Shown: in pieces, positions 1 to 64,000 of the stretch
Layout: every line of letters begins with the position of its first letter
Numbering within the stretch: the stretch's first letter is position 1
Assembly (NCBI GenBank): GCA_021927905.1
Contig: BLLK01000040.1
Span: 558,001-622,000, forward strand
Source: Chaetoceros tenuissimus
Lineage: Eukaryota > Bacillariophyta > Thalassiosirophyceae > Chaetocerotales > Chaetocerotaceae
Reading direction: 5' to 3'
Length of the DNA stretch: 64,000 bases
The notes under the pieces: generated by a model
Told to the model about the DNA's origin: nothing
Seen by the model: the letters and a program-made list of their open reading frames with translations, nothing else
The model's database searches: none
Position numbers and translations under genes: made by a program

Positions 1-424
1 TTTAACCTTTCCAAAACCTTCCTCTCATCATTCTTTTGTTATGCGTGCACTGTGCACTTTCTTCTTCTTTAGCTTCCAGTACTAGTAACCTATGAACATA
101 CACACATTACCTTTATTTATATATTCTTGTACTTTCTGCCATTGAAATTACCTCATTTTTAGATTTCCATACAAACATCAATAGAAAGGAACTAATTCAA
201 CTCAAATGCCATGCATTTTCACCCCACTGCTTTAGGACCTTTCGGAGTAGATATTGGGCATGCTGGGAGTTGGTGACAACAAGAAAAAGGAAATAATGAA
301 CATGAAAGAGCTGCTAGTAGCATTGCTCTTCCTTTTGCCAGTTGGTGAAGAATTTTTGAAACATACCCCTAATCCACATGTAAATTTCAAAAGAGTAAAT
401 CAATGTCTCATAGAGAGTAATGTG
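1..424. other. Unassigned AT-rich sequence at the window start
   Basis: No convincing coding sequence or repeat was recognised here. An 85-codon ORF from 254 to 511 runs into the retroelement leader that starts near 425 and resembles no family I know, so I do not call it a gene. Confidence 0.4.
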
Positions 425-2040
425 TTATACAACATAGTACACCTTGGCTCGCGGATGGAAAGATCTTTATTTAAACCTTATGTTTATAGAGGGCCCAACC
501 AATATCATTAGAACTCACTCTGATCAACTGGAGTTATGGTTGGGAGCTCAGCAGAAGCCTATGGGGCAAGTAACCATGTGAGCATTCCTATGGAATGAAA
601 TCAAAATATTTTGCTAATAAAATTTTTCAAATTTACCAAATAAATAGAATGGACGATACTCCAACTTTTACTGCATTTTGCTAAAGCTGTTACAAGAGCT
701 TGCATAGAACTGATTGCTTATATTCCAACATTTACACAATTAATGACAATTTCAGAAGGAGACATTGATGAGTTCTCCATTCTTCCAACTCTGGTTGTGC
801 TGTTGCACAGTGTATTATCTACATGCCTTCTTTAGCTGCTAATCTAAAGGCACTATCCTTTACTCTTAAAGACAGAGTGTATTGTAATGCTCTCTATGAT
901 GATGCAGGTCTTGCTGTTTTGGATCAAGCTCAATTAACTCTGATGAAGAACTATGGTGCTCAAGTGCTTCAAGATAAGGTGAATGATGAATCTGTGACCC
1001 TTCCAGAAATTGAAATGCCCAAATTTACTTCTGAAAACTATGACTTTATGTCAAAGTTTGTTAGGTGTACATGGCATATCCATCGATTATCTCATTTGTG
1101 AAGCAGATGGAAACTTTAATGACATCCATCCAAGTAGGAAATTGAAACTTAGAGCATGCTTATCCAGAAGAGGTCCAAAATTCCAGGAAGATTCTTAAAC
1201 TCTCTTTGGTTGGTTCTCTTTGGTTGGTACCTTCAGTACATTGGTACAACTGGACATGGAGCAAACATTGTAAAACACTTTCAACCTCAAAGACAAGGCT
1301 ATAATTTGCATCTCACATTTGTCAATCACTTTTCAAATGCAACATACCTTCAGAATAAAGCAACTCAGGCTGTACAATCTATCAAGGTTGAACTACCTGG
1401 TGATAAACCTTGTTTCAAGTTAGAGGATTACTAAAACCACATGACAGAATGCTTCAATCATTTAGCTAATGGAGGTGCTCAGTACGAACTCAATGACTAT
1501 CAAAAAATTCAAAGATTCAACACTGATACTGCAATTAAGTATCATGTAGATACCAAAGATACTTGGGACAATATCCAAGGAGCAAAGGATTTTGATACTT
1601 ATTACAATTTGTTTTCCTCCAAGCTGCAACAATTTAGAACTTTGAGGGGAGATGGTACATATAACGATAACAGGTGTATCAAACAAGTCAATACCAGAGG
1701 AAGAGATAGATCTCAATGTGGTGGATGATATGGAAGAGGAGGTGGCAGAGGTTTTGGTTGTGGAAGAGGCAGAGGTAAAAATTCATATCAAAGCCATATA
1801 ACAATCCTCCTGGCCTTCCAAACTTCATAGCAGAAGCCAGAAACTATCCACAAGAAATGTTTCATAAGATGTCAAAGCTTCAAAAGGCTGCTGTGCAACA
1901 AGCTAAGATTGACAATGGTTGGAAAGACAGCTGTACACCACCTGATGGTTTTACTATCAATGGCTAATGGTTATGCTTTTCCTTCTCCAAGTATTATTGC
2001 TGCAATCAATTCACACACAAACAGTGAAATGTCTTTCAAA
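425..2040 (+). pseudogene. Degenerate CoDi-type copia leader and gag
   Basis: The stretch 425-640 matches the leader of the better-preserved element at 45246-45470, including the shared run TTATGGTTGGGAGCTCAGCA. The gag start MDDTPTFTAF near 650 is followed at once by a stop and frameshifts. Segments at 823-1101, 1156-1434 and 1441-1728 match the gag encoded at 45471-47161, including ALSFTLKDR, GANIVKHFQPQRQGYNLHL and IQGAKDFDTYYNLFSSKLQ, then an RG-rich tract around 1700-1780. Gag would form the virus-like particle and bind the element RNA. The copy stops near 2040-2100, where it abuts a minus-strand integrase fragment, so no pol of its own follows. Several stops and frame changes make it clearly dead. 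No 5' LTR was found upstream. Confidence 0.85.
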
Positions 2041-2121
2041 GGAATGGACTTTGAATGTCCAATTATCAGCTAAATAAGATTGAATAGAAACTACATGGGA
2101 TCCAGCAAGCTGCTCAAAGTT

Positions 2122-3410
2122 TTATTTTGCACAAATACTATCACTGAATCCTACTTGCAGTTCCGTATGGAGATAGCCACTCATGTGATCTACAAACACA
2201 CAGCCACCACAATATGAGTCTGCATTTGCTCCTCCAAAGAAAGTAAATGTCAGTCCCTTAAGTCTAGATTCAAAATGGCCCACAGAGACTTTCTCACCAG
2301 CTCCCAATATATTATTCTTGAGGTTTCCATCTATGTTGACATCAATGGAAGAAATTTTCCCTTTTCCTTTCATTCTAGCTTGTTTAGCATACTGACAGAC
2401 TTCACAACAGCAAGGTGTACATTTGGCCAGTGGTTGCTAAAAGGTAAACATCACAATAGCCCTTTGAGTCTCTGCGTTCCCATATGACCAAGAGGATAGT
2501 GCCAACAGAGAAAGTCCTTCTGAGCAGCTGTAAGATTCTTGTTTTCTGGATTCAATACACCCAAGTTAGCTTGAGGTTGACTAGTGGAAAAGTTTCTAGC
2601 CATGCTGACTGGAAGATTAGATTCAGAATTGTAATAAACTTCCAAGTCAGGAAGACCCTCAATTTGCAACACACTAGATTCCTCCTCTAACTGAAATTTT
2701 CCTATAAAACCATGCTGTTTACTAAATATTCTTTGCGGTGAAAGTAGACATGCCTTTGCTGTAGGTATATGATAGCATTGAATGCTTAAGATAACATCTC
2801 TATCTCCTTCAATAGTGAATACCCAACGTACAGTTCTGATACCAGAAATTGGTAAACCATTTGCCAATCCACCAATGTAATGATTTTGTAGCTTCTGTAT
2901 AGACCCAGGAACAAAATCACTGGCACAAGGAGAGATAACTAAATTAGCATTGGTATCAAAGATAACTGGAAAGCTTTCACCTAATTCCAGTAACAAATCT
3001 ACGGAACCAAGAAGGCCAGCAGAGAAAGCCAATGGTGAAGGAGTATCAGTGTGATCCAAGGAAGACTTGCAACTGTCTACAGCAAAGAAGGAATCAAGAG
3101 TTGAAAGATCAAAGTTCCAAAGAATTGGTGGAGAGAAAATGCTGCCATCCGAATCAGAGAAGACATCATCATCAAAGTGAAGACAAGATGAAAAAGGAAG
3201 GTCATCTGATGCATCAAAGAACTACTGATCATTGCAACCAAAGGTGCTGTCCACTGTAGGATCAATGTATGGTCTGATTGGAAGTGTCAAGGATGATGAA
3301 TTTTTCTCCTGATCAGTGAAGGAGGCACAAAAAATATCCATGCACTGTGCACCACGTACACCTTGATACTGTAGGAGGAACAGTGGATCAATCACTATGA
3401 TGAAGATCAC
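2122..3410 (-). pseudogene. Degenerate copia polyprotein: protease, pre-integrase and integrase N-terminus
   Basis: Read on the minus strand, one frame runs from about 3410 to 2451 with a single stop near 3228. It holds a protease-like site VIFDTNANLVIS and, at its C-terminal end, the GAG-pre-integrase signature WHYPLGHMGTQRLK. After a frameshift near 2400 it continues as an integrase start with VSVGHFESRLKGLTFTF and CGGCVFVDHMSGYLHTELQ. These are the usual copia order PR, HHCC region, IN. The integrase is cut off at about 2110, where a plus-strand gag relic lies. Its upstream gag part is probably the minus-strand region 4503-5490, separated by a tyrosine recombinase fragment. The family differs from the CoDi element at 44933-52450. 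Confidence 0.8.
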
Positions 3411-3414
3411 AAAC

Positions 3415-3755
3415 TAGAAAAACGGACATACGGGGGAGACTATCCATCACAAATGCACAGGAGCAGACACTTCTCCAGTAAAGGCACTCGCAAGACGAGT
3501 CTATCAGATCATACAAGATGGTGAAAGCAGGGATAGTCTCATATGTGATTTCTACAATACAGATTCAGAACAATGGTCATCCATCACAGCAGACCAAATG
3601 CAACAACTAATCAAAACCACAGTTACAAAATTAGATTTAAAGGCAAGAGGAAATATCGTGGAGTTGGTAGGTTCCCATTCTCTACGTTCAGGAGGAGTGA
3701 TGGCACTGAAACTACATGGTATTGACGACATCACAATAAAGAAAATTGGAAGATG
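3415..3755 (+). pseudogene. Tyrosine recombinase C-terminal catalytic fragment (Crypton/DIRS-like)
   Basis: An open frame without an ATG starts near 3418 and ends at a TGA at 3754. It encodes a tract beginning KNGHTGETIHHK, then PVKALARRVYQII, and ends with VGSHSLRSGGVMALKLHGID and IKKIGR. The HSLR-GG box followed by a glycine-arginine motif is the C-terminal catalytic box II of tyrosine recombinases (H-x-x-R), as in Crypton and DIRS-type elements of diatoms. The expected Trp and the downstream catalytic Tyr segment are lost after the stop. It lies between the two halves of a minus-strand copia relic, so it may be part of an insertion into that element. The element type cannot be decided from this fragment. 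Confidence 0.7.
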
Positions 3756-4502
3756 AGCTTGCTAATATGAGGATGCGTGTGTCTGTCAAATCCATGAATG
3801 TTGAAGTGGAAGTATAACATGTGCATCCAATGGAGATAGTGAGCCAAAGAAGCTAGGAGCATTATGCTTTAGTTGAAGGCAGGAGAGTAACATCCAAGCT
3901 CAAGAATATCAGAACTCTTTACAACAGAGTGACGAGGGAGATGAAGAGGGTTGCAAGGATGGTAATAAAAGAAGTAAGCCATTAAGAGAGTCCCAGAAAA
4001 CAGCAACAAACGACAAGATCCCTTGCACCAACAAGAGAACTGGAAGACCTTCTTCAGCCCAAAAGGTTGTAAATTGTTTGGATATGGAGACACTACTGGA
4101 TGGAACCTCCTCCAATGCCTCATGAAAAATATCTTCTTCCTCCTCTGAATTAATGTCATCAATATCACAATTCTCCTCTGGACTAGATGATAGTGCATCA
4201 AAAAAGAATTGTGAACTGTAAGAGTAGAGGGCAAGGGAGTTTACTTTATCAGAAATCTCACTAATCTCACTTGTTCATTGCAGTTGAGACTTGTCTCCTC
4301 CAAGCATGATACTCCATCAACATGCACTCCATCCAGTAAACTGGAAGCTTCAGTCTCAATCAAAATTCCCAGCCAGGACATCATCAGGAGAAATAGAAGG
4401 TGGATAAGTGATCAAATGCTGCCATACAAGTGCAGGTAGAGAGTACTGAGACTCTGTAGCAATAGGACAGTCAAGGGACGCAAAAACAAACTCCAATTGA
4501 AC
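3756..4502. other. Unassigned stretch between recombinase fragment and copia relic
   Basis: Short open segments exist on both strands, for example a minus-strand stretch at 3869-4234 and a plus-strand Ser-rich stretch near 4080-4230. None resembles a family I know. It is probably the rest of the recombinase-carrying insertion or decayed copia sequence. Confidence 0.3.
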
Positions 4503-5490
4503 TCAATCAGAAAGCTCAGCTCCAAGTTCTGCTGCTAGTAATGATCCAGAGGATTTAGAATGTTTCCAAGCGGAGATTAGTGGAGTCAATTCTGTCTTCA
4601 GACCAACAACCACAAAGTTATCTCTACAACTACAAACCTCCCTGAAGCATTGGAGACCACAATCATATACAGAGATTTTATAATACATGCCTCCTGCTTT
4701 TGGACCGTGGACAATAAATCCATACATATTACTTTTCTTCTTAATAGAGAGATTCACCGGATTCAATACTTGCACAAATGCACCTTTAGAAGGCTCCAAA
4801 CACAAGTTGGAATGACTTTGTACTGCTAGCAAGCCACCCCCTTGGAGATCCCAACCATCAAATTCATCAAACAGTTCATCCACATTGTCCTATTCTGCCA
4901 TCTGCTTTTCCATGTCGTCTCTGCCGGCATCTGGTTCAATCATCAATTCTGCATGGTACCCTAAAGCTGCTGCAGTAAATCCACCTGCATACATGCCACC
5001 AGGCTCAGAAGGATTAAGTCCTGTGGCAGTAGTGGGTAAATGACCAGGTACAGACTCTGAGAGAGCAGGAGGGGAAGCTGCTCCAAGGTTAGCTTCAGAA
5101 CCTTGGCTATCAGTGGAAGAAGCTGTGTGTTCAGAAGTGGAATGCATACAAGGACCAGTGGTATAGAAAACAGTCTGATTTGTACCTCTGTACACATATT
5201 TGGAGAAGAACTTATATTCCCATCCTTTGATAGTAACACAGGTGTTAGATTCCCATCCTTCAATAGTAACACAGGTGTTAGGATCAGCTGGATGAATAAG
5301 ACACCATGGATTGTGCTAATTGGAATCCTTATCCTTGTCCTTTTTATCAGTATTGTCATCACCACCAGAGCTGGATTTATCCTGATTATGACAGCCTCCT
5401 CCTCTTGATCTGGAAGACTTGTAGCAATGAGTACCCTGACTTGGTGTGCCATGCATTGGACACTTCAGGGAATTGCACAGATGGAGAAAA
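4503..5490 (-). pseudogene. Degenerate copia gag C-terminal/zinc-knuckle region
   Basis: On the minus strand a frame from about 5490 downward encodes CPMHGTPSQGTHCYKS, then HNPWCLIHPADPNTC, which is a Cys/His pattern typical of gag nucleic-acid binding parts in diatom copia polyproteins. A tandem duplication of about 33 bp near 5215-5285 repeats the residues NTCVTIEGWE / NTCVTIKGWE. The frame continues through YVYRGTNQTVFYTTGP to a stop at about 4890, and a further open stretch runs 4883-4503. It is collinear with the protease and integrase relic at 2122-3410, and the intervening 3415-4500 is best explained as an insertion or decayed linker. Confidence 0.6.
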
Positions 5491-7176
5491 CTACTACAAT
5501 CCCAGCAAGATTTGCCACCTATGTTCCAACTATGAAAACAAAGCTAGCTGTGCTAGAGAAAACCAAGAGAATCTGACATTCATATTTTTCATATAATCCT
5601 AACTACAGGATTTTATGAAATCTTATAAGCTGCTTATTACATCTCAAAGCTCAATGTTGCCACAAAAATAAAGGTAGCAAATTGTGCAAGCTAGGGAAAA
5701 TCAGGAATCCCAAACTGGAAGCTCAATGTTGCCACAAAAACTAAATGTTACCACAAAAAAAAAGGTAGCTGTGCTAGGAAAAAGGAGGAATGCTGAATCT
5801 GGAAGCTTAATGTTTCCAGAAAAAAGAAGCTGGAGGAGGACAAAAGAAAATTTTGACCTTTATATTTTTCATATTATCCTAATTACAGGTTTTTACAACC
5901 AATGTTCCAGGATTCAGATGCTCAAATGATGCCACAAAAACAAATAAGCAAATGAGTCCCACGGGACTGAGCTATTCCTTTATTCCTTCATTTTTCAAAT
6001 AAATTGATTTCAACAGAAATGAACTGCTACTAGTAACTGTAATCATATGATTCTTCAACAGAAACGAACTGACAAAAGGAAATTATGTTTTAATTGATTC
6101 CTGACCATTTTGGTTCTTGAAACAATTGGGTCTTGCATTGAACATAACATTTTGGTAATCCTAAGGAATTTATGATCATATTTTCAATCCCATATGAGTC
6201 CCATTTCCCCCCTTGGATATTGCAGAAAGAGGTGCTAAGTGTGGCCACATAAATATTCACAAAGTTTACAGTATTTTCTGAAATATTCCCTGAATAATAG
6301 CCATGCCCAGGTTTTCAGCCCGTTTTTTGCAAGAAACCACCGTGATGGCGGAAGTTAGCCTTTGTGCAATTATTGCTAAATATGACATATCATTGTTCGT
6401 AGACATCACTAACATATTAGTATGATGGTAGTGTCCAATTCATAACAAATACATAACACTCAATGCTTTTCTATATATAGAGAGACTATATGTGTGAGTA
6501 CTTTGGTAATATTTGTTGATTTTGAATGACATTCAGTTATCCTATTATCACTTAAATCACCAAAAATGAGCCAAATGAGGTACCTTAATGACTCTGTAAC
6601 TCTATGTTTCACTCAATGTTAGACCCAAATTTTGCTACAGATGTAAAGAAATAGCTCTCAGAGACTCCAATCATGGCTCAATAGTCTCCTCTACAAGACT
6701 AAGAGTCTCTACTCAAGGTGCACCTTATCTAATATTTTCTGATTTCAGTCTTGGTTTTCTGCACTTTGAATGGCTTGGAAAGTATCTAGATCAAAAACCT
6801 ATCAGGCGACTAATGAAAAAATCTGGTGATTGGGTCAAACTAAAAATATATCTATATCAAATATTTCCACAAAACAATCCCACAGACTACTTTCATTCAT
6901 ATTATTGATCAATGATGCTATACAAATGTTTGTTTCAATTTATTTTTTCATGATTTATTTTATCGCCAATTGGGTCATTTTGGGTCATTTTTGTCAGTTT
7001 TCAGTGTAGTATGGTAGTGATAAAATGATTGAAAAAAAGTTTTTCCAAGAAATAAATACATAGAAGTATACTATTTATATAAAGGAAAAAGGTATATGTG
7101 ATATATAGATTAAAAATTTTGATATTCATATACTTGGTATTTTGTTGCTCAACTAGTTAGTGTTTTTTGCGCGTAA
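5491..7176. other. AT-rich intergenic stretch with small degenerate repeats
   Basis: No gene is visible. The elements CTCAATGTTGCCACAAAAA and TTTCATAT-ATCCTAA-TACAGG each recur between 5575 and 5930, suggesting a small imperfect tandem duplication. The stretch 6248-6297 resembles 32865-32915, immediately left of the segmental duplicate, so about 880 bp at 6300-7176 may be an insertion absent from the second copy. Confidence 0.4.
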
Positions 7177-9366
7177 AAAAGAATAGACGGTTATAAAACC
7201 AGTACTGATGATTTTATTCATAATTTAAGAACTACCATATAGATCTCTGGGTGTCATTGGTAAAGTGTCAAACATAATTTACTAATACAATGCTATTGAG
7301 GTGGTTTCTAAGCAAATGGGCCATTTGAAGTTTTCCACTGTATTTGACCCAGTGTGCAAAGTATTTCTTCCTGTTGTTTTCAGTCTCCATAGTGACTTCA
7401 TCTCTGGCTGCTCTCCACAACTTCTCTTTGATAACATGCCTAAGATAAGTCAAATATAAATCTTTAATTTGCCTTTTACTACAGGATATTTCAGATTATA
7501 ATAGTATTTGGGATTTCTTTTCTTTGCTTGAGAGGAGCTCAGTTGGACATATTTGGTATTACTCTCAATGTGTTGAGGTTTTAATGCCAAAGAGGAGGGA
7601 CAAGTGTCTGATATAGTGAGCGGAGATCCAATGGTTATAATGGACAGGGGTTTGGACTCATAACCCCAACCAACACATCCTTGCCAATAAGAAATTGGAA
7701 TTACACATACACATCTACCATAGCTGACCTAATTACACATAATTACCTTATCTATCTATCTGGTAAATTGTATCACACACTCTCTTTACAGGAGATGAGT
7801 TGGGCACTGATAAGGATTGCATAGGATAAGGATCGCGTAGTTGTTGTAATTCATGCTCTTTATGGTCTCAAATCAAGTGCTCTACAATTTTGTAATCATC
7901 TTGATGCAGCACTTGGTAACAAACTTGGATTCAAATCCTGTCTTGCTGATCCTGACTTATGGTACAAGGTGTGTATTGATTCCAATGGCAATGAATATTA
8001 TGCTTACATCTTCATGTATGTTGAGGACCTACTGATTATAGACAAGAATCTGAAGAGGTTCATGGAGCAAATTCAAGGTGATTTCACTGTTAAGAAAAAG
8101 AGTATCAGCCCACCTGATAGATACTTGGGAGCTGATATGAGAAAGGTTGAAGATGATGGTACCAAGCCATTTTGGACAATGAGCTCTAACTCTTATTTCA
8201 AGGAGAGTGGTTTGAAGTACAACAAGAACCTCTCTGACCCAAATAGCAGACCAAAGCAACCATTTACTACTGCATCTTACAGACCAGAGCTTGATACTTC
8301 TGAAGAATGTACTGAAGACCAAGTTACTCTTTTTCAGAATTTAATTGCTATATTGTGATGGACAGTGGAGCTTGGTAGAATCCATATTGGATAGGAGGTA
8401 TCAGTTTTGTCAAGATATTTAGTTTTGCCTAGGACTGGTCACCTCTTGCAGGCTATTCATGTTTTCAAGTTTCTTGATATTCACAAGGATACCGAATTGG
8501 CTTTCAGACCTGATTTACCCTTCAGACCTGATTTACCAAATCTGGATTTCAATTATGACAAAGTCAATTAGCAGACTGAATTTATGAAGAAAGCTTACCC
8601 TGATGCCGTTGAAGATTTACCTCCAAATGCACCTACTCCAAGAGTGAAACCTTTATCTATGTATGTATTTGTGGACAGAGATCATGCTGGTGATAAGGTA
8701 ACAAGGAGATCTTAGACCAGTATCTTATTGTATTTGAATTCTGCTCCAATCGTCTGCTATTCTAAGAGACAGGCTACTGTTGAATCATCTACTTTTGGAT
8801 CTGAATTTGTTGCACTTCTTGTTGCATCTGAATTGATCATATCTCTGAGATATAAGCTTCGTATGATGGGAGTTCCAATTGAGGGTCTGACTCATATTTT
8901 TGTGATAAAGAGGCTATTTACAAGAATTCTTCTATTGCTCATTCAACATTGAAGAAGAAACATAATTCTATTTGTTTTCATCAAGTACAAGAATTTGTGG
9001 CTGCTGGTATTTGAGTTGTATACAAGGTCAACTGTGCTGATAATTTATCTGACATTCTAACAAAGTCATTACCTGCTCATATAAGTAAGAGATTACAATC
9101 CTTAATCATGTATGTCCAAAACTAACATTGTGATGCAAATTATTGAAATTTAAATGAGGAGAGTGAGAAAATCCCACTTTTAGGTTGGTGTTAGGATAGA
9201 GAACAAAGCTATCTAAGTCGAAAACCAATGACAATGGACGTCAAATCAATCGTATATAGTGACAACAACTCATATCACACCAATTGTTTGAAATCACTAC
9301 AATTTAGAATAAACCCTATAATTTAGACTTTTGAATATGTTTTACTTTAGTCTAACAGATTAACAG
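7177..9366. repeat. Segmental duplication, copy 1 (partner 32925-35123)
   Basis: The block matches 32925-35123 nearly base for base. Both copies contain the same degenerate copia 3' pol with the same nonsense changes, the same TG to TT change at the LTR start, and the same nested LTR insertion at the same site. Shared damage and a shared insertion point argue for duplication of a chromosome segment and against two independent transpositions. The copies differ by small indels, for example extra sequence near 33180-33210 in copy 2. Confidence 0.9.
7793..9125 (+). pseudogene. Degenerate copia reverse transcriptase/RNase H (copy 1)
   Basis: This matches the RT and RNase H part of the better-preserved element (50307-51955). 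The catalytic YVDD box reads YVEDLLI here, so the first catalytic Asp is lost, and the LDKAIKNLKAKL segment is deleted. Recognisable parts are HALYGLKSSALQF in broken frame, PPDRYLGAD, SKRQATVESSTFGSEFVAL and the end HNLSDILTKSL-like stretch near 9030-9070. Stops near 8356, 8391, 8569 and 8714 destroy it. It is followed by a polypurine tract, GAGGAGAGTGAGAAAA, and the 3' LTR at 9178. The 5' half of the element is missing. Confidence 0.88.
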
Positions 9367-10237
9367 TCTCTTTTGGTTTTAACTCATTTAAACCAATTGG
9401 GTAAAGTGTGAATTATCATGGAGCAATTTATTCATTGCACCATTGTCATTGTGGTTATCTTTTCCTTGCTGAAAGAAAGAGAGCAGCCAAAAGACAAAGA
9501 AACTCAAGTTATCATGAACAATCCACTTTTGGAACGTGAACATGATGCAACTTAAAGTCAAATGAATGATCCACTTGCGGAATGACAGCCTGAAGTAACT
9601 CAAAACCAAATGTACGATCCACTTGCAGAACGTCAACATGAAATTATTCCAAATCAAGTGAATGATCCACTCGCAGAATTTTGTCCAGAAGAAATCCACC
9701 AAGAAATCAACCAAGAAATCCACCAAGAAATCCACCAAGAAATCAACTGTAATCCAGAATCTAGAAGCAATCAATCAGAAATCAACTGTAATCCAGAATC
9801 CAGAAGCAAATAACAAGAATCCAGAAGCCATGAATCAATCAATTCAGTTTTATCCCAATGAGAAAGGGGAGTTTAAAACTCTTATTCATGGGGAGTCATG
9901 CAAATTGAAGAAATCAATCTTTTCTTTTAAGGAGATACTCTCACTTATTCCAAGAACTGCGTTAACAACAGGTTTAGAATCTCTTTAATGACAAAGTGCA
10001 GCAAATGAAACTCAGACTTCATACTATAACTAAGGAGCTTTTGGTTCACTCCATAGATTCCAAGGAGTGTTAGGATAGAGAACAAAGCTATCTAAGTTGA
10101 AAACCAATGACAACGGACGTCAAATCAATCGTATATAGTGACAACAACTCATATCACACCAATCGTTTGAAATCACTACAATTTAGAATAAACCTTATAA
10201 TTTAAACTTTTGAATATGTTTTACTTTAGTCTTAACA
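9189..10237 (+). mobile_element. Small gag-only LTR retrotransposon (complete, 1049 bp)
   Basis: It has LTRs at 9189-9357 and 10068-10237 (169 and 170 bp), both starting TGTTAGGATAGAG and ending TAACA, and the 5-bp TSD GTTGG. A primer-binding-like run GATTAACAGTCTC follows the 5' LTR and a short purine tract (AAGGAG) precedes the 3' LTR. The interior has no reverse transcriptase or integrase. An ORF starts at 9418 (MEQFIHC), and after one or two stops the product has repeated units around NDPLAERQ and then Gln/Glu-rich HQEI and NQEI repeats. The primer site, ORF repeats and the phrase NPEAMNQ are shared with the larger element at 57122-59716. It must be mobilised in trans. Confidence 0.85.
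9418..9987 (+). pseudogene. Degenerate repeat-rich gag-like ORF of the small LTR element
   Basis: The reading frame opens at ATG 9418 and is stopped near 9555 and again near 9587. It contains about four diverged units of the type (N/Y)DPLAERQ, then Gln/Glu-rich repeats (EIHQEINQEIHQEI) built from a 12-bp DNA repeat between 9686 and 9750. A frame change near 9810 leads into NPEAMNQSIQFYPNEKGEFK, ending at 9988. The repeats match the start of the internal region of the 57122-59716 element. No zinc knuckle, protease or polymerase motif is visible. Function in RNA packaging is inferred only from its position in an LTR element. Confidence 0.6.
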
Positions 10238-10307
10238 GTTGGTAGATTTTGAGAACCCGAACACTGCTTTGTATCTTTTCCACATCAACACACAACACTT
10301 TAGATAT

Positions 10308-11304
10308 TTACACAATAATATAATTAGTATTTGATACATAACAACTATATCTTTTCACTTTACCCATAGGTGGTTGATTTTCTGGATCAGATGTGTAATG
10401 TGCCTTGTCAAAGATCACACATGCTGAGAGCTTTGTTTTTCCTAAGTTCTCATCTTCTACAATGGCTAGGTTTCCATTTCCACTGTATCCTAAGAAGATC
10501 CCTGGTGATTGTTTCATATCAAGCTTGGATTTCTTGATATTGGGGTTATTATTGCTACTTATGATTCAAATATTTGTAGGTGCTTGCTTGATGATTTCTT
10601 ATTGAACAGACATTTGTAAGGTGTGCTTTTCAGTGCCTTTTACAGTCTTCTTTTTAGGAGATATGTGGTGTATATGATTGCTTATGCCCAGTACTCTGGT
10701 CACATGTTTACTGAGTACAGCATAGTGCGCATCATGTCAGCTAAATCTTGATGTGGTCTTTCTACTATTCCATTGTTGGCCCATGTTAGTTTCAAGATAT
10801 AACCTGCTTTGGCTACAACCTTTGCAAAGTCACTGCTTTGTCCAAGTTCTCCTCCTTGGTCTGCCATTACCTACTTGTAGTCCCTTTTTAATTTGAGCAT
10901 TTTCAGTAATGTTTCTACTTGCTTGATTGGTGGTTCTTTTGCAGTGAAGATCCATTTGTATCTTGAGGCTTTATCAACAACCAATAGTTATGCTTGACAA
11001 CTGACTTTTGATGTTACCAGTCATCCATGTGAATCTTTTTCTTTCCATTTTGATCCTCTATGAATCTTAAGTCCATGTGTAAGCCATGTCCTGGTAATGG
11101 TCTTTTGACTTTAGTACTTGTTGTTGGATCCTTACTATTCATTTGATGTTTTCCGCTTTTTATCTTCCTTCTCTGTGTCAGTTTGTGCTTTCTCTGATAC
11201 ATGATCTTCATCTTTGCCTTTGTGCTTCCTTTTAAATGACCTGATTGTGCCATAATTCCAATGTTACTATAGCCCCTTTGGCAATAGAGTCTTGTTGAAG
11301 TCAA
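10308..11304 (-). pseudogene. Degenerate copia integrase fragment
   Basis: On the minus strand the segment 11304-11014 contains GHLKGSTKAKMK and LPGHGLHMDLRFIED, the pre-integrase and integrase start, with the first catalytic Asp region. The segment 10517-10357 contains GIFLGYSGNGNLAIVEDENL and IFDKAHYTSDPENQPPMGK, the C-terminal part of a copia integrase. Between them (10520-11010) the sequence still reads as minus-strand integrase in broken frames. The plus-strand copia LTR ending at 10356 has cut the 3' part. It belongs to a different copia family from the 44933-52450 element. Confidence 0.8.
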
Positions 11305-11566
11305 AGATATGTGAAGTGTCCTACTGTTTGTGAGAAGAGTAACAAACTCTTTTTGAATTTAACTAAATAAACTAATCACAATTTATTTACCACTAGATAT
11401 TGAAGGCAGTGTCATTCCTTTTCCTGTGATCTGATGGAACTTGTTGAGATTTTCCATAAGATATGTGGCTTGAATGGAGTCTCCATAAGATTTTTATATG
11501 GGCCTCAAAGTCTCATATTTCCTTGTTTTTGAAGGTTTTAGCACCTTCTGAAAGTACTCTCAATAG

Positions 11567-12430
11567 TCAAACAGAGAAATCAGTGTGTGCAGACATTTTC
11601 AATATACATATAAGATTCATGCTATAATACTGCTTTATTGATAAAGGTAAATAAAAATGTTTTACATGAGTACATTGCTTAATTGAGCTGTGTGGTATGT
11701 TTTGCATGTAGAAAACATCATAGAATGGAAATGGGTCACTGTGAACCAAATTCTCCTCAAAACCAGCAAAATACATGAGAGGGATATGGAGACACTTCAT
11801 CAATCAAAGGTAAGGAATTAATGGCATTGGATTCTTCTTAGCTTGAACACTCCAAGCTGCTGATGGAGAGAAGAACAAATCATGATCATCATCATCATCA
11901 GAGGAGTCATCTTTAGAATCTTCACTCCCCAAAGAATCAGAGTCTTCAAATTTCTTCTTGGTCCTAGCAGGATTGGCAAAGTCAACCTTTTTAGATGATG
12001 CTGCACTCTCAATTGGAGAAGGTAAAGATCTGAAGTCAAATGTCTTTGGACTCCTAGGACTAGAAACCTTAGACAACTCAAGTTTTTTGATCCACTTTGA
12101 ATGCTCAAGAGAAGAGTAAGCAGTTGAACCAAAATACATCTTCACTGAGTCTAATAAGCCCGTCCAATTGAGACTGAATGCTGTAAAACTTTGAACAATT
12201 TGCTCAATTCCATTTGATGAGAGACCATTGCAAAGTAGATTCTCCCTCAACTCAGCCTCTCTGATGAGGACTAGATTTGATAAATTTGAAACTTGAAGGT
12301 CTTGGATCACCATTTTTGATTTGTCCTTGGTAAGACAAATAAGTTCAAGAATATCTAAAACACTCTGAGTTCCAGTTGGACCTTTAATCTTCCAAAGTCC
12401 AAACAATGTACACATTGTTGTGGAAATCAC
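11567..12430 (-). pseudogene. Gag-like ORF of a minus-strand LTR element
   Basis: A 208-codon ORF (12430-11804, MISTTMCTLFGLW) is followed in the same frame, after one stop, by 78 more open codons to 11567. The N-terminal two thirds look helical. The C-terminal part is Ser-rich then strongly acidic, with KDDSSDDDDDHDLF, and resembles in style the acidic ORF at 58237-59010. It lies just inside an LTR-like sequence (12519-12688) whose reverse complement matches the LTRs of the small gag-only family, including a primer-like GATTAGCAGTCTTG. No protease or polymerase is present. A 3' LTR was not found, so the element looks truncated. Confidence 0.55.
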
Positions 12431-12518
12431 TGAGTAAGAACTTGATAATTAAATAATTGAACCTCTTCTCACCTAATCTCAAGTTGGTCCTTCAGAAACA
12501 AAACAAGACTGCTAATCT

Positions 12519-12688
12519 GCTAAGTCTAAACTCAATCAAATTGATAAGTTAGAACTCTTTTATTATTATGATTACATCTAAATTGTAATGATTTGGTACA
12601 CTTGTGCTTTAGGAATTGTACTCACTATACACATTTGATTTGGCATCCATCTTCATTGGTTTCTTGACTTAGATAGCTTTTTTCTCTT
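12519..12688 (-). repeat. LTR of the gag-only family, minus strand
   Basis: The reverse complement carries CTATCTAAGTC-A-GAAACCAATGA, TGTATAGTGA and a TTTAGACTTAGCA end. It aligns with the LTR at 9189-9357 and with the solo LTR at 60152-60328. A primer-binding-like GATTAGCAGTCTTGTTTT follows in minus-strand sense, so this is the 5' LTR of the gag-like ORF at 12430. The TG end is mutated (about 12688). Confidence 0.7.
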
Positions 12689-12699
12689 TCCTTATACTG

Positions 12700-13314
12700 C
12701 CCTTTGTGTGTCATCTTGAAAACAGATGGGTTTTCATAAATAATCTTTTCAAGTGGACCTTCTGAAGGACCCCCTCAATTCCAAACATTTTGTAGAAATT
12801 GGCAATTAATTCTTCACTTGGGATTGGAGTTGAATCATCTACTAGAAGTGTCATGTCTTTGATGTCTTTCTTCTCCAGTTATTCAAGAGCAGCTTTTCTC
12901 ATCTCTTTTTGCTTTTGAATAATTTCAGCAGTAGTCAGTGGACACATTTTCTTGAACTTCTTCAGCCATTTCTACATTTTCCACTTAAGGCTTTCTTTTG
13001 CGCTTTTGTTTCTTCTCGACTTGAACTTCTTCAACCATTTCTACATTTTCCACATCAGGCTTTCTTTTGCAATCAGCCTTTTTATGTTTGGATTGCTCTC
13101 TTGTATTCAAACAACTATTCACACATGCCTTGCATTTCCTGGTATCTTTTTTCTTGCGTTGGTTTTTACTGTAATCCTTGTTATCCTTCGCCTCTTTAAC
13201 ATCTAGAGCATTGAATAGTAGTTATGGGAGATGAACTTTCCAGCATTGCCATCACCTCTTTCTTAGAATTTGCTTCTTGGTGCTCAGGCTGTTGGAGGAG
13301 AGAAGGTTCCATCT
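12700..13314 (-). pseudogene. Degenerate Lys-rich, Cys-containing coding remnant
   Basis: A minus-strand frame starts MEPSLLQQPEHQEANSKKEV near 13314, shifts frame near 13200, and continues with KKDTRKCKACVNSCLN and KHKKADCKRKPDVENVEM. The unit KRKPDVENVEMVEEVQ is repeated in tandem with a stop in the second copy. The four-cysteine cluster could be a nucleic-acid binding finger. I do not recognise the family. It lies upstream of the minus-strand gag-only LTR and may be another retroelement gag. Confidence 0.4.
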
Positions 13315-13648
13315 TATCCCTTGTATCTATTTTAAAGCAGGTCATGTTGAAAAAAAAAAGGAGTATTTTTAGGGATGTGCAGAGCAGAAGTTTTTAGTGG
13401 AACACAGTTTGGGGTTTGAAGCTTTTAAATAATGACATTTTTTCATTTGAATTTGATTTAGTGGATAGATTCAAAGACGTTAAAAGCAATAATACTGTCA
13501 AAATTCAAAGTTTCATTTCGCATTGATGTATGTAGCCTTTTTTTATGCTACTGTACGAGGAGCCTGATATTGCTTACTGATTCTCATCTGAATACACATC
13601 CAAAATATTTTAAAAAACTTCAAAAATAAAGTTTTATGTTATCAGTAG

Positions 13649-14474
13649 GGTCATGTAAGAACACCTGATTTTTGTGAGTTTTTGCTGCAAAGTGAAAATC
13701 TAATTTCGGCTCCAATCGACACGCAATAAAATACTAATACCTTTCTAAAAGCTCTTTTTACACTTGTTTCAAAACTGTAATCGACGAGAGCGCGCATGCT
13801 TTCTGAGTTGAGAAAGCAACCTCTAAAGTAGCTTACTTTGGTTATGTCACAGTTTGGTTGCAACCATATTTCTCGCCACAAAATGAGTTGATGAACGCAA
13901 GAAGTTACAAATAAATTCTTGAAGTTATTGTGTGAATGAATATGTAATTCATTTTGCCATAGAGTAAGAGCAAGTATTTCTATCGATTGCCTCTTTGGAG
14001 GGATTTTCTTTGATTCTTTTTTGTACGTATGGACTGTACCAACAATGGCACAATTTCTGTCATTGGTCTGTGAAATTGAGTGAATTTGAAGCCAATTTCG
14101 AATCATGAATTGACCATGTCTTCTATACACTCAAATAAATCATTTTGAAGTCGACCTACAACAATTATAACTACATTAATCTTTACAAAACTATTGAAAT
14201 GAACATTATGTAACTTCTTGCTATTGTCAACTCCTTTTATGGCAAGAAATATGGTTGCGACTCAACACCAACTATTTGAAAAAGTGACAATCTCATCTTA
14301 CGAAAAGCTAAATTTCTTGACTGAGAAAGCTTCCGAGATTTTTTTGAGTGCAGTTTTGAAACAAGCGTAAACAGAGCTTTGAGAAAGGTATTAGTATTTT
14401 ATTGCGCGTCGATTGGAGCCGAAATTAGATTTTCACTTTGCAGCACAAAATCGATATTCTTACACAACTCTGCT
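13649..14474. mobile_element. Foldback element copy 1 (imperfect inverted arms about 270 bp)
   Basis: The left arm 13649-13925 and the right arm 14202-14474 are inverted repeats. Both contain TGCAAAGTGAAAATCTAATT, TTCGGCTCCAATCGAC, AATACCTTTCT and TTGTTTCAAAACTG in opposite orientation. Two other copies exist: 35126-35862 (right arm truncated) and a central piece at 56119-56327 in the other orientation. A 159-codon minus-strand frame (14130-13651) crosses the centre and left arm. No recognisable transposase or clear TSD was seen. Confidence 0.75.
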
Positions 14475-15790
14475 GTTATATCATTGTAGATGGTATCTAA
14501 TGGTCAAAGGCGAGCAACAAACAAGTCAGGTTGAAATTGGTTTGTTTGTTTTTTCTTATCCAAACTATAAGTAAATGATAGTACATAGTAGGTTCGCCCT
14601 ATTTTGCAAGAAGTAAAAAGGTAAAAAGGTACAGCACTTAGCTTATGTTAGAATGTCTGTACAATAGACAGTAGAAGCAATGTGGGTCGTTTCATACAAA
14701 GGATTATGAGCTGTTCCATACAAAAGATAGTCATACTAAGCTTGTATGTACGAGTACGTCATTTGTTTTGCAAAATAATTAGCTTTAAACATATCCACTT
14801 TAACTCTTCAATTACAGACTTTCTTAATTATGTAAGCCTTTCAGTCATCTGTTTGTAGTGTGACTTGAACGAACGAATACACGCACGCACGCACACACGC
14901 ACACACGGAAAAATAAACGGGATAAGGAATCGGTCCCCTGACAAAAACCGATAATAATGTAATCTGCTATCAAAACTTTCTTTATAGCCATTATAATTTG
15001 ATACTATGCTTATCCGTACACAACATCGTCAACGGTGTCACAACGTCACAAATTTCAAAATTTCGATTGTCGAAAACCAGGGCTAGTTTTGTTAGAATTA
15101 CAAAAGATGAGGGCCTTTGATTTTTTTCGACGAATTTTCCCAATATCAGGGAATAAAATGCTAACAATTGGTTATTTTAAATTTACGATTGAATTACTCT
15201 AGCGTTTAATTCTTTTCTGAAGCACCCTATTGTCGGATGATCCACTCACACGCGTACGTACAGAGGTTAAGTAAACGGGCGAGGCTTGGAGCCGCAGTGG
15301 CTTTAAGCCTCGCCCTTGATGAAGAATCAGATATGTACCTCATTTCTATGTTTTCTGATACTTATTTTCACATTCTTCCCATTTCCAAATCAAGAAAAGA
15401 AGACAGAGATTACCAATACTGCTGAGATCTATTCTTACTACTTATTGTGATAGTTAAATTTTACTCCATTTAAACACAATCATAGCTGACTTGCAAAAAC
15501 ACGGACAAAATGGATTCTTTGTAGATAGAATGTTTATTTCATTCCTGTCTCTTTAAGTTACAAGACCTTTGATACCCACTATAGCCTTTGACTCTTATAG
15601 TCCCCTACACAAATGAATACGGTAGCTGATAAAAATCATGTTGATTGACATTGTTTAAAGCATGAGGCTGAAACATTCCAGTCCCATCTGACTCCGAGAT
15701 GTGCAACATCTGAATCTATCCATTCCCATCATATTTTGAAACAGAAGTGTGTAACATATTCAGAAAATCATTTCATAAAAAGCACATTTT
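14475..15790. other. Intergenic stretch with a CA/CG microsatellite
   Basis: No gene is recognised. A short tract of alternating ACGC and ACAC lies at about 14878-14908. A 62-codon ORF at 15237-15425 has no visible family features and is not called. Confidence 0.4.
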
Positions 15791-17411
15791 TTGAAAACAA
15801 TGCAAGAGTCTATTGCTAAACTCAAGAGTCTTCTAACTAGAATTGAAGACACAATTGTCCCAGCACAAGAAGAGGAGTTGTGGTTTGATGATGACTTTTT
15901 TATTGCAATCAGAGAAATCATTGTCAATGGGGACATCACCAAAGAAAATGTATCCAAAATAGTAGCAGAAGCTTTCTTTTGATTGAAATGCTCGTGTAAT
16001 ATACCTACTTCAAAATATTATAGACAAGGAGAAAAGGTGCCATGGTTCATTAGAAATGCTCTGATTGAAACAAAGATAATTCTTGCCAAAATCAAGCATC
16101 ATATTCTTCCCCTACAAGAAAGACAGCTTTGGAAGGATGAATTATTATTTCAAGAAATGAGGGAGATAATTTCCAATGGTAGTATCACCAACAATATTGT
16201 TTCAAAGGCTGTGGCGAATGCACTTTTTTGGATTAGAATACATCAACCAAGTTTATTGGTATTAAAGGATCTGATACAGGCATTCCCTGATGCATTGGCC
16301 TTTTGAAATGTCAATAATTGCCTTCCAATCCAATCTCTAGTATTATATCCAAAAGGAAGCAAAATTGCAGATGGTACTCATTACATATTACCCCTTGCAT
16401 TGGAAAGCATGAAGCATGATATAGGAGGTAAAAATATGTGTGGGGGGCTCCTGAACGAGTTGTGGGAAAGAAAAAATCTTCTGCAAATCCTGTCAGCTTC
16501 CACCAATGCTCATAAATCAAGGCTGAATGTAATCAAGAATCTTTGCTTGCACGGGCTGCTGAAGAAAGAAGATATTGTTTGATACAGTTTGCTTTATTAC
16601 TCATGCTTGGGAAAATCATCTTTCCTTAGATTCCAGTATTTTCTAGCTTGGGATCCTGAAGCACTTGTAAAGACAAGGTTTGGTACATTGCCATTGCTTC
16701 ATTCTTTCATTTTGCTTTCACCGAGATCGATTAGGCTTGTTAGAACCTGACAAATGTTTTAAGCGTTGCTTGAAGCATTCTTTGGAGTATTACAATGCTT
16801 TGCTATTTAAAGATGATGGAGGCAAAACAGCGTTTGAACTGGCTATTGAAAAATTTGGTGAAACGCCGACAATGATACTTTTGAGAGAAGTTTTCACAGA
16901 AGAAGCTGGTCGTTCCCTTCTACATGAGGTCATTTTGCATCAACCTAATCATTTTAATCTGTTCTTGTCATGGTTTCCATGGATGTATTGCTTACGTGAT
17001 GAAAATGGGAACATGGTTTTTGAAATGCTATTTATATCAGGTACAGATATCTTGAAGAAGAATCCTGCTCTTTGGGGCAATCCAAATGATGCTGAGAAGG
17101 CATTGGTTGCAAATCATTTCTCTGCTGTAATTCCATCTGCTGCAGTGCCAAGACGGAGCAAGAGACTTCGTATTCATAATAGGGGAAGGTCTTTAAGAAA
17201 TGGCATGTACTTCTGCAAAGACAATGGGAACCAATCTGAATTTGAAAGCGATTTAGCGAGTCATGGAGAAGCAAAGACTTTGGATCATGTGCAACAGGAG
17301 ATCAATGAAAGAGATGAATTCCCACTTCTACATCAAATCATTGAGCACCAACCAAATTATTTCAACATCTCCAAAAGTCATGAATTTTTGCATTCTACCA
17401 CTATGATTTAG
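15791..17411 (+). pseudogene. Diatom ankyrin-like repeat family protein, disrupted
   Basis: One frame is open from 15791 with stops at 15980, 16304 and 16580, shifts frame near 16690, and continues to a stop at 17409. Two related units start it: residues around VPAQEEELWFDDDFFIAIRE and LPLQERQLWKDELLFQEMRE. Later parts, such as PLALESMKHDIGGKNMCGGL, FLAWDPEAL, LFKDDGGKTAFELAIEKFGE and LLHEVILHQPNHFNLF, follow the layout of the large diatom-specific ankyrin-like family. Related units end at LSWFPWMYCLRDENGNM and LLKKNPALW, and a second such unit is broken at about 17385. Its continuation is found 1.1 kb downstream at 18510-18814, so the gene was split by an insertion. Family role is unknown; ankyrin-type repeats usually bind proteins. 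Confidence 0.65.
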
Positions 17412-17592
17412 TTAGGAGATGTAGGAGAATGTAACATATTTCCAACTTTGGTTACATATTTCATACTCCATTTTCAATACTACAGATTTGTACGAAGTCA
17501 CCGTAGAACAGAATTACACTCCCACGCACCATCATGCTTCATCCTAGCTATCGCTTTCTTGCTTCTTACCTACACAAACATAAATCATATTC

Positions 17593-18303
17593 ATGATGTC
17601 GTCCTCAACAAACAACAATCATCCACATACTTCTAGTAACGACGAGGGTGAAGAGGAGGATGATGACCTTGATTCTGATGATGACGAATTGCCAGAGCTA
17701 GTAGACTTAGCCAACATTGGTAATGAAACAGATGACGAAACAGTTGACGACGAACAAACTGACAGTGATGATATTAGAGTCACTGTATTACCTGATAGAT
17801 TGTTGATTCCACTACAAATATGGGATGATGAAGAAGAGGCTAGTGAAGAAGAGTCCAATGGATCAATCTCCAATTCAATTCATACAGGAGAAACATTGCA
17901 GCAGCGCGATAGAAGCGGATGGAACCTTGGCACCCGTGGGATGAACAATCGATATTTAAGAAACGAAGCTAGAGGCGACAATTTTATAGCTCGAATCATC
18001 AGTCAACATCCATGTGCTGATTTGCCATCACATCAACTATATAGCTCTTCGACTGCATCTTTCATTTTGCGAGATGGTTTGAGAAGATATTATCGTCAAG
18101 ATATGGGTCTGACAAATACGGAATTTTCTGCATTATATAGGCGAGTACGATATTATCAACGAGATATGGATCTCACTGATTATGAATTTATGCGCCATCT
18201 GTATCAAAATCCTGAGCTAATTCATCGTTTTATTCATGCAAGAGAACGAAATGAAAATGAAGAAAAAGATGACGATGAGCAAAAAGAAGATAATGAAGAA
18301 TAA
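17593..18303 (+). CDS. Acidic protein with a duplicated 21-residue motif, inside a split ankyrin-like gene
   Basis: This is a clean 236-codon ORF with no frameshift, unlike everything around it. Residues 18-60 are almost all Asp/Glu with Ser/Asp stretches. The C-terminal half contains two copies of one motif: RRYYRQDMGLTNTEFSALYR (164-183) and VRYYQRDMDLTDYEFMRHLY (185-204). The tail (218-236) is again Glu/Asp/Lys-rich. There is no signal peptide, membrane segment or domain I recognise. The ATG at 17593 gives MMSSSTNNN; the second Met is an equal choice. It sits between the broken halves of the ankyrin-like pseudogene (17385 and 18540), so it came with an insertion of about 1.1 kb. Whether it is a transposon cargo gene or an inserted host gene copy cannot be told. 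Confidence 0.6.
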   Translation: MMSSSTNNNHPHTSSNDEGEEEDDDLDSDDDELPELVDLANIGNETDDETVDDEQTDSDDIRVTVLPDRLLIPLQIWDDEEEASEEESNGSISNSIHTGETLQQRDRSGWNLGTRGMNNRYLRNEARGDNFIARIISQHPCADLPSHQLYSSSTASFILRDGLRRYYRQDMGLTNTEFSALYRRVRYYQRDMDLTDYEFMRHLYQNPELIHRFIHARERNENEEKDDDEQKEDNEE

Positions 18304-18509
18304 AGTAATAGCTGAAAATGTTATAAATTTCTAATTGAATATGAATGAAAGTATAATAATAGTATCAATATTTTAATTATATTTTTTTCGTTGCATGAAT
18401 ATGGAAATGAATTAGTATGTAGAGTATTGTAGGTGGGTGAGTGAAAAAAGGCGTTGTAGGAGAGGTCACATCTTTTCGTGAATGGGTACGCTTTCATTTC
18501 CGGGTCCCT

Positions 18510-18814
18510 GTGTGTGAGCATGAGAAGTGTACCCACATTCCATCGAAGAGTACATCTTTCTATCATGGTTCCCATGGGCTTATCATACACGTGATGATCA
18601 AGGGCGTTTTGTAATGCAAATACTACTCTCAACAACATCTGGTCAGGATTTACTGAAAAAGAATCCTGCTCTCTGGACAACTTTGAAATGGACACAACTG
18701 GAGGAGAAAGATCCATTGACTTCTCTTATTCCTTTCGTAGCAATTGCGAGTGGTAATGATGGTATATTGAATCTATCCTATCAATTTTTACGCCAACACC
18801 CACCAGTTCTATGA
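18510..18814 (+). pseudogene. Downstream fragment of the split ankyrin-like gene
   Basis: The reading frame contains YIFLSWFPWAYHTRDDQGRF, then QDLLKKNPALWTTLKWTQLE and FVAIASGNDGILNLSYQFLR, ending QHPPVL at a stop at 18814. FLSWFPW and DLLKKNPALW repeat the same phrases found in the upstream copy (16960-17080). The preceding half of this unit, LLHQIIEHQPNYFNIS, is at 17330-17385. Joined across the insertion the unit has the same layout as its neighbour. Confidence 0.7.
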
Positions 18815-19895
18815 ATTTAAGGTCTGCGAGGGTTTTCCTTTTTCCAGTTTACAAACGCAAGATGACTTCTCGAGATGACTGTGTACTGACACTACTTTTA
18901 GTGATAGCAATAACCAAGTGTAATATCAAAATTCATTGCAACTTCAAGCTCAACTTAGACAGATGATGGGAGGTATGCAGACTCATTCTTTTCAACATTC
19001 TCTCAATCCATTGCGCTAGAATACTTTGTCAACAATGTGTCTAAATTCTTTTATATAGTTGAGTGTATTCTATTGAGATCTCGGTTTTCTATTTCTCTGT
19101 TATTTGAAGTTCTTTGACACTGAATCGAATCCATTTCATCTGCCTAGTGATGGTTCACATACCCCCAATGGTAATTATGTATCTTTTTCAATTCTTCACC
19201 CTAACCCTTTTCACTCCATATTCTGTTCATTTAAATCCTTTCCCCTCTTTTCAATTCATGGGTATGGTCAGCAAGTGACGGAAAAAGTCTCACCCTCAAA
19301 CCTTATAAGCAAAATCTCTGTAACTGTGGAAACTATGAATTAAATATCAATCAAGAAGTAAATACATAGTAGTATGGTTGTGAAGAAACTAGAATCGTCG
19401 ATCAAATGTTGGTACAAGGTACGAGAATGCCTGAAAAGTCATCGTCACAGAAATGGCCTTACTCACAAAACTATTGGAGGAACAAAACACGCAACACGGA
19501 AAGACGCAAAAAAGCTTTTTCAATAAACACACATTCCAACAACAGCAAATGAATACTATCATACCTTTCTGGCCGGGATAACTTGTTGAGAAAGGAAGGG
19601 GAAGGGGGGAGAATTTCTTGTGCAAAAGAGAGGGGGAGGAAGAGCAAAGAAATGCAAAAAATGGGACTCCACCATTGACAACTCCGTAACAAAACAATTC
19701 ACCTCTAATAATTGAATGTATGCCTACCTTTCTCTTTATGTAGTTAGTTTCACTCAGGTACCTGCATTACCAATCGATTCTAATTGCTACTCTGTACATA
19801 AATACCAAGGAGGTACCTGATTGATCTCCACTGTAGCTCGAGATATTGACTCATGCCGGTCGTACAACAGCGTCGTTACACCTTACGTAGCAAAG
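18815..19895. other. Intergenic stretch, no gene recognised
   Basis: Short ORFs on both strands lack any family feature. The stretch lies between the ankyrin-like fragment and the small gene at 19896 and may include that gene's promoter. No TATA or other motif is clear enough to call. Confidence 0.4.
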
Positions 19896-20198
19896 ATGAG
19901 TGAGACCACAGAGGCCCTTGATACTCTTGTGAGTCTCTTCAAACTCCTTCCAAAGGAGAAAAAGTTCCTGTTACGGCCAGTGAAAGAAGATGTAACAGAG
20001 ATACCTTTTGAAAAGCTACTCAAGGAAAGTAAACTGGACATATTGGAAAAAGGAGTGACACAAAAACATGTCGACGCTCTCTTGACGGAGCTTGGTGTAC
20101 TTAGAACTCGTACAATGCCTAATGGAGTTCAAGGATATGAATTAAGGTCAGAGGACTTGATGAACCTCGTGAATGCCCATGGCTCCAAGCATCAATAA
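19896..20198 (+). CDS. Small hypothetical protein (100 residues)
   Basis: I do not recognise the family. From the ATG at 19896 the product begins MSETTEALDTLVSLFKLLPK and continues as an alpha-helical, charged sequence with EKGVTQKHVDALLTELGVLR, ending HGSKHQ. A longer in-frame start at 19821 adds 25 residues of low-complexity appearance, so I prefer the inner Met. The helix-turn-helix-like spacing and a short predicted strand near the C-terminus (NGVQGYELRSEDL) would suit a small winged-helix protein, but that is only an inference. It is undisturbed by stops, in contrast to its neighbours. A mariner-like element starts about 150 bp downstream. Confidence 0.45.
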   Translation: MSETTEALDTLVSLFKLLPKEKKFLLRPVKEDVTEIPFEKLLKESKLDILEKGVTQKHVDALLTELGVLRTRTMPNGVQGYELRSEDLMNLVNAHGSKHQ

Positions 20199-20344
20199 AG
20201 ACAGAGAGTAGAAGGAGTTTAGTTACACAATGTAAGATATCCTATTGTAAAACTCTAGTTGCTACAAAGACTGTCAATGATGATAGGGAATTTGATTACA
20301 GTAAACTTAGATCTTTACTGAGGAAGCGAGAAGCTCCGCCAACT

Positions 20345-22513
20345 ATGGTGCAAACTTCTTCAAGATCGAAACGTACTCGAACGAGTAATGCATCTGGCAT
20401 CATCACACTGCCACCATCCGCTACCTCCGCCGCTAATACCTCCGCTGCTGTTGATGCCTCTGCTGTTAATGCTAATGATAATGCTGCTAATGCCACTGCT
20501 ACTGCTACTGCAAAAAGATATTCTGCCACACTGCCACCAACAATTACAAATATTTCCAAATGCACTCCATCAATTGTTTTTGGAAATCATCTTACTATTG
20601 AAATACAAGAGTTAGATTTTACAAGCAGACCAAGAATGTATAAAGGGAAAGAAATACAACTTACCTCCAAAACTCCTTACAATATAGATGATAACACCAG
20701 GCATCTTGTTATCACCACCACAATAATGATGGGCTACTGGACGGACTCTTCAAACATTGAGTGGGACCGCATCACCGTAGCCACAATGTGGCATGTTTAT
20801 TACTTGAAAGGATATAAGAAACCTAGCACAAGAGCTTAAGAACAAACTTGCATCATGATTGATGGTACAATCAACTTCCTTCAAGGGAAATCTTCTGATA
20901 CAGGTGAAATAGGAAAGAAAGGAATCGTAAGAAGAAAATGTCAAAAATAGAAAAAATCATGAAACACACACCAAAAGCATTACAGAAGGCTTTCCGCTAC
21001 GCCTGCTATGCCATTGGCAATAACAGCATATTTGCAAACCTTGCCAGTGCAATGTCGCGCAAAAAGTTAGTAGCCAATGACAACCAAGCGAAGAGATTTA
21101 AAATACAGTTTCCTATCAATCTCAAGAAACATGATGTTAGGGATTGTTTTTAAAACACAATGGCAAAATAAGAAAGATGAAGATAAAGCCTAAACTTACT
21201 GCTGACCATATCAAGGGCCATCTTTGCTGGGGAATTGACATGAAGGAATGGATCTGGAAAGCAACCTATGAAAAAACAGTATACTACTGTTTCATTGATG
21301 AGAAATGGTTCTATTTTTATAGCAAAAGAAAAAAAGTGAAGGACTTACCTAAAGAAGAATGGGAAGAGATGATGATGAGTGTAAGCAGTTTGAACAGGTG
21401 CAAAGGACTACCCATTCACGTCGATTCGTTCCAAAGGTGATGGCAATGGCCATCGTTGCTCCTCCTTTGCTTGGTTTGATGCATCTTGCAGCAAGGGCTG
21501 CCAAGAAACTTGGCCAAGTACTTGGCAAAGTAAATGGCGAGACTATTCATGATGAATGGCGCAATGGGTTAGTTTATTTGAAGGGAGTTAGCGAAAAGAA
21601 AAAGACAAAAAAGAATTCAAAGAATACAAAATTTGTCTACGATGCTAAAACAAACAACTTACTGAAGGATGGTGACTGGAGAAACCTGTTTGAACCAAGA
21701 ATGTCAGTTGGTGAATTATTTCATAACATCAAGGAAAGATACAGACTTACAGAGGTCAAGGCAGATATGCTCTGTCTCACAAACAAAAAGTTCAACCAAA
21801 AGAAATACAGAACCGTCGATTTGATGATCGAAAATGAAGATGAGTTAGTTGTAAGAAGAGTGAATGAAAGAGGAGGACAGCAAAGAGAACTCACTGTTCA
21901 TGATTTTGACCTATCCATCTTCGTGCCTAAAGGAACGGAAGTGGAAGTTGATTGCACTTGCAATAGCAAGTTCATGCTGAAAATCATGTGAGAAGTCTGC
22001 ATGTCCATCCTCAATTACTTTTTTTGGGTACCTGTGACAATTGAAATCTTGTTAGTGATTGATAATGCTTGTGGACATGGTACAAAAGAAACAATTGAAA
22101 CTTACCGTGAGTTCCTTTTGGAACACTACAACATTGTGCTCCACCACCAGACTCCAAGAAGCCCTGGTCACAACCAGTTGGATCTTGGAATCTGGTGCTC
22201 CATCCAGAGCTGGGTAGAGAAGCTATTGACCGGCTGTCGCCATGATGCTGATGTTCTCTGGACCCAGGTGGAAAAAGCGTGGAAATCAATGACCTATGAA
22301 ACACTGGAGAAAGTTCACCAGCGGTGGCTAAAAGTGTTAGATCTGACAATTCTTGATAAAGGATATAATAGGTTGGAAGAAAAGTATAGGGGAAAACTTA
22401 CCTATGATCCTCAAAAGGTCAAGGAAATTGATGAGGAGGTAAGAACAGTAATTAACATCAAAAAAATGCATGACACTATCTATAGGTGTCAGGAAGACAT
22501 ATTGTCTACGTAA
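20345..22513 (+). pseudogene. Tc1/mariner-family transposase (DD39D-like), degenerate
   Basis: The product would cut and paste a mariner element. Pieces in several frames read in order: an N-terminal part (20345-20836), IEKIMKHTPKALQKAFRYAC (from 20938), KIKPKLTADHIKGHLCWGID (from 21180), then the first catalytic Asp in YCFIDEKWFYFYSKRKK (near 21298). The second Asp is in LLVIDNACGHGT (near 22059), and the third is in QTPRSPGHNQLDLGIW, 39 residues later. DLG and this spacing match plant- and alga-type mariner transposases. At least three frameshifts and a stop at 21989 break it. About 250 residues separate the first and second Asp, far more than usual, including the segment DWRNLFEPRMSVGELFHNIK. 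I could not identify terminal inverted repeats. Confidence 0.8.
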
Positions 22514-23064
22514 ATGACACTTTATTTTATACGTTGACACCTGGTACAAACAAGTTATCCGGACCAGAAAGGTAATAGCAGTCAATATCCACTTTAGATT
22601 AGGAAATGATGGTGAAGAATAAAAGATACAAAATGGTGAATACCCTTCTCAATCACACCAAACAACAACAACAACAACAACACTTAGGAATAATATATAT
22701 AATATCAAATTGATTAGAATCTTTGATATTTCACTACATAACAACTGGAGTGACTAATATCTGGATAACTTCACTCCTGTTACATTTAGATGGTGATGGC
22801 AATGGGATGAAATTCCTGGATCAGTTGCTTAAGCCTGGTTGTTCAAGATGTCTTACTTCAACTCCAGTGATAAGGCAGACTCAAAAATTAGAGAGATCAT
22901 CTCTAGAAAATTAGCATATTTGTTTGGTGCAGCATCTAAAATATTATTGCTGACATTCTTTCCTGTCATAGAAATGATTCTAACTTTCAAATTCATTCTT
23001 TACTTCAAAAGGGAGAAGGAGAAATTTTAAAAGACACGGAATTAAATATCAAGATTGTCGACGT
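22514..23064. other. Spacer with a CAA microsatellite
   Basis: A (CAA)n tract of about 15-20 bp lies at about 22664-22682. A short open stretch at 22723-22914 has no recognised family. It separates the mariner relic from the recombinase fragment. Confidence 0.4.
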
Positions 23065-23400
23065 TTGAGTATCAATTATGTTGTGGATAGAATCAATCAT
23101 GGAAGATCTGATGCAGATCAAGGAGTTGCCACACAGACGAAAGAAAATGATTTGGAGCTTTTTCATTTTAGAAAATGGAGGTGTTTTGCACCCCGAGCTG
23201 GACTTGAAATTTTCCTTGTTAACGAAAGCCCAGAAAGAAGGATTCAAATCCTCAATGCTTTCACGTTCGCTGATAGATTTGGCAAAAAAGCACTCAATCA
23301 TCTTAGAGGAGGTACTGTTAAAGCATCCATCAACAATGTTTCAAAGACTTTCATTGCAAATGGATTTCCTTCCCCTCAAATAGGTCAAAATGGTTTCTAA
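23065..23400 (+). pseudogene. Tyrosine recombinase N-terminal (core-binding) fragment
   Basis: A 111-codon frame includes GVATQTKENDLELFHFRKWR, then PERRIQILNAFTFADRFGKK, LRGGTVKASINNVSKTFIA and NGFPSP. This series matches the DNA-binding N-terminal half of the tyrosine recombinases common in diatom Crypton/DIRS-like elements, where a short LxxGTVxxAIxxVxxxF helix precedes the catalytic domain. No catalytic half (R...HxxR...Y) follows in this region. It is unlinked to the C-terminal fragment at 3415-3755. It may be a decayed recombinase or one exon of a longer gene. Confidence 0.55.
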
Positions 23401-23592
23401 CTCTAGAATAAAAATGAGATAAAATGAATATCACACTTGCAGATGGTATTCAAAATTGGATTGTGTCTTATTCCAGATTTCCGTTGGAATCTGTAGTTTT
23501 CACTTATTTGTGGTTTACATATTTGAATAAAATTTTTGAGCTACATTTCAATTATCTATCTCAGCTTGGGATAATTTGTTCTGATATGTTAG

Positions 23593-24251
23593 TTGGAAAT
23601 GTTGAAAATGAATCTTAAGCTGATAGTCAATTCTTTTTTGACTGCTGGGAATATGACTATGATGAACCTAATCCTGTACTTGAATCTGATGAAGATAAAG
23701 AGGATGACAAATCCAATAACAATTATGGATGATATCATTCAGGCAGTGCAGGAAAGTCTTGAATATGAGGAGAATCCTGATGGTGCTGATTCAACATGGT
23801 TGATGTATCATCTTCAGGAAAATGATTGTTTCATTTGTGAATGTCACATGGAGAAAGTATGGATAAATGGTGGAAGTGGAAAGAGTAGAGTCTTACTACA
23901 AGAAATTGTACAAAATTGCATTTCGTGATGCACCTTTAGCTTGGAATACTGAGTTGCTGCAAGAATTAAAGAATATCATGATTGAAAAAGATGGACTAGC
24001 AGCACAAGATGTGGATCGACTTTTGTATTTCAATTCAAAATTATTCTGTGATTGAAGGTGGAGCAACTATATTGGAGAGTGATGCACCTTTAGCTTGGAA
24101 TACTGAGTTGCTGCAAGAATTAAAGAATATCATGATTGAAAAAGATGGACTAGCAGCACAAGATGTGGATCGACTTTTGTATTTCAATTCAAAATTATTC
24201 TGTGATTGTGGGTGGAGCAACTATATTGGAGACTTCATGCAGTCTTCATGA
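23593..24251 (+). pseudogene. Broken ORF of unknown family with a 154-bp tandem duplication
   Basis: Frames at 23593-23928, 23867-24055 and 24009-24251 overlap in different phases. The repeated peptide DAPLAWNTELLQELKNIMIE followed by KDGLAAQDVDRLLYFNSKLF appears twice, from units 23927-24080 and 24081-24234. The acidic region ESDEDKEDDKSNNN precedes it in another frame, near 23680. I do not recognise the family. The next ORF (24307-24819) may be its continuation. Confidence 0.4.
23927..24234 (+). repeat. Near-identical 154-bp tandem duplication
   Basis: The two units are 23927-24080 and 24081-24234. They differ only in about three bases near the end (TGAAGGTGG against TGTGGGTGG, and the junction). 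154 is not a multiple of three, so the duplication shifts the frame of any ORF across it. The near identity means it is recent. Confidence 0.9.
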
Positions 24252-24306
24252 CTTTTGGAAACCTTATAGACCCTTGCACAAATAAACCATTATTCAACAA
24301 AGTGGC

Positions 24307-24819
24307 ATGGGGGAAACTAAAAACATACTTGATGAAATACAAGCTAGATTAATATCTGATCCACCTGATGTAAGCTTCTATATGAAACACTTAAATGATG
24401 ATGGAAAAGAAATGAAGAATAAGTACAGATTTAATATGCTGGAATCTATGAGAGGATCAAATTGTACTGAATCATCTCATATGGGATTGATAACAACATT
24501 TGGGAGCTGGGTGGTTGGATTACAAATGTCAGATTGCTTAATTCAGGAACGTCATCATCGACACAATCATAATGTATCTGAGATGAGAAGATCTGGATTT
24601 CCACAATTTGGACATTACGATACGTGGTTAGTGGATGTGTTACAGATGCTTGAGGAAAGAAATTTTGGGCACTTACTATATCCTGGTTTGTCAAATTCTT
24701 CTGATTACATTCAAACTCCAGAGAGTATGGGAACTGTTGCTGTTCATTATAAAGAGCTTGCAGATACAGTGAATGGTCTACCAATTGATTTCTCAAAAGT
24801 TCATCTGTCAAAAGAATAA
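24307..24819 (+). CDS. Hypothetical protein, 170 residues
   Basis: This is the longest intact frame in the region, MGETKNILDEIQARLISDPP to a stop at 24819. It has no signal peptide or membrane segment. Notable stretches are RHNHNVSEMRRSGFPQFGHY, then DTWLVDVLQMLEERNFGHLL and YPGLSNSSDYIQTPESMG. His, Asp and aromatic clustering suggests an enzyme or transposase core, but I cannot name a family. It lies between a broken ORF and a cysteine-rich remnant in a region of transposase relics, so a mobile-element origin is likely. The start could be further upstream across the frame break. Confidence 0.4.
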   Translation: MGETKNILDEIQARLISDPPDVSFYMKHLNDDGKEMKNKYRFNMLESMRGSNCTESSHMGLITTFGSWVVGLQMSDCLIQERHHRHNHNVSEMRRSGFPQFGHYDTWLVDVLQMLEERNFGHLLYPGLSNSSDYIQTPESMGTVAVHYKELADTVNGLPIDFSKVHLSKE

Positions 24820-24973
24820 GATTGTATGGTGAAACAATTTGGAACAAAATTACCTTTTCTTCTCAACTGTGGTCTTGGTGATGGAGTATCTTTCCAAAGT
24901 TACCTGTTCACTATATAAAGAAGCTGAACGGAAAGTACAATAAGCAAAGAACAAAATCAACACACTCAACAAT

Positions 24974-25362
24974 GTGACAATGGAAGTAGCACACGAACAT
25001 GATGAAGAAGATGACAATGAAAGTGTAAATATGGAAATTGATTCCAAGGACAGGAAATCAAGGAAAGAAATATTCATCCAGCCTTTAGAACCTTGCCCAC
25101 TTCCAGTGCCAACCACAAGCTCTTCAAAATCACCAATACACATGTGTAGGAGATACAAGAATTTGTCATGAATTAGATTTATCTCAAGAGCATCCACTGA
25201 GGAAGAAACAAACATGCTTCCGAGGGCCTGACCGTGTTGATTGTCCACTTAAAAAAAGTTCCTGCCGATTGTGTATATCCAATGGAAGGAGTATCGAAGT
25301 TGAAACATTATGCAAAGGTTGAAGTGGTCGTGGTACATGTGAATATAGTGAGTAAGAAATAG
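24974..25362 (+). pseudogene. Acidic segment and Cys-rich C-terminal remnant (possibly piggyBac-like)
   Basis: The frame 24974-25171 encodes HEHDEEDDNESVNMEID followed by PLEPCPLPVPTTSSSK. After a frame change the sequence reads HELDLSQEHPLRKKQTC, then a cysteine cluster CPLKKSSCRLC and LCKG, with one stop before a last C. The order acidic segment, His, then paired CxxC motifs at the C-terminus resembles the cysteine-rich domain that ends piggyBac-type transposases. No catalytic DDD core was identified upstream, so the family is a guess. Confidence 0.3.
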
Positions 25363-27889
25363 TTTCAAAAGTGTATAAGTTTGTATTTAGTAAGTAGAAA
25401 AATGAGAAATTCAAATGATTTGTGGGTCATTGGAAATGAAAAATCTCCCTCTTTTTTTCTCCTTTTTTTCGCTTTAAACAACTCCCGTTATGACGCCAAA
25501 GCCCTCTGATGAGATAAAAGAAAAACAAACCAAACAAACAAAATACAAATACAAAATAAGGCTACTGTACCATAGTGGGACCATTTTTAATGATGTCATC
25601 AGTTAGTAGTGTACATTCAACGTAACGATCAAGCATTCTCATTAATCCAGCTAAATTATCTCAAATCATTAAAAATAAAAGCTCTCCACCAATCAGGATG
25701 CTCAATCATTAAAAATAAAGAGAGCTTATGAGGAAAAAAGAGAATTCATTAAAAATCAATTTAACCGCTACGTATGTCTCCACTCTCAAAAGAGAACTTT
25801 GAATTTTTCCGCGGTCATTCTAGAAAAACAGAGGAAAGCACATATTTCATGTTCTTTACACTGATTCCAACCGCCATAGTTCTTTTATTTTGCATTCAAA
25901 TACTTGAACAATGGTTGAAAATATTTCATCAAGATCATACCCGTTGATATAGTAAGAAAGAGGGTCGAGGTATACGATGTAGAGACGTAAAATGATACGA
26001 AATAGCAGCAACTGTTGCGAAGCAAGAAATATGGTCGCTCACTCGCTCGCTCCCTGTGTGCTCCAAGATGCATCCAAGATAGTAGGAGTGCTAGGCTTAG
26101 ATTGCTATGATAAGGAATGGAATATATGAGGATGAAATTCTGCAGAATAGGGATTGCTTGGTGAATTTCTGTAGAATGTATGTAGAACATGTAGGTTTGG
26201 GTAAATACATATGAATGCTTTCTTTCATATAAATTGAATGGATTCGATGAGCTAGAGAATGCATTTGTGGAGAAATAGAAGAAAGGCCCACGTATATCGG
26301 ACAATGGAATATATAGGATTTCTTTTGCATTAACTTGAAGAAATTATTGGCGTATAAAATGCAGAAAAGAAGCGTTTGTATCTTCTCATGCGCTCAACGA
26401 TGGGATGGGAGGACGAAGATACTCCCATTGAAAACTATTTATTGCGAGAAAAGGTGGTTCACACTCCTATTTGTGATACATAGTCAAATTGCATCACGGA
26501 GCATTGCTGAATTTCATCCCTATGGTTTCGAACCAATTTTGATGGCTATCGTCTCTTCGGCAAATTTTTAAAATGACTTGATTCAGTTGGCGTTTGAGCA
26601 GACAGTGAATTTAAGCGATTATCGGTGGCTGAATAAGGGCAATAGTATACCTGATAATCTAATCCTTTTGAATATACTTGGATTCTCATAAATGCATCGA
26701 AAACAAAATATAATTGATCCGCAAAACTATTCTAGACATAACTGAAATTAGGAAATATATTTATTTAGGATCTATCTTACAATTTAAACATAAGAATGAG
26801 TTCAAACTATTGTTTCGTGGCCGTGTTTTTAATTCTGTAATCCAAATAACGAAAGCGAACAAAAAATGACTACGGTCATTGGAAATGAGGAATCTCCTTC
26901 TTTTTTCCTCCTTTTCTCCCCTTCTTCTTTATTATCCCAGTCCCACTATGGTACAAAAGCCCAAAATAATGATTTTCCCAAACCTATTTGATAAGCTTGC
27001 ATCCACTTATTTTTTTCATCCATTTTTTTTAGAGGAAGTCATGCTCTAATGCTTCAACATTCTCTTTGAAAAAAAGTCCTGCACTATGGCTTGCTTCCAC
27101 ATTCTCTTTGAAAAAATCTTTTTCAAAAATATTTATGACAAACAAATACCTGTATTTTGATTGGTATGAAGAATCCCATATGTCTTGGCTTGCTTTGCTC
27201 AAGCTGCCATGAGTTGTTGATAGAAAAGAGAAGAAAAAAGATTTTTACTATTATACTCTCAATGTTGAGGCAAGAAAAGATTATTATTAGTAGAACTCTT
27301 TATCTGAATTAGTATTAGTTTCCAAAGACGAGTGTATCAGAAAATTATAGGAAACAATTCAAGCAATAAGTGAGCTTTCTCGGAGAAGAAAAACTACCAG
27401 AAATTCATCTAAGAAAAATCCGTTTGTCAAAAAGAGTCACGGAAAATTTTGTAGCAACAAGAATTTCTTGAACTAGATATAATAGCTAGGTCTTTTCTTG
27501 CACTGCTTCCACCACACCAAATGCATCTTTTGGGAAATGATTTCAATCATGCTAATGACACGTATTGACACTACCTAAGAAGCAAATAATAAAACGATGG
27601 AAAAGAAGCCAGAAAAAGAGAAATTTTACACACGCAAGCAAGCACTCTGAGAATTGCCACGTAGAACAAAAACACCTGTAGAACAACCACAACACAAGTT
27701 GAAAAATCAGATTCCCTACTTTTTTCCCGTTTGCACATTCTCCAGAATTTCCTCACCAACTATCCTCATGCTCCAAGGAACACCAGAAATCGGGAAGTAA
27801 AGGAGGAAGGCTGCAAAGTATAAGGCTGCTTGTATCTCCAAGATTTCTATCACTAATCACACTGAAAATGGTGTCATTCTCCTGGGATA
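25363..27889. other. Long stretch without a recognised gene
   Basis: No ORF here carries a family feature. Two related 45-bp tracts, each starting TCATTGGAAATGA and rich in CTCCTTTTT, lie as direct repeats at about 25427-25472 and 26876-26922. Just inside them, at 25567-25580 and 26940-26953, a perfect 14-bp inverted repeat GTACCATAGTGGGA occurs, so the interval may be one old element of about 1.4-1.5 kb. Near 26036-26056 there is a short CTCG-rich repeat. Confidence 0.4.
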
Positions 27890-28143
27890 TGCTCATTTCT
27901 TTTCAAATAAGGATTTTCATGATCTCTCACAAGCTACTAGAGATGCAATCTTGAAGGCTCAAAAGGATAATAATTATGTCCCTGGTGATAGAGATAGAAA
28001 TGTTGATGCAACTGCAACTGGTGGTAGAAATGATGATGATGTATCTTTGATTGGTCACTCTCTTGCTGGTCATACCATTACCATGGATGATTTAGTCCCC
28101 AGAGGAGTTATGGCTGCTTTGTCTTGCAAAGTACTTCACCTTT
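27890..28143 (+). pseudogene. Degenerate copia gag fragment
   Basis: The frame reads YAHFFSNKDFHDLSQATRDA, then ILKAQKDNNYVPGDRDRN and VSLIGHSLAGHTITM, ending at a stop at 28143. This is the layout of the C-terminal gag region of diatom copia elements, where a KFxDLSxxxRDxIxKAR-type helix precedes a charged linker and an AGH motif. It is followed by disordered relics to 28640. It probably belongs with the pol relic at 29780. Confidence 0.5.
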
Positions 28144-28828
28144 GAATGGATCTCATGCTCTCTCTACTGCTTCAACTACCTCAAAGAAGTATAAAGTGAT
28201 GTACAATGTGAATGGAAATATTTCACATGTTGCAGAATCTTGACTACCTCAAGCAATTCAGACTGCAAAGCAGATTGGCTTGGGATGGACTGAAAGGGCT
28301 GCTTCTGGACACTTATGTCTACAACTAAGGGTTCACAGGGAAGGCTGTAGAATGGGTGAACTTTGCATAGAAAGGTAGGAAGATAATCAGGTACAGGGAT
28401 GTTTGTCAGATCAAAACTACTGATCTATACAGGTCTCACCTCTTGCTGCTGCAACACAATATGAGTCTCCCCTTCCCACTGGAATTGATAACCATTGCTT
28501 TGGACTGAATTTTATTGTACTTAAATATACCCACCAGAAATGCCAATGATTTGTCACGAAGATAAAGATACTGAAGAGGAAATTGGCGAAGGCAAAGGTG
28601 CAACGGCAGAACAAAGAGATACTCAACGAGATCTCATTAAATAGAAAGAACCTGATTAGTGATAATGTATAACTTACTTTTACTTCACTAAGTCCGATTC
28701 TTTACTCACTTCCATCAACACACCATCTAAAGGATACCGCGCTAGAATAGAAGATCTATTTAAAATATAGGATTTGAGTGTGCAGCTAGAGTCAACGGAC
28801 AGACGCCTGCATAAACACAAGCCACACA

Positions 28829-29280
28829 TATGACAACTAACAATAAGATCACTGAACTCATCGAACAAATCAAAGATCTCAAGCTCACTGTGACAGAACT
28901 AAAGGAGGAGATACAGCAGCTCAAGTCTACATCAAACACCAGGAGACAAAGTCATTATAGTAACAAACGGCGTGATTGGAAAGGCTTGTGATAAAGCAAC
29001 AGTGACAAGAGTAGGAAAAAGGATCTCACTAGTACTGAAGGGAGGCAATCATAACAACCCAACGATTAAATCCGACCTCCTGACAGTTGAGTTGCTTCAA
29101 GCCCATATACTCCAGTCAGCCGCTTGTCCAAATGCTTTGAATTGGGAGTGGACTCAAGACTTCCATGAAATGTCAACCATCCTGTGGAATCAGGTTTGCT
29201 GCACACTGCAGCCAGATGTGCGCCCATATTTTGTCTATCTCGAAACTGAAATGCACCCAAACAAGATTGTCCCCCTTTAG
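28829..29280 (+). pseudogene. Coiled-coil plus KOW-like protein relic
   Basis: From the ATG at 28829 the sequence reads MTTNNKITELIEQIKDLKL and VTELKEEIQQLKS, a short heptad coiled coil. After a shift of frame near 28940 it continues GDKVIIVTNGVIGKACDKA then TVTRVGKRISLVLKGG, a KOW/SH3-like beta motif, and ends near 29280. Coiled coil followed by a GD-V-I-N-GxxGK-type motif occurs in small retroelement-linked ORFs of diatoms. The RNA-binding role is inferred from the KOW-like pattern only. Confidence 0.5.
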
Positions 29281-29779
29281 GAACATTGAGAAGATAGAAA
29301 TAACATCCAAGTGTTTGATGTATCTGCCACAAATAGATTTAGTAAGATCTGGAATAAACTGCTCCTCACAATTCAAGTGAGAGCTGAGATTTGTGCCACC
29401 GGCAACAAAGGATGATGCTCCACAGTTCTAGTGGAACCAGCATCTCCTCTATCAGCATGATCAGAAGCTGGTGTTGACGTCTCACTTGTCTGTTCATCCG
29501 TATCCATTGCCATAGTTTCTAGTTACAAAAGACTACAGTCACTCAGGCTCATAACCAAATGGAAGGAAGAATTGAATGGGCTTAGAATGCTGAGTGTGGT
29601 CAAGTAGATAGGTGATAACAGTATCAAAGGTATTCTTTATTTGAAGTCTATTTGTTATGAGAACTATATTGTTGTGTTCTTTCTGTTACATATCTTTCTG
29701 TGGATCGTGCAGCTGAGAGGATTCAGGGATTAACCATGTTGCAACAAGATTCAGTCGACAGACACATCTATTTGACTCT

Positions 29780-31500
29780 CACTTTGTGACTCATCCTTGA
29801 TACTAGGGTTTATCAGCTTGAATTTCTTGATGGGAGAGTCAAGGAGTATGCCGTCAATATGATTGCAGAGAACTTGTTTGAGCAAGCAGATGAAGACAGA
29901 TGGAATAGTGGCATCATTGAAGAATTCCTGGACATCCACAAAGATGATTCTATTGCTGTTCCTAAAGCAAAGCACGTACTTCAACAATGCTGGTGTGGAA
30001 AAGAATATTGTTACTACTAAAGGCTGGGAGGTTCACATTAGATATCACCAGACTTTGGTGCAACCAAAATTAGTCACTAACCGTAACATAACCTTAACAT
30101 ATGCAACCCTTTGAAACACGTCAAAAGGCTTATTTAGTGTGTCAATACTTTTTTAAAAAAAGCTGGTTTTGCAACTGCCACTTTTGAGCACATAAAAACA
30201 AAAAACAAAAAAATAGATGCACTAAAAACAATGCAAATAAAGTCGAAGCACTGGATATATTTCACAAAGATGCCTGATGTCTAGTGCTTGCATTTTCTCT
30301 CAGTCAAAGATTGGATTCAATTGTCAAGCAAACTAAGCGGTCATGCAAAGACATATCTGCCTGGAAGAGCTTATACGGAATAGAACAAGGGCTGTATTTG
30401 TATTCCATGACCTATCTTCAACTATAAGCATGGCTAATGTATCAGGATGCATATGTCTATGGTTGTTTCTCTTGAATAGGATGTGCGTGAAGACTGAGCT
30501 GAATTATTAATGCGTTTAGGGCCGCAGGCAGTACAAAGCATTTGTATACATTTTTTAGTACGCTTCACGGCCAGAATAGCACAAACTATAGAGAGAAATT
30601 GCAGCACTGTATAGTATAGAATATCCACATAGATTTGTCTGAGGTATTCAATTATCACGAAGTATTAAGAATCCTACAATAGTAATAAAAATAAAAGACA
30701 TGATCAAGCAATTTTTCGTTTTATGTACTACCTTGGTGCTAATAGCTAAGCGAGATAATCCATTGATGGCCTATATTCTGAATCAGATCTGTCTTCATCA
30801 TTATTTAATCCTTTTTTCATTTTACATTACAAACACTTCAATTTCTAGTAGACTAGTAGTACAAAACCACTTGTCCAAACGATAATTTGCCAAAGGTTCG
30901 CCGTTTTTCTTCACTTGTAAAGGTATAGGATGTGTTTCCGTTGTATTCAATTCCCGCTATTTTGACAGCTAAATTACATATATTTCTAGCGTCTAAAATT
31001 TTGTGCACCAAAGTCTGGTGATATCTAATGCGCACCAGTCAAATGTAGGGACAAATCCACAAGAAAGGAATCCAAGGAAGGTGATCTGCTTGTTTTGGCA
31101 GAGTTAGAGGTTGCCATGAAAGTCCAACATGAACCTGCATTTAAATGGTGGATTAACCATGCACTGAGACAACAAACTCAACTGATCTCAAGGTTGAAAT
31201 CAAATGCAGTAAGAAAAGGCAGAACTAAATTTTGAATACAGGTTCCTGGTTCTTGGGAGGAAGCTGTCAAGATTGATGAAGCCAATAACAACATGCTAGG
31301 GCAAGATGCTATAAATAAGGAAATGGTGTGCCTTCAAGTCACTATCTTTTGGAGATAGACCTCTGCCTGGATATAATGAGATTCTATGTCACTTAGTATT
31401 CAATGTCAAACTGGATATGACTCAGAAGGCTAGATATGTTGCTGTGGGCAGAAACTTTGTTACTGGAAGATCATTTGTATATAACTTTGTTACTGGAAGA
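29780..31500 (+). pseudogene. Degenerate copia integrase tail and RT start, split by a TIR element
   Basis: The stretch 29800-30036 matches the linker downstream of integrase in the 44933-52450 element (NMIAENLFEQADE and VVTTKGWEV-like). The match resumes at 31047 (VKCRDKSTRKESKEGD-like) and runs through VQHEPAFKWWINHALRQQTQ into the reverse transcriptase start near 31370 (RPLPGYNEILCHLVF-like). It is cut at about 31500, where a 30-bp tandem duplication (AACTTTGTTACTGGAAGATC...) lies at 31451-31511. Frameshifts are frequent. Here the codons after HALR are CAA CAA ACT CAA, which are stops in the 50157-50172 region of the other copy. Confidence 0.75.
30037..31046. mobile_element. TIR element, about 1.0 kb, non-autonomous
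   Basis: The ends are inverted repeats: TTAGATATCACCAGACTTTG GTGCA at 30038-30062 and its complement at 31004-31028. The insertion splits a copia relic whose two sides rejoin when it is removed. The similarity reaches slightly further on both sides (GGT-CA-A before it), so the precise ends are uncertain and the TSD could not be read. No transposase is encoded. One minus-strand frame of 60 codons is present (31035-30853). Confidence 0.7.
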
Positions 31501-31719
31501 TCATTTGTATATAGGTAATTCAAATTTGATCCCTGTTAATGCTAGAAACAAGCTTGCTAGAAATGCTCTCTACATGCGTACTATTTATAAACTGGAAACA
31601 GTAGACTAGAGACTTGTTTAGATTTTGAGAAATATACTACAAATTCATAATAGATACCAATAGAAAAACAAAAAATCACTACAGTATTAATTTTAAAATA
31701 TTGTCTAATATTGACTACT

Positions 31720-32793
31720 TTAATATCTTTCCCGTAATCTACGTCTTGTTGCCAAATAATCAAACATGTCTCCATGGCCACGATTTGCAGCTGATTCCAT
31801 GCATTCTGATATGTTAGGAATTGGTCGAATATCTTCTTCCAAATATTTCACAATGTCTAAACGCCCCAATTCACATGGCCCATTTACGAGATTTGTGTAT
31901 TCAAATTCATTCATTTGATGTGCAATTTCAGTGTTTATGATATATTTCATTACATCAATCCCTTTTTCTCTTTTGGTACAACAACATCTTGTTGCAATCC
32001 TTCGAGGGTCGTATGGGTCATTCTCTTGAAATATATTGTCTAGTATTATCTTTATGATCTCATCATAATCGCTGTCATAAACTCTTTCGATGGCTGCACT
32101 AATAATTCTGGTCACCACAGGGTGGTAAGAATCTAATGTCAAGGAATCTTTTTTTTTTGCTACGCTCACAATGTATCGAATGGTTTCAGCATTGGCTGTA
32201 ACTGGTGAACGCAAAACATCCCAAAGAGACTTCTCATTGAAATTGATCTGTGAATTCTCGTGTAGATTAGTCATCATTTCCAAATTACAGCATGAGTAAG
32301 ATAAGTGAATATCTCTTTTGTGTACTTTGTAATTCCATTCTTTTTCATGTATGATCCAATTTAGAATCTCCACAGCGTTTTTCTTGATGGCTCTTATTCC
32401 GAGACGAAATTGCCAATCATCTTTTAATTTCAATCGCCGAATTATTCGTTGAAATACATAAAGACTGTCACATTTCAATATTTGTTCAATTGTTATTCCA
32501 ACTTTTGGTCAAAGGTTTTCCTCAGGAATATTAATGGTCAATTTTGTAAGTTTCCATGAAAACAAATATGAAGAAGGATGTGTCTTTAAAAAGTCTGTAG
32601 GCATTGATTCGCTTAAACATGCATAGAAGTCTTTACAAACAGATGCAATGAACAAGAAGTGACCAGGACCTACAAATGAAAAAATATTTTGAATTAAGTC
32701 CTTGGCAATCAAATTGAATGAGTTGAATTTAGAGGCTTCCTTTTTTTGTTTTGAATTAAAGTAGTAGTCATCCTTCATATCTCGTTGTTTCAA
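31720..32793 (-). pseudogene. F-box/ankyrin-type diatom protein with one in-frame stop
   Basis: Read on the minus strand, one frame runs from the ATG at 32793 to a stop at 31720. It is interrupted only by a TGA near 32511, just after IPEENL and before PKVGITIEQILKCDSLYVFQ. Residues 26-60 form an F-box-like helix set, LIAKDLIQNIFSFVGPGHFL then FIASVCKDFYACL, which in diatoms heads a big family of ankyrin-repeat proteins. The long second half has repeat helices such as DIVKYLEEDI and MESAANRGHGDMFDYLATRR. Such proteins would bind SCF ubiquitin ligase parts through the F-box and substrates through the repeats; this is family knowledge. With one stop and no other damage it could be a young pseudogene, a misread base, or a short unrecognised intron. 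Confidence 0.75.
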
Positions 32794-33586
32794 TGAGAGA
32801 AAGTATCTCTCCCAATTTTATCAAAACAGAATCGCGCTCGGTTACAAATATATAGTATGCAATAAATATTCACCAAGTCTACAGTATTTTCTGAAATATT
32901 CCCGGAAGAATATGCTATTCGTCGAAAAGAATAGACGGTTATAAAACCAGTACTGATGATTTTATTCATAATTTAAGAACTACCATATAGATCTCTGGGT
33001 GTCATTGGTAAAGTGTCAAACATAATTTCGTAATACAATGCTATTGAGGTGGTTTCTAAGCAAATGGACCATTTGAAGTTTTCCACTGTATTTGACCCTG
33101 TGTGCAAAGTATTTCTTCCTGTTGTTTTCAGTCTCCATAGTGACTTCATCTCTGGCTGCTCTCCACAACTTCTCTTTGAAGGTTAACAATAAATTCAGTC
33201 AAGAATATAACATGCCTAAGAATAGTCAAATATAAATCTTTAATTTGCCTTTTACTACAGGATATTTCAGATTATAATAGTATTTGGGATTTCTTTTCTT
33301 TGCTTGAGAGGAGCTCAGTTGGACATATTTGGTATATCCATGTTAGACAATATTACTCTCAATGTGTTGAGGTTTTGATGCCAAAGAGGAGGGACAAGTG
33401 TCTGATATAGTGAAAAGAGATCCAATGGTTATAATGGACAGGGGTTTGGACTCATAACCCCAACCAACAAATCCTTGCCAATAAGAAATTGGAATTACAC
33501 ATACACATCTATCATAGCTGACCTAATTACACATAATTACCTTATCTATCTATCTGGTATATTGTATCACACACTCTCTTTACAGG

Positions 33587-34870
33587 AGATGAGTTGCGTA
33601 GGATAAGGATCGCGTAGTTGTTGTAATTCATGCTCTTTATGGTCTCAAATCAAGTGCTCTACAATTTTGTAATCATCTTGATGCAACACTTGGTAACAAA
33701 CTTGGATTCAAATCCTGTCTTGCTGATCCTGACTTATGGTACAAGGTGTGTATTGATTCCAATGGCAATGAATATTATGCTTACATCTTCATGTATGTTG
33801 AGGACCTACTGATTATAGACAAGAATCTGAAGAGGTTCATGGAGCAAATTCAAGGTGATTTCACTGTTAAGAAAAAGAGTATCAGCCCACCTGATAGATA
33901 CTTGGGAGCTGATATGAGAAAGGTTGAAGATGATGGTACCAAGCCATTTTGGACAATGAGCTCTAACTCTTATTTCAAGGAGAGTGGTTTGAAGTACAAC
34001 AAGAACCTCTCTGACCCAAATAGCAGACCAAAGCAACCATTTACTACTGCATCTTACAGACCAGAGCTTGATACTTCTGAAGAATGTACTGATGACCAAG
34101 TTACTCTTTTTCAGAATTTAATTGGTATATTGTGATTGGCAGTGGAGCTTGGTAGAATCCATATTGGATACAAGGTAGTTTTGCCTAGGACTGGTCACCT
34201 CTTGCAGGCTATTCATGTTTTCAAGTTTCTTGATATTCACAAGGATACCGAATTGGCTTTCAGACCTGATTTACCCTTCAGACCTGATTTACCAAATCTG
34301 GATTTCGATTATGACAAAGTCAATTAGCAGACTGAATTTATGAAGAAAGCTTACCCTGATACTTTTGAAGATTTACCTCCAAATGCACCTACTCCAAGAG
34401 TGAAACCTTTATCTATGTATGTATTTGTGGACAGAGATCATGCTGGTGATAAGGTAACAAGGAGATCTTAGACCAGTATTTGAATTCTGCTCCAATCATC
34501 TGCTATTCTAAGAGACAGGCTACTGTTGAATCATCTACTTTTGGATCTGAATTTGTTGCACTTCTTATTGCATCTGAATTGATCATATCTCTGAGATATA
34601 AGCTTCGTATGATGGGAGTTCCAATTGAGGGTCTGACTCATATTTTTGTGATAAAGAGGCTATTTACAAGAATTCTTCTATTGCTCATTTAACATTGAAG
34701 AAGAAACATAATTCTATTTGTTTTCATCAAGTACAAGAATGTGTGGCTGCTGGTATTTGAGTTGTACACAAGGTCAACTGTGCTGATAATTTATCTGACA
34801 TTCTAACAAAGTTATTACCTGCTCATATAAGTAAGAGATTACAATCCTTAATCATGTATGTCCGAAACTA
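33587..34870 (+). pseudogene. Degenerate copia RT/RNase H (copy 2)
   Basis: This is the duplicate of 7793-9125. It keeps the YVEDLLI catalytic-site change and the same deletion before KESGLKYNKNL. It has a few private changes, such as a different stop pattern after FQNLIGIL and the loss of the segment that gives SILLYLNS in copy 1. Recognisable motifs are PPDRYLGAD, SKRQATVESSTFGSEFVAL and the C-terminal LSDILTK-like stretch. It is inactive. Confidence 0.88.
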
Positions 34871-34944
34871 ACATTGTGATGCAAATTATTGAAATTGAAA
34901 TTTGAACATTTGAGGAGAGTGAGAAAATCCCACTTTTAGGTTGG

Positions 34945-35114
34945 TGTTAGGATAGAGAACAAAGCTATCTAAGTCAAAAACCAATGACAATGGACGTCAA
35001 ATCAATCGTATATAGTGACAACAACACATATCACACCAATCGTTTGAAATCACTACAATTTAGAATAAACCTTATAATTTAGACTTTTGAATACGTTTTA
35101 CTTTAGTCTTAACA
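34945..35114 (+). repeat. Partial gag-only element: LTR only
   Basis: The LTR begins TGTTAGGATAGAG and ends TCTTAACA, the same as the LTRs at 9189-9357 and 10068-10237. It is followed by the primer-like GATTAACAG and then by foldback-element sequence. The 5' flank GGTTGG matches the insertion point seen in copy 1. There is no second LTR. Confidence 0.8.
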
Positions 35115-35125
35115 GATTAACAGCA

Positions 35126-35862
35126 GTGTCACGTAAGAATACAATTTTTTGTGAGTTTTTCCTGCAAAGTGAAAATGCTAATTTCGGCTCCAATCGACTG
35201 ACAATAAAATAGTAATACCTTTCTAAAAGCTCTTTTCACGCTTGTTTCAAAACTGCAGTCGGAAAAATCTCGGAAGCTTTCTGAGTCAAGAAAGTAACCT
35301 CTAAAGTAGCTTTCTTCGGTTATCTCGCCGTTTAATCGAAACCATATTTCTCGCTACAAAATGAGTTGACGATTCTGAGAAATTACAAATATATTCTTGA
35401 AGTGTTTGTCTAAATAAATATGTAATTAGTTTAGCCATAGAATCATTATAATATTGATATTGCAATAGCATTCTCAACCATGTTTTCTTTGATTCTTTAT
35501 CGTACGTACAGACTGTACCAACAATGACACAATCTCCGTCATTGGTCTGTAAAATCGAGTGAATTTTGAGCCAATTTTGAATCATAAATCGACCATGTTC
35601 ACTATACACTCAAATAAATTATTCTACAGTCAACCTACAACTAATGTAAATACACGGATCTTTCGAAAACTATTCAAATGAACAGTATGTAATTTGTTGG
35701 AATCATTAACTCATTTTGTAGCTAGAAATATGGTTTCGATTCAACACCAAATATTTGAAAAAATGACAATCTCGTCATACTAAAAGCTAAATTTCTAGAC
35801 TCAGAAAGCTTCCAAGATTTTTTCGACTGCAGTTTTGAAACAAGCAGAAAAAGAGCTTTTAG
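35126..35862. mobile_element. Foldback element copy 2, right arm truncated
   Basis: The left arm starts GTCACGTAAGAA and aligns with 13649 onward. The right arm is present up to CAAGCAGAAAAAGAGCTTTT at 35862, where gypsy sequence starts. Conserved internal phrases include TTTCTCGCTACAAAATGAG and TCAAAACTGCAGTCG in inverted pairs. A minus-strand frame (35609-35301) resembles in its first part the one in copy 1 (MY--HG-FMI-NWL-IHSI-QTND). No transposase motif is seen. Confidence 0.75.
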
Positions 35863-38800
35863 CCGATTATAAATATCCATATCAGAGTATCTACGGCAGG
35901 GTCCTCCACAATCTGTGCAGTGACCTAGAATAAAATAAAAATTACGTCTGATTGATAATCTGTCTTGAGTAACACCTTTCTGGATTGTCACTGTACCGTT
36001 GTTATGAATGGCGATGATCTGGTATGGATCACTGTTCTTCTTAGAAAACTTTCTAAGGATACAATTAGTCGTTTTAAGAACTCTGTCTCCGACTTTATAT
36101 TGATGGGAGATGCGTGCAGCATTCTCTCTTTCATTATCGCGAGCAATCTGCTTGTGTTTTCTTTCGGTAATCGCTTTCCAGTCGCTTGCCTTGGATAAAT
36201 TAAACATCATATCCCTTCCAAATACAAGTTGTGCAGGCGTCGCTTGCAATGTTGAGTGGTATGAAGCTCGTACTGCCCATGCAACTGAACTTAAGATAGG
36301 TCCCCAAGGATGTATGTAATCAAATTCATAGCTATCTAGCTGTTTTGTCTTTATCATATTTTGTACTACTTGATGAACTCTTTCAACAGGTGAGTTACCT
36401 TGCGGGTTCTCCGCTTTGGTAGGTCTTGGCTTTATGTCAAAATCTTTGAGCAAAGTCATGAAATGTAATTTAAATTCAGAGCTGTTGTCACAAACGACTT
36501 ATATCTACTCAGCCATGTTTGTTCGAATATCAAGCTAATTCTAGCTGATGTTTTGTCAATAAAATCATCTTTATCTTCTTTGACTTTGTCAATACTATAA
36601 TATGGTACTTGTGCAATCTCGAACCATCCGGTTGCGGGATCCAACATCGTCATACAAGTGAGCTTCAGCTCTACTTCTTTAATTTCACCGCCAGGCTGTA
36701 TCTGCTTAGCTGTTACTGAATATGGACCAATCAGGTCGACATGTACCGTCCTCCATGGTACTAATTCCTTTATTGTTTTCGCAGGTATAATTCCATATCT
36801 GCGCTTCTTTTTATATTGTTGACAGACTTCACAAGTCTTTACGAAATCTTTAGCTTGATTGGAAAGTCCTTTCCAATAGCATGTTTCTTTTATCGTATTA
36901 CCTAGACGATCTCCTCCAGGGTGATTTAAGTAATGATGATACCAATTGAGAGTGCTCTCTCTTAAGGTTTGTGGAACATATACTTTGTCCTTGTACATTA
37001 TGAGCTCGACTCCATCGAGTTCTTTGATTTTGTATTCAGAATCCTTTTCATCTAAAAGTTTCTTTATTTTGGAATTTCTTTTCTTCAATTCTTTTTGTTG
37101 TTCTTCACGGAGTAACTTCTTCTCCAATGGGAAATCAGCTTGAATACTTCGTACTCGTCTGTTTGCAAATAATTCTTGTATTTTAGTGTCGGTGGACTCA
37201 ATCTCTTCCTCCTCAACATTGTTGCTTCTCAAGCGACTAAGTGTATCAGCTACGATATTGTCAACACCGGCAATATGTATAATATTAGGTCCAAACTCTT
37301 CAAGTAGGAGTCTCCAGCGCATAACTCTTTGAGACTCACTCAAGGTTGCTTCATAAACTAAATTTTTGTGATCTGAGTAGACATTGATCTCATATCCAAA
37401 CAGAATATTTCTAAATTGTTTCAAACATTCAACAATAGAGAGAAGTTCTTTCTCGGTTGTGGTACGATTTCGATAGTTGTCGACTGAAGAATGCAATAGG
37501 CTTTCCATTTTGGCTTATTACAGCACCTAGCTGTTTATCAGATGCATCTGTATGTATATCGAATGGTTTACTCCAGTCGGGGTAGGTTAAGAAGACTTCT
37601 TCAGTTACCATTTGTTTAAGTTGGATGAAGGCATCATCCATTTCTTCTGTCCAAGTAATTTTCATTTTACCTTTCTTACCAGCTGCAGCATCGATGAGTG
37701 GTGATAGGATATGAGAGCGTCTTCTCCACATATCTCTGTAAAATTGTATCATACCGATAAGAGATTTCATCTCTTTCGCTGTTTGAGGTTTATGAAGATC
37801 GACAATTCCTTGTACCTTCTTTGGGTCTGGTCTCAGACCTTCTTTTGAAATTATGTAACCTAGATAAGGAATCTCCTGTAATCCAAAGCTGCATTTTGAA
37901 GCATTGACTTTCAGTCCTGCATTTTCGAATCGCTGAAAGATCTCTTCCAGTTGTGATAAGTGTTCATCGAAAGTGCCTGTTCCGATGCAAAGAATGTCAT
38001 CAATGTAAGTGCGTACACCTTCAATGTCGCCAATCAAGTCATAAATCTTTGACTGAAATACATCACCTGAGACAACCATTCCCATAGGTAAGCAAGTATA
38101 TCTGAATTTACCAAATTCAGTTACAATAGTAGTAATGTCTTTACTACATTCCGCAAGTGGGATTATATAATATCCCATGTTGAGATCCAATGCTGTCGCA
38201 AAGGTGAATCCCTCTAATTGTTGTAAAGTATCCGCAATTCTTGGGATTGGAAAAGGCTTCCGAACTACCTGTCCATTAACCTTCCAAAAATCTGTCACAA
38301 ATCTAGCAGTTCCTTCCTTCTTTGGGATAATAAATACGGGAGTCCCCCATTCTGATTCATGTACTACTTCTAGTACTCCTATTTTTACGAGCCGTTCTAG
38401 CTCCTTCTTATAGGTTTCTTTGTTGATTTTTGGAACTGGGTACCATCTGCAATTAACCGCTTTTGCTCCTTCTTTTAATTGTATTTTTACTGGATCCGTT
38501 TTCCAACGTCCAAGTGTTCCATCGAACAATGACTCAAATTTCTTTAAGGTTTTGAGAAGCTTCCGCTTCTGTTCTCTATTTAAAGATGTAGCACTCGCTA
38601 CAACTTCTTCTAAGTCTGCTTTTTCATAATTTGCGTCCAAAATCTTTGTAACACGTTCTGTTTCTTCTTGTGTAGCCTTCAGCTCTACTGATCTGAGAAA
38701 TGTAGCTCGCATTTCTTGTCTAGTTGGATGTTTGGCTTCCCAGATGTCACTGAAGCTTTTCATAGGAACTAACACATCGTTCCATTTGATTGTTTTATCG

Positions 38801-38874
38801 CTATGTCTTAAGTCGATTTTGAGCTTGTTCAGCAGATCTCTGCCAATGATCATATCATATCCTATCCCTTCTGG
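35863..38874 (-). pseudogene. Ty3/gypsy pol: protease end, RT, RNase H and integrase
   Basis: The frame from 38853 starts MIIGRDLLNKLKIDL, the end of a retropepsin, and reads into reverse transcriptase with FVTDFWKVNGQVVRKPFPIP (residue 185 onward), ALDLNMGYY, and the catalytic TYIDDILCIG at 282-291. It continues to RNase H with DIHTDASDKQLGAV. A frameshift near 37480 leads to EKELLSIVECLKQFRNILF, then integrase with HVDLIGPYSV. Another frameshift near 36470 leads to the second-Asp region CDNSSEFK, NPQGNSPVERVHQ and a C-terminal GDRVLKTTNCILRKF. It would copy the element RNA and insert the cDNA. The 3' end and 3' LTR are lost where foldback sequence begins at 35862. Two frameshifts make it inactive, although the rest is well preserved. 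Confidence 0.9.
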
Positions 38875-38882
38875 GTTTGGAT

Positions 38883-40257
38883 AGGACCCCTGTCCCAGCT
38901 ACGCAACGAAGGGTCGCTGGTGGCATCCAATTGTGTAGGCTCTCGTCGGTCGATTTGTTAAGTGCTGACGTCACGCTGGATGCCCCCTAGCTCACGAAAT
39001 TTTCTTGTAGCTAGGCATACTCTGTTAGTAACAAAACACAAAACCATACCAGTTTAGTGGCTATTTATCCTCGAAAATAGCTATCCCTCCAAAAAAATAA
39101 AAAAAAATATTCAAATGAAACAATCAGAGTATGCACATATATCAATTAATATGTGCTCTACAATTCTGGCATATCAGATTTTACATTTGTGTTTTTTTTT
39201 GTATTGAAATAAAGGATTTTTGAAATGGCCTAGAGGGGGTAGTATCAAAAAGTTCGTCCTCGAGCTGACTACATATGGGTAATACTACATAAAAAAAATG
39301 TTTCCACAACTTTGAACTATGGAACATATAACTTTAAGGTGTTTTTGAAAGCATCCGTACTTTGGTTTATTTACATTTCTTTATTTTTATGTACTTTTTT
39401 CTAATACAAGTTGATACTACCCCCTGTTCATGGAAAATGTCTTCGTTTTCGGTTTCTCCGTATGTTTCCCCGTCTCTTTCGTTTATGTCAGAACACATAC
39501 ATGTTGGACTTGAGAGTGATACACATACCCCTATTTCTTGCTCAGTTTTTCAAGTTTGACCTTCAATAAATACCATTTAATAACTAACACATTCAATATA
39601 CTATTGCATGCATTTGTTCTGAGTTTCGCTTGCTTATATTGCTATTGTTATGTGTTCCTGTTGTGTGAAGAGTGGTCGTATGAAAAAATCCTTCCAAGTG
39701 CACTTTGAGACACGGATTTCACAGCACTCATCCAATGTTCAGACAACTTCTCACCATCCTCTATAACAAAATAGATGGTGTAGATTCAGAAAATCTAATT
39801 GTTCCTCGAATTTGAGTACTCCATAGAATCAAAATTTTCATTTTTGTCAAAGGGGGTAGTATCAATCCAGATCGTCTCCCAACCGGGGTAGTATCATTTC
39901 ACCTCATATATCTCGACCAAATGAACATAATGAACAACATCAATTGGTACATGTATTCTTCACTATATAATAGAGCTGTGTGCGAAATTTTATTTTGATT
40001 TGACTCTTGTATGTGTTTCAACGGAAGTGTTGTTTCCTTTACAAGAATAATTTTGTGTGTGTGGGGAGGGGGGGGTAGTAAGGATAAATACCCACTAAAC
40101 TGGTACCTTGTGGCCAGTGTGCCTCAACGAAGACTGGATGGGGGCATCTATCTGTGGCTGGTGACTGTCTGTTGGCTGGATGCCCCCATCCAGTTCTGTC
40201 GGCTCTCGTCGGTTGCAGCTGGCTTACGGCAAAACCATATGGTGGGACAGGGGTCCT
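38883..40257. mobile_element. DNA transposon, 1375 bp, with 8-bp TSD (hAT-like), inside a gypsy protease
   Basis: The terminal repeat AGGACCCCTGTCCCA (38883-38897) has its exact complement at 40243-40257. The 8-bp target GTTTGGAT is at 38875-38882 and again at 40258-40265. Removing the element and one TSD joins HHEFDVYP to NPEGIGYDMIIGRDLL in frame, so the host gypsy was intact there. An 8-bp TSD fits hAT elements. No transposase ORF is visible. Inside, a second inverted pair lies at 39047-39074 and 40078-40105, and the motif GGGGTAGTATCA is repeated. The inner part may be a second, nested element. Confidence 0.9.
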
Positions 40258-40269
40258 GTTTGGATAGAC

Positions 40270-40728
40270 ATCAAATTCATGATGAATTCTTGTTGCACCA
40301 CCGAATTCATCGAAGGTTACTTGAAGTGATATTCTTTTATTGCATGCTAGAGATCCTGCTCTAGTCATGTATTCAACATTTTGTTCGATCCCGAAAGCTT
40401 CCAGGAAATCTTGTACGATCTCTTCTTTGATCATCGATCCAGAAGCGCCTTCATCAAATAGAATCAACATATTTGATTTCAGTTCTTCATGTTTATTGTT
40501 TGGATTATAGACAGTCGCTAACGAGACTGCTGTAGCATCGCTTGGACCTTCCAAGGGATTGTATTTTGTTAGTTTGTTTTTGTTCATTTGTCTAGAAATC
40601 ATTCTATCAAATTTATTAGAAAAGGAAAACTTCTTTAAACTTTTCTTTACTTTTATTTTTCTACTTTTACCGACCTTTCTGACTGGAAGGACATGGTCCG
40701 GAATTGATGTCGATTCGACTTGGTGTAA
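40270..40728 (-). pseudogene. Ty3/gypsy protease N-terminal part
   Basis: The frame reads down from 40602 (MISRQMNKNKLTKYNPLEGP) to NMLILFDEGASGSMI, the retropepsin active site written as D-E-G-A-S rather than the usual D-S/T-G-A, and on to TRIHHEFDVYP, where the 38883-40257 transposon cuts it. Its second half is the start of the pol frame at 38853. The gag stop and this start are separated by a frame change near 40700. The Glu in the active site could be a real variant or a mutation. Confidence 0.75.
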
Positions 40729-42020
40729 TCAATGATTAGCCTCCTCGTCATCGTCACTGTCCAACTTCTTGATAAGCTTCGCAAGAAGGGCAGTTTGTTT
40801 CTCTTGAGTTGATGCTAAGGACTCAATAGTGTGGACCTCTTTCTGGGTCTTCAACTTTCCCTGCTTCTGCCATGTATCCTTCATGGTGCAGTCATCGGTG
40901 TTATGGTTGTCAAAAAATTTGCTCTTTGCTTGTTTGCACCACTTGCAAAACTTTTTATCATTGTTGTCGTTACGTCTTCCACGCTTGCTTCCACCCTGAC
41001 CTTGGTTGGAGTTATTTCTATTCTTGTGATTCTGCTTGTTTCTCTCAGCTTCTGCTTTCTTATCTTCCTGGGATGTTCTATCCTCAGCTTCAAAGTCTGC
41101 CATTGCACTGACAAAAGTTGCATCGTCCATCTGACGCCAGTCTTGTTCATATCCACTACGCAAATGCTTCTTGTAGGGTTTTGGTAGTCCGTTGAAGATC
41201 GCTCTACGGATACTCTGTTCGTCAAGTTGTTTTTCTTGGATAGTCCAGTTTGCACCTGAATAGGACTCACACTTTTTCATGCTTGGCGGCTGCATAATCT
41301 TCAGCTTGTTCGCATATGTCTTCATGGTGTACTCGTACTCCTTGACAGTCATGCTGTATGGTTTCACGATCTGAAACATAAAGTAATAATAGTGATTCTC
41401 ATAGGCTTCGCCATGATCTTTCCATAGAATCTTTCCAAGATTCCACTTGATAGCTCTCTCATACTCGAGGAATGCTACAATTCTTGCTCTTTCCTTGGCA
41501 TCCAGGTTCAGTCCCTGACCGTTTGGTAGCCATCTCCCATCAATGAGAGTATTGGAAGTTTTAAGCCAATTCTCAAAGGCTGTTTCGTTTGTCTTTGTGA
41601 CATATACATTTGGGAGGCTTGTGTCCTCTCCACAATGCTCGAGAAATTCAATTCTCGCGTCTGTCATAGCTTTGACTAAAGCTTGACTTGCAAGCCCTTT
41701 CAGGGTCTTGGCGATGTGTTCAAATCTTTGACGCATCGACAACCTTTGGGTTCGAAGATCCCTTGTGTTAAGGTGATCATGTTGTCTAAGAATTGGACTC
41801 CTTGTCCATGAAGGTTATTCAACAAAGTGATTGTAACCTTGAGTTCGTTTGCTCCATCTGCTCGATGGTTCTCGTCGATAGCAACGCTAATCGAGTCGGT
41901 TTCTGGTTCCTTTTCTTCGCCTTTCGGTTTGAGAGGAACGAATCTCATCTGCACGTTGATACCAGCTTTTTTTTCGCCAGTATGCTTCTTGATTGCTGTT
42001 GCGGCCTTCGCTAACTTCAT
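40729..42020 (-). pseudogene. Ty3/gypsy gag
   Basis: The frame begins at 42020 (MKLAKAATAIKKHTGEKKAG) and, after a frame change near 41735, continues as MSMRQRFEHIAKTLKGLASQ to the stop at 40729. A Cys/His cluster near the C-terminal end, KFCKWCKQAKS and FFDNHNTDDCTMKD, is a C-x2-C-type gag finger of gypsy elements, followed by an acidic DSDDDEEANH tail. Gag would form the particle and package RNA. It is upstream of protease and RT on the same strand. One frameshift spoils it. Confidence 0.8.
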
Positions 42021-42541
42021 TGTAGTTGTAGTTGTAGTTGGGTAGCTGCTTGATAGATTCTTGTCTTGGCAATTTGTTGACCTAGCTTAGCTAGAAGGTA
42101 GACAGTAATTATGCATAGCATCATCAACTTTATGTAGATAGTCATAGTATCCGAAGTGAGGATGTGGTAATATTCTCCACATAGACATTGGAGGAATGCA
42201 ATTGACAATAGGAATATATCTGTTGACAGTAGCATCAACTTACAAAGAAGAAGGAATGTACTCTGTGCTCCATGAATGAATAAGATAAAAAGGTTTTGAG
42301 GTATTGATGTCGATAGGCTGTTGATTTCGCTTTGTATTTGATGACGTAGACTTAAAATGAGAAGATATTGGGACCTGATGACTGGAATATCCGAGACAAG
42401 GTAAATTACACTATAGTTGAATAGCATCTTTGTCAGGCAAAGTTGGCTTAGTTTAGCAATTGGAGCCGTCATTACGATGCAAATATGTGTATATAGAAAT
42501 GTCGCGAAGGTCATAAGAAGGTAGACCAGGTCCTCAGGCAT
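42021..42541 (-). repeat. Probable 5' LTR and leader of the minus-strand gypsy
   Basis: This stretch lies directly upstream of gag (which starts at 42020), on the minus strand, and abuts another element's gag stop at 42545. The last bases before the ATG are an AACTACAACTACAACTAC repeat. With the 3' LTR missing I cannot set LTR edges. A 174-codon hydrophobic open frame crosses it and is likely fortuitous. Confidence 0.45.
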
Positions 42542-42544
42542 GAA

Positions 42545-44083
42545 TCATTCCTCATCACTGGCCACTTCAAAGTTACTTAGAAGTGCTTCTGATTCTTCAG
42601 CAGTAGGAGCATCTTCAGTAGCAGCATCTGTGGTCTCATCAGTAGAATTGTTGGACGGAGACTGCACTGGAGTATCTTGAGTAGAGTTACGGCTCGGGTT
42701 ATTGGTACATTCAACCGGCTTGTGTCTACACCAAATCCAATTTTCATGGTGATGTGGGCACCACCAGAATTCTTTTCCACCCTTGGTAATTTTATCTCCT
42801 GATTTGTATGTCTTTCCATTGATGACATTGCTGAATTTCCATGCATCCTTGCCACGGTTTCTTGGAGTACCACGATCCTTATTTTCTCCCTGATCTCCTC
42901 CACCTCCAGTTGGAGTGTTGCGCTTCTTTTTGGCATTCTTCTCTAGCACTTGGACTTTTGCTGAAAGCGCAATAATCTCTTGTTCCTGAGATGAAAGAGC
43001 GCCCCAAGAAGATTCCTTGTCATATTTTCTGGAGGAGTATTCGGACTGTCCATCTTGAAGCAACTCCTTGAATTCAACATCAATTTCTCCCTTAAGCCAC
43101 TTCACTTCCTTTTTCTTGAAGTGCTCATTGAAGTGAGTATCATCTGAGTGCTTGTACGCAGTTAGTAGATCTTGCACTAGGTCGTCGTTTGACATTTGAT
43201 GGCCGAATGCAGCTAATGAAGTGTTCAGTCCTCTTACATGGTCATTGAAAGTTTCAATGTCCATCCCTTTGATCTTCTCACGCAGTTCCTTGAATTGGTC
43301 TTTCAGTACCTTGACTTGGCCACGACCTGGCATCTCAGACTTGGAAATGATAGAACGGAAAAGAAGTGGAGCAACTGCTATATTTTAAAGAGTGTAGCTC
43401 AATTCATCAGCCATCATTCTCTTGACCATATCCTCATTTAGGGAATCAAATAGAGACTGGACGGCCATTTCATTGTTCTGAGCAGCGTGATTTTGCTGTC
43501 CAATAATATTTGCTGTAGCAAAGTTCTCGATTACACTTAGAGGAACCTCTTGGGTCTGATACACAATATTGTATGTCTTACTTGGAGTAACTGAGTTGTC
43601 TTCAATCTTGAAGATGTTGCCTCCTGCATCGTACAAGCCACATTTCACAGCCTTCTTGTGCACATTTGCTCTGAAGAAGTTCACATTCTCTGGCTTTCCA
43701 TTGTAGAGGATGGAATGGACCTTGGTAACCCCTAGTTCATACATTTTCATTCCACTCTTTGCGAACATATCGATCACGTTGGTTGTAGCTCTGACTGGGT
43801 TGAGTGCGAAATTGACTTGTTGATTTCCTTGATTGCCTTGCTGATTTGCTTGAGCTTGATTTGCTTGAGCATCTTGAGCAGCTTGAGTAGCTTGAGTAGC
43901 TTGAGTAGCTTGAGCACGAGCAGCTTGGAGTTCAGCTCCCTGGTCAGTTACTTGCTGGTTGAGAGTAGTAAGTTGTGAAGTTAGTCCATTCACTAACTCA
44001 TTTAGTTGAGCGATCTGCTCTTCAGGAGTTGACATGTTTTGTTGGTTCGGATTTGAATAGTCTCTAGCTCTTGTCTGAACCAT
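42545..44083 (-). pseudogene. Copia-type gag (minus strand), two open parts
   Basis: The first part (44083-43385) starts MVQTRARDYSNPNQQNMS and has a coiled-coil/Ala-Gln repeat of TQATQAAQDAQANQAQ type, then a capsid-like stretch. It ends at 43385, and a second part starts at about 43333 with MPGRGQVKVLKDQFKELREK and a helical core. A zinc-like motif, FWWCPHHHENWIWCRHKPVE with a following C, occurs about residue 190 of that part. It ends with an acidic, Ser/Thr-rich tail at 42545. No pol follows, because the gypsy 5' end abuts directly. It is gag only by truncation, not necessarily by design. Confidence 0.8.
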
Positions 44084-44518
44084 ATACTCTTTTTGCTATT
44101 TGCGCAGAGGAAGCGTGTTATTATCCACTGATTTATCAAGAGGACAATAGACTCAATACACCGAAGGAAGTTATTCAATTAAGCGTATGTTTAGATTAAG
44201 TAAGCTAAGAAGATTGATTGAACATCTTCTTTTTACTGAATATGTAGTTTCATGCATGTAGTAGGCTTCTCTCGACTGACACAATCAATCAGGTTTAAGG
44301 GGAAGCAAATCAACCGCTGGAATCACATCATCACATCAAGATAGCAATGACGTAATCCTTGTTGGTCCTATCTTGACAACCACTTCAACATAATGACGTA
44401 GTTGACATTTCAATGACCTAATACCAATATTCCAACAGAACCCGAACACTACTTGAGTATCTTTCACATTAACAGACGATTGTTCTATTGAGGCACAACA
44501 CACACACACTTTACATAT
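44084..44518 (-). other. Upstream region of the minus-strand gag, with a short LTR-like piece
   Basis: This is where the gag at 44083 would have its leader and LTR. The segment 44436-44518 contains GAACCCGAACACTACTTGAG and a CACACACA tract, sharing words with the copia LTR at 52036-52062 on the plus strand. No complete LTR could be defined. Confidence 0.35.
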
Positions 44519-44809
44519 TTACACAGATCTCTTTTCGTAGAATTTCTTTTTGTATTTTTGGAACTGGGAATGCTCGCAAGCAAAAGGTATTGGTTCCAAG
44601 TTTACTGGAGGAAGATTCCACTCCTCCAAGGTACTGTCGAATAGGCTCTTGTATTTTTGCGGAAGCTTCATTAATAAGTGTTTTTGAGCATCATTCAGAT
44701 GTGTCTGTATTGTTATTTCTTCTTCCTGTATGTTTGCCTTCTCAATTTTGGTGTCTTTCCATAGTACATTGTGTAGCTTCTTTTGTGACTTTTGATTCCA
44801 TTCTGTCAT
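44519..44809 (-). pseudogene. Gypsy RT N-terminal fragment
   Basis: The minus-strand frame starts MTEWNQKSQKKLHNVLWKDT and includes LNDAQKHLLMKLPQKYKSLF then DSTLEEWNLPPVNLEPIP, the usual lead-in of a gypsy reverse transcriptase, where the phrase LFDGTLG-W--DPV is typical. It is cut at 44519, before the catalytic core. It is not the same copy as the gypsy at 35863-42541. Confidence 0.6.
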
Positions 44810-44819
44810 TTAACATAAT

Positions 44820-44932
44820 ATTTAAATCGTCCTCTCATGACATCAGCAGAGAAAATCTACGCATGTCCATCATCCCATTGTATGATAATTTCACTAAAGA
44901 GCATGTCTATTTGAAATGTGAGAAAATCCCAC
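44820..44932 (+). pseudogene. 3' end of an upstream related copia element
   Basis: The sequence just before the LTR has a polypurine-like GTGAGAAAATCCCAC, the same motif that precedes the 3' LTRs at 9178 and 52019. The residues HDISRENLRMSIIPLY are read in one frame (ORF 44488-44946). This suggests the LTR at 44933 is shared with a former tandem partner. Confidence 0.4.
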
Positions 44933-45059
44933 TGTTAGGTTGGTAGATTTTGAGAACCCGAACATCACTTTGTATCTTTTCACATCAACACACAATGCTT
45001 TTAGATATTTACACAATAACATAATTACTATTTTGATACGTAACAACAATATCTTTTCA
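44933..45059 (+). repeat. 5' LTR of the CoDi element (127 bp)
   Basis: It starts TGTTAGGTTGGTAGATTTTG and ends ATATCTTTTCA. The end is fixed because the three copies at 10356, 45059 and 52450 diverge after this point. Internal words are GAGAACCCGAACA and TTACACAATAACATAATTAC. The 180 bp after it (45060-45245) form the untranslated leader, followed by the conserved part shared with 425-640. Confidence 0.8.
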
Positions 45060-45470
45060 GTTTATCAAAACCCAATAGCTCTAACCAAGAAAAAAATTCA
45101 AGTAAGTGAATAATTGTGTGACTAGTGACAGTTTGGTGCGATTATACCTTGCATGCTGCTTCGGCCTCTGCAATAAAGGTGCACAAACTGATGACATATA
45201 AAACGAGGTCCGAAAATAGAAATCGGATAATAGAAAGTACTTGTGTTACATAACATAGTACACCTCGGCTCACGGATGGAAAGAACCTCTCTATTTAAAC
45301 CTTATGTTTATAGAGAGCGCAACCAATCTTATTAGAACTCGGTCTGATCAACTGGAGTTATGGTTGGGAGCTCAGCAGAAGCCTATGGAGCAAGTAACAA
45401 TGTGAGCATTCCTATGGAATGAAATGAATATATTTTGCTAATTAAATTTTCCAAATTTCAAATAAATAGA

Positions 45471-47161
45471 ATGGACGATACTCCAACTTTTACTGCATTT
45501 GTGCAGAATGTTCTGGGTGTAACTATTGCAAGAGCTTGCACAGAACTGGTTGCATATATTCCAACATTTAGAAGATTAATGACAATCTCAGAAGATGATA
45601 TTGATAACTTCATCAAGCAAGTCCATTCTTCCAACTCAGGTCGAACAGCTGCACAGCGTATTGTCTATGGACCTTCTTTGGCTGACAATCTCAAAGCCTT
45701 ATCCTTACTCTAAAAGATAGAGCAAATTGTAACGCTCTATATGATGCTGCAGGTCTTGCTGCTTTGAATCAAGTTGAATTAACTCTCATGAAGAACTACC
45801 ATGATCAAGCGCGTCAGGATAAAGCCAATGATGAATCTGTGTCTCTTCCAGAAATTGACGTGCCCAAATTTACCACTGAAAACTATGATGATTTTATGGC
45901 AAAATTCCTTACAGTTGTTTCTCGTACCAAGGGAGTACATGGCGTATCCATTGATTATCTTGTTCGTGAAGCTGATGGGAATTTCAATGACATCCATGCA
46001 AATCGCAAATTGAAACTTAAAGCATGCTTATCCAGAAGAGGTCCGAAATTCCAGGAGGATTCTCAAACGCTCTATGGTTTGTATCTTCAGTATATTGGAA
46101 CAACAGGACATGGAGCGAACATTGTGAAACAATTTCAACCTAGAAGACAGGGATTCAATCTGCACTTCGCTTTTGTTAATCACTTTGCAAATGCAACACA
46201 TCTTCAAAATAAAGCAGCTCAGGCTGAAACAGATCTGACCAAGCTCAATTACTCTGGTGACAAACTTTGGTTCAAGATGGAAGATTATTATAACCGTATG
46301 ACACAATGTTTCAATGATCTCGCTAATGGTGGTCCTCAATATGTCCTGAATGATCACCAGAAGATCCAGCGATTCTGCCAAGGACTTAAGAATGACACAG
46401 CAATCAGATATCACGTTGATGCAAAGCAGGCATGGGATGCCATCCAAGGACCAAAAGATTTCGATACCTATTACAATTTGTTTTCATCAAAGCTTCAACA
46501 ATACCGTACCTTGAGAGGGGATGGCTCCCATACTGACAATCGTCGTATTAATCAGATGCATACTGGAGGAAGAGGTAGATCATGTCATGGTAGACGCTTT
46601 GGAAGAGGAGGTGGAAGAGGTCGTGGACGTGGTAGAGGAAGAGGTAGGAACTCTTACCAAAATAACAACCCTTACCACAACCCTCCAGGCCTTCCAAATT
46701 TTACAGCAGAAGCAAGAAACTATCCTCAGGAAATGTTTCAGAAAATGTCCAAGATGCAAAAGGCTGCTGTACAACAGGCCAAAATTGGCAACGGATGGAA
46801 AGATGGCCGTACTCCACCTGATGGTTTCACTGTTAATGGCGATGGTTATGCTATTCCTTCTCCGAGTATTGTAGCTGCCATCAATTCACACATGCAAATT
46901 AGACAGTTCCAGCAAGTTCAGACTCCTGGTGCTGGTACGCTTCCACCACCACCGCCACCAACACCTCCTCCAGCTGCTCCTGGATCAACTCCTCCAATTC
47001 CTGGTACTATCACCACTAATAATGCAGGCCAAGCTTTTGGCTCGTCTGCATCAAGGGGAGGTACTGGTGATGCTGCAAGTGTTATCTCTACTGTGAATGA
47101 ACGATCATATCAAGGCCATGTGTACGATGCAAACGGTAATAGAATTGTTATACTGTCATGA
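45471..47161 (+). pseudogene. Copia gag with a one-base frameshift
   Basis: The ATG at 45471 gives MDDTPTFTAFVQNVLGVTIA. One T is missing near 45706: the other copy at about 855-885 has the extra base and reads ALSFTLKDR. The frame then continues from about 45716 through the capsid region, with VHGVSIDYLVREADGNFND, GANIVKQFQPRRQGFNLHF and FDTYYNLFSSKLQQYRTL. An RG-rich nucleic-acid binding tract (RGGGRGRGRGRGRGRN) replaces a zinc knuckle. The C-terminal end is a proline run then SVISTVNERSYQGHVYDANG. It ends at TGA 47161, inside the hairpin. About 560 residues if restored. Confidence 0.85.
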
Positions 47162-47712
47162 TCCTGTGTAGCTAGGTAGTTCATGTTGGCTAGTCACCAT
47201 GGACATTATTCGTCCACTTGGAGTGCATGTTCCACCATGTGAGTGGAACATTACACTCACCATGATATATACCTCACAATCTACTTAATACAACCTTTAT
47301 CATATCTCTCTATTACATTATATCTTAGTACTAGTGGAGATTCCAGGTTGACGTAGATCTGTCGGCATCTCAGGGCTTCATTTTTGGATCATTTTTGGAT
47401 AGATCTGTCGGCATCTCAGGGCTTCATTTTTGGATCGTTTTGCGAGGAAGTGCTTTCGTTGAAAGCTTGAAAGGGCGTCATAACCTGAGATGCCGACAGA
47501 TCTACGTCAACCTGGAATCTCCACTAGTACTAAGATATAATGTAATAGAGAGATATGATAAAGGTTGTATTAAGTAGATTGTGAGGTATGTATCATGGTG
47601 AGTGTAATGTTCCACTCACATGGTGGAACATGCACTCCAAGTGGACGAATAATGTCCATGGTGACTAGCCAACATGAACTACCTAGCTACACAGGATCAT
47701 GACAGTATAACA
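47146..47712. mobile_element. Long hairpin (foldback) insertion at the gag/pol junction
   Basis: Left arm 47146-47375 and right arm 47484-47712 are inverted copies of about 229 bp, differing at only a few places (for example ATATATACC against ATACATACC). The ends read TGTTATACTGTCATGATCC and its complement. The loop (about 108 bp) contains an almost exact 41-42-bp direct repeat starting TAGATCTGTCGGCATCTCAG at 47358 and 47399. It separates gag from pol and supplies the gag stop. No TSD was found and no ORF of note lies inside. Confidence 0.85.
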
Positions 47713-47730
47713 GCTTGACTCCTATGCCAG

Positions 47731-49698
47731 TTGTCATTGATGGCTGGCCTATTTCTTCTATCTTGCAGATTGTTTAAGACACTGCTGCTCCGTTCTACTT
47801 GTACTCCAACCTACATGGTCAGAGCATTCATCACTACCAAGATCTCTGCAGCTAGAACTTCTTTCGATATTGAATCCTTTGTACATCCAAATTTGACTTC
47901 TCTTGAACATCAACGCGGTACTAGACTTGGAATTGATTCTTGGGCAGATACCAATTGTGCTGGTAAACATGCATACGTTGAGGAATTTGTTGTTGATAAG
48001 TTTGTTACTGCTGGTGGATTCAGTGCTTCTCTTGGGACTATTCCAGACTTACCTATTGCAAATGGCCTTTATGCATATGACAATGATGAAGGCAAGATTT
48101 ACATCATTGAATGTAACAATTCTATCTACCTTGGTGACAGAATGGATGACTCATTGGTTAATCCAATTCAAGCGGAAGAATCAGATGTAAGGGTCGACGT
48201 AAGACCTAAACGTTACTACTCCGATCCACATGCTCAAACTATCACTTTCCCTTGTGGGACTGTTCTTCCAGGAGAATATGATGGTGCATTGCCTTTCATA
48301 CCAATTCGTCGTCCTACTGCTGATGAAATTCATAGCTGTCAAAGACTTGTCCTATCAGCCAAGTTCCCATGGGATCCTAGTATTCCTGGTGGTAACTTCT
48401 CTCAGCCAAGATCCGTGTTCTCTACATCTTCTAGCATCCTGGATTTGGTACAGGATGATCCAGTTGGATCCTCTTTGATGTCACTACACTTGTTATCTGC
48501 TGTACAATCGAATTCTATACTCTACCCATATGAAGATTCCTTTAAATCACTTCATGCAATGAATTCCTACAAGAGCAAGGAGAGCATTAGTCCTGAAGAG
48601 ATGGCTAGATTGCTAAAGATTGGACTAAAGACAGCTCAAAGGACTCTCCAAGCTACTACCTCTAAGTTTATCAGAACTACTGGGGCATTGACCCGACGCT
48701 TCAAGACTGATAAGGCACAACTACGTTATAAACAGTTGTCTAGGATCTTCGGAAAATTTTATTGTGATTACTTGAAGGTAAAGGCTACTTCAATTCGTGG
48801 CTACAAGGGCGGAGTAGTTTACACTACTGGACTTGGCTTCTACAAGTTCATTCAATGCAAACATGAAACCTCGGAGACTACTGGACCAACCTTGAGGTAC
48901 TTTCTACATGTCATTGGCCTTCCGTATAGTCTACACTCGGATAACCATGGTAACTTCAAAGACGGATTGTTCAAACGATTGATGCGAAAGTTTGGAATCT
49001 ACCAAACATTCACAGAACTGCATTCACCATGGCAGAATAGGGCTGAGCCGGCTATTGGAGAGGTCAAGAAATATGCTAGGAAGATTATGATAAGTACCGA
49101 CACACCTATTCGCTTGTGGTGCTTCTGCTACGAATATACAGCTGATCTTCTATCATTGCTTGCTACTGGACGGTTCGATCTCCAGGGGAGAACACCGTAC
49201 GAGATGATTATGCACTATACTCCCGACATTTCGGAGTATGTTTCATTTGGTTGGTTCCAGTGGTGCTATTACTTCAATGAGGATTCAAAGTCCAAGAAGA
49301 TATGTTGTTGGTTGGCTCCTGCACATGAAGTAGGGCAGTCCTTTTGTCATTGGGTACTTCTAAGCAATGGGAGCTTCATAGCTCGTTCTTCTGTGATTCC
49401 TATACCTGAACATGAGCTAGAATCGGAAGATCTGAAGCGTCATACCAATATCTATATGGATTGCATACATGCCAAAATTGGGAATGCCAAGGAGCCGATA
49501 TACAATAACATTTATCCTCAACAGATCTACATGATGCCTTTGATGACCCTATCGAAGATGACGAACCTCAACTGCCATATGGAGAGGAAGTGCACAAGGC
49601 TGAACTTGAGAATGTTGATGATAGGTACCTTGAGGCTCTGGACAATTATATTAATGCGGAGGTTATCCTGCCAGAAAAGGATGGTACTGCAGTATTAA
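47731..49698 (+). pseudogene. Copia pol N-terminal part: protease and integrase
   Basis: The frame is open for 655 codons. Its true start is upstream and lost in the hairpin; the ATG at 47731 is fortuitous. Protease active site RLGIDSWADTNCAGKH has the Asp at residue 69. Pre-integrase runs through SPEEMARLLKIGLKTAQRTL (287-306). Integrase has GKFYCDYLKV (Asp 346), LHSDNHGNF (Asp 404) and QNRAEPAIGEV (Glu 439), 34 residues apart, in line with the DDE enzyme that joins cDNA ends to host DNA. A frameshift near 49530 means that the last 50 residues are out of frame and the true frame continues in the next part. Confidence 0.88.
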
Positions 49699-50159
49699 CT
49701 AAGGTTAAAGGTCGGAAACGTGATGCTGAAGGTAACCCTGTTGGTAAAGCGAACGAGAATCCTATACTCGATACCAGGGTCTATCAATTACAATTTCCTG
49801 ATGGCAGAGTTGAGGAGTATGCTGTCAATATGATAGCAGAGAACCTATTCGAACAAGCTGACGAGAACAGCTGGGATAGCGGTATCATTGAAGAATTTCT
49901 AGACATTCGCAAGGACGATTCTGTAGCTGTACCCAAAGAACAAGGCATGTACTTCAATGCTGCTGGTGTAGAAAGGAATGTGGTAACTACCAAAGGTTGG
50001 GAAGTTCAAGTGAAATGGAGAGACAAGTCCACAAGCTGGATTTCACTCAAGGACGCTAAGGAAGGTGATCCACTTGGTCTAGCTGAATTGGCGGTTGCAT
50101 TGAAGGTGCAACATGAACCTGCTTTCAAATGGTGGATCAACCATGCATTGAGACAATAA
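49590..50159 (+). pseudogene. Copia pol linker after integrase
   Basis: After the frameshift near 49530, the frame encodes an acidic stretch EDDEPQLPYGEEVHK, then ENVDDRYLEALDNYINAEVI, and a region ending WWINHALRQ before TAA at 50157. The corresponding place in the relic at 31150 has CAA, so this is a nonsense change. A second stop, TGA, lies at 50170-50172. This linker joins integrase to reverse transcriptase and has no enzyme function known to me. Its motif VVTTKGWEVQVKWRDKS is chromodomain-like in position only. Confidence 0.8.
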
Positions 50160-51955
50160 ACTTGACTTATCTCAAGACTGAAGTCAAATGTCATCAGAAA
50201 AGGCAAGACTAAGTTTGGGATACAAATTCCTGGTACTTGGAAAGAAGCAGTCGGCATTGATGACACCAATGGTAATCGTCTGTGGCAAGATGCAATTGAA
50301 AAGGAAATGGCGAATGCTAAATGTGCTTTGAAGCTATTAGCTCGTGGAGATAGGCCTCCTCCTGGATACAATGAGATATTATGTCACCTGGTATTTGATG
50401 TCAAACTGGATATGACTCGCAAAGCTAGAGATGTTGCTGGTGGACACTTGACTGATGTTCCTGCTAATATGACTTACTCTAGCGTTGTTTCAAGGGATAC
50501 AGTTCGAATTGGATTCTTAGTTGCTGCTCTCAATGATCTCGATATATTAGCTGGTGACATTCAAAATGCCTTTCTTTCTGCTCCTACTGAGGAAAAGATA
50601 TTCTTCTATGCAGGAGATGAATGGGGAGCTGATAAGGATAGAGTAGTCGTTGTGGTTCGTGCTCTTTATGGACTCAAATCTAGTGCACTGCAATTCCGTA
50701 ATCATCTTGCTGCAACACTTGGAAACAAACTTGGATTCAAATCATGTCTTGCTGACCCTGACCTATGGTACAAGGCATGTATTGATGCTGACGGTAATGA
50801 ATATTATGCTTACATTCTTGTCTATGTTGATGATCTACTGATTATTGATAAGAATCCGAAGAGGTTCATGGAAAAAATTCAAGGTGATTTCACTGTTAAG
50901 AAGGAAAGTATTGGCCCACCTGACAGATACTTAGGAGCTGATATCAGGAAGGTTGAAGATGACGGTAGCAAACCATTTTGGACCATGAGCTCCAACTCTT
51001 ATCTCGACAAGGCTATCAAGAATCTTAAGGCTAAGCTCAAGGAGAGTGGTTTGGAATACAACAAGAAACTCTCTGATCCGAACTACAGTCCGAAGCAACC
51101 ATTCACCACTGCATCTTATAAACCAGAGCTTGATACTTCTGAAGAATGTACTGATGATCAAGTTACTCTATTCCAGAACTTGATTGGAATCATGCGATGG
51201 GCAGTGGAGCTTGGTAGAATCGATATTGGATATGAGGTTTCAGTTCTGTCAAGATACTTAGTCTCACCTAGAACCGGTCATCTTTTGCAAGCTATCCATA
51301 TGTTCAAGTTCCTTGATATTCACAAAGACAAAGAATTGGCTTTCAAACCGGATGTACCAAATCTCGCCTTCAATTATGACAAGATCAAAGAGCAAACTGA
51401 GTATATGAAGAAAGCTTATCCTGATGCTGTTGAAGTTCTACCTCCTAATGCACCTACTCCAAGAGGAAAATCTTTATCCATGTACGTATTCGTGGACAGT
51501 GATCATGCTGGTGATACGGTAACAAGGAGATCCCAGACTGGTATCACTGGTATCATATTGTACTTGAATTCCGCTCCAATTATTTGGTATTCTAAAAGAC
51601 AGGCTACTGTGGAATCATCCACTTTTGGATCTGAATTTGTTGCACTACGAGTTGCTTCTGAGTTGATCATATCTATGAGATATAAGCTTCATATGATGGG
51701 AGTTCCAATTGAGGGTCCAACTCACATTTTCTGTGACAACGAGGCTGTATACAAGAATTCTTCTATAGCTCATTCAACATTGAAGAAGAAACATAATTCC
51801 ATTTGATTTCATAGAGTCCAGGAATGTGTTGCTGCTGGTATCCAAGTCATGCATAAAGTTGATAGTGAGCACAATTTGTCTGACATTCTAACAAAATCCT
51901 TATCTGCTCATATTAGGAAGAGATTGCAGTCCTTGATCATGTATATCAGAAACTA
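50160..51955 (+). pseudogene. Copia pol: reverse transcriptase and RNase H
   Basis: The frame runs from about 50173 to 51806, with the ATG at 50307 only an internal Met. RT reads DIQNAFLSAPTEEKIFFYAG, VRALYGLKSSALQFRNHLA, and the catalytic VYVDDLLIIDK (YVDD at residues 173-176 counted from 50307). RNase H follows at SMYVFVDSDHAGDTVTRRSQ, with WYSKRQATVESSTFGSEFVA and FCDNEAVYKNSS. A TGT to TGA change at 51804-51806 truncates it; the same place in two other copies reads Cys. The last part, ending LSDILTKSLSAHIRKRL and IMYIRN at 51955, is beyond the stop. It is otherwise the best-preserved polymerase in the window. Confidence 0.9.
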
Positions 51956-52018
51956 ACATTGCAATACAAATTATTGAAATTGAAATTTAAACATTTGAGG
52001 AGAGTGAGAAAATCCCAC

Positions 52019-52450
52019 TGTTAGGTTGGTAGATTTTGAGAACCCGAACACTACTTGAGTACACTTTACATATTTATCGGATTGTTGGTCCGATCCTTTA
52101 CCGCGATTATCGCGTCCATCCATCCTCCTCCTCCTCCTCCATCCTCCATTCTGTGGTTTCACACTACCAACAGAAACATATGTTCTGTACGTATTACATA
52201 GTATACAAATAAATCAATAGCCAATCATATTGCTGCGTTACTTAGCTTCTATCGTGTTTTCGCTACCTCTGCCACTTCTTTTTGTTCACGGTTCACGATA
52301 CGTTTTTACAACCACTGCAATGAAACTACTTACCCACATAAAGTACCATATCGTTTACAAGTAAAAAAACTAACAATCCGATTATTTTTGCTTGCCTTGT
52401 TACACAATAACATAATTACTATTTTGATACGTAACAACAATATCTTTTCA
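52019..52450 (+). repeat. 3' LTR of the CoDi element with a MITE inside
   Basis: It starts TGTTAGGTTGGTAGATTTTG right after the polypurine tract GAGGAGAGTGAGAAAATCCCA and ends CTTTTCA at 52450. The outside flank CAATA is the expected place of the TSD. The 52077-52381 MITE splits it. Without the MITE its length is close to the 127-bp 5' LTR. Confidence 0.8.
52077..52381. mobile_element. MITE (305 bp) with TTA target duplication, PIF/Harbinger-like
   Basis: The ends TCGGATTGTTGGT and ACTAACAATCCGA are inverted repeats with 12 of 13 matches. The 3-bp TTA is at 52074-52076 and 52382-52384. A 3-bp TTA duplication with short TIRs and no ORF suits PIF/Harbinger-type MITEs. It contains a CTCCTCCTCC run near 52125-52141. 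It inserted after the LTR had formed. Confidence 0.75.
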
Positions 52451-52634
52451 CAATACCTCAGCATTGGCCAAATCTTTGGTTCTTTCTTCTTCAATGCTAC
52501 GTCAGCAGAATATTCAGAGAAGGCTTCTTCTTCTCTGCTCAGAATGTAGTTTCTTTTATGTAGTGAATAGTAACATTAATTCCCATCTAATTACTTTGAA
52601 TCCGTTGTTGTATCAATAGTAATTACTATTCACA
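52451..52634 (+). other. Leader of the plus-strand gypsy
   Basis: This lies between the copia LTR end and the gag ATG at 52635. GTGAATAGTAAC (52559-52571) and TTACTATTCAC (52625-52635) are complementary and could form a hairpin just before the gag start. No LTR pair could be set because the 3' end of this element is lost. Confidence 0.4.
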
Positions 52635-53813
52635 ATGAGTGATTCTATCGCAAACACACCAATCAAAATGTGGCCAGCTCTTGATTACACAGAGTTTGTG
52701 ACTGTGAAGCTCCAGCAGGAGTTTGACAATGGTTCCTTTAGCAAAGAGAATTTGCCATCCTTCGATGGAGAAGGTGGATCAACTGGAAACGTGAAAGCCT
52801 TTCTCTATGTACACAAGCGCTTTATCTCCACAGCAAATCGTAAGATGCAATGGAATGACCTAGACAAGTTTGAGAGCTTTGAAGATGTGCTTAGAGGAAA
52901 GGTGCAGCATTACTGGACTGATATGGTTTACACCCATACCAATGTGGTGGCAGTAGCAGATGCAGACAAGTTCCAAGTAGCAACTAACCTTATGACGATT
53001 AGGTTCTGTGGAAAGTGTGCGGCAGGAGATGCTCTTCTAGAGTACCTTTATTCTGAGAAAGCAAGAAAGGAAAAGAACAAGAGTGTTGCTGAGCATGTAG
53101 GGAGACTCTGTACCCTTGTAGGATACACCAAAGAACTTCCAAGAAAAGTAGCGCCAAGACCTGATGACAACATTGAGAAGAAGATTATTTTTGATTCCTT
53201 TCCATATCAATGGAAGTTGAATTTCAATAATTCAGGAGCTCTTTACCATGAAAAGTCTATCAACGAGCTTAGCAAGTATATGGAGTGTCAGAAAACTAAT
53301 GCTGATGCTAACACTTCCAAGAAACGCATTAGTAACCAGGATCTGAAGGGACAAAAGTTCAAGTCTCTTAAGAAAGGCAACAGATGTGGACAGAATGGAA
53401 ACAAAGGCTTCAGAAACCAATGTACCTTGCATGAGCCACCAAACAACAACCATGAATGGGCTGACTGTATTCTCAACCCGAGAAGCGCCACCTTCTGTGG
53501 CAATTCCGGTGGTAGGGGAAGAGGTCATAGCCATGGTGATGGAAGAGGCCATGGTAATGGTGGAGGAAGAGGTTATAGTAACCACTCCAACCGCAACAAT
53601 CAGGGAGGAAATTCCTACAACTTCAACAATGGAAATAATCAAAACCAGAATTACAACTATCAAGGACAACAGAATCGGAATCAGAACAATAATCAAACCA
53701 ATAACAATCCAGAAGGCAATTCAAACCAGCAGGGTTTGAATGGTAGCAATGAACAACACTTCCTCATGGACAATAACAACGTCTGGGGAGTACATCATGG
53801 TGCATTCAATTAA
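52635..53813 (+). CDS. Ty3/gypsy-type gag, intact frame
   Basis: A 392-codon frame starts MSDSIANTPIKMWPALDYTE and has no stop or shift. The first half is a helical capsid-like region, with FDSFPYQWKLNFNNS around residue 190. A Cys/His motif, CTLHEPPNNNHEWADC at about residues 262-277, replaces the usual knuckle. Next comes a Gly-Arg-His tract (GGRGRGHSHGDGRGHGN), then a long Asn/Gln-rich tail ending VWGVHHGAFN. Gag forms the particle and binds RNA. It is followed by a protease on the same strand, starting about 180 bp downstream in the same or adjacent frame. This is the only intact gag in the window. Confidence 0.8.
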   Translation: MSDSIANTPIKMWPALDYTEFVTVKLQQEFDNGSFSKENLPSFDGEGGSTGNVKAFLYVHKRFISTANRKMQWNDLDKFESFEDVLRGKVQHYWTDMVYTHTNVVAVADADKFQVATNLMTIRFCGKCAAGDALLEYLYSEKARKEKNKSVAEHVGRLCTLVGYTKELPRKVAPRPDDNIEKKIIFDSFPYQWKLNFNNSGALYHEKSINELSKYMECQKTNADANTSKKRISNQDLKGQKFKSLKKGNRCGQNGNKGFRNQCTLHEPPNNNHEWADCILNPRSATFCGNSGGRGRGHSHGDGRGHGNGGGRGYSNHSNRNNQGGNSYNFNNGNNQNQNYNYQGQQNRNQNNNQTNNNPEGNSNQQGLNGSNEQHFLMDNNNVWGVHHGAFN

Positions 53814-53996
53814 GGTCCTCGATTAAATAGGCTTAAGGCCACTTTGTGAGGACTTGTTGGAAGCAAAAACTTCCACATCTGGATATTCAATACCACAAGT
53901 TCTCATGAAGTGAGCTTTTTTATGTAATTTCAATTTATCCCATCCAAAAATACTTTTTCTTTTTCCAATTTTAAAACAACAGGAATTGTTTCAATC

Positions 53997-55190
53997 ATGA
54001 ACTCACCTATAGAACTTGGTGATTGCTTCTGGGAGCAAGAAGTGGAGCAACAGTACTGGCAGACACCTCAGCAAGAGGAGGAACTTTTGTGGGAAGAATA
54101 CTTTGCCACGTCAATTCCTATGGATGTTTATGACTTCATCTCCTCTCCACCAGTGGAAGTAGAAGTGAATCTTAGTGTTCAAGCTGACCAAATGAAAAAG
54201 GATCCATTGACAGCTACAGTGTCCTTATTGCAACCTCATACCATCAACAGACATTGTGATACTAAGCTTTGTAGAACTTTGTTTGACTCTGGAGGAACTT
54301 GTGATCTTATTCATAGGCAAGCACTGCCAAAGAACTGTCCAGTTTATGAACTACACTAGTCTTCTCCAACTCTTGGTATTGGTGGAACTCTTCACTTCAA
54401 ACAGTATGTGATTTTAGAGCAGAGCGTGTTGCCTGAGTTTGGTAGAAAACATATCAATGAAAAGATTATTGCCTTTGTTCATGATGAAAACTGCCCTCAT
54501 GACATTATCTTGAAACAGAGAACTCTAGCAGCCATGGGATTAGTTTTGAATTATCAGGACCAAACCATGTCTTGGATGGACATTAAAATCCCGTCATCAT
54601 TGGAATAGTCGCACGAACATACAATTCACAAACGTACAATTAGTGTTCACGGAGTATGGGTATGATGAGGAAGATGAAGAGCAAGATGAATCTTTTATTA
54701 TGGAATCCAAGTATGATAATGTTTCAGGCAAGCAAGTAGCTGATGTGCAACAACACTTGACAGAGCAGTAGAGAAAAGATTTGCATCAAGTTTTTGATGA
54801 GTTTACTACTCTCTTTGTTGGACAACTAAAGGTCTACCCTGATAGCAAAGTCCATCTGCATCTTAAACCCAATGCTCAACCTCACCAAAGCCATCCTTAC
54901 AAAGTGCCTTATGCTCATGAAAAGGTTTTCAAGGAAGAACTTGAGCATTTTGTTCAACATTGAGTGCTTTCACCAGCAAGTTGATCCATTTGGACTGCAC
55001 CAACTTTCATCATTCCAAAGAAAGATGGACAAGTACTTTTGTTAGAACCTCCAATGCAAGCAATATGAGCTTCCAAGAATCAAAGATATCTTAAAGCAAA
55101 GAAAAGGATACAAATTCTTCACCAAACTAGATATTTCTATGCAGTATTACACCTTTGAATTAGATCATGAGAGTAAGGATTTGACAGCTG
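53997..55190 (+). pseudogene. Ty3/gypsy protease and start of reverse transcriptase, truncated
   Basis: The frame 53997-54359 contains the protease site CRTLFDSGGTCDLIHRQALP, with D-S-G-G. After a stop at 54359, the flap and end are seen as HDIILKQRTLAAMGLVLNYQ near 54500. Reverse transcriptase starts at 54781 with HQVFDEFTTLFVGQLKVYPD and PYKVPYAHEKVFKEELEHFV, then after a stop IIPKKDGQ and [18 protein letters not shown] near 55100-55160. It is cut off at about 55190, before the catalytic YxDD. Several stops make it dead. It matches the gag above in orientation. Confidence 0.8.
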
Positions 55191-55370
55191 CAGAAGGAGT
55201 TGTTTCGATTGAATCAGTTGATGATTGTATTGATAGATAGATTGTAACAGTAAATCCCTTTATTACAATTAGTTGTTCTGAATTATAGATAGATGTAAAG
55301 ATGAAGTTGAGAGATCCTCCATCTCTCTCTCTCTCTCTCAAGCACAGAGTGCTTGACACCAAATCAATCA
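55191..55370 (-). repeat. Probable 3' LTR of a minus-strand copia relic, with a CT microsatellite
   Basis: On the minus strand this follows the C-terminal end of a copia RNase H. It holds TTATTGATTGTATTGATAGATAG-type words and a (TC)n run at 55325-55338. The TG/CA ends cannot be fixed since the 5' LTR is absent. Confidence 0.35.
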
Positions 55371-55780
55371 TCAAAAGCAATGGATCCCAGCAATTGCTAT
55401 TCTTACCAACGACGTACAGACGCTCAAGAAAGTCACTTTCATGTCACTCCCTCTTGAGCGAAATTCATATTTGAATGAGATCACAGACAAACATGAAAAG
55501 TCACAAAACTGCAAGTGAGCAAGACCTTTTGTGAAGATATCAGCAATTTGATCTTTAGTATCAACCTGTTTGATGACAATACCACCATCTCTACCTTGAT
55601 CTTTTGATATGAACTGACGGAACCAATGATAACGTACAGCAATAGCTTTGGAACAAGGAGTAAGCAAAGGTAACTCCAGATTTGCCAAAGTCAGTGTTTC
55701 TTCACTGGTCAATCCAAGCATTGGCAGTAAATCATAGACTGATTGAATAGAAGAAGGATCAAAATCAATCTGGGTAGACC
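55371..55780 (-). pseudogene. Copia RNase H C-terminal fragment
   Basis: The minus-strand frame 55721-55371 reads KAIAVRYHWFRQFISKDQ then GGIVIKQVDTKDQIADIFTK, the last part of a copia RNase H where a K-H-F-R and ADILTK-type ending is diagnostic. A few residues upstream of it (55780-55722) are in another frame. The rest of the element is missing. It is a third copia lineage, close to neither of the others. Confidence 0.8.
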
Positions 55781-56118
55781 AACATCACTGTCATTTGCAT
55801 GTGAAAACAATGCTCATTTTGACTATCTGGAAGGGACTGCACTAACTTTCTTGGTAGCATATATTCCTCTGTACTTTCCTATTGCTGTCTCTGTAGGTTC
55901 AAGTTTTCTAACCTCTTGCCTTTTGAATGATAGGAATTGCACAGGTACAATCTTCACATACAAGACATTCATAACATTTGCAATGTTTTCTGTGATGCAC
56001 CATACAAGATACCATCAAAAAAAGCTTTCCAAAAGACAATTCAAGGGAAGTTATCTGATATGGCATGCTGAAGAGTACTGTTGTTTGATATGTCCAATAC
56101 AGAGTTTCACAACACAAA
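55781..56118. other. Unassigned stretch
   Basis: An open frame of 142 codons (55743-56171) crosses into the foldback fragment but shows no family feature. No gene is called. Confidence 0.35.
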
Positions 56119-56327
56119 AATACAATCCAAAGAGGCAATCAATAGAAATACTTGCTTTTACTCTAAACTAATTTCATTTTCATTCACACATTAACTTCAA
56201 GAATATATTTGTAACTTCTTGCATTTGCCAACTCATTTTGTGGCAAGAAATATGGTTGCAATCAAACTGTGACATAACCAAAGTAAGCTATTTTAGAGGT
56301 TACTTTCTTGACTCAGAAAGCTTCCAA
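56119..56327. mobile_element. Foldback element copy 3 (partial, inverted orientation)
   Basis: This matches the centre and part of the left arm of 13649-14474, but in the opposite orientation. Shared words are GGCAAGAAATATGGTTG and TGACATAACCAAAGTAAGCT. Translated, it keeps the same frame as the copy-1 minus ORF over SIEILA, LILW-EIWLQ and CDITKVSYFRG. It ends at 56327 where unrelated sequence starts. Confidence 0.7.
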
Positions 56328-56449
56328 GTTCACTGCAAGGACTGGCCTGAATATGATCCACTCTATGCCTCTGCCAGTATTCCCATCAGAGATTCTAAAC
56401 CAAGTAGCTCTATTTCCCACAAAATAATGTATTGGCTAAGAAAACACCA

Positions 56450-57121
56450 GTGTATCTTCATCATCATCGAACTTCTTCCTCTTGTTACATCTATCTGTAG
56501 TATTGGAAGGAGTGGAAAGATTCATTATGCTCTTGGGAATAGCATTAAAGTGAAAGGTCCCATCCTTAAAATTGGACAAAATTCTATTGAAGTTGAGTTG
56601 TCTACAAATATAATCTAAACTCTCTGGGAAGAGGGGGACTTGGTCAAAGAAGTTCTTGAGTTTTCTGAAGAAAGCTGCCAGGATCAGGATAACTCAATTC
56701 TCATTCTTGTTGCAGTAAGTGGACCACTTTCTGATTCATCCTCAACTTGCTTGCTAGGTCATCTAGCTTTCTTGCTACAAAACAGTCGTCAAAGAGAAAA
56801 TGAAGAACCTTACTCATGGTTTCCACATTTTCAATTAACTACATCATGTTCTTGGGCAAGATGATTGAAGTCTTAGTCAACTTGTCAATAAATTCACTGT
56901 CTAGGCCAGTATTCTTCAACTTCAGATCAATGATGCATAAGATCTCTACACTTTCAACCCATTCATCAAAGTTATATCTCTGAAAAAGCAGCAGAGAGAT
57001 ACCCCAAGGAAATTCACTTGATTTCCATTTGATCTACTGTTGGAGGCTCAGGTAGGTGCTATGGATTCCATTCCTCCTCAAGTATGCTTCATTCCTCAAC
57101 TTCACAATCAGGAATCCTCCA
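56450..57121 (-). pseudogene. Degenerate coding block, copy A (first part)
   Basis: This region matches 60965-61625 (copy B) along its length, but carries more stops. It looks like the 3' part of a minus-strand coding sequence and continues at 59717 after the insertion of the gag-only element at 57122-59716. I cannot name the product. Both copies have the same layout, so the duplication is older than the insertion. Confidence 0.6.
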
Positions 57122-57243
57122 TGTTAGTGGTCAATCAAAGTTGAAGTCTACATCACAAGCACAAGCACAATTGGAAGAACGATTGAAGATCTTAGAGTAA
57201 TTTTAACCTTATAATTTTAACTTGAATTCATTTGAGTTTAGCA
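57122..57243 (+). repeat. 5' LTR of the gag-only element
   Basis: It is 122 bp long and differs from the 3' LTR at only a few positions, for example CACAATTGGAAGAACG against CACGACTGGAAGAATG. The few differences suggest a relatively recent insertion. Confidence 0.9.
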
Positions 57244-57294
57244 GATTAACAGTCTCGTGAGTCTCTTTATTCTAATTGAGTTAAAGGAGTTATC

Positions 57295-57890
57295 ATGGAC
57301 GATCCACCAGCGGAACGTCAGCCAAATGTAACACTCACTTATCACAAATATAGCTGATGACATGCTGATCCTATGACATTGCTGACACCTCTCATATCTC
57401 CTCGTTTTATTATCATCTCTTGTGCTGAATGCATGAGTGAAGTATAGATAACATAATAATCTCCTTATCTCTTTTTTTACCTGTTACATGGCACCAAATA
57501 TTCTACATCCCACAACCACCGATCTCTGTCATTCTCATATATTCCTCACTGTCACAGTCATTGCTTATATCTGTTACACAAATCAAAATGATGAGGCAGC
57601 AATCCACCAAGAAATCTGCCAAGAAAGCAACCAAGATGTCAACCAAGAAGTCAACCAAGAAATCCACCAAGAAATCCACCAGAATCCAGAAGAAATCCAT
57701 TAAGAAATCAACCAGATTCCAGAAGCAATCAACCAGAATCCAGAAGCCATGAATCAACCTAATTCACCACCACCAATCCAGACCAATTTCAATCCAGCTG
57801 AAGGACCTAATCAAGTGTCATTTAGCCAGAGTAATCCATTGAATGCCAGTCAGCTTTCGAATCAAAGTATGAAGAAAAGTATTGCAAGGT
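57295..57890 (+). pseudogene. N-terminal repeat ORF of the gag-only element
   Basis: The ATG at 57295 (MDDPPAERQPNVT) matches the NDPLAERQ repeats of the 9189 element. After a break it continues as a Gln/Glu repeat region (57600-57700) with NQEVNQEIHQEIHQNPEE, coded by a 12-bp DNA repeat. It ends with NPEAMNQPNSPP and a Ser/Asn-rich stretch to about 57890, with one stop near 57703. The repeat is expanded differently in the two elements. Confidence 0.6.
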
Positions 57891-58057
57891 GAAGATCAAC
57901 CACAAGTTTGATTGCATCGATCACAATTGCAACAGCAGGGAATCTTTGGAACATGAGTTACCTCTTTTTTCTTAGGTTCAACTATTGCAGGAGAACTTAT
58001 TACCCTTTTTGCGGCAATGTTTGCCTTACCTAGAGCAAAGGGAACATTGAAGTCCTA

Positions 58058-58240
58058 TTGGGATTGCGTGAAAACGAAGCTAGTTTCGTGCAGGAAAATT
58101 TAGCATTTGATTCAATTCAAGCATTTGCATCAGTTGATGTGAAAGGGTTATGGGACCTTCTTATGCTTTTGGGAATGTCCACTGGTCGTGCTGAAAGAAT
58201 TATGCTGCATTTTACACAAAGCATTCTCAGAAATACATGA
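58058..58240 (+). CDS. Gag-only element ORF 1 (short helical)
   Basis: A 60-codon frame with LRENEASFVQENLAFDSIQA then FASVDVKGLWDLLMLLGMST and GRAERIMLHFTQSILRNT. It looks like a helical capsid-type segment. Its stop overlaps the next start as ATGA at 58237-58240. Its own start is uncertain since coding signal extends upstream with a stop near 58047. I do not know its function. Confidence 0.4.
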   Translation: MGLRENEASFVQENLAFDSIQAFASVDVKGLWDLLMLLGMSTGRAERIMLHFTQSILRNT

Positions 58241-59010
58241 AGTCTGATGGAAGCATTGCTGACACCAACACGTTTGATGTGTTATGTTCCAAGCAAATGA
58301 CAAATCTGCCTAATATTAGTTCGATTCATCCTCAGCAAGGGGGGAGTTCAGCATTGGGTTCTCTGAAATCATCTTCTCCATTGAGTAATCCTACTGCCTT
58401 CTATTCGACCAAGCCAAAAGTGCAACAGATTTCCTTTGAAGCTGATTCAAGTTCTGATGAGGAATCAAGTGATGAAGATGATGATGATTCTTTTACAATG
58501 ACCAGTAGTAAAGGGGGGAGATATATGGAACCCAAGAAAAATATGATGCCTCAATTGGGATGCAGTAAGAGCAAAGCTGTAGCCTATAAGCGTTGTCTCT
58601 TGAACGAAATGGAAACTATTAATGCCCATCGCTTGGTTGCAACTGAGAATTGTGTTACAAAACCACGCCCCTGGATAGGAAAGAAGCATACTAAAGAAAA
58701 AAAGAAAAAGTATAAGCACCATAAGAAACGTGTCAAACTATTCAATGAGAGGAACAATGCTCTTTTAACTTATATCCAAAGTACTGCATACTGTGCAGGG
58801 CACCAGTTGAGCAACCAATTAGCAGAAATGACCTCTGGTGTGGAAGCTTTCAACTTCATTATGCAAGAATTAGATCCTATTAGGAGAGATGAGATTGCAT
58901 CAAGTAGTAATGCGCTGAAAGAATTCAATGATTACAAGCTTACGTCTGTATTGAAAGGATCATTCTCAAAGTTTGCGGTTGACTTGATGGATAGAGTTGA
59001 AGAACTATGA
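58237..59010 (+). CDS. Gag-only element ORF 2, acidic then basic
   Basis: A clean 257-codon frame starts MKSDGSIADTNTFDVLCSKQ. It has a Ser/Pro-rich start, an acidic run SSSDEESSDEDDDDSF, then a strongly basic tract KKHTKEKKKKYKHHKKRVK, then a helical C-terminal region (NALLTYIQSTAYCAGHQLSN). Acidic-basic-helical is a plausible RNA-binding gag, but there is no zinc knuckle. It starts in an ATGA overlap with ORF 1 and ends in another ATGA overlap with ORF 3. Similar acidic runs are in the minus-strand ORF at 11804-12430. Confidence 0.55.
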   Translation: MKSDGSIADTNTFDVLCSKQMTNLPNISSIHPQQGGSSALGSLKSSSPLSNPTAFYSTKPKVQQISFEADSSSDEESSDEDDDDSFTMTSSKGGRYMEPKKNMMPQLGCSKSKAVAYKRCLLNEMETINAHRLVATENCVTKPRPWIGKKHTKEKKKKYKHHKKRVKLFNERNNALLTYIQSTAYCAGHQLSNQLAEMTSGVEAFNFIMQELDPIRRDEIASSSNALKEFNDYKLTSVLKGSFSKFAVDLMDRVEEL

Positions 59011-59192
59011 CTGAACAAGATCCTTGGAAGTTGTCACTATTCAACAAGCTAACACCGGAATATAACCAAGTATTTTTGCAAGAGGACGTATTCAAGGATC
59101 TGCCATTCGAAGATTCATTAGTGAACCTACAATGTATTGCAGTTCATATTGAGAAGGAAAGTACTGGAGGTCGTGTCCATACTAGGATCTAA
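59007..59192 (+). CDS. Gag-only element ORF 3 (gag-like helix)
   Basis: The 61-codon frame begins MTEQDPWKLSLFNKLTPEYN and continues with QVFLQEDVFKDLPFEDSLVN and LQCIAVHIEKEST. The phrase about PEYN-VF and DLPFEDSLV is like the helical capsid C-terminal of many LTR gags. It begins in an ATGA overlap with ORF 2 and is in the minus-one frame to it. It may be the tail of one gag divided by frameshifts. Confidence 0.5.
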   Translation: MTEQDPWKLSLFNKLTPEYNQVFLQEDVFKDLPFEDSLVNLQCIAVHIEKESTGGRVHTRI

Positions 59193-59265
59193 AGGCATTC
59201 TGAAGGAAATTGCAGGTAACAAGGTGAATCATTTTGGTAACATTCAAAAGTAGATATTTAGTAAG

Positions 59266-59562
59266 ATGACCACTGAGGAGAAAAAGATATTTTTTGAAGC
59301 TATACAGAAATTGAGAGATGTAGGTATTGAATTCCTGGAATCCTCTAAGTCTGATGATACTGAAAAGAAAATTGAAGAGCTAGAATCCAAGATCAGGGAA
59401 CTAGAAAGCTTCCAAAAATGGGGAGTCAGTAACCCCTGAGAATGGGGAGTCTAAGCTGAAAGCAAGGAAAACTGGTAAAGCCAATGTTATGAGTATGTCC
59501 TACAAGGAAGTTCTTGAGCAGATCCCAGATGAAAAGCAGTGTAAGAAACTTGTAAACTAAAA
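59266..59562 (+). CDS. Gag-only element ORF 4, coiled coil, with a CCC-TGA frame break
   Basis: From the ATG at 59266 there are 57 codons: MTTEEKKIFFEAIQKLRDVG, then a heptad stretch EKKIEELESKIRELESF, ending NP and TGA at 59437. The plus-one frame from the same place carries on as ENGESKLKARKTGK and EVLEQIPDEKQCKKLVN to TAA at about 59560. It probably is one coiled-coil protein broken by a small indel or a shift at CCC-TGA. It lies just before the polypurine tract. Confidence 0.4.
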
Positions 59563-59594
59563 ACTTGATGCCTCCAAGCATTGATTCAGGGGAG

Positions 59595-59716
59595 TGTTAG
59601 TGGTCAATCAAAGTTGAAGTCTACATCACAAGCACAAGCACGACTGGAAGAATGATTGAAGATCTTAGAGTAATTTTAACCTTATAATTTTAACTTGAAT
59701 TCATTTGAGTTTGGCA
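59595..59716 (+). repeat. 3' LTR of the gag-only element
   Basis: It is the 122-bp partner of 57122-57243 and is followed by the TSD CTCCA. The polypurine tract TTCAGGGGAG lies just upstream. Confidence 0.9.
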
Positions 59717-60151
59717 CTCCATCAATAGTGAGGGTATCCATCAGAAAGGTTGAATTTGAAAGTCTTTCTTTGGACTTGGTCTCCACTGTTTCAGTAGCAC
59801 TTCCAAAGTTTCCGTTAGAGGTTTTGTTTCTCCAAATCCTGAATTATGTTCATTGCTTGGAAAGAATTATTCCTTTTTTCAATTGTAAGCTTTCAAGGTA
59901 CAGTTTTTTACCAAATCAGAATCGAAGGCACCAAAGTAGTGCAAAACATCAGAGTTCTCTGTAGCTCCACTCTCAATAAGTTCTGCAGTCTCATCTCTGT
60001 CCTCATTTATCTCAAGATGAAGGCTAGCAGCAATTATGATTTCCATCATCTCATCAATTGATTTTACTCCTTCAGAGGTAAATTTCTCTGAAGCTCTTTT
60101 CTAATAATGCACAAGTTTTGCAAGGTGGAAATATTTTTATTCCTGATATTC

Positions 60152-60328
60152 TTTTAAGTCTAAACTAAATTGAATTGATAAGTTAGAACTCTTTTATTAT
60201 TATGAAATATCTAAATTGTAATGATTTGGGACAAATTGTGCATTGGAAATTGTAGTCACTATACACTTTTGATTTGACGTCCATTGTCATTGGTTTCTCG
60301 ACTTAGATACTTGATCTCTTTCCTAACA
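60152..60328 (-). repeat. Solo LTR with TSD TATTC
   Basis: Its reverse complement starts TGTTAGGAAAGAGATCAA and shares ATCTAAGTCGA-AAACCAATG, ACAATGGACGTCAAATCAA and the TTTAGACTTAA end with the LTR at 9189-9357. TATTC is at 60147-60151 and 60329-60333. Copy B of the block (62040-62046) has no insertion there, which proves the event. A solo LTR is formed by recombination between two LTRs. Confidence 0.9.
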
Positions 60329-60768
60329 TATTCTTCAATCTGTTGAATTCCTCAGTAGAATTGAAAACAATCAAGTTCTTGTTGATCTTCTTAGCTTTTA
60401 CTTCCTTTACTACACCAAAAGCTACATCCTTGTCCAAGACGATTCTGAAGATCAGCAGAAAAGATACATGCATTGTGCATACAATGACTCTAAGCTAAAG
60501 ATATAAAGTTGACAAGAAACGAAGTTCTTTATTCCAGATCTGATTCATCCTTCACTATGGCATTAACTTATCACTTCAAGTTTCATCAAACTAGTAAAGA
60601 TAGATGGAAGCTAGATTCTGTCCCTTCCTTGCCATTAATTTAATTTCTGTCTTTACAGGATCTGTGTTTATATTGAACAGGTCTTTGGTTTAGTGTAGTG
60701 AAGTGAAGATGTTTAACATCAATTTTTGTACTGTACCTCAATTTGAGGAATTGTCTCTCTGCACAACT

Positions 60769-60960
60769 AGACCTCTAGCTGAGGATTTGTAAAGATCATC
60801 ACTGATCCAGCCACTGGGGATTTTGCTGTGTGAGGACCTCTAGCTGAGGATTTTGTAGGGACCTGCTTCCATGGTCCAGCCACCTCAAGGCTGTCAAAAA
60901 TCTTTCGACAAGACCTCTAGCTGAGGATTTTGTAGGGACTGGCTTTTGTGGTCCAAGTTA
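60769..60960. repeat. Three tandem-like repeats of CCTCTAGCTGAGGATTT
   Basis: Copies are at about 60769, 60836 and 60911. Each is followed by a variable GTAGGGAC-GG-TT-GTGGTCCA tail. The repeat does not occur in block B, so it expanded after the duplication. Confidence 0.7.
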
Positions 60961-60964
60961 GAAA

Positions 60965-62376
60965 CTTTCTTCATCATCATGGTTTTATTTCCTTTTGTTG
61001 CCTCTCTCCTCCAAACTCTTGGTGCAAGAAGGAACATCAGTAAAACAAACATAATTTTATCAAGTTCAATTTTCTGCAAATATGTTCAAGATTATCTGGG
61101 AAGAGAGTGACTTGGTCAAGGAAATTCTTTAGTTTTCTATCAAAAGCTGCAAGGATCAAAGTGACTCTGTCTTTGTTTTTGTTACAGTAGGATTGAATAA
61201 GTCTCTAACTAGGTCATCAAGCTTTCTTGCTGCAAAGCAGTCTTCAGAGAGGATGCGCAAGGGTTTCCATGTTGTCAATTAACTCAGCCACGTCATTTGG
61301 TAGAATGATTGAAGTCTTTGTAAACTTATCAAGTGTCTCACTGTCTATAGCTACATTCTTTGACTTCAGGTCAATAATACATAAGGTTTCAGCATTTCCC
61401 ATTCAGTACTCCACGTTTTCCTTTTGAAAGAGCAACAGAGAAAGGCCACTAGGTACTTCTTTTGACTTCCAACTTAGCCTTCTGTTGCAAATATCCTTTG
61501 TCTGCTGAAGGCCCAAGTAAGTATTGTGGATTCCCAATCTTCTCATATGTGTATCTAGAGCGTTAGCTCTCTCAATTTCACTTGAGCTATTCAAGACAAC
61601 AATCAGCGATACTCCATCAACAGTAAAAACATTCATCAGAATAGTCATGGTTAACTTGGCTAGTCTTTCATTGGGTTTTGCTTCAAACAATTTTGTAGTG
61701 GAAATAGAAGCTAGCATCACTTCCTATGTTTGTTTCCAGGAATCAATGAGTTGTCCTGTCTCTCCACTTCTCAAGTTTCCTTCATTACTTGGAAAGATCA
61801 ATTCCCTTTTCCAAATGAATTCACTCATCTCAACAGATCCTGATAAACAAGGGACCAAAGTACAGCATTAACAAAGATAAGCAAAATTTCCAAGTTCTCT
61901 CCAGCTCCATTCTCAATAAGTTCCACAGTCTCATCTGGCTGGCAGCGATTATGACTTACAACATCTTGTCAGTAGATTTTACTCCTTCCGAATCCAATGT
62001 ATGAGTTCCTCAAGGTGGAGATGTTTTCATTCCCAATATTCTTCAATCAATTGAATTCCTCAGTAGAATCACAATCGATTAAGCCCTTGTTGATCTTCTT
62101 GGGTTTAACTCCCTTCACTTCACCAAAAGCTTCCTCTTCATCCAAGAAGAAGACCTGGGCTTCTTCCTTTGACTCAGCAACAATTATGACAAGTTTGGTG
62201 CTCAAGATTCCTTACTTATCTCTTTGGCTAGTCTGAAATGGAGAGTGAGCTAACACTGGCCTTTTCATGCCATCAAATTTCAAAAAGAATGAGCTTGAGT
62301 GACAAGTATGTTAAACACATGATTTAGGAGGGACACCTTTCATCTCTCTTTAAGCAGGAATTGAATCTTGTACAAG
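60965..62376 (-). pseudogene. Degenerate coding block, copy B (uninterrupted)
   Basis: On the minus strand the frame starts near 62384 with MAHHLVQDSI and passes through QVFFLDEEEAFGEVKGVKPK, then DGVSLIVVLNSSSEIERANA and LDTHMRRLGIHNTYLGLQQT. It ends near 61050-60965. Several stops and shifts interrupt it. The N-terminal part is duplicated again at 62523-62822. I do not recognise the family. It is compatible with a retroelement gag or an expanded host gene family; there are no polymerase motifs. Confidence 0.55.
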
Positions 62377-62522
62377 GTGATGAGCCATTTGTTTGGTGTT
62401 TACTTTTATTCTCAAGAAAAGAGAAGATCCCTTGTATCCAAAGATCCCTTTTGTCTAAAATTGATGTCTGACGCACAGAGAAGATTGAGTCGATTCAAAA
62501 TTCAACTTCTCCAAAGTGTGAC

Positions 62523-62822
62523 TCAAACTTCAAAACTACCAATGATATCACATTGATCACTCCTAACTGTACAAGCCTCTTCTTTTGACTCCCCAAAAAT
62601 AACAACAAAATAAGTACTCAAGTTTTCATCCTTATCTCTCTGGCTTGTCTGAAAAGGAGAGCGAGCCAATACTGGCTCTTCAATGCCATCAACTTTCAAA
62701 AGGAGGGAGCTTGAATGACAAATTACTTGTTGAGAGCATGACTTAGGTGGAAGCCCTTTCAAGTCTTTTTGATTGAGAATCGAATCTTTTACAAAGTGAT
62801 GAGCCATTTTAGAGGGCTGCAC
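62523..62822 (-). pseudogene. Third, N-terminal-only copy of the block
   Basis: The 99-codon frame begins MQPSKMAHHFVKDSILNQKD and includes PPKSCSQQVICHSSSLLLKV, EPVLARSPFQTSQRDKDENL and STYFVVIFGESKEEA. Copy B has MAHHLVQDSI, CHSSSFFLKFDGM and PVLAHSPFQTSQRDK. This short copy stops where copy B starts (about 62380-62520 is spacer). It has an open frame, so it may be the youngest or least decayed. Confidence 0.5.
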
Positions 62823-64000
62823 ATTGCAATACAGAATATCACAATATAGCTACAATACAGCATTTAATACCCTACCATAAACTATGTATTTGAGAATGAG
62901 AACACTATGTATATATCCATATGAGGTGAGGAGATAGACCTTTGCTCTAACCCATACAGCTCTACGATAGCACGTAAAACAGGGCGTAAGGCCGTTTCTG
63001 TCAACCGATTTTCAGGTCGATTTTCGAGGTCTAATAGGTCAATCGATCCGATTTTCAGGTCGATTTTCGAGCTCTATTTTCAATTTTCTCCTAACCTGTG
63101 AGCATTACTACATGAACATGTTTACATAACATACACATTGTTCCAGCACAAAAAAAAACAATAACAAAACACAAACGAAGCTATCATCCACCTTCTACTT
63201 CTACTACTCGTACACAAGAAACATCTAGTCTAGCCTCTACTATAGCATAAATTTTGATAATGAATAAAGGGTTTTTTCTAGAGAAACCCGTTGAATCTCC
63301 TTACTTTAGCAATTCTTGAGAGCAGTGCACATGAAGAGTTTGTATTCAACAGCCATGTGTTGTAATTGGAGGAGGGAAGGTACTGGAAGATCAGGTTGGT
63401 GTTTGTCATCAGTTTAAGCTTGATCCTTATCTTTTAGGCTTCTTTTTGGGGATGCAAAGCTGCTTGTTTTTATTGGAAAAGATTGAGTTGGTAGCGAAGC
63501 GCGTGGCATATCCTATTGTGCAGAAATTTAAAAGAAGGAAATAAATCTTTCGGAGACCGAAGGAATGATTCGGAGACCGAAGGAATGATGATATATGGAA
63601 TAAGGCGAAAAAGAAAATATCGATCACGACAGGCTGAAAAATATTAATCATCCGAAAATGAAATGGATGAAGATGTACCTCTGACTGGATCCCACAAGAA
63701 TTTAAATACATGGCTGGAAATAGGATTACTTGACCGAAACGTTTTTAAAAATAGATAGGGAAATTAACTATAAATATCCTTAGTAAAGAATCAACAGAGA
63801 GACAATAGTTCTTCAATTTAAATTTACTTCATGTTCAAAAGGACGTAGTTGAAAAGAAATGAAATTATTTGTGTCTTGTGCTTTGAGAGAATTGCCCCCC
63901 CTTTTGAAAATAGAGAAGTGGTTGGAAATCGTTCTGTGAACAGAGGCAAAATAGGTCTATTTTCGGGTCTCCGGATGGACGGACAGACCTATTTATAATA
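62823..64000. other. Right-hand intergenic stretch with short tandem repeats
   Basis: A direct repeat of TCCGATTTTCAGGTCGATTTTCGAG-type words is at 63007-63078. A perfect 20-bp tandem pair TCGGAGACCGAAGGAATGAT is at 63549-63588. No gene was recognised. A 94-codon minus-strand frame at 63427-63711 is hydrophobic but shows no family feature. Confidence 0.45.

Follow-up and report, generated by a model that had tools for sequence, protein, structure and literature searches.

The genome of the diatom Chaetoceros tenuissimus carries families of small LTR retrotransposons in which we detected no polymerase gene (pol) and which encode a predicted capsid-like Gag protein. They likely spread with enzymes borrowed from Copia elements whose primer site is the same, a reading to which we assign a probability of about two in three. 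The element at positions 57122–59716 of the window (the whole 64,000-nucleotide stretch analysed, bases 558001–622000 of the 902,213-bp contig C29; the assembly searched has 41.0 Mb in 68 contigs) is a 2,595-bp LTR element with one decayed gag-like gene. Its two 122-bp LTRs (57122–57243 and 59595–59716, + strand) form a direct repeat with 118 of 122 positions identical (4 differences) and have TG...CA ends, beginning with TGTTAG and finishing in TTAGCA (5' LTR) or TTGGCA. A target-site duplication (CTCCA, 57117–57121 and 59717–59721) flanks the pair, a primer-binding site (PBS) follows the 5' LTR (57244–57259, + strand) and a polypurine tract (AGGGGAG, 59588–59594, + strand) lies directly 5' of the 3' LTR. 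The 122-bp LTRs, the target-site duplication, a primer-like site and the polypurine tract had been named in a preliminary description of this DNA and were found in place. Its claim of gag-like open reading frames (ORFs) only between the LTRs was also borne out by the ORF and Pfam scan. The gag gene, traced from ORFs and relatives, runs on the + strand from an ATG at 57749 to a TGA at 59582–59584; the longest open piece (257 amino acids, 58237–59010, + strand) includes part of the predicted capsid domain. Because stops and frame changes interrupt gag, the element described as complete is so in structure (LTRs, target-site duplication, PBS and polypurine tract) but not in coding capacity. The LTR pair with TG...CA ends and a target-site duplication, the PBS and polypurine tract at the inner LTR borders, the capsid fold predicted for a relative and the failure to find a reverse transcriptase (RT) or integrase between the LTRs support its classification as a TR-GAG-like element in a diatom. 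At 2,595 bp and with a gag remnant, it lies outside the TRIM class (under about 1 kb, no protein).

The PBS (GATTAACAGTCTCGTG) begins immediately 3' of the 5' LTR and pairs with nucleotides 25–40 of tRNA-Asn(GUU) through 14 Watson–Crick pairs followed by one G–U and one G–C pair. A search of the window for the 20-base PBS word that tolerated up to 3 mismatches gave this site alone, and none of 100 shuffles matched. Five genomic tRNA genes were found to contain the complement of the first 14 bases of the PBS, and ARAGORN assigned all five to tRNA-Asn(GUU). Judged by this pairing, the site matches the anticodon arm of tRNA-Asn(GUU) and is a half-tRNA primer site of Copia type. A primer bound there would have its 3' end at nucleotide 40, inside the anticodon arm, and would thus be a cleaved tRNA. 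Published descriptions of half-tRNA or anticodon-loop priming cover copia, Ty5 and fungal Copia elements (excerpts of PMC5371799 and PMC10886601). The 13-mer GATTAACAGTCTC occurs at 12 genome sites versus 1 for the reversed control: five in the tRNA-Asn genes, five in members of the gag-only group (one of them, on C37, counted by leader similarity alone) and two on C34 and C54, about 4.5 kb upstream of RVT_2 matches. Three further sites, C21:1111765, C29:373665 and C54:46478 (L075–L077), have an almost identical half-tRNA-Asn primer word behind other LTR-like ends. The first two are near-identical to each other, and no RVT_2 or RT_RNaseH_2 match lies within 9 kb of the three sites.

Profile searches of the genome returned 133 RVT_2 and 60 RT_RNaseH_2 matches, none inside any of the 13 gag-only members checked (the C37 copy is outside the 13); the nearest was 4.7 kb off, on the other strand. 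The ORFs of the window element had no Pfam pol match, and no Pfam pol domain was present among 15 proteins from a profile search (best candidates, under length limits that exclude long fused polyproteins). The preliminary description held that full-length relatives with pol at the same place would make the element a deletion derivative only. A pol-bearing relative was sought in the 41-Mb genome by gag protein, by the LTRs of both families and by PBS; none was among the best candidates scored. Since these searches score best candidates only, the absence of a pol-bearing copy is not absolute. A 49-bp LTR fragment at C62:31909 was the only one near an RVT_2 match, a stop-bearing one lying about 0.8 kb before it. 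It was rejected as a partner, as the 7.5 kb examined showed no LTR pair containing it. A Gypsy partner was also rejected, as no RT_RNaseH_2 match lies near the PBS sites.

The 257-amino-acid gag piece matched five places in the genome: itself, C29:693473, C18:161249, C29:446901 and C28:27868. The C29:693473 copy (86% identity) has a 3' LTR, and a search for its 5' LTR found none. The match at C29:446901, with 31% identity, belongs to a second family. Its LTRs are about 177 bp long, its PBS is almost unchanged and the searches found no pol; in both families gag ends near the 3' LTR. In the C29:446 copy (L016), the LTRs measure 177 and 176 bp and show 2 differences between them, and the PBS has one change. 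Its gag is spanned by two frames (492 and 237 amino acids) that overlap in different phases, and the frame change may reflect mutation or be programmed. A search with the L016 LTR gave 24 matches, read as 8 LTR pairs and 7 LTRs that are single or partial (one pair is matched by 52-bp pieces only, and another has its 3' LTR split), and the 492-amino-acid protein gave 12 matches at 9 loci. No target-site duplication was found at C29:445499.

Shortened forms accompany the full-length members. A copy on C18 (1,769 bp, target-site duplication AAAAG) has LTRs identical at 181 of 181 positions, and one on C32 (target-site duplication GCTAT) has an interrupted 3' LTR. Both have open frames of 238 amino acids (on C32 counted from a TTG), in which the N-terminus and a short C-terminal tail remain but the capsid region is missing. 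A TRIM-size copy of 726 bp on C44 (LTRs identical at 179 of 179 positions, target-site duplication differing at one base) retains a trace of the gag tail only. Four other places in the window had been joined with the 57122–59716 element into a superfamily without polymerase. All four match the L016 LTR, but only 9189–10237 (+ strand) is an LTR pair, a 1.05-kb pol-less element with LTRs related to the 177-bp family, a PBS at 9358 and the target-site duplication GTTGG. No second LTR was matched at the 11567–12688 place, which holds a truncated copy of the 177-bp family (11810–12692, − strand) recognized by LTR and protein searches, with an LTR at 12518–12692, a PBS (GATTAGCAGTCTTG) and a gag fragment at 11810–12457. 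The remaining two places, given as 34945–35114 and 60152–60328, are single LTRs: a partial one related to the 177-bp family (34945–35078, + strand, 76%) and one of that family (60155–60328, − strand, 93%). The word superfamily was therefore too strong for what are two related families and their shortened forms, all likely Copia-dependent.

Full gag-only members encode a protein of about 600–700 amino acids. The predicted structure of a relative (pLDDT 65.5) resembles retroelement capsids, with the Drosophila Copia capsid as the top match; a first model (pLDDT 53) was left out of the fold comparison. We have moderate confidence in this prediction of a retrovirus-type capsid fold. The gag-only ORFs had no match to a Pfam gag domain in a scan that left out window positions 59196–59555, where the frame holds a stop; the C34 Copia element, which does bear pol, likewise had none in its gag, and the gag-like ORF of a Copia element at window position 45764 matched below the cutoff (E 0.011). 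Phage and PDB sequence searches gave no match. HHalign aligned the capsid region to three Copia gags over 16–17 residues each, without significance (E 0.07–0.14); in two of the three (the C29:622–629 kb Copia and window 45764) these non-significant matches align the motif N(Y/I)P..F.KM.

In both families, gag-only proteins contain 19-residue stretches with a mean hydropathy of 1.76–2.36 in their N-terminal part (seen in L016, L006, L015, L061 and L071, including 238-amino-acid forms). By the same measure, three Copia gags or gag-like ORFs of this genome peak at 0.8–1.3. Membrane-like helices are predicted at the N-terminus of the gag-only Gag, an unusual trait that was not seen in the three Copia gags. 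Counter to this pattern, the truncated fragment at window 11810 peaks at 1.3 only, and P0011, P0012 and P0015 include the N-terminus yet stay below the 1.6 cut.

Nei–Gojobori estimates (codons with gaps or stops skipped, and L012, whose frame holds a stop, left out of the alignments) gave a dN/dS of about 0.4 in five of seven gag comparisons, consistent with purifying selection in most; Fisher tests covered five of the seven. The window element and C29:693473 had values of 0.39 over 209 codons (p 0.002) and 0.44 over 56 codons (p 0.06). Similar ratios separated C18:161 from C29:693 (0.36, without a Fisher test, and 0.38, p 0.003) and C29:446 from the window 11810 fragment (0.41, p 0.0004), and that between C18:161 and the window element was 0.70 (without a Fisher test). 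The 238-amino-acid forms showed no significant selection (0.71, p 0.35). Differences among codon positions reached p<0.05 in one of five pairs. Gag reaches to the 3' LTR in the window copy as well as in C29:693473. The source of both therefore probably had no pol, and selection probably constrained gag in a lineage without it.

The preliminary description had proposed to look for an autonomous partner with the same primer site and ends. Copia elements with an identical primer site were found; their LTR ends were not the same. The C34 element is a full Copia with identical 191-bp LTRs, the target-site duplication ATAGA, a PBS at the LTR end and ORFs for a 596-amino-acid gag and a 1,420-amino-acid pol with RVT_2. 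A Copia relative on C54 has a 73%-similar stretch that reaches the PBS, and a further Copia copy on C22 has the same PBS with one base changed. Beyond the PBS, the C34 and C54 LTRs have no similarity of note to the gag-only LTRs, and HHalign detected no significant similarity between the C34 gag and the gag-only capsid region. As the PBS is shared but the LTRs compared and the C34 gag are not detectably related, we infer the helper role of the C34, C54 and C22 type of Copia and the dependence on it. The common half-tRNA-Asn primer nonetheless singles out a concrete candidate helper. A cleaved tRNA-Asn would prime reverse transcription of the gag-only RNA, Gag would form particles in which this RNA may be packaged together with the Copia polymerase, and the Copia integrase would insert the new copies.

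A bolder version of this reading, which we consider tentatively, is that these are an old, self-standing lineage of pol-less, capsid-encoding satellite retroelements of Chaetoceros, whose membrane-anchored Gag has stayed under selection in two or more families, as well as in relatives from further public data, and which hijacks the Copia RT via the half-tRNA-Asn primer. Such a lineage would parallel, among retrotransposons, a satellite virus that builds a shell of its own. It is doubtful, by comparison, that the elements are deletion derivatives of a Copia family with the same gag and LTRs that recently lost pol in some copies, its full-length form being extinct or missing from the assembly and gag a leftover. 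The group does shorten by internal deletion (from 2.87 to 1.77 to 0.73 kb), and an Arabidopsis TR-GAG has a known, highly similar autonomous relative (excerpts of PMC8704663). Against this stand the gag, LTR, PBS and profile searches above, with no pol among their best candidates, and two families whose gags share 31% identity and in both cases end near the LTR, with selection on gag between pol-less copies.

The element could also be a pure passenger of a helper Copia that supplies gag as well as pol, its own protein being dispensable for spread. The LTR-identical C18 and C44 copies, which moved despite having lost the capsid region, and the dN/dS of the shortened ORF fit this idea; selection on full-length gag in five of seven comparisons does not, and the shortened forms could use the Gag of full-length members. 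We find it improbable. A helper from Gypsy or from some other LTR family, rather than from the tRNA-Asn Copia group, is also unlikely. The three PBS sites at other LTR-like ends would suit such a helper, as would the TGTTAG start of the gag-only LTR, which resembles the LTR of the C29:622–629 kb Copia, whose PBS differs. However, anticodon-loop priming is described for Copia-superfamily elements (PMC5371799 and PMC10886601, in part), and the best match of the predicted fold is a Copia capsid.

Among known systems, Drosophila copia and yeast Ty5 both encode pol, and copia, like Ty5, is primed by initiator tRNA-Met. Both use half-tRNA or anticodon-loop priming, as proposed for the Chaetoceros element, and the copia capsid is the best match of the predicted fold; Ty5 differs in its initiator tRNA-Met primer, as opposed to tRNA-Asn (PMC5371799, in part). 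TR-GAG is a recognised class in plants (excerpts of PMC6022998 and PMC8704663), likewise LTR elements with one gag ORF and no RT or integrase (PMC6022998, in part). For AT5TE33540, a plant example, a potentially autonomous relative of high similarity is known (PMC8704663, in part), and none was found for the Chaetoceros element, which differs also in the predicted membrane-spanning segments of its gag and its half-tRNA-Asn PBS. The Ectocarpus families Copia-N1_Ec32 and Copia-11_Ec32 are likewise stramenopile Copia-type LTR elements with a single gag-like ORF, but their ORF has at least partial homology to the gag of fully autonomous elements (excerpts of PMC12477816), which was not detected in the Chaetoceros genome. 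TRIM and Helenus elements are also short, pol-less LTR elements, and most fungal Helenus have anticodon-loop PBSs common to Copia (PMC10886601, in part); full Chaetoceros members differ in their coding capacity of about 600–700 amino acids, with only the C44 form of TRIM size. The diatom CoDi elements are Copia-type LTR elements too, with TG/CA ends in 23 of 26 families and CCHC fingers in only some groups, and carry pol, as they are classified by RT domains (excerpts of PMC2806351).

The term 'non-autonomous' does not occur in the CoDi paper (PMC2806351). The C. tenuissimus genome paper gives retroelement percentages (PMC8613185, in part), and its main text does not contain the words gag, Copia or LTR (PMC8613185). 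In literature searches that covered papers outside subscription, titles and abstract openings described no gag-only element of a diatom. The preliminary description named TR-GAG elements from plants and none from diatoms; gag-only Copia elements are not confined to plants and are reported in Ectocarpus, also a stramenopile (PMC12477816, in part). As far as these literature searches go, the Chaetoceros element is of a type known from plants and Ectocarpus and not found described for diatoms. Gag-only elements may retain gag through selfish gain, through helper parasitism or as a leftover. A gag-only state common to two diverged families, selection between pol-less copies and no pol-bearing relative found in the genome bear on this choice.

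Several other repeats were observed. The 9189–10237 element seems inserted in the start of another Copia LTR, as its flanks resemble TGTTAGGTTGGTAGATTTTGAG split by the target-site duplication GTTGG. Blocks repeated on C29 (window 7172–9353 and 32920–35109; C29:733684 and C29:458105) place a single C34-type Copia LTR near a pol-less mini element or its LTR, which suggests segmental duplication. On C18, an 832-bp direct repeat (L015 3580–4411 and 9169–10000, 99.5% identical) flanks a gag-only fragment and a MYND-like gene (domain named by eye); this repeat round the C18:161 kb fragment showed no TG start at the edge examined and was set aside. The window also contains a − strand Gypsy-type RVT_1 and RNase H fragment (37429–38850) and two 154-bp copies head-to-tail (23925–24232, 99% identical). 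A family of inverted-repeat arms (13676–14452, 35173–35862 and 56163–56328; 72–90% complementary) possibly represents foldback or TIR elements. A perfect 229-nucleotide inverted repeat with a 109-nucleotide loop (47146–47374 and 47484–47712) lies in a Copia element, between its gag-like ORF and its pol ORF.
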